Assembly: GCA_022600345.1 (NCBI GenBank)
Contig: JAHZKP010000127.1
Location: forward strand, 1-34,495
Reading direction: 5' to 3'
Length of the DNA: 34,495 nucleotides
From: Alphaproteobacteria bacterium
GTDB taxonomy: Bacteria > Pseudomonadota > Alphaproteobacteria > Rhizobiales > Hyphomicrobiaceae
The translations under genes were made by a program, and so were the position numbers. Shown one piece after another: positions 1 to 34,495 of the stretch. The notes under the pieces are model-generated. The model saw only the letters and a program-made list of their open reading frames with translations, was not told the origin of the DNA and ran no database searches. Position 1 is the first letter of the stretch. Each line of letters opens with the position of its first letter.

Positions 1-16
1 AAGCGGTGCATTCTTG

Positions 17-154
17 TGAACGTTCATTCGGTCCTCCGGAGAATCACTGACGTTGCGCAACATCAGCGTTCCCGGTCCTGACCGAATGGACAATCTCCAA
101 TGGAGAAAGCGAACAACCTTCTGGAAATACACATCTAGCATCCGCGGCCGGCCG
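17..154. repeat. cluster of short perfect palindromes
   Basis: The first 159 bases hold no supported gene. They contain six short inverted repeats: TGAACGTTCA (17-26), CTCCGGAG (34-41), GTTGCGCAAC (52-61), CGGTC/GACCG with a 2-base spacer (73-84), CTCCA/TGGAG with a 1-base spacer (95-105) and CGGCCGGCCG (145-154). They lie downstream of the minus-strand gene that ends at 160. They could be processing or binding sites, or chance; no function is assigned. Confidence 0.35.
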
Positions 155-159
155 TGAAA

Positions 160-486
160 TCAGTCCCCGTAGTCAAACGAATCTGGGAACAGGTTGCCGC
201 TTTCATCGCGCTGGAAGCTTAACCTCACGGAAATGGAATCGCCTTCATCGGGCTTGCACACCGCGGTCAATTCGACCGCCTCCTTCTCGATCTTTTCGCT
301 GAATTTGATCGGCTTGTCGCATGGCTCAAGGATCGACAAAGCACTGGAAACAGCCGAAAGCGCAGTTGAAGAACTGAAGTAGCGCGAAAAGTCGACGCTA
401 TCGGCAGCCCGGCTTGAAACCGATGTCGCAACAAGCACGCCACCGCAAATCAACACACCTTTGAACAGGCTAGAAACCAGCTTCAT
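160..486 (-). CDS. small secreted hypothetical protein
   Basis: This encodes about 108 aa starting MKLVSSLFKG. An N-terminal signal peptide has a hydrophobic core LICGGVLVATSVSS and a likely cleavage after SRA (near residue 27), so the mature part of about 80 residues should be periplasmic or exported. The start was chosen because GGAG lies 6 bases upstream of this ATG. The reading frame stays open upstream, but the extra residues look non-coding. The mature part has two cysteines (in EPCDKP and AVCKPD) that could form a disulfide, and an acidic C-terminus. I do not recognise the family. It stands alone, with about 460 bp of palindrome-rich DNA between it and the next minus-strand gene. Confidence 0.6.
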   Translation of the reverse strand: MKLVSSLFKGVLICGGVLVATSVSSRAADSVDFSRYFSSSTALSAVSSALSILEPCDKPIKFSEKIEKEAVELTAVCKPDEGDSISVRLSFQRDESGNLFPDSFDYGD

Positions 487-732
487 TTCAATCTCCATGA
501 AACTTGAGCCGCCTGCCACCTCTCGCCCGCCAGAAATTTGACGAGGTGGAATAGCATGGCTCATTTGGGATGTGAGAGCAGGTAGGAAAACCCACTCCCG
601 ATACGTCAAACGGTAAGACAGGCCATTCGTAGGATAACGTTCATTCAATTCACCCTAGTCAGCGAATCCTCCACGCTGAAAGAAAGGTCAGAGGAGTGAC
701 CGATAGATCAAAACAAACCAGCAGTTCAAGAG

Positions 733-764
733 AAAATGGCAACCCTGGTAAGGGTCGCCATTTT
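733..764 (-). terminator. hairpin terminator candidate
   Basis: A 13-base stem (733-745 with 752-764) has one mismatch and a 6-base loop. Read on the minus strand it ends in TTTTCTCTT, so it could terminate transcription of the large gene that ends at 953. The plus strand also has a T-rich flank (TTTTGATTTCTT), so it may act in both directions. Confidence 0.5.
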
Positions 765-782
765 GATTTCTTCTAACTAGAG

Positions 783-804
783 CCCTTGTGAGAAGCGCGG
801 GCTA
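783..804 (-). repeat. dispersed 22-bp motif, copy 1
   Basis: The plus-strand sequence CCCTTGTGAGAAGCGCGGGC followed by TA matches three other sites in the window (4870-4892, 6740-6761, 16161-16182). The approximate plus-strand consensus is CCCTGTGAGAAAGGCGGGCT. All four sit 90-300 bp upstream of a minus-strand start codon; here the start is at 486. Confidence 0.45.
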
Positions 805-864
805 GAGCATCATCCGACCATACGCGATCACACTTCGTGATCGAATGGTCGGATAAAGATGCTC
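804..864. repeat. long intergenic palindrome, copy 1
   Basis: The left arm AGAGCATCATCCGACCAT (804-821) pairs with the right arm ending at 864, with a small bulge. Inside it is a second perfect stem, CGATCAC/GTGATCG (825-831 with 837-843) around a 5-base loop. The form 'agagcat.atccga ... tcggat.aagatgctct' resembles a palindromic element common between genes in Rhizobiales. It is probably a mobile or repetitive intergenic element and may fold in RNA. Confidence 0.6.
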
Positions 865-877
865 TACACCTATGATT

Positions 878-943
878 CTAGAGCAACTTTATCCGATCTA
901 TGAATCGCTGAAGGCGATTCCGTTAGATCGGATGTTGCTCTAG
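878..943. repeat. long intergenic palindrome, copy 2
   Basis: The outer arms CTAGAGCAAC (878-887) and ATCCGATCTA (891-900) pair with TAGATCGGAT and GTTGCTCTAG (924-943), leaving a 3-base bulge. An inner stem GAATCGC/GCGATTC (902-908 with 914-920) caps the structure. The outer 'agagca...tccga' is shared with the palindrome at 804-864, but the inner stem differs, so these are two divergent members of one family in tandem. It begins 10 bases after the stop codon of the large minus-strand gene. Confidence 0.6.
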
Positions 944-952
944 TAGCGAGAG

Positions 953-3565
953 TTAACGGCAACCTTTGCCTGGAATAAACCGCTTTCCAGGTGGGCAACG
1001 ACGCTTGGCGCCTTGGGCACGCCTGCGTGCTGCCTGCTGGGCCCGACGGCGAGCTGCCTGCTGGGCACGCGCCCGATTGGCCTGTTGAGCCCGCTTGCGC
1101 GCAGCCTGCTTGGCACGGGCACGGTTGGCTTTCTGAGCACGCGCCCGATTGGCCTTCTGCGCACGCGCACGGTTTCGCGCAGCCGCCTGGGCCTTTGCAC
1201 GTTGCCGCTTGGCCTGTTGGGCCCGCTTGCGAGCAGCACTCTTCTGAGCTTTTGCCTTGCGCGCCTTGTTGGCCCGTGCGGCAGCCGCCTTGCGTTTGGC
1301 TGCATTCTTGCGAGCTGCGTTCTTCTTGGCTGCGGCTCGCTTGGCAGCGTTCTTCCTGGCAGCCGCTTTCTTCGCAGCAGCCCGTTTTGCAGCCGAGTTT
1401 TTCGCAGCTTTCCGCTTTTTGGCGATAGCAGCTTTTTGAGCAGCGGCCTTTTTGCGGGCCGCAGCCGCTTTCTGTTGCGCCCTCTTCTTGGCGGCAGCAG
1501 CTTTCTTTGCACCGTTCTTGCGGGCCTGCTTTGCCTTCTGGGCAGCTTTCCTCTTGGCAAGTGCAGCCTGCTTTTGAGCACGCTTACGCTTCGCCTTTAA
1601 GGCTTTCTGCTTGGCGAGCGCAGCTTTCTTGCCACCCTTCTTGCCGTTCAAAAGCCCCTTCCGCTTCTTGGCAAGTGCCGCCCGCTTCTTGGCCAAAGCA
1701 GCCCTCTTGGCAGCATTCTTGCGGGCCAAAGCCCCCTTCTTGCCGCCCTTTTTGCCATTCAGAAGAGCATTCTTCTTGGCCAACGCGGCCTTGCGCTTGG
1801 CAAGTGCTGCCCGGCGTTTTGCATTCAGCTTACCGCCCAGGCCTTTCCGGTTCTTGCCACCAAAGCCTTCGCGCCCCGGCCCTTTAAGGCCCTTGCGGTT
1901 CTTGCCACCCGGCAGCAGCGCATTTTTACGGCGCTTTGCTTTGAACAATCCGGCCTTGCCGCGAAGAGCATTTTTGCGCTTCAAATTACGCAGCCGTGCA
2001 GCAGCCGGAATGATGCGGTTGCGACCGCGAGCAAAGTTTTTGGGCTTGCGGCGAACGAACCCGCGGTTCTGCTTAAGTCCCCAGCCAGGCTTGAACCCGC
2101 GAGCGCGTCGAGGCCTGAAGAAGTTGACATTGATGTTGACGTTGTTGCGGGCCAGCAGCGGACGCGGACGGCGCCACAGCGGGCGTTTCCAGCGTGGACG
2201 GGTAACCGCGGCAAAGACAATGGCACCACCCAGGATTGCCACAACCGGCGTAATCACTGGCGGACGAACGATGATCACCGGAGGCGGTGGTTCAACATAG
2301 ACTTCAACGACATCGTAATCGTTGTAGTAGCCCGGATAGTCATACCAGTCGTCGACATCGTCTTCGACATCTTCGACGACATACACAGGCTCTTCGTCGA
2401 CAACGTGGACCGGCTCTTCGTAGTAGGTCTTCTTGCGGCGCGGCTTGCTGCGCGATGCAACACGATTGGCCTTTCTGAACTTCGGCTTGCTGGTGGTCGG
2501 CTCATCGACATCGACGACTTCCTCGCCCTCAATGGCTTCTTCACCTTCCTCGGCAAGAATTTCTTCACCTTCTTCGAAGGTTTCTTCCTCGTCGATTGAA
2601 GCGACTTCTTCTTCCTCGGTCGCATCCGGGTCGAGAGCTGCTACGTCGGTCTCTTCATCGACTTCCCCGTCAGCTAAAACGTCTTCCTCTTCTTCAATGA
2701 GGTCGGCATCGCCTTGGGCTTCGTTGGGATCGATGTTGGCTTCAGCCAGTTCGGCTTCGTCCTTTTCCTGGATACCGGTCAAGGCGAGGTAAAGCTGGAA
2801 CTCCGTTGAAACAGGGAGCGAATCTTCCAGCTTCTGACAGGACAGCGCATTGGCGTCCGGATCGTAAACCGGATGCATATAGCCAAATAGCTGACGCGTG
2901 GCGTAAGTCTGCAGGCCGACTTCCAGCTTCACGCCTTCGGCGATCTCGCCTTCCTGCGGCTCCTGCGTAGCGATCACCTGTTGGGCGACAGCGGCCAGAT
3001 CGTGCGAAGTGAAGTTCTCGCCCCACTCCCTAAGGTCATCCCGGCCAGTCACTTCAAGACTTTCGCGCAGTCCCGTCAGCATTGGATCGAGTTTGCCGTC
3101 AATGGGATCATCGCATTTGCAGTCGACGGCCTTGCCCAGCTTCTTATAGAGCCTCTTGCCGCCATTCTCATCGAAGTTCGGACCCCACGACACCGCATCG
3201 TACTCATCGCTCATGATGGCGATCTTGGCGTCTTTGTCCGAACCGGTCTTGCTGCCGAACACGAATTTCGGGGTCTTGCGGGTTTCGCCGGCGATGCGTT
3301 GTTGTTTCCACCGATGGATGGCGCGCGCGATGACAGGCGGCTTACCGTCTTTCAACGCAGTCAGGAGGCCTTCCAGCCCCCGGCCTTTTCGTTCTTTGGA
3401 GACAGTGCACCGGGCAAGCTTGGAATCGAGCTCCACTGATGCGGCGACTTTCTTGATGTCGACTGTATCGGATTTCTCACCCTTCGCCGACGCGGTACCG
3501 ATACCGGCGGCGAGTATGATGGGAACCGACGCCAGTCGGAGACGCGTTCGTGTCGGCCAGGTCAT
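953..3565 (-). CDS. secreted or anchored protein with giant Lys/Arg/Ala tail
   Basis: This is an 870-aa protein of unrecognised family. Residues 1-28 look like a signal peptide (VPIILAAGIGTASA). Residues 30-280 form a possible globular domain with cysteines in ARCTV, DCKCDD and LSCQK. Residues 283-356 are extremely acidic (runs such as EEEEDV and EEGEEILAEE). Residues 380-425 are Tyr/Glu/Asp-rich. Residues 426-454 (PPPPVIIVRPPVITPVVAIL then GGAIVFAA) could be a proline-rich membrane segment. From about 455 to 853 the protein is almost only K, R, A, N, Q and G, like a histone H1 tail, including a duplicated segment around NGKKGGKK. It ends in seven octamer repeats and a Cys-bracketed end (RRCPPGKRFIPGKGCR). 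The start gives the signal peptide, with GGGG about 8 bases upstream. The mixed charge suggests cell-wall, polyanion or DNA binding, or self-assembly; this is inference. Confidence 0.8.
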   Translation of the reverse strand: MTWPTRTRLRLASVPIILAAGIGTASAKGEKSDTVDIKKVAASVELDSKLARCTVSKERKGRGLEGLLTALKDGKPPVIARAIHRWKQQRIAGETRKTPKFVFGSKTGSDKDAKIAIMSDEYDAVSWGPNFDENGGKRLYKKLGKAVDCKCDDPIDGKLDPMLTGLRESLEVTGRDDLREWGENFTSHDLAAVAQQVIATQEPQEGEIAEGVKLEVGLQTYATRQLFGYMHPVYDPDANALSCQKLEDSLPVSTEFQLYLALTGIQEKDEAELAEANIDPNEAQGDADLIEEEEDVLADGEVDEETDVAALDPDATEEEEVASIDEEETFEEGEEILAEEGEEAIEGEEVVDVDEPTTSKPKFRKANRVASRSKPRRKKTYYEEPVHVVDEEPVYVVEDVEDDVDDWYDYPGYYNDYDVVEVYVEPPPPVIIVRPPVITPVVAILGGAIVFAAVTRPRWKRPLWRRPRPLLARNNVNINVNFFRPRRARGFKPGWGLKQNRGFVRRKPKNFARGRNRIIPAAARLRNLKRKNALRGKAGLFKAKRRKNALLPGGKNRKGLKGPGREGFGGKNRKGLGGKLNAKRRAALAKRKAALAKKNALLNGKKGGKKGALARKNAAKRAALAKKRAALAKKRKGLLNGKKGGKKAALAKQKALKAKRKRAQKQAALAKRKAAQKAKQARKNGAKKAAAAKKRAQQKAAAARKKAAAQKAAIAKKRKAAKNSAAKRAAAKKAAARKNAAKRAAAKKNAARKNAAKRKAAAARANKARKAKAQKSAARKRAQQAKRQRAKAQAAARNRARAQKANRARAQKANRARAKQAARKRAQQANRARAQQAARRRAQQAARRRAQGAKRRCPPGKRFIPGKGCR
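1007..1174 (-). repeat. 24-bp tandem repeat encoding octamers
   Basis: Seven in-frame 24-bp units encode an octamer related to NRARAQKA (then NRARAKQA, ARKRAQQA, NRARAQQA, ARRRAQQA, ARRRAQGA). They cover residues 798-853 of the 870-aa protein. The period is stable while third positions and charged residues vary, which suggests expansion followed by selection for a basic helix. Confidence 0.7.
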
Positions 3566-3738
3566 ATCTTCAACCCCATTGTCATTGTTCCAAAGGTTGA
3601 TCCGGATCGAGATAGCCGGACTGCTCCAACCTTCACGGTGGGAATGAGCGGTAACAACCGCATCCTGCCTGCGGGCAGATGAACAGGCCCAAAATACGAT
3701 GATTTTGGAAAAATTCTCTGTTCCGCAGGGAACATTGA

Positions 3739-3815
3739 CTGGTGTTCCGTTTCAGACATTTGCCACCACTCGATGCTGGGTTGTCAGCAAATGACTGAAA
3801 CGAGAGGAACACCAG
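3739..3815. repeat. imperfect inverted repeat, first of a tandem pair
   Basis: Arms 3739-3763 and 3787-3815 share CTGGTGTTCC, CGTTTCAG and ATTTGC in inverted form. There is one mismatch and a 4-base insertion (AGAG) in the right arm. It lies in the 500-bp gene-free interval (3566-4069) upstream of the 870-aa protein gene. It could be a cruciform, an sRNA or a mobile element end. Confidence 0.5.
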
Positions 3816-3828
3816 CAAGATTATGTTT

Positions 3829-3907
3829 CCAGTGTAGCCTTTGTCTTTGACGTTTGCTCGCCAACAGAGCAGCAGAACGCAGGCAAACGCCAAAGACGCT
3901 ACACTGG
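3829..3907. repeat. imperfect inverted repeat, second of a tandem pair
   Basis: Arms 3829-3857 (CCAGTGTAGC...GACGTTTGC) and 3883-3907 (GCAAACGCC...GCTACACTGG) pair with a 4-base insertion in the left arm and one mismatch. It starts 13 bases after the previous inverted repeat and has the same size and design. The rest of 3566-4069 shows nothing else I can support. Confidence 0.5.
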
Positions 3908-4069
3908 CAAATTAGCACGTAAAGCCGCAATCTGACAGCGTTTAGACCATGTGGCCTTGAGGCAATCTAAATCGCCGCGGTGCTTTAATCTTGCAGCCCG
4001 CCCGGCACCGGTTTTGCAAAATCACACGAGCATGCGCCAAGCTGAATGAAATGGGCAGTTACAGACCGC

Positions 4070-4678
4070 TTACCGGATCACAAGGCCCGGAAACCGGTGT
4101 CGTCCTTCTTCCGCCTCGGTCAGATCAACCGGTCCAATTGGACGCGAAAACTCGACGTCGGGCGGCACCGCCAAAACGTTAAAGTCCGCCTCATGCAGCG
4201 CCCCTTTAAGAGTCGCGTCTTCCGTTATACTCAATTTATAGTAAAGACCATTCCAGGCATCGATACCGTAATCGGTCGGCCCCTTGTGCAGAAATAATAG
4301 ACGGTATTCCAGGTCCACCAGATCCTGGTTGGTAATTTTGTCCTTCAATTTATAAGGATAAGGCAAATAACACACGGTTTGCTTTTTACCATCGATGCAA
4401 CGAAACGGCCGCATGGACAGGAATTTCTCGACGAACTTCTTTTCATTGATTTGTACTGAAATACGGCTCGCCCCCTCCTTCGATGAGAAATCGACGTCAC
4501 CGATCGGATATTCTTTACCCGCCGCATCCACCAGGTAGATGGTCTTGGTGCCTTCCGGCAACTTCCCGCCCGCCACCTTCTCAGCAGCCGACGATATCGA
4601 GACAACGCCTCCATTGCCGATCACCAGCATCGCGGCCAGCAACACTCCCGCCGCAAGTCTCAAGTACGCCCTGCCCAT
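4070..4678 (-). CDS. periplasmic hypothetical protein near quinoprotein genes
   Basis: This encodes about 202 aa. The N-terminus MGRAYLRLAAGVLLAAMLVI continues with a hydrophobic stretch and a plausible signal peptidase site near SSAAEK. The mature protein has two cysteines 8 residues apart (RCIDGKKQTVC), followed by an aromatic stretch YLPYPYKLKDKITNQDL. I do not recognise a family. The chosen ATG has AAGG 8 bases upstream. Another ATG at 4702 has a better-placed GGGAG and would add 8 residues, so the start is uncertain. It lies on the same strand and downstream of two PQQ-catabolism-associated genes but is separated from them by 288 bp, so its link to them is only positional. Confidence 0.7.
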   Translation of the reverse strand: MGRAYLRLAAGVLLAAMLVIGNGGVVSISSAAEKVAGGKLPEGTKTIYLVDAAGKEYPIGDVDFSSKEGASRISVQINEKKFVEKFLSMRPFRCIDGKKQTVCYLPYPYKLKDKITNQDLVDLEYRLLFLHKGPTDYGIDAWNGLYYKLSITEDATLKGALHEADFNVLAVPPDVEFSRPIGPVDLTEAEEGRHRFPGLVIR

Positions 4679-4869
4679 CGTATGACCCTTCTGCACCTGC
4701 ATTGGCATCTCCCAAGACCGCCTGATGTCGCGCGCACAGCTCTCTCCGGCCGGAAACACGCGGGCTTAATTGACACCTGTAATGCTAAACCAATTGTCCG
4801 CCCACTTTCCAATACACAGTCGCGTGATCGCAACCCGTCTGCCCGCGGCCGGGGTCATGACGTTCCGCT

Positions 4870-4892
4870 CCAATGTGAGAAAGGTGGGCCAA
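4870..4892 (-). repeat. dispersed 22-bp motif, copy 2
   Basis: The plus-strand sequence CCAATGTGAGAAAGGTGGGC then CAA lies in the 288-bp gap (4679-4966), about 190 bp upstream of the minus-strand start at 4678. It keeps TGTGAGAAAGG and GGGC of the motif seen at three other sites. Nothing else supportable was seen in the gap. Confidence 0.4.
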
Positions 4893-4966
4893 GTTCGCGA
4901 ACAAAGGCGGGTTAAAGGGGGCAGGAATTTATGGCACAGATAACCGCCGGCTGAAGCCGCCACTTT

Positions 4967-5611
4967 TTACCGCTCGTCGCCGCCTTCGACGGCAACCCGA
5001 ACAGGTTGCGAAAGAACGGTCTCATTGTCCCAATCGCTCCAGCCATCGGTGCCTTCGGGATACCAATAAAGCGTCGTGTACCCCATTGAGGCCGCCCGCT
5101 TCGTCGCATTCCACGCCATCCAACAATCCGATTGGCAGTAAAAAAGCAGCGGCTTGGTTTTGTCTCCTGCCGTCAGCCTGTCGAGGTTTTGAGCAAAGTA
5201 GCGTTCCAATATTGCTGGCAGCTTGCCAAGACCAACATCTGGAAGCCACGTCGAACCAGGGATATTAAGACGCGGCCTGGTCATCCGCCACTGACCGGAC
5301 TTGGGATCGAACCCCGGCCCATAAGATGGCATAACGTCGATAAGCACCGTCAGCCCATCCCTGGCCAGCTTCTCAACCTCCTCCGTGGAGACCCGTTTTC
5401 CTCCCGGTACGGTGTCAGGCAGCGCCGCCCGGTACCGCGAAATCCGGTACCCCGTCGCTTCATCGAATTTTGGCTTTGCCCCCGCGACAGCGCCGCTCGC
5501 CGAGCCAAAAGCCACAACCATGATTGCTGCAGCCAGGCCGACAACAAGCCGACTCGCCGGTATTACCGTGGTGATGGGAAAATCCGAGAAACGGTATCGC
5601 TGTACCAACAT
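4967..5611 (-). CDS. PQQ-dependent catabolism-associated CXXCW motif protein
   Basis: This 214-aa periplasmic protein belongs to the family named for a CXXCW motif found with quinoprotein alcohol oxidation. An N-terminal hydrophobic segment (residues 20-40) serves as signal or anchor. Residues 88-185 look rhodanese-like: VLIDVMP strand, then LLFYCQSDCWMAWNATKRA with Cys159, Cys163 and Trp164, then MGYTTLYWYPEGTDGW. The cysteine sits where rhodanese places its active-site loop, but activity is not known. The ATG overlaps the stop codon of the upstream beta-propeller gene (TGATG), so the two are translationally coupled; an upstream in-frame start would only extend into that gene. Confidence 0.85.
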   Translation of the reverse strand: MLVQRYRFSDFPITTVIPASRLVVGLAAAIMVVAFGSASGAVAGAKPKFDEATGYRISRYRAALPDTVPGGKRVSTEEVEKLARDGLTVLIDVMPSYGPGFDPKSGQWRMTRPRLNIPGSTWLPDVGLGKLPAILERYFAQNLDRLTAGDKTKPLLFYCQSDCWMAWNATKRAASMGYTTLYWYPEGTDGWSDWDNETVLSQPVRVAVEGGDER

Positions 5612-6621
5612 CACTTTTTCGTCTGTTTCAGCGCCAGCCCCCACGGGTAGCGACCCACCGTAATCGACTTGATCGGCTTTAGGGTTGCAACATTGATTGC
5701 CGTCACGTCGTTTGAAACGCCGTTGGTGGTGAACAAAAGTTTCTCATCGGGTGTCAATTCCAGATGCCAGACTCGTTGGCCGACAAGGATGTATTTCTTC
5801 ACCTTCATGCTTTCCATGTCGACGACAGCAACCCGGTTCGCCGGCCCCAGCGCAATGAACGCAGTCTTGTCATCGTGGGTCAATTCCATACCGACCGGCT
5901 GGATGACATCCTCCGTCAATCCTGGAATCTCAAAGGAGAGCTTCTTGATGATTTTGCGCGTCTCCATATCGACAATCGAGACCGTTCCGCCGATCTCCGA
6001 GGAAACCCATAGGTACCGGCCATCGGACGTGAATTCGGCATGTCGGGGCCGCTGGTCGACCAGGATATTGTCGAAAACCTCGTAGTTCGACGTATCGATC
6101 AGGTGCGCCATATTCGTCGTTTCAGATGTCGTCACCGCGATCTTGTCATCCGGTGACACCGCCATGCCCTCAGGCTCGATTCCCACATCCACCTGCTTGA
6201 GCACCTTGCGGCTATCGACGTCGACAACTGTCGTCACCGCATTGTCTTCATTGGCGATGAACAACCGCTTCCCGTCTGACGAAATTGCGAACTGCTCGGG
6301 ATCCTCACCAGATGGCAGGTTATGCAGAAATTTGTCGGTTGCCGCATCATAGACCTGAACCGCGTCACTATCGCTGGCACACACGAAAAACCGCTTTTGA
6401 TCGGGTGAGAACAAAATGCCCCGCGGCCGCATCCCGACATTGAACGTCCTAATGACGCCCAGCGACTTGGTGTCGATTACCGAAACCGTGTTGTCTTTTT
6501 CATTGGAAACGTAAAGCTCATGGGCTCTGGCCGGCTGAGAAGCCTGAACGCTGAACGTTATTGCAAGCGCCAACCCGAACTGCCCTACGAAACGACAGGC
6601 ATGGCGATTTTGCCGAGCCAT
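5611..6621 (-). CDS. PQQ-dependent catabolism-associated beta-propeller protein
   Basis: This encodes 336 aa. A signal peptide (residues 1-33, cleaving near PARA-HEL) precedes about seven YVTN-type beta-propeller blades of roughly 42 residues, each with a version of 'VSNEKDNTVSVIDTKSL..I.TF.VG..P.G...SPD'. The fold and context match the beta-propeller protein encoded with PQQ-dependent alcohol dehydrogenases. It is presumably a periplasmic binding or scaffolding partner without known catalysis. The start was chosen at the ATG preceded by GAGGAGG with 6 bases spacing; an ATG six codons upstream lacks this. It is the first gene of a minus-strand operon divergent from the cytochrome c gene at 7019. 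Confidence 0.85.
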   Translation of the reverse strand: MARQNRHACRFVGQFGLALAITFSVQASQPARAHELYVSNEKDNTVSVIDTKSLGVIRTFNVGMRPRGILFSPDQKRFFVCASDSDAVQVYDAATDKFLHNLPSGEDPEQFAISSDGKRLFIANEDNAVTTVVDVDSRKVLKQVDVGIEPEGMAVSPDDKIAVTTSETTNMAHLIDTSNYEVFDNILVDQRPRHAEFTSDGRYLWVSSEIGGTVSIVDMETRKIIKKLSFEIPGLTEDVIQPVGMELTHDDKTAFIALGPANRVAVVDMESMKVKKYILVGQRVWHLELTPDEKLLFTTNGVSNDVTAINVATLKPIKSITVGRYPWGLALKQTKK

Positions 6622-6739
6622 CGAGTTCCTCCTCAACATTTATTTTCCGACCACGGACTGCAGAATGCCGGCGTATGGTCCATCAAAAAGGAATTCCAAC
6701 GCAGCCTGTCAGCCATTTGACCTGCGTGACGCTCTACCA

Positions 6740-6761
6740 CCCTGAGAGAAAGGCGGGCGAA
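6740..6761 (-). repeat. dispersed 22-bp motif, copy 3
   Basis: The plus-strand sequence CCCTGAGAGAAAGGCGGGCG then AA lies about 120 bp upstream of the beta-propeller start at 6621. It sits inside the 397-bp divergent intergenic region 6622-7018, which should carry promoters for both quinoprotein operons. I could not pick convincing -35/-10 or sigma-54 boxes there. Confidence 0.4.
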
Positions 6762-7018
6762 CGCCATCAATTCCTCCTATAGGTAGATGACCGGAGCATG
6801 GCTTTGCATGTGTACTATGGTATCTGCGATATTTTCCCGAATTCCGATGCAGTTGTTCCCGCGCAAAAGCCCCGTTCCCAGGTCAACAAAAGGCCTAAGG
6901 TTAAATCGAATTACTTATGTGTTTTAAACTTATTGCCAGTGTTACGACACTGCGCCGCCACCTTATAAGAGTGTTCTGGGGAATATTCGGAAACGACTCT
7001 TCGAAGGAGTGTGCCTAC

Positions 7019-7450
7019 ATGCGACTTATTCGTGGCCTCGCCACGTGTCTGACAATTTCGATTGCCGCCATCTGCGGCGCCTCGCTCGCGAGCGCTCATG
7101 GCGACGTGACGCCTCAACCCGTCGACACCACAGGACTTGAACCCCTGGGCAAGGAATGGCGCGAAACCAACCCTTATCGTGGCAACGAACGCGCGATCGA
7201 AATCGGCATATCGGGCTACGCTCAGAACTGCGCCCGTTGCCATGGTCTGCAGGTCATCTCCGGCGGCCTGTCACCTGACCTTCGCTACCTGGACAAAGGC
7301 GATGAAGGCGACGAGTGGTTCATGGAGCGCGTCCGCAACGGCGCCAAGAAATCTGACGGCACGACAATCATGCCGGCTTTCGAAGGCGTAATCAGCCAGG
7401 AAGCCATCTGGGCGATCCGCACCTACGTCGAATCCAAATACGAAGAGTGA
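7019..7450 (+). CDS. pedF: cytochrome c-550, PedF-like
   Basis: A 143-aa periplasmic c-type cytochrome. The signal peptide ends near ASAHG (residues 1-27). The heme-binding motif CARCH (C71, C74, H75) is followed by a likely axial methionine in TIMPAF (M118). This matches the PedF-type c550 encoded with quinoprotein ethanol dehydrogenases, which accept electrons from PQQH2 and pass them to the oxidase. The start has GAAGGAG 9 bases upstream. The next gene begins 12 bases after the stop, so it heads an operon. The PedF symbol is by family resemblance; ExaB-like cytochromes are the alternative. Confidence 0.85.
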   Translation: MRLIRGLATCLTISIAAICGASLASAHGDVTPQPVDTTGLEPLGKEWRETNPYRGNERAIEIGISGYAQNCARCHGLQVISGGLSPDLRYLDKGDEGDEWFMERVRNGAKKSDGTTIMPAFEGVISQEAIWAIRTYVESKYEE

Positions 7451-7462
7451 GCACACGGCCGT

Positions 7463-8413
7463 ATGGCAACTCCATTCGCAGATCGCAGCGGCCGGGGCCT
7501 CCTGGCCGCTGTTGTTGCATTCACGATCGCCAGTATCGCCCTGGCGGTAAATGCCTCAGCCCGCCCGCTTGATGAGGTTCGCGAGCACGGCACCCTGCGC
7601 GTCAACGTCTACACCGACTTCAAGCCGTTCTCCTGGGTCGAGGGAGACAAGGTCGTCGGCATCGATGCTGATATCGGGCGTGCCATCGCAAAGGAGTTGG
7701 GCGTTAAGGCAGACATCATCGCACGCGGAGCCGGAGAGGAAGTCGACGACGACATCCGCTCCAACATCTGGCAGGGCCCTCGAACGGGCGGCGTCAAAGG
7801 CGATGTCTTGATGCATGTCCCCCTGGACCGCGAACTCATCGCTCGCAACAATCTGGCAGCCATCTCCAATGGCTATTACCACGAGCACGTGATCCTGGCC
7901 CTAAAGAGCGACGTCCTGGGTCCTGATGCAAGCCTGACGGTTTTCGAAGACGGCTCGAAGCACAAGCTAGCCTGCCAGTTCGCCACCTCGACGCACTACT
8001 TCCTGGCGTTTGCACGCGACGGCAAGATCCGCAATCAGGTCAGCCCGTTCGTCAAATTCGAGAGCGCCGCTGAAAACTTCCTGGAAGGCGGCAGCGCCGG
8101 CTTGATGGCGCGGCGTGCACAAATCGAATACACGCTACGAGGACACAACCTGAAACTGCACTACCAAACCCTGGAGTTTCCTGCTTCGCTGCGTTCCAAA
8201 TGGAATGTCGGCACCGCCGTACGCGAGGACAGCCGGGATCTCGGCCACGCCATCGGCCGTATCCTTCGAAAACTGCGCAGCGACGGCGAATTGCAGAAGA
8301 TCTTCGCCAACTACGGCCTCACGTATCATCCGCCCAAGCGGGTGGAATATGAAGCGATCGAGCGTCCGGGCTACGATCCGCTGCCGCTGCATCTGCGCAA
8401 AAAGCAAAAGTGA
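7463..8413 (+). CDS. quinoprotein dehydrogenase-associated substrate-binding protein
   Basis: A 316-aa periplasmic protein with the fold of ABC transporter substrate-binding proteins of the amino-acid (SBP_bac_3) class: VREHGTLRVNVYTDFKPFSW, then VVGIDADIGRAIAKELGVKA. A signal peptide of about 33 residues ends near VNASA. The family occurs with PQQ alcohol dehydrogenases, where related proteins (MoxJ/XoxJ type) appear to help assemble or activate the enzyme rather than import solutes. No permease or ATPase gene is nearby, which supports that. It follows the cytochrome gene by 12 bases. The C-terminus is basic (LRKKQK). Confidence 0.85.
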   Translation: MATPFADRSGRGLLAAVVAFTIASIALAVNASARPLDEVREHGTLRVNVYTDFKPFSWVEGDKVVGIDADIGRAIAKELGVKADIIARGAGEEVDDDIRSNIWQGPRTGGVKGDVLMHVPLDRELIARNNLAAISNGYYHEHVILALKSDVLGPDASLTVFEDGSKHKLACQFATSTHYFLAFARDGKIRNQVSPFVKFESAAENFLEGGSAGLMARRAQIEYTLRGHNLKLHYQTLEFPASLRSKWNVGTAVREDSRDLGHAIGRILRKLRSDGELQKIFANYGLTYHPPKRVEYEAIERPGYDPLPLHLRKKQK

Positions 8414-8514
8414 GCTACAGCGGCCCGGCCGTCAATTTCGCGGTAGAGCAAGTCGCGACGAGAACGTCACACATCCCGCATATGTGAACAATAACGTCAA
8501 TTCGGCACGGTGCG

Positions 8515-8543
8515 TTCACCTCCTGTTTGTAGTATTGTATACC
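8515..8543 (+). promoter_or_regulatory. candidate sigma-70 promoter before the SoxYZ-like gene
   Basis: TTCACC (8515-8520) and TATACC (8538-8543) are 17 bases apart in the 160-bp gap before the gene at 8574. Each box matches four of six consensus positions. GTGAAC (8484-8489) and GTTCAC (8514-8519) form an inverted pair whose right arm overlaps the -35 box, as an operator might. Confidence 0.3.
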
Positions 8544-8573
8544 CAAAATCGAGGCACCCGGAGAAAGTTGACC

Positions 8574-9407
8574 ATGCGCATGACGACCCTGACGACAAGG
8601 CTACTGGCGGTTGTATTGACCGGATTAGCCCTAACCAGCGCCACAGCACACGCCGGCGGCCCGCCCGATCCGTTGGACTCCGTCATGTGGGACGAAATGC
8701 GCGAGCAATTCTTCGGTGACGCCAGCTACACGTTCGATGGAGCCGTCAAGGTCAGCGTTCCCAAAGTCCTCGAAAACCAAGCCCAGGTACCGGTCACCGT
8801 AGACGCACGCGCACTCGGCAAAGTGAAGAAGCTGGTCGTCTTCTCCGATCTCAATCCCGTCCAGCACACGCTGACGATGACACCTTTTGAGGCCGCCCCC
8901 TTTATTTCCTTCAGACTGAAAGTCGAGCAGGCAACCCCGGTCCGCGCTGCCGCTCTGACCGAAGACGGCGTTTGGCATGTCGGTGGTGTCTTCCTGGATG
9001 CCGCTGGCGGCGGTTGCTCATCGCCGGCAATGGCACGCAACAAGCCCGACTGGGCCCTGACCGTCGGCAACACCAAAGGCCGCGCCTGGCGCCAGGCAGA
9101 CGGCATGTCGCGTTTCCGCATGAGCATCAAGCACCCAATGGACACCGGTCTGACCCAGGACAACATCCCCGCATTCTATATTGAACAGGTCCTCGTGCGC
9201 GGTGCCTCTGGCAAGGTGCTGGCCAAGGTTGAGATGCGCGAACCCGTGAGCGAAGACCCAACCATTACCATGATGGTACGCCTGCCCGTCGGCGATCGCG
9301 CCATCCGCGTCGACAGCCGCGATATCGACGGCAATCAGTTCTCAGCCCGGATAAAGGCTGGCTGGACGGAAAGTCGCCTCAACCTGCCTCAGGCAGTCGC
9401 GGAGTAA
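8574..9407 (+). CDS. quinoprotein-associated SoxYZ-like carrier protein
   Basis: A 277-aa protein resembling a fusion of SoxY and SoxZ. The signal peptide ends near TAHAG. The SoxY-like part (about 40-155) ends in AAGGGCSSP with Cys148, the counterpart of the SoxY carrier cysteine that holds the sulfur intermediate. The SoxZ-like part (about 165-277) follows, including SRFRMSIKHPMDTG and NQFSARIKAGW. This family is encoded with PQQ dehydrogenases; its cargo there is unknown. The ATG has GGAG 10 bases upstream. The reading frame is open to 8205, but that extension overlaps the previous gene and lacks a signal peptide. Confidence 0.85.
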   Translation: MRMTTLTTRLLAVVLTGLALTSATAHAGGPPDPLDSVMWDEMREQFFGDASYTFDGAVKVSVPKVLENQAQVPVTVDARALGKVKKLVVFSDLNPVQHTLTMTPFEAAPFISFRLKVEQATPVRAAALTEDGVWHVGGVFLDAAGGGCSSPAMARNKPDWALTVGNTKGRAWRQADGMSRFRMSIKHPMDTGLTQDNIPAFYIEQVLVRGASGKVLAKVEMREPVSEDPTITMMVRLPVGDRAIRVDSRDIDGNQFSARIKAGWTESRLNLPQAVAE

Positions 9408-9415
9408 CCCCCAAG

Positions 9416-10474
9416 GTGCAAAACGACAATCCGCCCCTAAGCCGCGATCGTCAACGCCCGACCCAACGCCGATCTGAAGCACGAACAAACGGCCTGATCG
9501 ACACCCGTATCGACCGCCGCAGGGCGCTGGCCTCCGCTGCTGGTCTGGCCGGAGCGCTCTCGGTCTGGCCGATGTTTTGGGCTGACGCCGCCCCGCTGAA
9601 ATACGCACTGAAGCCAACAAAGCTTGCCCCCGGCGCCTGGATGATCACCGGTGCCGATGAAGCCATCACACGCCAAAACGGCGGCGCCATCGCCAACATC
9701 ACCATCCTCGACACAAAAGACGGCGCGGTCATCGTCGACACCGGCCCCTCGCGGCGGTACGGAATGGAACTGGAAAAACTGGCCCGCGAGCTGACCGGAA
9801 AACCCGTCGTCCGGGCTTTGTTGACGCATTTCCACCCCGACCACGTATTTGGTTGCCAACCCTTCGATAAAAATGCGCTGGCTGCCCCAAAAGGCGTTGT
9901 CGATGGCTTGAAGCAATCCGGCGAGGACTTTGCATCCGCAATGTATTACCTTGCCGGCGACTGGATGCGCGGCACCGAAGTCGTACTGCCCGGCAAACTG
10001 ATTGAAAACGAGCGCGAAGATGTCGGCGAACGGCGCTTTCGCTATCTGGTCTTGTCCGGACACACCGATAGCGATTTGGCAGTCTTCGAGGAAAAGAGCG
10101 GCCTGCTCATTGCCGGCGACCTGGCATTCCTCGATCGCGCGCCAACAACGCCACATGCCGACCTTCCCACCTGGCACGCAAGCATCTCTCAATTGTCCGA
10201 ACTGCCATTCTCCAAATTGATCCCCGGTCACGGCCCCGCCGAGACGACCCCGCGCGCCCTGCGCCAAACCGGCGACTGGCTGAAGATGCTGGATGACAGA
10301 ATCTCCGAAGCCTTCGAGCGCGGCCTGTCGATGAATGAAGCAATGACCGCCCCGATTCCCTCCTGGGCCGAAAAGCTGGCTCTTGCCCGCTACGAATTCG
10401 AACGCTCGGTCATGCACATCTATCCCAAGCTGGAAGCCGACCGCTGGCCCCGGGTCGACCATCCAGACCGCTAG
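9416..10474 (+). CDS. quinoprotein relay system zinc metallohydrolase
   Basis: A 352-aa metallo-beta-lactamase-fold protein related to SoxH. Metal ligands are visible: HFHPDH (H138, H140, D142, H143), SGHTDSD (H216), AGDLAF (D235) and PGHG (H272). The N-terminus has a twin-arginine-like signal (RIDRRRALASAAGLAGALS), suggesting folded export. The start is GTG; GGAG lies 12 bases upstream and no in-frame ATG occurs before the signal, so a start a few codons later is possible. It lies 8 bases after the SoxYZ-like gene. The pair SoxYZ-like carrier plus metallohydrolase is the known 'quinoprotein relay' pairing, in which the hydrolase may act on the carrier thiol adduct. Confidence 0.85.
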   Translation: MQNDNPPLSRDRQRPTQRRSEARTNGLIDTRIDRRRALASAAGLAGALSVWPMFWADAAPLKYALKPTKLAPGAWMITGADEAITRQNGGAIANITILDTKDGAVIVDTGPSRRYGMELEKLARELTGKPVVRALLTHFHPDHVFGCQPFDKNALAAPKGVVDGLKQSGEDFASAMYYLAGDWMRGTEVVLPGKLIENEREDVGERRFRYLVLSGHTDSDLAVFEEKSGLLIAGDLAFLDRAPTTPHADLPTWHASISQLSELPFSKLIPGHGPAETTPRALRQTGDWLKMLDDRISEAFERGLSMNEAMTAPIPSWAEKLALARYEFERSVMHIYPKLEADRWPRVDHPDR

Positions 10475-10724
10475 TACTATTGTCGGATCGGCGCGGCCCG
10501 TAATTTGCCGGCATCGGCACCGACTTTTGGCCAATCACAACAGAAGATATCACCGAAAAATCTCTGCATTTGAACGACTTGCCGTTTTCTCCCGGGATTT
10601 AGCGGCATTTTTTCCGCCGCCCTGTACTATTTGTCAATAAGCCGCACCCTCAGCCTGCGTTACCTTGCCGCTGGCCTGTTTATCAGAAACAGCGCCGGTG
10701 ATGGAAAATCTCACTGAACACACA

Positions 10725-10738
10725 AGGTCAAATGACCT
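10725..10738 (+). promoter_or_regulatory. inverted repeat upstream of the dehydrogenase gene
   Basis: AGGTCA-AA-TGACCT is a perfect 6-bp inverted repeat with a 2-base spacer, 157 bp upstream of the exaF start in the 420-bp intergenic region 10475-10894. It has the size of a dimeric regulator site. Which regulator binds is unknown. Confidence 0.35.
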
Positions 10739-10773
10739 CTACGACGGTGGAAATCCAGAACCACAAAGGTCCT

Positions 10774-10794
10774 TGAAACGGCCGGGCTGTTTCA
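10774..10794 (+). promoter_or_regulatory. second inverted repeat upstream of the dehydrogenase gene
   Basis: TGAAAC and GTTTCA are separated by 9 bases, about 100 bp upstream of the exaF start. With the repeat at 10725-10738 it is a candidate operator for the alcohol dehydrogenase. The NarL-type regulator encoded downstream is a possible binder. No convincing -35/-10 pair was found. Confidence 0.3.
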
Positions 10795-10894
10795 TAAGCA
10801 AACATCACGAATGCATGCACCAAGAAACATGCACGCGAGATCTAGGACGTATGAATTCGGTTACCAACATAGCAAACCAAGGGGAACGCCGAAA

Positions 10895-12637
10895 ATGAGG
10901 AAGTGGATTCTGACTGCCAGCGCACTGGCGCTGTCGGTAGCAGTATCGCAACCGTCGCTTGCCGATGTCACGATCGACGACATCGTCAAAGACGCAGAGA
11001 CGACCGGCGATGTCGTCAGCAACGGTATGGGCCCACAGGGTCAGCGTTTTAGCCCGCTGGACAAAATCAACACTGGCAACGTCAGCAAGATGGTTCCTGC
11101 TTGGACAATGTCTCTGGGCGGCGAAAAGATGCGCGGCCAGGAAAGCCAGCCGCTCATCAAAGACGGCGTAATGTACATCACTGGCTCTTACAGCCGTGCC
11201 TGGGCAATCGACGCCAAGACCGGTGACGAACTCTGGCAGTACGACGCTCGTTTGCCAGAAGGCATCCTGCCTTGCTGCGACGTTATCAACCGTGGCGGCG
11301 CGCTGATCGGCAACAAATTCATCTTCGGCACACTCGACGCCAAGCTGGTCGCACTTGATGCGAAAACCGGTAAGGTCGTTTGGAAGAAGAAGATCGACGA
11401 CTACAAGAAGGGCTATTCCTATACGGCAGCCCCGCTGATCGTTCCTTCCGAAGCACACGGTCCGCTACTCGTCACCGGCGTCTCTGGCGGTGAGTTCGGC
11501 ATCATCGGTCGCGTCGAAGCCCGTAAGGCTGAAACCGGCGATCTCGTCTGGTCGCGTCCAACCATTGAAGGCCACATGGGCATGCTCAATGGTAAAGAGT
11601 CGACCATGACCGGCAAGAAGAACGAAAGCTGGCCTGGCGATCTGTGGAAGACGGGCGGCGCAGCCACCTGGCTTGGCGGCACCTACGACCCAGAAACCAA
11701 GCAGATTTTCATGGGCACGGGTAACCCTGCACCATGGAACAGCGCCATGCGTCCAGGCGACAACAAGTGGTCCTGCGCACGTATCGCAATCAACCCTGAG
11801 AACGGCGAGATCAACTGGGGCTTCCAGACCACGCCGAACGATGGTTGGGACTACGACGGCGTCAACGAACTGGTTTCCTTCGACCTTAACGGCACGAAGG
11901 CTGCTGGAACCGCCGACCGTAACGGCTTCTTCTACGTCCTGAACCGCGAAAACGGCAAGTTCATCCGTGGTTTCCCGTTTGTCTCCAAGATCACTTGGGC
12001 CAAGGGTCTCGACAAGAATGGTCGTCCGATCTTCGACCCGGCAAATCGTCCTTCCGATCCAGCCAAGTCCAAAGATGGCAAGAAGGGCTCCACCGTTTTC
12101 GCCATCCCAAGCTTCTTGGGCGGCAAGAACTGGATGCCGATTTCCTACTCCAAGCAGACCAAGCTGTTCTACGTCCCGTCCAACGAATGGGGCATGGACC
12201 TCTGGAATGAGCCAGTCACCTACAAGGCAGGTGCTGCTTATCTTGGTGCCGGCTTCACCATCAAGCCGATCTTCGACGACCACATCGGCGCTCTGAAGGC
12301 TGTCGACCCGGCAACCGGCAAGATTGTTTGGACGATGAAGAACAAAGCTCCACTTTGGGGTGGTGTTCTCACGACCGCTGGCGGCCTCGTCATCACCGGT
12401 ACGCCTGAAGGTTACCTGAAGGCACTGGACGCCAAGACCGGTAAGGTTCTTTGGAAGTTCAACACCGGTTCGGGCATCGTTGGAACGCCGGTGACCTGGG
12501 AGCAGGACGGCGAGCAGATGGTCTCCGTACTCTCCGGTTGGGGCGGCGCTGTTCCACTGTGGGGCGGTGAAGTTGCCAAGACGGTTGCCCACCTGAACCA
12601 GGGCGGCATGGTATGGACGTTCAAGATTCCTAAGTAA
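10895..12637 (+). CDS. exaF: PQQ alcohol dehydrogenase, lanthanide (ExaF/PedH) type
   Basis: A 580-aa periplasmic quinoprotein with a signal peptide (residues 1-23) and an eight-bladed W-motif propeller. The vicinal disulfide pair is Cys127-Cys128 (ILPCCDV). Metal and PQQ residues include Glu200 (GGEFG), Asn277 (TGNPAP), the catalytic Asp319 in [11 protein letters not shown] and Arg342 (DRNGFF). The second Asp at 321 (WDYD) is the residue that marks lanthanide-dependent enzymes; calcium enzymes have Ala or Ser there. The C-terminal half ([46 protein letters not shown]) follows ethanol dehydrogenases of the ExaF/PedH group more than methanol-specific XoxF. The ATG has GGGG 10 bases upstream; upstream in-frame codons would disrupt the signal peptide. 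It is monocistronic, ending in a strong terminator. Confidence 0.9.
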
Positions 12638-12691
12638 GCATCAAGCTTCAAGGAATCACGAGGTTTCGGTCGACAATTAGCCGATCGAACC

Positions 12692-12727
12692 GGGGTAAGC
12701 GGTCCAAGACTGCTTACCCCTTTTTTT
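12692..12727 (+). terminator. rho-independent terminator of exaF
   Basis: The perfect 9-bp stem GGGGTAAGC/GCTTACCCC (12692-12700 with 12712-12720) and its 11-base loop are followed by seven T's (12721-12727). It lies 55 bases after the exaF stop. Confidence 0.9.
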
Positions 12728-12782
12728 GCCCTGTTTGGATAAACACTACCGAGATTGCACTTTGGCTGGAGAAGGCTAGATT

Positions 12783-13475
12783 ATGTCCGTTAGCGCAGCC
12801 TCACCCAGTTATTTGGAACACACAAACATGCCCGAGAACTTCCTTCTCATCGACGATCATCCCCTGTTCCTTGATGCTTTGAAGCTCGCGATACAATCCG
12901 TTTTCCCCAACTCAGAGATCACCAAGGCCAGCAGCCTATCAAGCGGCATGGAGGCGATCGAAAACGGCAAGTTTGATCTCGTACTGCTTGATTTGAACAT
13001 GCCCGAAGTCGACGGCTTCGAGGGGCTGTTGGAACTTCGTGCACGCCACCCCAAAATACCGGTCGTAATCGTGTCGGCCATAGATGAGCCCACAACGATC
13101 CACCAGGCGATGACCTGCGGCGCCTCTGGCTACATCTCGAAATCGGTCCGCAAGACAGAACTCGCCGCCTCAATCGACGGCGTCATGAACGGCGAGGTGT
13201 GCTTGCCGGACGGCTACCAGCCGCCGCCCACAGCCAGCGACGAAACCTGTGAGCTGATCGGCAAATTGAAGTCGCTGACACCGCAGCAACTGCGGGTTCT
13301 CAACATGTTGAAGCGCGGCCTGCTCAACAAACAAATCGCACACGAATTAGGTGTCGGCGAAACGACGGTTAAAGCCCACGTCTCAGAAATCCTGCGTAAA
13401 CTGGGCGTTGCCTCCCGCACCCAGGCGGTCATCGAAGTTTCCAAAATCATGCTGCCCGAGGACAAGCCGGCTTAA
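12783..13475 (+). CDS. NarL/LuxR-family response regulator (ErbR/AgmR-like)
   Basis: A 230-aa two-component regulator. The receiver domain (about 18-135) has acidic residues Asp24-Asp25 (LLIDDHP), the phosphorylated Asp70 (VLLDLNMP) and the Lys switch in GYISKSVRK. The C-terminal LuxR helix-turn-helix (about 165-220) reads LTPQQLRVLNMLKRGLLNKQ then ETTVKAHVSEILRKLGV. The start chosen has GAGAAGG 7 bases upstream; a second ATG at 12828 has no good ribosome site. It follows the exaF terminator, and in Pseudomonas homologous regulators control quinoprotein ethanol oxidation, so control of exaF is a fair inference. It converges with the hybrid kinase gene with 28 bp between stops. Confidence 0.85.
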   Translation: MSVSAASPSYLEHTNMPENFLLIDDHPLFLDALKLAIQSVFPNSEITKASSLSSGMEAIENGKFDLVLLDLNMPEVDGFEGLLELRARHPKIPVVIVSAIDEPTTIHQAMTCGASGYISKSVRKTELAASIDGVMNGEVCLPDGYQPPPTASDETCELIGKLKSLTPQQLRVLNMLKRGLLNKQIAHELGVGETTVKAHVSEILRKLGVASRTQAVIEVSKIMLPEDKPA

Positions 13476-13503
13476 CAGGCTGTTGAAGCAGTCGCATATG
13501 AAA

Positions 13504-14904
13504 TCAACTCATTAGGTGCTGCATCAATGCACGAAGCTCGGCTGGGCGAACAGGCTTGCGAAGCAATTCGCATCCAGCTTTCATGACCGCCGTGGCTGAC
13601 TCATCGCCATGATCCGCTGTAATGACGACGGCGGGAATACGAATTCCGAATGCATTCCGCAGCATCTCAACACCGCTCAGGCCGCACGCATCGTCATCCA
13701 GATGATAGTCTGCCAGAATAATCGACGGCGGTCGTTCTGCCTCTCCAATATACGTCTCGATCTGCTGAAGGTTCAGCGCTGGAAACGTTCGACAACTCCA
13801 CTTCTGAAGCAGCGTTTGGGTCGCAGCGATAATCTTCGGGTCATTCTCAATAACCACCACATCGACATCCACAAACCCATATGAACTACGAACAGCCGTC
13901 GCCTGCCGCGTCGCCGGCCCGTTATCCGACGATGCCGGATCGGCCATCGGAACCGTTATTGAGAAAGTCGACCCGGACCCCAGTTCGGAGTCAAGATCGA
14001 CCCGGTGATCTAGCGCCCGCGCCATACGCTTGACGATGAACAATCCCAACCCGAATCCGCCATCGCGTGCCGGGCGAACATTGGTGCCAGCCCTGAACTC
14101 TTCAAAAATGCGCTCCCGTTCACCTTCCGCGATTCCCGGCCCGGTATCCGAAACCTCGATTCGGACGCATTCCCCTTCTGGTCGGGCCACCAGAGACACG
14201 GTTCCAGATTCAGTGAAGCGGACGGCGTTGGATAAAAGGTTTTGCAGCATTCTGCGCAGCATTGCTGGATCCGAAACCACCGCCAAACCTGCGTCATTGG
14301 TTTCTAAGCTCAATCCCTTTTCGGCAACCGTCGGAGCAAAATCGACCTGCAGGGATTCGAACATCTGCGCCAGCCGCTGCGGCTTGGGCGCGGGCTGGGT
14401 GACACCGGTTTCGATCTTTGTAATATCCAGCATTGCCCGCAGCAGATCTTCAACCGACGACAGCGCATGATCGATCTGATGCGACAGTCGCCGATGCTCG
14501 GAAATGTCCTCGCTCTCTGCGAGCGCTGAGAGAGTCAGGCGGGCGGCATGCAGGGGCTGCAACAGGTCATGCCCGACTGCAGTAAAGAACCGTGTCTTGG
14601 CCTCGGTGGCGCGCTCGGCTTCGTCTCGCGCAAGAACGAGCGCGTTGTTGGATCGCTCAAGCCCGTCCAATGCCTCCTGAAGCTCATCGGTTCGTTGGCG
14701 AACCTGGTTTTCAAGACCGATGGCGGCAGTAAACAGCGAATAGGAGTTGCCCTGCTGCTCCACGCTTCTCTCGACGCGCTCGATCAGTGCCGCATTTATC
14801 TTGTTGAGCTTCTCGATCTGGCGATGGAGGTCGGATGGATCTACGTGCTGCATTGTGCCGGCTACTTCAAATTTAACGACGAACTTCTGGTCCACTAACG
14901 GCAT
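13504..14904 (-). CDS. cytoplasmic hybrid histidine kinase (NahK/ErcS'-like)
   Basis: A 466-aa hybrid sensor kinase without membrane segments. Residues 24-105 are a long coiled coil. The phosphoacceptor is His112 (FFTAVGHDLLQPLHAARL), followed by N box MLQNLLSNAVRFT, G1 box SDTGPGI and G2 box GFGLGLF. A C-terminal receiver domain (about 346-464) has Asp399 (IILADYH) and Lys450 (LLRKP). The 'GHDLLQPLHAARL' H-box is that of the orphan hybrid kinases NahK/ErcS' of Pseudomonas. It starts 17 bases after the FIST gene stop, so the two are co-transcribed and probably partners. The ribosome site before the ATG is poor, suggesting coupling to upstream translation. An ATG 17 codons in is an alternative. 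Confidence 0.85.
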   Translation of the reverse strand: MPLVDQKFVVKFEVAGTMQHVDPSDLHRQIEKLNKINAALIERVERSVEQQGNSYSLFTAAIGLENQVRQRTDELQEALDGLERSNNALVLARDEAERATEAKTRFFTAVGHDLLQPLHAARLTLSALAESEDISEHRRLSHQIDHALSSVEDLLRAMLDITKIETGVTQPAPKPQRLAQMFESLQVDFAPTVAEKGLSLETNDAGLAVVSDPAMLRRMLQNLLSNAVRFTESGTVSLVARPEGECVRIEVSDTGPGIAEGERERIFEEFRAGTNVRPARDGGFGLGLFIVKRMARALDHRVDLDSELGSGSTFSITVPMADPASSDNGPATRQATAVRSSYGFVDVDVVVIENDPKIIAATQTLLQKWSCRTFPALNLQQIETYIGEAERPPSIILADYHLDDDACGLSGVEMLRNAFGIRIPAVVITADHGDESATAVMKAGCELLRKPVRPAELRALMQHLMS

Positions 14905-14921
14905 TCGGCGAAACGGTCGAA

Positions 14922-16070
14922 TTATTTGCTTCCGAACGCAATTCCCGTCAGCGTCTGATTTAGGTGCATGGCGTTATACTGCTCACCGTAGGTATGAAAA
15001 CCAACAACGTTGTGGCGCCGGTACAGCTCTTCGATCTTCGCCCCCATTTGCCGATTTTCCGCATCAAGGCGCCGCAAAATGCAATCGAACCCTAAAATCA
15101 TCTCCGCGCCCGAAAGCTGATTGCCAACCTCTTCAAGTGTCGACTTCGTGGATTCAACAAGGTCGGTCGGTCGCGCCACCGTCAACACAAGGCCGACGTC
15201 GATCGCACAGAAAAACGTCAGGCTGCCGTCCGGATTCATGTTGCGGATTGACCGGCAGTAGAAATCCTTGCCAACCTTCACAACCAGTGGATGGGAAGCG
15301 AAACTGAATGGCCCAAGATCCTGCGGAATGAGGCCGATGGCATTGGCATATTCCAAGGCCGCAGGTTCGGCATTGAACTCATGAACGATTCGTCGCTCCG
15401 CATCGGCCGCCGTAATCACCAGCTTGGTCGGCGTCGGGTCGAAATTTTGCGTTTTGAATGCGCGGAATGGAACGTCGGTCTCAACCAGCATCAAAATCGC
15501 GGCTTCCTTGACCAGCTCCCCGTTGTGGATGAGCGAAGCATCCTTGAATGCCAATGCATCGCCCGATGAACCGCCAACCAATTGAATGTCACCAAGCGCC
15601 CAGTTCACAGCCGCAATCAGCGTCTCCTCGACATTGGACAGCCCATCAGACAATAGCAATCCGAATTGATTCGACGAGGTGCCGGTGGTGTTGATTTGGG
15701 ATTTCAATCGACGGGCTGCCTGAGAGGCATCTTCCACACCCGAGAATCCGTCATGCTCGATGATCGCACTTAGAAAACGAAAGCACGATCTTTCAAACGC
15801 CACGACCTGCATGCTGCCTTCGCACAGTCCGGCCGGCGAAATTTCTCCCGAGGTCGTACAACCGCTAACCGCCGTCCCCGGAAACGCCCTGCTCAGTGCT
15901 GTCGCCACTTCTTGCGGGTCGAATTTGACGGAAAAGAAGACGATAAAATGCGCCAATTCAACCTGCGGAATGGCCATCCGCAATTCTGATACCGCTTCAT
16001 CGACCGCATCAGCCGAAGAACACGCCGTGTGAATTCCGCAAGTCGAAGGGGCCCACGATTCCCACTGCAC
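14922..16070 (-). CDS. FIST-domain sensory protein (NosP-like)
   Basis: A 382-aa cytoplasmic protein with an N-terminal FIST domain (about 20-215: AHFIVFFSVKFDPQEVATAL, GTAVSGCTTSGEISPAGLCE, LVGGSSGDALAF) and a C-terminal FIST_C domain (about 220-360: EYANAIGLIP, HPLVVKVGKDFYCRSI, EMILGFDCILRR). The start is GTG with GGGAGG 9 bases upstream. In Pseudomonas, FIST protein NosP binds heme and nitric oxide and controls its neighbour kinase NahK near the exa ethanol genes. The same neighbour pair here suggests the same kind of signalling. Heme binding cannot be read from the sequence. Confidence 0.85.
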   Translation of the reverse strand: MQWESWAPSTCGIHTACSSADAVDEAVSELRMAIPQVELAHFIVFFSVKFDPQEVATALSRAFPGTAVSGCTTSGEISPAGLCEGSMQVVAFERSCFRFLSAIIEHDGFSGVEDASQAARRLKSQINTTGTSSNQFGLLLSDGLSNVEETLIAAVNWALGDIQLVGGSSGDALAFKDASLIHNGELVKEAAILMLVETDVPFRAFKTQNFDPTPTKLVITAADAERRIVHEFNAEPAALEYANAIGLIPQDLGPFSFASHPLVVKVGKDFYCRSIRNMNPDGSLTFFCAIDVGLVLTVARPTDLVESTKSTLEEVGNQLSGAEMILGFDCILRRLDAENRQMGAKIEELYRRHNVVGFHTYGEQYNAMHLNQTLTGIAFGSK

Positions 16071-16160
16071 TGCCTGTTTCCTCCCAGACTGAACTCTGCG
16101 TCGGCGACTTCAATCAACCAACCCAGAGTTCCGGCGTTTCTCCTCCGTGACGCCCGCATA

Positions 16161-16182
16161 CCCTGTGAGAAGGGCGGGCTAA
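16161..16182 (-). repeat. dispersed 22-bp motif, copy 4
   Basis: The plus-strand sequence CCCTGTGAGAAGGGCGGGCT then AA lies 90 bp upstream of the FIST gene start. It can pair with GCCCGC at 16152-16157 to form a hairpin. It matches copies at 783, 4870 and 6740. Confidence 0.45.
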
Positions 16183-16263
16183 GGACCAGACACGTACGCC
16201 GGTCCCAAAGTTCGTCTTTTGCTAATCTTTTATATTCGACGCGTCTCTTCCGCCAGGCGCTTA

Positions 16264-16306
16264 AGGCAATCGTCTGCTTCAGGAGGCCCGAAACAGACGT
16301 TTGCCT
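16264..16306. repeat. 13-bp inverted repeat in gene-free interval
   Basis: AGGCAATCGTCTG (16264-16276) and CAGACGTTTGCCT (16294-16306) pair with one mismatch around a 17-base loop, and weaker pairing extends outward. It sits in the 436-bp interval 16071-16506, which otherwise holds only the dispersed motif. No T run follows on either strand, so it is more likely a structured RNA or binding site than a terminator. Confidence 0.45.
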
Positions 16307-16506
16307 CGAAGCCAGCCTCACGTCGCCAAGCCTGAACGCTCCATTGAACGCTGACACAAAGATAGCACCGGCGCAATCTAGTGAGGTGGATCAGAGGCAG
16401 GAATTCGCCCGGCGGATGCGGATATGCGAATTCCTGACTCAACACACCGACTGAGAAACGGAACTGCTTCCATCTAAGTCAGACAGACTCTAGCAGACCG
16501 TAAAAG

Positions 16507-17388
16507 TTACCTTTGTGCGATTTCTGCCGGCATCTTCATATTTTGGCGCGCCCCCTTCAGTTCATCCGCCCAACTGATTTCTACAACAAACTTGCTGCGC
16601 ATCGCTCGAGCGAAATCCTTGTAGCCGTTGGCGGGAATCGTAAACGCACCAAACCCGCCAATGACCTTGTCTTCATACCATTTCCGCAACGTCCTGCGTG
16701 GGCGTTGATCAGGCGGCGTCAGGGGTTTTAGCCCGGCCCCGGGCGCGCGGTAGGCCCCTTCGCCCACAAGTCTCGAGCGATCGACGATGATCGGCAGGCC
16801 GTTGATCACCGCACCGGCCTCAACGACCTGGGCGCGGGCTCTCGACAGGCTCTCAGGCTCCTCGCAATTATCAATACCGTCGCCCGATATGTCGATCACG
16901 GTCTTCAAGGGGGCAAAGGGAACGTCGCCTAGAACCGCTTCCTTGAGGTTGCGCAACATCCGCCCCATGCAGGTGTATTCACCGCTGTGGCGTGGAAGGG
17001 CTCGGATTTTCGCGGCAGCAGCAATCGCCTCCCCCTTGGAGCGGACCAGCGTCCACGGCAACGCAATTTGCGAATTGTCCGCCCAGGCAACAAGCATCAA
17101 CGAAATCGCGCCCCTTGGCCCACCAAGGATAGTATTTATCACCCCGGTATCCTCCAGCGCCGCCGCGATCCCGTCCATCTGTAACCGGAACCGTTCCTCA
17201 CTCACCGAGCCGCTGGTATCAACTGCGAGAATGAGTGCTGTATCGACCGCCTCAGATTGAATTGGCTGGGCGCGAGCGGGTAGGCATGCAATGGCCAAAA
17301 GGACGCCGGCGATCAGACAGATCCGGGCTGAAATCAATCCGCAAATAAATGTGGCGTCGACGATCAGGCTGCGTTGTCTTGAGAGCAT
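16507..17388 (-). CDS. DUF1194 von Willebrand A-like secreted protein
   Basis: About 293 aa from the chosen ATG. A hydrophobic N-terminus (ICLIAGVLLAIACLPARA) serves as signal peptide. The DUF1194 domain starts VDTALILAVDTSGSVSEERF, with the DxSxS metal-site (MIDAS) motif of von Willebrand A folds, and continues with VIDISGDGIDNCEE. It is presumably periplasmic or secreted and involved in binding; no enzymatic role is known. The start is uncertain: ATG at 17415, GTG at 17445 and TTG at 17457 are in frame and none has a good ribosome site. It stands alone. Confidence 0.8.
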   Translation of the reverse strand: MLSRQRSLIVDATFICGLISARICLIAGVLLAIACLPARAQPIQSEAVDTALILAVDTSGSVSEERFRLQMDGIAAALEDTGVINTILGGPRGAISLMLVAWADNSQIALPWTLVRSKGEAIAAAAKIRALPRHSGEYTCMGRMLRNLKEAVLGDVPFAPLKTVIDISGDGIDNCEEPESLSRARAQVVEAGAVINGLPIIVDRSRLVGEGAYRAPGAGLKPLTPPDQRPRRTLRKWYEDKVIGGFGAFTIPANGYKDFARAMRSKFVVEISWADELKGARQNMKMPAEIAQR

Positions 17389-17534
17389 GTTTTTTGATAC
17401 CGCGTGGCAATTCATGTGGACAGTTGCTGTCCCCTCATTTGCCACATCGCCAGCCAAAACGAAACGGTACGGAACCCACCAGCTCCAACATGAGCTTGCT
17501 CAATGCTGATCCCAAAAAAACGACACCGGCCAAC

Positions 17535-17640
17535 CGGATCTTGTCACCTAGCGCCAACATCGCCTTGGCGAATGTTGGGCCAAGAAGGAACCCTTCAACA
17601 CGCGTTTACGCAGTGTTGGGCCAAGCAAGAACCCTTCAAC
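17535..17640 (-). repeat. two tandem short stem-loop elements (A1, A2)
   Basis: Two copies of a roughly 45-bp element lie head to tail. The first hairpin is CCAACAT..GCC/GGC..ATGTTGG (17554-17578), the second CAACAC.GCG/CGC.GTGTTG (17596-17618). Each is followed by a version of GGCCAAGAAAGAACCC. The stems differ in sequence but stay paired. The A1 copy is preceded by ATCTTGTCACCTAGCG, as are the copies at 18041 and 18369. Confidence 0.65.
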
Positions 17641-17774
17641 ATCGACTTGCATCTGACACAAGCTTGCGACATGCCTATCCGGTCAGTTCCGCTAGTTCTG
17701 CCAAAGGCCTCGGAGTGATGCTCGCCTCAATGGCCAACGGCCGCCGGTCTTGGCAAACGTCACACCCCCTGCAA

Positions 17775-18082
17775 CGTCATGGCCGTGAAGACGGCCATCC
17801 ACGCAAGGTGCGGGAATAGCTGAGTTTTCCTTCGTTCGCAGCCTCGGAGGAGACGCCGGACTTGCTGGCCTCCAGAAGGCCTGGCGGCGGTTCCTGGAGG
17901 CTTGCATGGGTCTCCACCTTCGTGGAGATGACGTTGGTGGGAGAGGTGATTTTGGGTGGCACTTCGCGAGGGTAGTCACTGCACGATGACGCAACCCGGC
18001 TTCCTGTGATCCCGCTCAGCCGTATCTTGTCACCTAGCTTCAACACGCGTTTACGCAGTGTTGAGCCAAGAAAGAATGCTCC
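17775..18082 (-). repeat. compound intergenic repeat, unit 1
   Basis: A 262-bp B element (17775-18036) joins an A stem-loop (18041-18063). B is bounded by hairpins: ATGGCCGT/ACGGCCAT (17779-17798) at one end and TCTCCAC/GTGGAGA (17911-17928) inside. It repeats at 18103-18366 with most positions identical. Frames across it translate to a recurrent peptide that looks like translated repeat, not a gene. The region 17458-18413 contains no gene I can support. Confidence 0.7.
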
Positions 18083-18102
18083 AACACTCCCTCAACCACC
18101 TC

Positions 18103-18408
18103 CGTCATGGCCGTGAAGACGGCCATCCACGCAAGGTGCGGGAATAGCTGAGTTTTCCTTCGTTCGCAGCCTCGGAGGAGACGCCGGACTTGCTGGCATC
18201 AAGGAGGGCAGGCCGAGGTTCCTCGAGGCTTGCATGGATCCCGTCCGAACGACGGGATGACGTTGGTGGGAGAGGTGATTTTGGGTGGCACTTCGCGAGG
18301 GTAGTCACTGCACAATGACGCAACCCGGCTTCCTGTAATCCCGCTCAGCCGTATCTTGTCACCTAGCGCCAACATCGCCTTGGCGAATGTTGGGCCAAGA
18401 AAGAACCC
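18103..18408 (-). repeat. compound intergenic repeat, unit 2
   Basis: The second B element (18103-18366) and its A stem-loop (18369-18393) directly follow unit 1. Its internal hairpin is ATCCCGTC/GACGGGAT (18238-18258): it differs in sequence from the matching hairpin of unit 1 but still pairs. The terminal hairpin ATGGCCGT/ACGGCCAT (18107-18126) is unchanged. The design resembles the intergenic repeats whose ends read 'GTCATCCCG...' and '...GGCCATGACG' in many proteobacteria. Confidence 0.7.
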
Positions 18409-18413
18409 CCTCC

Positions 18414-18683
18414 TTACCTGCCCAGCTTTGCAGCGCGGCGGCGAACTTTTCTTTTCGAAACGTAGCCAGCCTTGACCAACGCGTTGACGCAGGTGCGCGA
18501 CAACTTCGAACCGTTGCGGCGCATGCAGCGCTTGACGCCAGGCGAACCTGGAGCATGCGAAGAGCAGTAGGAGAAGTAGTCGCCCATGCAGGCGCGCTTG
18601 ACGGCCGGGGAAACGGCGGACGCCTGGGTCGTGGAAACTGCGATGACGGCCAGGGTCACGGCGGCGATGAGGGTGGTGTTCAT
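18414..18683 (-). CDS. small secreted Cys-rich repeat protein
   Basis: An 89-aa protein with a signal peptide (MNTTLIAAVTLAVIAVSTTQ, cleaving near ASA). The mature part has the pattern RACMGDYFSYC...VKRCMRRNGSKLSRTC, resembling the Cys-rich repeats of the GLG1/ESL1 type found in small alphaproteobacterial exported proteins, with two probable disulfides. The C-terminus is strongly basic (KRKVRRRAAKLGR). GGGAG lies 8 bases before the ATG; 37 codons of open frame upstream look non-coding. The stop is 6 bases from the neighbouring repeat element. Function is unknown. Confidence 0.75.
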   Translation of the reverse strand: MNTTLIAAVTLAVIAVSTTQASAVSPAVKRACMGDYFSYCSSHAPGSPGVKRCMRRNGSKLSRTCVNALVKAGYVSKRKVRRRAAKLGR

Positions 18684-18921
18684 TGTCTTGGCTCCCAAGG
18701 TCGAATTTGAGTTGCGTTGTCGGCGGTTGATGTCTCGCCGTCTGTTGAACCCAATATGCGCCCGAAGCCCCCATGACGCTGTTACAGCGGTCACAGGTCC
18801 TAGATTTTATTGATAGAATCGAAAAACCGACCCCTTACGCATACACTCACCGGGGATGATCGCAGGAAAGTTATTAGCAAACGATTAAGATTAATAACCC
18901 CCACGCCGATATCCAGTTCGG

Positions 18922-18959
18922 CAAAAAAAATGGGCAGCGGAGGGGGGGATCCGCTGCCC
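18922..18959 (-). terminator. rho-independent terminator of the sulfur operon
   Basis: The perfect 10-bp stem GGGCAGCGGA/TCCGCTGCCC (18932-18941 with 18950-18959) is followed on the minus strand by A and eight T's (18931-18923). It lies about 90 bases past the cysH stop. The interval 18684-19048 otherwise shows nothing I can support. Confidence 0.9.
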
Positions 18960-19048
18960 TGCGTCTGGGGTGCTTGTTGAGGGGCAGGCATGCGCCTCAG
19001 ACGCTACGGCCCACCCGCTAAGAGCAGGCGGACGACGAAAAATTCCGG

Positions 19049-20185
19049 TCAGGCAACTTCCAGTTCGCGAGGGCGATTGTGCAGCCCGCACTCCTTGCCG
19101 TCTTCGTTTTCCCACCACCAGCGCCCGGCACGTAAATCTTCACCGGGAGCGACGGCTCGTGTGCACGGCTGACAACCGATCGACGCAAATCCTTCTGCAT
19201 GCAGCGGATTGACAGGAATGTTGTTGGCGCGAATGTAGGCTTCCAGATCGGCTTCCGACCAATCCGCCAGCGGGTTGATCTTGTAGAGGTCGGGGTTCAC
19301 GTTCCAGCTTGCAAACGGCACGTTCGCCCGTCCCGCCGACTGTTCTCTGCGCAATCCGGTGATCCACGCCGCAGCACCCTTGAGTGCCCGGTTGAGCGGA
19401 ATAACCTTGCGCACCTCACAGCACCTTTTGCGTGCTTCTACCGATGTCCTAAAGCCGAACTCACCGTCCCGCGCAATCAATTCCTCAATGTCCTTGGCCT
19501 CAGGTTCCATCACCTGGATCTTGATGCCGAAGTGCTCCTCGGTGGCTTTCAGGGTTTTAAGGGTTTCGGGAAAATGCCGGCCCGTATCGAGCGTGAAGAC
19601 ATCAACTTCTACGCCAGACGCCACGATCGCATGCAGAACGGCCTGATCTTCTTTTCCAAGGCTCGTCGAGAACGCGAGGCGTCCGGGAACACTTTCGGCA
19701 ACTATGCCAATTCGATAGGCCAGAGAAGCTGTCGCCGAAAGGCTTTCTCCCAACCCGGCTGCAGCCTTCTGTTTGCGCTGCCGCAGTGATGCTTCACGCC
19801 GCAACTCGAGAGGATTGCGCTGAGCCCGCTGGTAGGCGCCGCTATAACTCGCCAACGCATCGCTCCAATGCTTGTCACCGCGCCCACCGGTCAATTCGAC
19901 GGTATCGAACCCAGAGCGAAGCAAATGCAGCGCCTGATCGGGAATGACATGGCCGGTCGCGCGAATTTCACCGCGAAATCCATGTTCACTGCGCAATAGC
20001 CGCGCAACCGAGAAGCCCCGGCCGTCGCTGAATTTTGCAAACGGAACCGAAATCGCATCGCCATTGAGAACCGCATCGACAATGACAGCCGTTCGCTCCT
20101 GCGGCGTCGCCGCAACGTCGACTTCGATTGCATTCCTCACAGCTCCAATGCTGCGCGTTGCCGTTTTAAGATCAACGAGTGCCAT
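19049..20185 (-). CDS. cysH: DUF934-CysH fusion, adenylylsulfate reductase
   Basis: A 378-aa two-domain protein. Residues 17-100 match DUF934, normally a separate small protein of the sulfite reduction operon (SVPFAKFSDGRGFSVARLLR, GHVIPDQALHLLRSGFD). Residues 150-375 are a PAPS/APS reductase: nucleotide loop STSLGKEDQ, LDTGRHFPET, KRCCEVRK (C255, C256), GCQPC (C338, C341) and catalytic ECGLH (C366). The two cysteine pairs bind a [4Fe-4S] cluster and mark an APS-using enzyme that makes sulfite. The ATG has GAGG 6 bases upstream and overlaps the end of cysI by 14 bases. It is the last gene of the operon, before the terminator. The fusion is well supported because no stop or start separates the domains. 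Confidence 0.9.
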   Translation of the reverse strand: MALVDLKTATRSIGAVRNAIEVDVAATPQERTAVIVDAVLNGDAISVPFAKFSDGRGFSVARLLRSEHGFRGEIRATGHVIPDQALHLLRSGFDTVELTGGRGDKHWSDALASYSGAYQRAQRNPLELRREASLRQRKQKAAAGLGESLSATASLAYRIGIVAESVPGRLAFSTSLGKEDQAVLHAIVASGVEVDVFTLDTGRHFPETLKTLKATEEHFGIKIQVMEPEAKDIEELIARDGEFGFRTSVEARKRCCEVRKVIPLNRALKGAAAWITGLRREQSAGRANVPFASWNVNPDLYKINPLADWSEADLEAYIRANNIPVNPLHAEGFASIGCQPCTRAVAPGEDLRAGRWWWENEDGKECGLHNRPRELEVA

Positions 20186-21827
20186 ACAGTGCCTCTTTAA
20201 ATGGATCGGCGCCAATACGCTTATAGGTTGTCAGGAACGCTTCACCGTCCTGGCGCTTGGCCAGATAGGTTTCCACGATGTTTTCGATCGCGTCGGTTAT
20301 GTCTTCGGCGGGAAAGCTGGGCCCCAGGATTGAACCCACGGAAGCATCATCGCCAGGCGAACCGCCAAGCGTGATCTGGTAGTGCTCCGTGCCTTTCTTA
20401 TCGACGCCCAGAATACCGATGTGACCGGCATGGTGGTGGCCGCAGGCATTGATGCATCCCGATATATTGAGCCGCAGTTCGCCGATGTCTTCGGCACGCT
20501 TGGGATCGGAAAAGCGCTCGGTGATGTCTTGGGCAACGGGAATCGCCCGCGCGTTGGCAAGGTTGCAGTAATCGAGCCCCGGGCACGCGATGATGTCCGT
20601 GATCAGATCCGTATTGCCCTCGACCAGTCCGGCCGATTTGAGATCCGAATAAAGGTCGTGCAAATCGACCCGCGCAACGTGAGGCAGAATCACGTTCTGC
20701 GAATACGTTACGCGAACCTCGCCACGGCTGTAACGCTCGGCGGCATCCGCCACCTGTTCCATTTCCGTCGCCGAAGCATCGCCAGGCGGCCTGCCCGGCT
20801 CCTTGAATGCCACCGAAACAATCGCGTATTGCGGATTGCGATGCTGGCTGACGTTGTGGCGAACCCAGCGGTCGAAACCGGCATCCTTAGCCCGTGCCTT
20901 CGAAAACGCCGCCTCATCCACACGCATGTTGGGAAGCTTAGGCGCAGCGAAGTGGGCGCGGATACGCTCGACTTCCTCGGCGGGAAAATCGATCCCCTCT
21001 GACTGAATGCGCTTCCATTCGGCTTCCACCTGATCGCGGTAGGCATCCACCCCGATGGCATTCACCAGGATCTTGATACGCGCCTTATACATGTTGTCGC
21101 GACGGCCATGCATGTTGTAGACGCGCAGCATCGCCTCCAGATACGACAACAATTGCCCCGGCTCCAGGAAGTCCTTGACCTCTTGGGCGACATACGGCGT
21201 ACGGCCCTGACCGCCACCGGCATAAATGCGGAAGCCCTTGGTGCCGCCCGGCCCACCGACCATGCGGATACCGATGTCATGGAACGCGATTGCCGCCCGG
21301 TCCTCCAATGCACCCGTGATCGCGAACTTGAACTTGCGCGGCAGGAACGAGAACTCCGGATGGTTGGTCGACCATTGCCGAATGATTTCCGCCCACACCC
21401 GTGGGTCCTCGATCTCATCGGCCGCAGCCCCCGCCAGGGGATCAGCCGTGACGTTGCGAATGCAGTTGCCGCTCGTTTGAATGGCGTGCATGTCGACTTC
21501 GGCCAACGCTTCCAGGATATCGGGAACGTCGGTGAGCTTGATCCAGTTGAACTGGATATTCTGGCGCGTCGTCCAGTGCCCGAACCCTTTATCCCAACGC
21601 CGCGCGATCATCCCAAGTTGGCGCAATTGCCGCGATGACAGCACGCCATAAGGAATGGCGACCCGCAGCATGTAGGCATGCAATTGCAGATAAAGACCGT
21701 TCATCAACCGCAGCGGTTTGAACTCGTCTTCGCTCAGATCACCGGCGAGGCGGCGCGCGACCTGACCGCGAAAATCACGGTTGCGGTCGGCTAGAAAATC
21801 ACGGTCGAATTCATCGTAGCGATACAT
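20172..21827 (-). CDS. cysI: sulfite reductase hemoprotein (CysI-type)
   Basis: A 551-aa siroheme-[4Fe-4S] reductase that reduces sulfite to sulfide. Cluster ligands are visible as CPGLDYC (C415, C421) and SGCINACGHHH (C458, C462). Other family blocks include GHWTTRQNIQFNWI, TSGNCIRNVT and MVGGPGGTKGFRIYAGGGQG. Nitrite reductase is an alternative by sequence, but the CobA, DUF2849 and CysH neighbours point to sulfite. Its ATG shares one base with the DUF2849 stop (TAATG), showing translational coupling. No CysJ flavoprotein is present; the upstream ferredoxin may donate electrons. Confidence 0.9.
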   Translation of the reverse strand: MYRYDEFDRDFLADRNRDFRGQVARRLAGDLSEDEFKPLRLMNGLYLQLHAYMLRVAIPYGVLSSRQLRQLGMIARRWDKGFGHWTTRQNIQFNWIKLTDVPDILEALAEVDMHAIQTSGNCIRNVTADPLAGAAADEIEDPRVWAEIIRQWSTNHPEFSFLPRKFKFAITGALEDRAAIAFHDIGIRMVGGPGGTKGFRIYAGGGQGRTPYVAQEVKDFLEPGQLLSYLEAMLRVYNMHGRRDNMYKARIKILVNAIGVDAYRDQVEAEWKRIQSEGIDFPAEEVERIRAHFAAPKLPNMRVDEAAFSKARAKDAGFDRWVRHNVSQHRNPQYAIVSVAFKEPGRPPGDASATEMEQVADAAERYSRGEVRVTYSQNVILPHVARVDLHDLYSDLKSAGLVEGNTDLITDIIACPGLDYCNLANARAIPVAQDITERFSDPKRAEDIGELRLNISGCINACGHHHAGHIGILGVDKKGTEHYQITLGGSPGDDASVGSILGPSFPAEDITDAIENIVETYLAKRQDGEAFLTTYKRIGADPFKEALYGTR

Positions 21828-22114
21828 TAGTTGGCCTCGCTGACTGGCTTGATTGTTGGCCGGTGTGCGGCGCGAATCCGCTCGCGAACGGACTTCGCAC
21901 GCGGCTTGCCGGCGTCAATCTCAACGTCCATCGGATAAGCACCGACAATGATCTGGTCCTTGGCGGACTGTGCCGCCATGGCTTCCAGCACCGCGATGCC
22001 GTCCTTGTCTTCAGCAACACCCGCCGAAGCCAGATCCCGCAACCAGTTGCCGTCGCGTCCCAGGTAAACCACCAGGCCGTCGCTCAATCGATTGGCTGTG
22101 AAAACGTTAGGCAT
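21827..22114 (-). CDS. DUF2849 protein of the sulfite reduction operon
   Basis: A 95-aa protein beginning MPNVFTANRLSDGLVVYLGR, the typical start of DUF2849. This family is found almost only between cobA/cysG and cysI in alphaproteobacteria. Its biochemical role is unknown; it may assist sulfite reductase. The ATG has GGGAG 7 bases upstream and overlaps the cobA stop by 8 bases. An open frame upstream runs inside cobA and is not used. Confidence 0.85.
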   Translation of the reverse strand: MPNVFTANRLSDGLVVYLGRDGNWLRDLASAGVAEDKDGIAVLEAMAAQSAKDQIIVGAYPMDVEIDAGKPRAKSVRERIRAAHRPTIKPVSEAN

Positions 22115-22967
22115 ATTCAAGCTCCCGTTCAGGTGAGGCAGTGCGGCGAGCCGCTTCAACAATGTCAAGCTGTCCCTCGACTGGAAGCCCGGCAACCCGT
22201 CCGACCAACAAAATTGCAGGTGCAGTCAGCGCGAGCGATTTAGGCCGCCGTGCCAGGTCGCCGACGGTCGCGCGAACGCGGCGCTCGCAATCCCGGCTGG
22301 CGTTTTCGATGGCCAGGACCGGCGTTGATTCATCCCATCCCGCAGCAAGCAATTCGCGACCCAGCGCACCGGCGGTCTTCACGCCCATGTAGACGGCAAG
22401 CGTGTGCTGGCCATCGTTCAGCGCTCTCAGGTCGATATGCGTAAACTCCGGCAAACCATGCCCAGGGCCGGCGCCCGACAGGAACGTCACGGTGCGCGAA
22501 AGATCCCGGTGCGTCAGTGGAATTTGCGTCGAGGACGCCGCCGCCACAGCCGCCGTGATACCTGGCACGACATCGACTTTGATGCCCGCCGAACGCAACA
22601 ATGCGACTTCTTCGCCGCCACGGCCGAAGACAAATGGATCCCCGCCCTTGAGGCGAACGACTGTCTGCCCACCCCTGGCATGCTCTAAAATCAGCTTGTG
22701 AATATCAGCCTGCTTCCAGCTCACCTGCCCGCCACGCTTGCCTACGTGGATCATGGTGACACCCGCACGCGCATATTCCAGCACCTGCCTGTCGACCAGG
22801 TCGTCGTACAAAATGACGTCTGCCGACTCGATCGCGCGGACCGCCTTGATGGTCAGCAATTCCGGATCGCCCGGGCCTGCGCCCACCAACACGACACGGG
22901 CGCCGTCAACTGGCAAATGAGCCTCAAGACCGGCCGTCAGGAAATCCATTCTTGGATCGTGTTTCAT
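22107..22967 (-). CDS. cobA: uroporphyrinogen-III C-methyltransferase
   Basis: A 286-aa SAM-dependent enzyme that methylates uroporphyrinogen III twice to precorrin-2, the first step toward siroheme for the neighbouring CysI. Visible motifs: VVLVGAGPGDPELLTIKAVR at residue 25 onward, YDDLVD, VGKRGG, VVRLKGGDPFVFGRGGEE and VVPGITAAVAAA. It is the single-domain type, without the CysG oxidase/ferrochelatase half, so siroheme completion must come from elsewhere. The ATG has GGGG 7 bases upstream and is 4 bases past the ferredoxin stop; a second ATG six codons later is possible. Confidence 0.9.
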   Translation of the reverse strand: MKHDPRMDFLTAGLEAHLPVDGARVVLVGAGPGDPELLTIKAVRAIESADVILYDDLVDRQVLEYARAGVTMIHVGKRGGQVSWKQADIHKLILEHARGGQTVVRLKGGDPFVFGRGGEEVALLRSAGIKVDVVPGITAAVAAASSTQIPLTHRDLSRTVTFLSGAGPGHGLPEFTHIDLRALNDGQHTLAVYMGVKTAGALGRELLAAGWDESTPVLAIENASRDCERRVRATVGDLARRPKSLALTAPAILLVGRVAGLPVEGQLDIVEAARRTASPERELEYA

Positions 22968-22971
22968 ATCT

Positions 22972-23322
22972 CTACCCCGCCAGCGCATATTCAACAGGAG
23001 CAAGGCTGTCTTCAGCCAGCTTCACGACTAGGCCGTCGATGGCCGCATCGGTCAAAAGCTGACACGACAACCGCGAGGAATCGTCCGCGCCCATGATTTC
23101 GTCGAGCTTGTCCAGCTCTTCATCCAGCGGCGCGATCACCTTCGACACCCACTCGTCTGGAAGACGCACATGGCACGTCGCACATGCGCACGCCCCACCG
23201 CACTCAGCCTTGATCGGCAGGCCGTAGTCGCGAATGACTTCCATCACGCGATAACCCTCCGGAGCCTCCAACGTGTGCCGGGTGCCATCGGGAAGGTCGA
23301 CGTGAATGTGGATAGTCGTCAT
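22972..23322 (-). CDS. [2Fe-2S] ferredoxin, adrenodoxin type
   Basis: A 116-aa ferredoxin. Ligands fit C41-x5-C47-x2-C50 (AECGGACACATCHVR) plus C87 (LSCQLL), the adrenodoxin/Fdx pattern; C45 inside the loop is an extra cysteine. It is first in the operon with cobA, DUF2849, cysI and cysH and is a likely electron donor for sulfite or APS reduction, as no flavoprotein subunit is encoded. GGAG is 11 bases before the ATG. The open frame upstream (to 23451) includes the candidate operator and is unlikely to be translated. Confidence 0.9.
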   Translation of the reverse strand: MTTIHIHVDLPDGTRHTLEAPEGYRVMEVIRDYGLPIKAECGGACACATCHVRLPDEWVSKVIAPLDEELDKLDEIMGADDSSRLSCQLLTDAAIDGLVVKLAEDSLAPVEYALAG

Positions 23323-23431
23323 CTCGCAATCATCTCCGTACGCGTGCAGCTCGCTTGTGCGCCGCATCATTTTGCATAGGGGAATAGATAGCGAAATTTT
23401 TTGCTCAGATACAGTAACAATTCGGCTATAA

Positions 23432-23449
23432 GTGGAAAAATGTTTCCAC
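23432..23449 (-). promoter_or_regulatory. perfect inverted repeat upstream of the sulfur operon
   Basis: GTGGAAA-AATG-TTTCCAC is a perfect 7-bp inverted repeat 110-127 bases upstream of the ferredoxin start, next to TTATAG on the minus strand. It is a candidate operator for the sulfur assimilation operon. The regulator is not identified. Confidence 0.4.
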
Positions 23450-23561
23450 ATCAGGTCGCTTTAGAAATCCTGACCTCACCACACCTTGATGCGGGAACGA
23501 GCATGCCGCCGCCCTGCCGCAACCAGGAACGCCGTTCCAGACCTTGAAATCGAGCGGTGGT

Positions 23562-23690
23562 TTACAACGCAAGCCGGATCACAAATGCGACAACCATCAA
23601 GGCCGCAACGCTGACAGCCCACAGGCCGGCAAACCAGGCCAATCGCACCAAAAACGACCGACGGCCTGGATCTGTGGGCTCATTATTCAA
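23562..23690 (-). CDS. DUF2474 small subunit of bd-type oxidase
   Basis: A 42-aa membrane protein with a basic N-terminus (PGRRSFLVR) and one hydrophobic segment (LAWFAGLWAVSVAALMVVAF, then VIRLAL). This is the form of the DUF2474/CydX-like subunits that accompany CydAB. The start is TTG, which overlaps the cydB stop (TTGA), with AGGG 6 bases upstream inside the end of cydB. It is too short for usual ORF cut-offs and uses a rare start codon, so it is easily missed. It probably stabilises the oxidase in the membrane. Confidence 0.8.
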   Translation of the reverse strand: MNNEPTDPGRRSFLVRLAWFAGLWAVSVAALMVVAFVIRLAL

Positions 23691-24691
23691 TGATAACCCT
23701 CGCCTTCACGTACCTTGCCGCGAAACACCCAATAGGAATAAGCCGTATAGGCGAAGATGAACGGCAGCAAAACAACGGCTCCGATGAGCAGGAACAACAA
23801 GCTGGAATCGGGGGCCGCCGCGTCCCAGATGGTGATCGAATGCGGCACCATGTAAGGGTAAAAGCCGATTCCCAGCCCGATGAAGCAGATCACGAACAAC
23901 GCGAGCGCGGATAAGAACGGCCGCAGCTCCTGGCGTCGGCTCAATCCGAAATACAAACTGTAGGCAGTCCCCAGAACCATCAAGGGCACCGGGGCAACGT
24001 AGATGATCGCCGGGAAGGCAAACCACCGCTGCATGAATACGTCATTGAGGAACGGCGTCCACAAGCTGACAATGCCAACCATAACGACGGTACCGAATGC
24101 GCTTGTCCACGCCCAACCGTAGGCCTGCTGTTGCAGTTCGCCTTCGGTCTTCAAGATCAGCCAGGTCGAACCCAGCAACGTGTAGCCGATAACCACCGCA
24201 AAGCCTGTGACAATGCTGAATGGAGTCAACCAGTCCCACCATCCGCCAGCATAAGCGCGCCCTGAGATCTCAATGCCCTGGACAAGCGCACCTAGCGCAA
24301 TGCCTTGTGCAAATGCCGCTGTCAGAGACCCAAGCGTGAACGACCAATCCCAAAGCCATCGATACTTCGTAGCTTTCCAGCGATATTCAAAAGCCACGCC
24401 ACGAAAAATCAGCCCCAGCAGCATGGCGATGATGGGCGCATAAAGCGCCGGCATGATCACCGCATAGGCTAGCGGGAAGACGGCAAACAACCCGCCTCCC
24501 CCAAGTACGAGCCAGGTCTCGTTTCCATCCCAGACCGGGGCCACTGTATTCATCGCGACATCGCGGTGGCTGTCCTTGCGCATCAACGGAAACAGGATGC
24601 CAAGCCCCAGGTCGAAGCCATCGAGAATTACATAAGCCAGCACCGCAACGGCGATAAGAATGGCCCAGACAAGCGCAAGGTCGAGTTCCAT
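23687..24691 (-). CDS. cydB: cyanide-insensitive quinol oxidase subunit II
   Basis: A 334-aa polytopic membrane protein (CioB/AppB type) with about eight or nine hydrophobic helices. Family blocks: VILDGFDLGLGILFPL near the N-terminus, TVAPVWDGNETWLVLGGGGL, LIFRGVAFEYRWK, and PHSITIWDAAAPDSSLLFLL near the C-terminus. With CydA it forms the terminal oxidase that reduces oxygen using quinol. The ATG has AGGAG 8 bases upstream and starts 10 bases after the cydA stop. The DUF2474 gene overlaps its end. Confidence 0.9.
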   Translation of the reverse strand: MELDLALVWAILIAVAVLAYVILDGFDLGLGILFPLMRKDSHRDVAMNTVAPVWDGNETWLVLGGGGLFAVFPLAYAVIMPALYAPIIAMLLGLIFRGVAFEYRWKATKYRWLWDWSFTLGSLTAAFAQGIALGALVQGIEISGRAYAGGWWDWLTPFSIVTGFAVVIGYTLLGSTWLILKTEGELQQQAYGWAWTSAFGTVVMVGIVSLWTPFLNDVFMQRWFAFPAIIYVAPVPLMVLGTAYSLYFGLSRRQELRPFLSALALFVICFIGLGIGFYPYMVPHSITIWDAAAPDSSLLFLLIGAVVLLPFIFAYTAYSYWVFRGKVREGEGYH

Positions 24692-24701
24692 CGATGCTCT
24701 C

Positions 24702-26126
24702 CTATTGGCCAGAGGTGCGTGGCTGAGTAGATTCTCCGGGGAAGCGAAGCGGTGGCGTTGGCGTAATGCCGGTTGTGCGGGTCGGCTGGTTTTCCGGCAG
24801 CCCCGCCTCTCCGGGCTCGGGTGTTTTGCCCATCAACTTCATCAGGTAGAACACCCCCGCTCCAAAGACGAAAAAGTAGACAACTACAAACGCCGCAAGC
24901 GAGAATGAGACAGCCGGGGCGTCCAGTGGCGACGCCGAATCTATCGTCTTCAGCAGTCCGTAAACCGTGTACGGCTGCCGCCCCATCTCCGTCGTGATCC
25001 AACCGGCAAGAACCGCAACGAAGCCCATCGGACCCATCACAATCGCAGCCCGGTGCAACAGCCCCGGTCGGTAAAGCCCGCCCCTGAGCCGCGCCACCAG
25101 CGCCCATAATCCCAGACCGACCATCGCAAAACCAATCCCGACCATGATCCGGAAACTCCAGAAAATCACAGGTGCATAGGGGCGCTCATCTTTGGGCCAG
25201 GCCTTCAGCCCCTTTAACTCTCCATCCCAATCATGCGTCAGGATCATGCTTCCCAATTTCGGAATCTCGATTGCGTAGAGTGTTTTCTCCGCTTCCATAT
25301 CCGGCCAACCAAACAGGATCAACGGAGCGCCCTTCTGAGTTTCAAAGTGTCCCTCCATCGCCGCAATCTTGGCCGGTTGGTATTCAAGCGTATTCAGGCC
25401 GTGGGCATCGCCGGCAACGATCTGCATCGGCGCAACGATCACCGCCATCCACATCGCCATCGAGAACATCAGCTTCGCGCTGTCATTGTTCCTGTCTTTG
25501 AGAATGTGCCATGCCCCCACAGCACCGACGACAAAGGCCGTTGTCAGGTAGGCGGCCAGAACCATATGAACCAAGCGGTAGGGGAACGATGGATTAAAGA
25601 CGATCTCCCACCAGTTCGCCGGCACAAACTGCCCGACGTCATTGTAGGCAAACCCCGCAGGCGTATGCATCCAGCTATTGACCGAAAGAATCCAGAAGGC
25701 GGAAAAGAACGTCCCAAAGGCCACCAGCGCCGTTGCCAGGAAGTGCAGGCCCTTGCCGACTCGGTCCATGCCAAACAGCATCACGCCCAGGAAGCCGGCC
25801 TCAAGAAAGAACGCCGATAAGACCTCATACCCCATCATCGGACCAAGCACCGGCCCGGTCTTATCGGAAAACACGCTCCAGTTGGTGCCGAACTGGTAAC
25901 TCATCACGATGCCGGAGACGACGCCCATGGCAAACGTGACTGCAAAGATCTTCAACCAGTATTTGAATGTGTCGAGATAAACCGAGCGCCCGGTCCACAG
26001 CCACAGGCCTTCCAACACAGCCAGATACGAGGCAAGCCCGATCGAAAACGCTGGAAAGATGATGTGGAACGACACCGTGAACGCGAATTGGATCCGCGCC
26101 AGATCGATAGCAAGTGGCATGTCCAT
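24702..26126 (-). CDS. cydA: cyanide-insensitive quinol oxidase subunit I
   Basis: A 474-aa heme subunit (CioA type). It starts DLARIQFAFTVSFHIIFPAF with heme ligand His21, then GYEVLSAFFLEAGFLGVMLF and NSWMHTPAG. The quinol loop region is short, as in the cyanide-insensitive subfamily rather than in E. coli CydA. The C-terminal tail (residues 445-474) is Pro/Thr-rich and soluble. It leads the cydA-cydB-DUF2474 operon and is divergent from the adaptor gene at 26524. The start has GGAG 10 bases upstream; an ATG two codons later is an alternative. CioAB oxidases work under cyanide or NO stress. Confidence 0.9.
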   Translation of the reverse strand: MDMPLAIDLARIQFAFTVSFHIIFPAFSIGLASYLAVLEGLWLWTGRSVYLDTFKYWLKIFAVTFAMGVVSGIVMSYQFGTNWSVFSDKTGPVLGPMMGYEVLSAFFLEAGFLGVMLFGMDRVGKGLHFLATALVAFGTFFSAFWILSVNSWMHTPAGFAYNDVGQFVPANWWEIVFNPSFPYRLVHMVLAAYLTTAFVVGAVGAWHILKDRNNDSAKLMFSMAMWMAVIVAPMQIVAGDAHGLNTLEYQPAKIAAMEGHFETQKGAPLILFGWPDMEAEKTLYAIEIPKLGSMILTHDWDGELKGLKAWPKDERPYAPVIFWSFRIMVGIGFAMVGLGLWALVARLRGGLYRPGLLHRAAIVMGPMGFVAVLAGWITTEMGRQPYTVYGLLKTIDSASPLDAPAVSFSLAAFVVVYFFVFGAGVFYLMKLMGKTPEPGEAGLPENQPTRTTGITPTPPLRFPGESTQPRTSGQ

Positions 26127-26326
26127 AAGGCGACCGCTCCAAGGAATTGAGATTGTCTAGCAGGCTGTTGAAACGCGCTCGGTATTCATTGAATCGATCA
26201 CGCGCACTAAGCTGTTGGTTTTTCGCATGTTCGATCCGCAAAACCGCCCACGCTCTAGCCCAACACGCTTTCACTCACGATAGAGCAAGTTCTGACCCAC
26301 GTCAGCCAGACAGAATGTCCTGAACA

Positions 26327-26348
26327 CGCCAGCCCCCGCTGGCTGGCG
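26327..26348. repeat. perfect 8-bp stem hairpin
   Basis: CGCCAGCC (26327-26334) and GGCTGGCG (26341-26348) pair around 6 bases, in the 397-bp divergent interval 26127-26523. CTGAC/GTCAG (26292-26305) is a smaller one nearby. No T run follows, so it is not a typical terminator. Confidence 0.4.
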
Positions 26349-26403
26349 GTATTTCAAATGCAACCGCAATCAACGCACCTGAAATCCAGTCGCATAGCTT
26401 CGG

Positions 26404-26433
26404 TTGTGGCAAGGCACTTATGCAACCTATAGT
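26404..26433 (+). promoter_or_regulatory. candidate promoter of the adaptor/protease operon
   Basis: TTGTGG (26404-26409) and TATAGT (26428-26433) are 18 bases apart, about 90 bp upstream of the first adaptor gene. The 10-mer CAACCTATAG here recurs in the intergenic region before the giant protein gene (31010-31019). Confidence 0.4.
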
Positions 26434-26437
26434 AAAC

Positions 26438-26450
26438 TGATTGTCAATCA
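26438..26450 (+). promoter_or_regulatory. 13-bp palindrome next to the candidate promoter
   Basis: TGATTG-T-CAATCA is a perfect inverted repeat with a 1-base centre, starting 5 bases after the candidate -10 box. This is an operator-like position covering the likely transcription start. Confidence 0.4.
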
Positions 26451-26523
26451 TGTTGCCTTACTTAATGGAGCAAGGCGAAAAGTTTGGCCAAACCACTAAA
26501 ACGATCTCTCTGGAGTATTTGCG

Positions 26524-27309
26524 TTGAGAGTCCCATCAACATTGAGGTTCACGCTGCTATTGTTCCTGGCAATTGCCGCAAGCGCACCCGCTATTGCCCA
26601 AAACCAATCGTTAGAAACACAGCTTGAACCACGCGGCGTTGTATCGTCGCGCTCAAAAGCCGTTATCGCATCCGAACTGGTAGCGCGGTTAAAGAGCATT
26701 CCATTTACCGACGGAGATCACTTCCAAAAGGGCGATACGCTGCTCGAATTCGATTGCCGTCGCTATCGGGCTGAATTGGACGCGGCCCTCGCCGAACAGC
26801 GCGCAGCACACCTAAACGTCCGCGAAAACAGCGCGTTACGACGCCACAAGGCCGTCGGTGCCAATGAATTGGAAATTTCCCGCGCCAAGTTTGCCCAGGC
26901 AAAAGCCGCAGCCCTGGCGATTGGCGTGCGCATGAGCCAATGCAAAATACTCGCCCCATTTTCCGGCCGCATCATCGAAAAGCTCGTCAATGAGTTCGAA
27001 ATTCCAAAGGCAAATGAACCGCTATTGCGAATTATCGATCACCGCAATCTGGAAATAGAACTTATTATCCCGTCGCAATGGCTGTCCTGGCTGAACACGA
27101 ACCACGAATTCAGCTTTATCGTCGACGAAACACAAAACGCCTATTCGGCAAAAGTTCATTCAATCAGCGCCGCTGTCGACCCAATTTCGCAAACCATCCG
27201 CGTCAAAGGAGAGTTCCTGTCGCCACCTGACAAAGTCCTGCCCGGAATGAGTGGAACGGCACGTTTCAAAAACGCTTCAGCGCTAGCCCAACAAGTGCCG
27301 AAGGGGTGA
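26524..27309 (+). CDS. RND/HlyD-type periplasmic adaptor protein
   Basis: A 261-aa protein with a signal peptide (TLLLFLAIAASAPAIAQ) and a membrane-fusion adaptor core. The lipoyl-like half (ASELVARLKSIPFTDGDHFQ) is followed by a short coiled coil rich in Ala (about 85-145), the second lipoyl half (CKILAPFSGRIIEKLVNEFE) and a beta-barrel part ending VLPGMSGTARF. The start is TTG with GGAG 8 bases upstream; no ATG precedes the signal peptide. No RND pump or ABC transporter gene accompanies it here. It is 4 bases from the next gene, in an operon of three adaptor-like proteins. Confidence 0.85.
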   Translation: MRVPSTLRFTLLLFLAIAASAPAIAQNQSLETQLEPRGVVSSRSKAVIASELVARLKSIPFTDGDHFQKGDTLLEFDCRRYRAELDAALAEQRAAHLNVRENSALRRHKAVGANELEISRAKFAQAKAAALAIGVRMSQCKILAPFSGRIIEKLVNEFEIPKANEPLLRIIDHRNLEIELIIPSQWLSWLNTNHEFSFIVDETQNAYSAKVHSISAAVDPISQTIRVKGEFLSPPDKVLPGMSGTARFKNASALAQQVPKG

Positions 27310-27313
27310 TGTC

Positions 27314-28750
27314 ATGGCCGCAGCTTTAAGATCCAAGCCACGCACAGCCCGGCAAAACGGCCCCTCGGCCCACGCTAATCGGCAACGCTCATCCCCCGCG
27401 AACCCGCCGCGCCCGACAGATACCGGCACCACCACCGGCCTTGAAATGATCCTGGCCCTTGAAGCACGGTTCCGCGCCGCTGAGTCACCCGAAGAAATCG
27501 GCTATCTGGCCGCCAACGACATGCGCAAACTGACCGGTTCCCGCCAGACATTCGTGCTGCAGGCAAACCGGGCGGGCTCGTTCAAGATCAAAACCGTCTC
27601 CAGCCTGGCAACCCTCGAACGCGACGCCCCCTTGATCCGCTGGATCGAAAAGCTGGTTGCAACGATGCATAAGGAACACGCACCCGCGCAGGCCGTTGAC
27701 TTCACCCTGCCCGCCTACTGCGACAACGACTGCCAGGACGCGCGCGCCTACCCCTTCCGCCACCTTCGCTGGCAACCACTTAAGTTGTCGGATGGAACCG
27801 CCTTCGCTGGAATACTGGAGGCTCGCGAACGTCCTTTCACGAGCGCCGACCAGCAGCTATGCTCTCGCCTCGCAGACGCGCTTGGCCATTCCTGGCGGGC
27901 GCTGACAACCGACAGAAGCCTGCGCCCCTCGCAACATCGACTTGCCATTTGGGCAGCACTCACCTGCGCTGTAATTCTCGCCGGCGCTATCCCCGTGCCG
28001 TTGACGACCATTGCGCCAATGCAGATCACAGCCAGTGATCCTTATGTCATCACCGCCCCGATGGACGGCGTCATTAAAACCGTTTCGCAAGCCCCGAACA
28101 CTCACATCTTGAAGGGGCAAACCCTGTTCAACTTCGACGACACGAGCTTCCGCAACAGAGCGCTGTTGGCCGAGCGCGAACTGGCGATTGCCAAAGCCAC
28201 CCACCACAAGACACGTCAACAAGCCTTCTCCAGCGAGGACGCCCGCTACCAGCTTGCAATCACCAGATCCGAACACGCATTGAAGGCCGCCGAACTGGCC
28301 TATGCCAACGAACTGCTTTCCCAATCGCACGTCACCGCCCCGGTTTCAGGCATTGTCATTTATCCAGACAAGAACGAACTTGAAGGGCGCCCCGTCGTAA
28401 CCGGCGAAGCGGTCATGGAAATCGCCGACCCTCAAAAGGTCGAGATTCAAATTGATCTCCCGGTTGCCGACGCCATCGTCCTGAAAAAGGGCGCCGATGT
28501 CCGCGTCTTTCTCGACGCAGCCCCGCTTGAGGCCCGTGAAGCCCGGATTATCACCGCCAGCTACCATGCCCAGCCCCAGGCCTCCGGCCAATTGGCCTAC
28601 AAGCTCACCGCCCGGTTCAAACAACACCGCGGCGAACTCCCCCGTATCGGTGCACACGGATCCGCTCAGGTCTTCGGCCAGACGACTTCTCTTGCTTTCT
28701 TTTTATTGCGCCGTCCGATCGCCGCCATCAGGCAGACTTTCGGATTCTGA
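27314..28750 (+). CDS. membrane protein with GAF-like and HlyD domains
   Basis: A 478-aa protein of unusual order. Residues 1-40 are Pro/Arg-rich. Residues 44-195 resemble a GAF-type sensory fold (EEIGYLAANDMRKLTGSRQT, RPFTSADQQLCSRLADALGH) and should be cytoplasmic. Residues 209-230 are a membrane helix (LAIWAALTCAVILAGAIPVP). Residues 240-460 are an HlyD-like periplasmic adaptor (VITAPMDGVIKTV, coiled coil 285-325, SHVTAPVSGIVIYPDKNELE, VPVADA-type barrel). The layout would let a cytoplasmic signal gate a periplasmic adaptor; that is inference. AAGGGG precedes the ATG by 7 bases. It lies between the adaptor gene and the M50 gene, with gaps of 4 and 2 bases. Confidence 0.8.
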   Translation: MAAALRSKPRTARQNGPSAHANRQRSSPANPPRPTDTGTTTGLEMILALEARFRAAESPEEIGYLAANDMRKLTGSRQTFVLQANRAGSFKIKTVSSLATLERDAPLIRWIEKLVATMHKEHAPAQAVDFTLPAYCDNDCQDARAYPFRHLRWQPLKLSDGTAFAGILEARERPFTSADQQLCSRLADALGHSWRALTTDRSLRPSQHRLAIWAALTCAVILAGAIPVPLTTIAPMQITASDPYVITAPMDGVIKTVSQAPNTHILKGQTLFNFDDTSFRNRALLAERELAIAKATHHKTRQQAFSSEDARYQLAITRSEHALKAAELAYANELLSQSHVTAPVSGIVIYPDKNELEGRPVVTGEAVMEIADPQKVEIQIDLPVADAIVLKKGADVRVFLDAAPLEAREARIITASYHAQPQASGQLAYKLTARFKQHRGELPRIGAHGSAQVFGQTTSLAFFLLRRPIAAIRQTFGF

Positions 28751-28752
28751 TT

Positions 28753-30882
28753 ATGACCACTGAAGCGCAAGCAGAACCCCTCGCAACCCTGCGTGAGGAC
28801 CTGACCCTTCGCCCCGGCGCGCCAGCAAAAAACGGCGAACCGCGCTGGCTGATTTACGACCCCGTCCGCCACCGGTATTTCGAAATCGCCCAACCGGCCT
28901 TCGAACTGCTGTCGGTATGGCCCGCACCCTCACGCGATGAATTCAAAGAGCGCTTCGAGGAAAAGTTTCTTCGCTCGCCCTGCGATACCCAGATCGACGA
29001 ACTCCAGCATTTCATCCACTCCAACAGCCTCACCCAGACCCCACCTGGCGGCGATAGTCGCGCATTCCTGGAACAGTCCCAACGCACTCGCCGAAGCGTT
29101 TTCATGCAAGGCGTCCAAGGGTACCTGTTCATCAGGTTTCCCCTTGTCCGCCCCAGCCGTTTCCTGACCGCGACCTTGCCGATCGTTGCTCCGCTCTTTT
29201 CGCGGCTGGCCGCCTGGATCATCCTTACCGTTGGCCTCATTGGCATCTACCTGGTCTCCCGGCAATGGGACGCCTTCACCCACACCTTCCTGCACTTCTT
29301 CTCCACCGAAGGAGCGATTTACTACGGCGTCAGCCTGATTCTCATAAAGACGCTGCACGAGCTCGCCCACGCCTACACCGCGACGCGCTACGGTGTGCGT
29401 GTTCCCACAATGGGCGTCGCCCTGATGGTGATGTTTCCTGTTCTTTATACCGACGTCACGGACGCCTGGCGGCTACGCTCACGACGCCAGCAGCTTGAGA
29501 TTGCCGCAGCCGGCATCGTCATGGAATTGGCGATCGCCTGCCTTGCCACCTTCGCCTGGGCCGTCCTGCCTGAGGGACCTGCAAAAAGCGTCGCCTTCAC
29601 GCTGGCGACCAGCAGTTGGATTCTGAGCCTTGCCATCAACCTCAATCCCCTGATGCGCTTTGATGGCTATTACCTGTTGGCGGATTTCTGGGGCATTTCC
29701 AACCTTCAGTCCCGTTCGTTTGCCATTGGCCGCTGGTGGTTACGCGAAGCCTTATTCGACCTCAAACACCCTCCACCCGATCGCTTTGACGCTCGGACGC
29801 GCAGGCTGCTTGCCGCCTATGCCTTCGCCACCTGGATCTACCGCTTTTTCCTTTTCCTGGGCATCGCACTTCTCGTCTACCACATCTTCTTCAAAGCCCT
29901 TGGCATCGTCTTATTCCTCGTTGAGATCGCTTACTTCATCGCGCTGCCGATAATGCGTGAATTCACATGCTGGTGGACAATCAAGGACGAAATCATGCAG
30001 ACCAGACGAACGGCCTATACAGCCCTGACGATTGCATTCCTAATCGGGCTTGCGGCAATACCGGTAAGCCGCACCGTTGTAATTCCCGCCACTCTCGAAG
30101 CTGAAGCTGCAAACAGCGTTTTTGCCCCGGCGCCCGGCAGGATCAAAGACGTTTTCATACATGACAGTGAGCCGGTTCGAAAAAATCAGATCCTGGCCCA
30201 ATTGGAATCTCCCGAGCTATTGCATCAACTGAGATTGACTGAAAGAAAGATAGAACTTGTAAAAGCACGAATTGCCCGCATAGCATCAGGTGAAAAGGAG
30301 CGCTTCAATAGCACAGTGCTCCATCATGAGCTTTCCGCCTTGCAGGAGAAACACGACGGACTGGATCGAGAAGTCGCCCGCCTGACGCTGCGCGCGCCGT
30401 CCGATGGCCACATCCGCGACCTCAATCAACTCGTTCACGTCGGAAGGTGGTTGAAAAGCGATGAACTCATCGCCCGCATTGTCAAGGGCGGCGACAACCG
30501 GCTGCGAGGCATACTTGGCGAGGACGATCTCTGGCGGCTGGAGCCGGGTGCATCAGGCATATTCATTCCCGACGACCCATCCATGTCTTCACTTGCCGTA
30601 TCGCTCGACGCCATCAACACAGCAGGCGAAAACACATTGGAAAACGACTATCTGGCCTCGACTTTCGGCGGCCCGATCCCTGTCGAGAAAACCTCAGATG
30701 GCAAGTTGAAGCCGGTCAACGGCATTCATTCGGCAAGCTTTTCGCCCCGCAACTCAAACCTGCCAGTCGCAGGTCGGAAAGTCCTGCGCGGCGTCATCCA
30801 TCTGACCGGAAAACCGGAAAGCCTCGCCGCGGCAGCCTGGCGCCAGGTCATGCGGATTCTCGTCCGCGAATCGAGCCTGTAG
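28753..30882 (+). CDS. PqqD-like / M50 site-2 protease / HlyD fusion
   Basis: A 709-aa polytopic protein. Residues 10-95 resemble a PqqD-type peptide-recognition domain (RWLIYDPVRHRYFEIAQPAF). An M50 metalloprotease follows (about 135-430): zinc motif HELAH (H202, E203, H206) in a membrane helix and the third ligand in NPLMRFDGYY (D304). After further membrane helices, residues 450-620 are a periplasmic HlyD-like adaptor (FAPAPGRIKDVFIHDSEPVR, coiled coil 510-555, LRAPSDGHIRDL). The catalytic residues are intact. It likely cuts membrane or exported substrates; the giant protein encoded next is the obvious candidate. It starts 2 bases after the preceding stop. Confidence 0.85.
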   Translation: MTTEAQAEPLATLREDLTLRPGAPAKNGEPRWLIYDPVRHRYFEIAQPAFELLSVWPAPSRDEFKERFEEKFLRSPCDTQIDELQHFIHSNSLTQTPPGGDSRAFLEQSQRTRRSVFMQGVQGYLFIRFPLVRPSRFLTATLPIVAPLFSRLAAWIILTVGLIGIYLVSRQWDAFTHTFLHFFSTEGAIYYGVSLILIKTLHELAHAYTATRYGVRVPTMGVALMVMFPVLYTDVTDAWRLRSRRQQLEIAAAGIVMELAIACLATFAWAVLPEGPAKSVAFTLATSSWILSLAINLNPLMRFDGYYLLADFWGISNLQSRSFAIGRWWLREALFDLKHPPPDRFDARTRRLLAAYAFATWIYRFFLFLGIALLVYHIFFKALGIVLFLVEIAYFIALPIMREFTCWWTIKDEIMQTRRTAYTALTIAFLIGLAAIPVSRTVVIPATLEAEAANSVFAPAPGRIKDVFIHDSEPVRKNQILAQLESPELLHQLRLTERKIELVKARIARIASGEKERFNSTVLHHELSALQEKHDGLDREVARLTLRAPSDGHIRDLNQLVHVGRWLKSDELIARIVKGGDNRLRGILGEDDLWRLEPGASGIFIPDDPSMSSLAVSLDAINTAGENTLENDYLASTFGGPIPVEKTSDGKLKPVNGIHSASFSPRNSNLPVAGRKVLRGVIHLTGKPESLAAAAWRQVMRILVRESSL

Positions 30883-30933
30883 TTCGAATTAGATTTTCAA
30901 AAAATACCGTTTCCTGTCCCACCCGCCGGAACC

Positions 30934-30961
30934 AATCGGCATTCGTACCGGAATGCGGATT
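30934..30961 (+). repeat. inverted repeat after the M50 gene
   Basis: AATCGGCATTC (30934-30944) pairs with GAATGCGGATT (30951-30961) with one G:G mismatch and a 6-base loop. It is followed by GTCTAAAAA, so it is a weak terminator or an operator in the 253-bp gap before the giant gene. Confidence 0.4.
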
Positions 30962-31135
30962 GTCTAAAAATATCAGCAAACAACAAGTTTTACGCTTTGA
31001 AATAAATACAACCTATAGATGCGCTTCAGCGCCGGTTCAACCAAAAAGTAATTTTATCCATCTATAAATTGGCAACTGAACAACAACCGCAATTCTCTCC
31101 CCCAAAGTTTTTACCCGGAAACCGGAGTCCGATTT

Positions 31136-34100
31136 ATGCTTCTCGATCCCCGCTGGCTCAATAAGAACTCGACCCGCAGCAATAAGCCGTCATTGAAACA
31201 ATTGGCAATGAGCTCCGTTTCCGCCCTTTCCCGCTCGGCATTAATCGCCAGCAAAACACCATTCCGTTCACGCCCCCCATCTCAAACCTCAGAGATATTC
31301 GCCAAACTCATTGCAACCCTTGGCCTCACACGGTTCTTCCGCAGGCGTGCAGCCGTACTCCGCCGCCACGCCCGCAGAGCCCGTGAAGCAATCATCCACA
31401 ACCAGCAGCGCAGACAACAACGTGCTCAACGCCGCAAGCAACAACTCCTTGCCCAAGGCGGCGCCAGTGGCCTGCATGCCCTCGAACCCCGCATGGTGTT
31501 TGATGCCGCAGCCGCTGTCACAGCCGAAAACGCTGCCGATCAGGTCGCCCAACAGCAAGCCAGCGACGCCCAGAGCGCCGACGCCCCACCGCCCACCGAA
31601 AATAAAGCCACCGCGGATGCCGAATTAACCGCGGCTGCCGATAACATCCCCACAGCATCTGACCGCAACGAAATCGCCTTCATAGATTCCAGCGTCCAAG
31701 ATATCGCCGAACTGCTTTCCGGCATTGACCCGTCGACTGAAATCATCATGCTGTCGCCCAACGAGGATGGCGTTGAACAGATTGCCGCCGCCCTTGAAGG
31801 CCGCGAGAACATCGACGCAATTCACCTCCTTTCCCACGGTGAGCAGGGCCGTATCTTCCTGGGCAACGATGTCCTCGATACCGCCAGCATGCAAGGCGAA
31901 CACCTCGACGACCTGACCGCCATCCGAAGCTCATTATCGGCAGAAGGTGACATCCTCATCTACGGCTGCGACTTCACCAGCGGTGAGGCTGGCCTGGAGG
32001 CTGCCATGCTGCTCGGCTCGATTACCGGTGCCGACATCGCTGCTTCGAGCGATGCCACCGGCAGCGCCGATTTGGGCGGCGACTGGGATCTGGAAACGAA
32101 CGTCGGCACGGTGGAGACCGATAAAATCAACGCGGCCGAATACAATGGCCTGCTCGCACCGCTGAGCGTCACTCCCGTTGGCACCGGCGGCGTCGATGCC
32201 ACGACACTTGCACAACAGATCGTCGGCACCGATGTCTCGATCGTCAGCGCGACCCTTGGCGGCGCCAATTCCCAAGCCGGTACATTCTCTGGCGCTACTG
32301 GATACAACCCCGCCTGGCTCGCCTTCGACAATGGCGTCGTCCTGTCAAGCGGCACCGCCACAAGCCTGACCGCCAGCAACACCGCAGACGGCGATTTTCT
32401 GAACATGGGCCAGCCGGGAACGGCTGATTTTGACGCCGTGGGCGGCGGCACATCTTTTGATGCCTCCTATATCGACATCAAGTTCGTGCCCAACAACGAC
32501 CGCATCGCGCTGGAATTTGTTTTCGGCTCCGATGAATATAACGAATACGTCTACGCCTCGGTCAACGACGCCATCGGCATCTGGGTCGACGGCACCAACA
32601 TTGCTCTCAACCCGACTGGCGACCCGATCGGTATCGACACCATCAACCAGGCCGCCGACTTCAATCCGGGCAGCGGAAGCCAGGCCAACGATCCCAACCC
32701 CGCAAATGGCGTTTACGATTCCTCCGCCCCCGCCCTCTACGTCAACAACGACATCAACGACGGCGGCCCGGTCTATTCCACCTCGATGGACGGCTTCACC
32801 CGCACGCTTGGAGCCAACATCACCGTTACGCCCGGCGTTGAAACGACCATCCGCATCGGCATCGCCGACATTGGCGACGGTGTCTGGTCGTCCTGGCTCC
32901 TGATCCGCGGAGACAGCTTCCAGTCCAACCTTATTGCTGAAAACGATGCAGTCGGAACCACCGTCGACACCCCGGTCACCTTCAGCCCGACCGCCAATGA
33001 TGTCGACTTCGACGATGACGCCATCTCAATCATCAACATTGCCGACCAGCCGATCACGGCAGGCAACTCAGTCGTGCTGGCGTCTGGCGGAACAGTCCTG
33101 CTTAACAATGACAACACGCTGACCTACACACCGCCCGCCGGCTCCACGGCCCCCGAATTGTTCACCTATACGATCACTGATTCCAACGGCAACACCGCCA
33201 CCGCCTATGTCACCGTCAACGTCGTATCGGGCGCCGCCCCGACGCTTGACCTCGACGCTTCCGCTGCCGGCACCGGCTTTGCAACATCCTATTCCGCAGG
33301 CGGCACACCGGTTGCGATAGCCGACATCGACACCTCAGTCGTCGACACGGATTCAAGCATCGCCAGCGCAACAATCGGCATTTCCAGCTCCTTTGCAGGC
33401 GACCAACTGGCAGCAGGCTCGCTGCCCGCCGGCATTACCGTTGATACGGCAAGCTCCAGCGCAACCAGCATCGTCCTGACCGGCAACGCTTCACCGGCCG
33501 ACTATGCCGCGGCAATCGAAGCGATCACGTTCTCCAACTCGGATGCAAACCCCGACACCACCGATCGTCAGGTCGCAGTCCAGATTACCGATACGCAAGG
33601 GCTGTCCTCCAACCTCGCCCAGGCGACCATCTCTATCTCAGCAAACCAGTCACCCACTGCAGTCAATGACACCTTCTCGACCGACGACGCCACATCGGTC
33701 ACCATCGACGTCATTGGCGGTCCCGGAGCCGACAGCGACCCCGATGGCGATAGCCTGACCGTGACCCACGTCGATGGCAACGCCATTACCGACGGTGGAC
33801 CAGGCGTTGCTGTCACAGGAGGAACCGTCACTCTTGTGTCTGGCGAGCTTGTCTTCACCCCATCCGGAGCCGGCTCACCGTCCTTCACCTACACAATCGA
33901 CGACGGTAAAGGTGGCACCGATCAGGCCACGGTCACCGGCACCGTAACGCCCTCAAACCTTCCGCCAGTGGCAAACGACTCAACCTCATCAGGCGATGAA
34001 GACAACGACATACCCATAGCCCTTACCGGCACAGACAGCGATGGCAGCATTGCCACGGTTTCGGTGACGTCGCTGCCGCCAGCTTCAGAAGGCATCCTCT

Positions 34101-34495
34101 ATTACGCGGGCGGCACTCTACCGGTCTCCACCAGTACGCCACTGACCGCGGCCGAGGCGGCAGACCTTGTCTTCACTCCGGCCGAGAACTTCCATGGCAC
34201 CGTGACAGTCTCATTCACGGTCACCGACGATGACGGCGCATCAAGTGGCTCTGCAAACGAAGTTATAACCGTCAATCCGGTCAACGATGACCCCACCGCC
34301 GTTGATAACGACTACACCGCCTGCGAAGACGATACAGCTAGCGTCATCGGCAATGCGCTGACCGATAACGATAGCGGCGTCGATGCCGATCCCGATGGCG
34401 ACGACCTCGAACTGATCGCCGCTTCGAACGTTGCCGGAACAGCAGGCGGCCTGTTCTCCGTCACGACCAACGGCCAAGTCACCTTCGACCCCAAC
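31136..34495 (+). CDS. giant LEPR/DUF4347/cadherin-like surface protein, N-terminal part
   Basis: The first 1120 codons of an uninterrupted frame that runs off the right edge. Residues 1-65 have no classical signal peptide. Residues 66-101 are very Arg-rich (14 Arg). LEPRMVFDAA at 116-125 is the LEPR motif seen at the start of giant surface proteins. DUF4347 covers about 179-338, with HLLSHGEQG (H234) and IYGCDFTSGEAG (C278). A choice-of-anchor L domain (about 345-600) follows, with FVFGSDEYNEYVYASVNDAI. The rest is cadherin/VCBS-like repeats (AENDAVGTTVDTPVTFSPTA, DSDPDGDSLTVTHV, SFTVTDDDGASSG) rich in Asp for calcium. GGAG is 8 bases before the ATG. It is likely an adhesin or biofilm protein exported by the adjacent genes. 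Confidence 0.85.
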   Translation, partial: MLLDPRWLNKNSTRSNKPSLKQLAMSSVSALSRSALIASKTPFRSRPPSQTSEIFAKLIATLGLTRFFRRRAAVLRRHARRAREAIIHNQQRRQQRAQRRKQQLLAQGGASGLHALEPRMVFDAAAAVTAENAADQVAQQQASDAQSADAPPPTENKATADAELTAAADNIPTASDRNEIAFIDSSVQDIAELLSGIDPSTEIIMLSPNEDGVEQIAAALEGRENIDAIHLLSHGEQGRIFLGNDVLDTASMQGEHLDDLTAIRSSLSAEGDILIYGCDFTSGEAGLEAAMLLGSITGADIAASSDATGSADLGGDWDLETNVGTVETDKINAAEYNGLLAPLSVTPVGTGGVDATTLAQQIVGTDVSIVSATLGGANSQAGTFSGATGYNPAWLAFDNGVVLSSGTATSLTASNTADGDFLNMGQPGTADFDAVGGGTSFDASYIDIKFVPNNDRIALEFVFGSDEYNEYVYASVNDAIGIWVDGTNIALNPTGDPIGIDTINQAADFNPGSGSQANDPNPANGVYDSSAPALYVNNDINDGGPVYSTSMDGFTRTLGANITVTPGVETTIRIGIADIGDGVWSSWLLIRGDSFQSNLIAENDAVGTTVDTPVTFSPTANDVDFDDDAISIINIADQPITAGNSVVLASGGTVLLNNDNTLTYTPPAGSTAPELFTYTITDSNGNTATAYVTVNVVSGAAPTLDLDASAAGTGFATSYSAGGTPVAIADIDTSVVDTDSSIASATIGISSSFAGDQLAAGSLPAGITVDTASSSATSIVLTGNASPADYAAAIEAITFSNSDANPDTTDRQVAVQITDTQGLSSNLAQATISISANQSPTAVNDTFSTDDATSVTIDVIGGPGADSDPDGDSLTVTHVDGNAITDGGPGVAVTGGTVTLVSGELVFTPSGAGSPSFTYTIDDGKGGTDQATVTGTVTPSNLPPVANDSTSSGDEDNDIPIALTGTDSDGSIATVSVTSLPPASEGILYYAGGTLPVSTSTPLTAAEAADLVFTPAENFHGTVTVSFTVTDDDGASSGSANEVITVNPVNDDPTAVDNDYTACEDDTASVIGNALTDNDSGVDADPDGDDLELIAASNVAGTAGGLFSVTTNGQVTFDPN

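Follow-up and report, generated by a model that had tools for sequence, protein, structure and literature searches.

Genes and predicted domains at the locus

The window (the whole stretch of DNA analysed, 34,495 nucleotides) is the complete contig C12, and in its last part three closely spaced genes lie ahead of a very large one, all of them on the forward strand. P1 (26524..27309) is predicted to encode a periplasmic adaptor of the RND type with an N-terminal hydrophobic segment (residues 1-19) and, as judged by eye, without a lipobox. The product of P2 (27314..28750) has a GAF-like N-terminus, a single transmembrane segment (residues 210-228, from hydropathy) and an HlyD adaptor C-terminus matched by HlyD_3 and HlyD_D23, while that of P3 (28753..30882) combines a PqqD-like domain, an M50 intramembrane protease and an HlyD adaptor and has six hydrophobic segments. 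The fourth reading frame (31136..34495) gives the first 1120 residues of a giant surface protein and runs open off the contig. The intergenic gaps are 4, 2 and 253 bases in this order, and the ORFs were found where the initial annotation had placed them, with P1, P2 and P3 tightly packed ahead of the DUF4347/cadherin-like giant.

The RND-type adaptor call for P1 was borne out by the TIGR01730 RND_mfp model (114.3 bits, above the cut-off of 94.9). Adaptor modules had been proposed in all three proteins and were indeed recognised in each by HlyD_3, which scored above its cut-off in P2 and P3. In case of the GAF-like N-terminus the P2 of the window gave no Pfam match, but 2 of the 38 homologues matched GAF (best 2.4e-6). 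Similarly, the PqqD-like (RiPP-recognition-like) domain of P3, located with hhalign at 28846..29019 (residues 32-89, forward strand), was seen by the Pfam PqqD model in only 1 of the 38 homologues (E 0.12), but its profile-profile comparison with 21 PqqD domains gave Prob 91.3 and E 9.7e-7, the reversed control giving Prob 1.2. For this comparison 21 of 30 rows were kept and the 9 found by inspection to be antisense were left out.

The M50 call for P3 was supported by a Peptidase_M50 score of 34.1 bits (cut-off 27.2), and the Pfam M50 model matched all 38 homologues at E<=1. The signature of M50 site-2 proteases, HExxH followed by a conserved Asp within transmembrane segments, is present in both its parts. 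The HExxH zinc motif lies at 29356..29370 of the forward strand (residues 202-206; H202, E203 and H206 are invariant in 17/17 and 38/38 sequences) and the FDGY motif at 29659..29670 of the same strand (residues 303-306; D304, G305 and Y306 are invariant in 38/38), D304 being presumably the third zinc ligand. The daptide_HExxH equivalog NF041824 matched 38/38 P3 members at E<=1 and LiaK 35/38; the window's P3 reached 163.4 bits with NF041824, under the curated cut-off of 300.

In the giant a DUF4347 domain (31673..32143, forward strand, about 167-171.8 bits) is followed by a choice-of-anchor L domain (32204..32920, forward strand, NF038133, 161.6 bits), and the protein also carries Big_9/cadherin domains. 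Judging from its sequence, DUF4347 is possibly a C80-like cysteine protease of clan CD. Of the His/Cys dyad expected of such enzymes, Cys278 was found in 20/20 and His234 in 18/20 of the giants, and Peptidase_C80 matched 3 of the 20 DUF4347 members (best 3.1e-4), the window's own not among them. A search of PDB sequences with the domain gave 9qpe_G, by name a DUF4347 protein (E 1.8e-4). The largest giant found beside a P1-P3 set has about 16,000 residues, encoded by a 48.7-kb gene (Variovorax). Bacteria with giants adjoining the set include soil and plant-associated forms, nitrifiers and marine forms, and such giants are also found on plasmids of Enterobacteriaceae.

Continuation of the contig, recurrence and pump genes

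According to the initial annotation no RND, ABC or TolC gene was visible. This is true of the window; however, contig C63 overlaps its end by 46 bases, the overlap being unique and in frame, and the start of C63 keeps the reading frame of the giant. C63 carries the C-terminus of the giant and then a gene for a TolC-type lipoprotein. Thus TolC is absent from the window because the window is a whole contig, which is an edge effect. The TolC-type gene matches the counterpart adjoining the P1-P3 set in the relatives and belongs to the set, so that the route would not be TolC-less. The channel is divergent, NodT/TolC models being silent or below cut-off in 8/8 cases. In this examination of the sequence to the right of the window no ABC or RND HMM match was obtained anywhere on C63, an outcome that favours the initial interpretation.

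The set was found in Alpha-, Beta- and Gammaproteobacteria, Nitrospirota and SAR11. P2 is directly upstream of P3 at 74 of 76 loci as determined by script, and the remaining two show P2 in the map; P1 is present at 70/74 loci, and a giant-size ORF at 41 of the 43 loci having 6 kb on both sides. A near-identical P3 gene was detected in 24 of 5426 E. coli genomes, with the same five-gene block in all three records examined. In E. coli and Kosakonia the blocks are self-contained and without an ABC gene, flanked by IS elements or unrelated genes. Among viral contigs, query P0003 found no relatives and query A2 found two, the better one (L192) having P2 and P3.

Since HlyD-type adaptors and a TolC-type channel are present in the set, as in type I secretion, the main rival explanation is that an ABC exporter encoded elsewhere powers the export in trans, with P1-P3 and the TolC-type protein as special adaptors and the M50 module as a processing enzyme. 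Every part but the M50/PqqD portion is of the tripartite kind, and ABC exporters are encoded in the organism's own genome, including the canonical type I sets C77 and C91 and an ABC/HlyD pair (C57). Each of these, however, adjoins a large or RTX-bearing ORF of its own, so the canonical sets have their substrates alongside. Near the set, type I ABC genes were found in two counter-examples, locus L112 and Phyllobacterium L202, but these represent, respectively, the only ABC match above 150 bits in 80 loci and the only annotated type I ABC in 14 annotated plasmid stretches, and the mobile five-gene blocks have none. RND pumps above 150 bits were found at 0 of the 80 loci; at L046 an AcrB pump adjoins a broken copy of P2/P3. 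Type I signals are C-terminal and uncleaved, often with RTX repeats, and a C-terminal tail is common to many giants (a loose pattern matches 20/30 giant C-termini); on the other side, GGxGxD is missing from 39 of 52 LEPR-bearing ORFs, though 39 of the 52 are cut at the C-terminus. Taken together, we consider this type I variant rather unlikely.

The LEPR motif and its link to P3

The giants have a common N-terminal motif, LExRxxFDAA, the LEPR-XLL region of NCBI, which in the window reads LEPRMVFD (31481..31504, forward strand, residues 116-123). Its L, E, R and D are invariant in 36/36 aligned motifs, although the selecting pattern itself fixes these positions except the last, and they are invariant in 20/20 DUF4347 giants as well. 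Among the 1.17 million ORF residues of L032-L131 the pattern was counted 52 times, 51 times in large ORFs and once in an ORF cut by the locus edge. With the LEPR-XLL model NF012209 the giant of the window gave 13.5 bits, under the curated cut-off of 17; the model matched 4 of 6 giants, all under cut-off, and was silent in the search of the organism's own genome. It was therefore dropped as a genome-wide marker and our own motif alignment (A6) was used instead. In Vibrio a LEPR-XLL protein that carries RTX at its C-terminus has been published (PMC10868602).

The view that the giant has no classical signal peptide was upheld: a strongly hydrophobic stretch at the N-terminus (15 residues with a mean hydropathy >=2.0, lying no further than 14 residues beyond the motif) is present in only 1 of the 52 LEPR-bearing ORFs. 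This bears on a second alternative, a two-step route in which Sec or some other general pathway would take the giant across the inner membrane, the LEPR stretch serving as an unusual anchor; P3 would then release the giant, and the adaptors and TolC would carry it out. M50 proteases act on membrane segments and Ala-rich hydrophobic residues come after the LEPR stretch, but the rarity of strongly hydrophobic stretches and the invariant charged E, R and D within the motif make this route quite improbable.

The motif and P3 go together across genomes. In the class sample of 385 genomes, where a solid LEPR match was defined as E<=1e-3, both were found in 18, LEPR alone in none and neither in 361 (Fisher 3.7e-26), while 6 of the 24 P3 genomes had no solid motif match. 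As the training set of the motif model consisted of giants adjoining P3, this count may overlook other kinds of LEPR protein. Within the family, the incomplete genomes G011 and G086 contain the motif without P3. In the single-contig genome G450 a distance of about 3.2 Mb separates the motif from P3, which indicates that the link is more than neighbourhood. A pattern search of 12 plasmid or chromosome records gave the motif in 7, a Tyr variant in 1 and none in 4. Thus the co-occurrence in other genomes is recurrent, both as adjacency in distant taxa and at the genome level. This argues against the adaptors and the M50 protein serving small-molecule efflux or peptide maturation with the giant as a chance neighbour, an explanation that the family names of efflux and RiPP kind would suggest and that we regard as very improbable indeed.

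DUF4347 was also considered as the export mark and was rejected, P3 being missing from 18 of the 37 DUF4347 genomes of the class sample. In the family DUF4347 is missing from 8 of 27 P3 genomes, a count from which P3 matches below 356 bits were left out (fragments in G027, G088, G022 and G073; HlyD-only matches). What the substrates have in common is the LEPR motif and not DUF4347.

A candidate export route and its relation to known systems

From the sequence evidence we propose, with a probability of about 0.7, that P1, P2, P3, the giant and the TolC-type lipoprotein form a dedicated export and maturation module for LEPR-tagged giants. The cytosolic PqqD-like domain of P3 would read the LEPR tag; a conduit docking on the TolC-type channel would have P2, P3 and P1 as its inner-membrane and periplasmic portion; and the M50 site would cleave at or near the LEPR/FDAA stretch, releasing the front end of the giant, after which further trimming may come from the C80-like DUF4347 domain in giants that have one. 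Passage may be driven by the outside folding of the many beta domains and not by a dedicated pump, the energy source being the least certain step of the proposal. A secretion system of its own type, with an N-terminal LEPR tag read by PqqD, a three-adaptor conduit and TolC-type channel, release by the protease, and outside folding in place of a dedicated ATPase or proton pump, is a tentative suggestion and, as a whole, somewhat improbable. The initial suggestion, a route other than ordinary type I that consists of adaptors plus a membrane protease, is retained in part: recurrence and co-occurrence speak for it, a TolC-type channel has to be included, and passage without a pump would be an additional assumption.

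So far the genes of the set have carried no names other than those of efflux adaptors or peptidases. Should the set be the export route of the giants, a secretion path and a sorting tag would be assigned to a large class of surface proteins, and the exit of such chains without a visible pump would become testable.

No earlier description of the set was found in a literature search. Two candidates for a described example were set aside, Pectobacterium MRP and Pantoea RTX2, which the parts of the sources available describe as type I secreted and as autotransported, respectively. BapP of Pseudoalteromonas tunicata is a large Big_9/cadherin-like adhesin adjoining export genes, but a Sec signal and ABC genes set it apart, and the portion of the paper available mentions no M50 gene (PMC12153261). 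Tripartite RND efflux of the MexAB-OprM kind resembles the set in that P1 passes TIGR01730 and a TolC-type lipoprotein is present, whereas the set has no RND pump (80/80 loci) and its substrate would be a protein. The M50 proteases that act in the maturation of daptides and epipeptides (YydH/LiaK) share core matches and the PqqD-like domain with P3; P3, however, is fused to an HlyD adaptor, is associated with a giant protein and not a peptide, and in the window scores 163, below 300. Type I secretion of large adhesins of the LapA and BapA kind likewise involves giant repetitive surface proteins, a TolC-type channel and HlyD-type adaptors, but the set differs in the lack of an ABC exporter in the block, in three adaptor modules as against one, and in having the M50 protease and the LEPR motif; in LapA an N-terminal module is reportedly also important. 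Finally, pairs of sorting tag and protease are known in PEP-CTERM/exosortase and GlyGly-CTERM/rhombosortase, in which, as in the set, the occurrence of a short tag follows that of a membrane protease from genome to genome; in contrast to these, the LEPR tag is N-terminal, the protease is of the M50 type with a fused adaptor, and the set contains a TolC-type channel.

Gene order and continuation of the locus

The initial annotation described three tightly packed genes directly preceding a giant gene. This arrangement was confirmed on the plus strand, with 4 bases between P1 and P2, 2 bases between P2 and P3, and the giant gene 3' of P3. P1 (26524-27309) encodes an RND-type adaptor scoring above the curated model cut-off, P2 (27314-28750) carries a HlyD module at its C-terminal end, and P3 (28753-30882) combines an M50 protease with a terminal HlyD module. 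The giant, a surface protein whose ORF begins at 31136 and runs off the end of the contig, contains DUF4347, choice-of-anchor L and Big_9/cadherin-like domains. The PqqD-like assignment of the P3 N-terminus was supported by the PqqD profile (Prob 91.3, E 9.7e-7; reversed control Prob 1.2); with Pfam PqqD alone, 1 of 38 P3 homologues matched (E 0.12). For the GAF-like assignment of P2, GAF matches were obtained in 2 of 38 homologues. A cydA-like gene, recognized by eye, occupies 24702-26126 on the minus strand immediately upstream of P1, thus there is no channel gene on that side.

The reported lack of a TolC-type gene is correct for the window, which is the whole contig C12, but a channel gene is present on C63, the right-hand continuation. 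The first 46 bases of C63 are identical to the end of the window, occur nowhere else in the assembly, and the reading frame of the giant is maintained. C63 encodes a 410-residue C-terminal part of the giant followed by the channel gene, and repeats of any number may lie between the two contigs. The channel gene contains a lipobox-like LLAGGC stretch (by eye) and is the sole match (635 bits) among the OEP genes of the genome to a channel HMM built from relatives. An HMM search of C63 gave no ABC or RND match. Downstream of the channel gene, at a distance of about 4 kb, a caspase-like ORF was seen by eye (SGHG and DAC, L158:7339-7998).

Recurrence of the set

Among the 84,980 species genomes scanned, at least 586 relatives of P3 were found, and the best 80 were analysed; since the best-scoring relatives were taken, this sample is biased to close relatives. 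According to the record titles it includes Hyphomicrobium, Rhizobium, Azospirillum, Nitrospira, Nitrosomonas, Pseudomonas, Pectobacterium, Halomonas and Pelagibacteraceae. Within these 80 loci the predicted gene neighbourhood did recur: P2 stood immediately upstream of P3 in 74 of the 76 loci with enough sequence, and was still present in the locus map of the remaining two (L109 and L112). P1 was present in 70/74 loci, the channel gene anywhere in 44/65, a giant-size ORF in 41/43 and a LEPR-motif ORF in 28/43. Above 150 bits, ABC genes were detected in one of the 80 loci (L112) and RND genes in none. Pseudomonas or Stutzerimonas accounted for 13 of the 21 channel-less loci; in the related L115 the channel gene lies 3' of the giant. 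The C-termini of the giants are of two kinds (e.g. L061, L085, L088 versus L071, L113, L129): either the tail is soluble and shows an F-x-x-Q-L-like pattern or, in loci of Nitrospira and Nitrosomonas, it is hydrophobic, of the type GWLLRSGSLLASLL.

P3 relatives were also found in 51 plasmid records, including 17 Escherichia, 13 Azospirillum and 8 Citrobacter. In the 14 annotated plasmid stretches read, a TolC family gene was annotated in 12, a neighbour above 1000 residues in 13 (the exception being Magnetospirillum, 492 residues) and a type I ABC in one (Phyllobacterium). Of 5426 complete E. coli genomes, 24 carry a near-identical P3 gene (21 plasmid and 4 chromosomal locations). In all three E. 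coli records examined the block order was giant-TolC-P1-P2-P3, flanked by IS or transposon genes and with no ABC gene inside.

Several other features were observed near the set. In Variovorax paradoxus it is preceded by a gene of 48.7 kb that carries the annotation tandem-95 repeat protein (L201, CP063167.1:19413-68132). Tail fiber protein annotations recur in Kosakonia, Niveispirillum, Burkholderia and Azospirillum TSA2s, and a small ORF resembling tail fiber genes was seen by eye in Pseudomonas congelans (L196:16128-18235, L211:3510-4409, L213:3824-4438, L214:6371-7090, L103:12997-13587). In one family relative (L046:10779-18210) the genes for P2 and P3 are broken, and an AcrB pump and adaptor lie upstream of them.

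Co-occurrence of the LEPR motif with P3

The giants next to the set have the motif L-E-x-R-x-x-F-D-A/G-A in common, located in about their first 130 residues (at residue 17 in the giants of E. coli 0H25 and KMi029). Because the motif model was derived from giants adjacent to P3, it may overlook LEPR proteins of other kinds. At E<=1e-3 it matched 18 of the 385 class-sample genomes, all with P3; 6 genomes had P3 only, none the motif only and 361 neither (Fisher 3.7e-26, a statistic that ignores shared ancestry). Three weaker matches (E 0.004-0.009) were in genomes without P3. Of these 18 genomes, 12 had motif and P3 no more than about 26 kb apart, 5 had them on separate contigs and one had them ~3.2 Mb apart. 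With the DUF4347 model, which is curated and did not involve training in this analysis, 19 genomes had both, 5 P3 only, 18 DUF4347 only and 343 neither. In the family sample (103 genomes) P3 was found in 27, DUF4347 in 22 and both in 19; P3 was present in 18 of the 20 genomes with the motif (E<=1e-3), the other two being about 70% complete.

Proposed function and ordinary secretion systems

The P3 residues H202, E203, H206 and D304 show no variation among 38 homologues. Judging from domain order and hydropathy, the recognition-like domain would be cytosolic, the protease membrane-embedded and the adaptor periplasmic. In DUF4347 the Cys is kept in 20/20 and the His in 18/20 members, and Peptidase_C80 matches 3 of the 20 (best 3.1e-4), the window's own giant not among them; these residues and matches suggest that DUF4347 is a candidate self-processing protease. 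How the giant is exported, where it is cut and what drives its passage are all inferred.

In the available parts of the literature searched, mainly outside subscription journals and including PMC11438254, PMC12322963, PMC10868602, PMC6963963 and PMC12153261, no description of the set was found. As for ordinary systems, two ABC genes of the window's own genome, on contigs C77 and C91, pass the LssB model, each with HlyD, a long ORF and a gene for a channel next to it, and a third ABC/HlyD pair on C57 adjoins an ORF with 17 GGxGxD.
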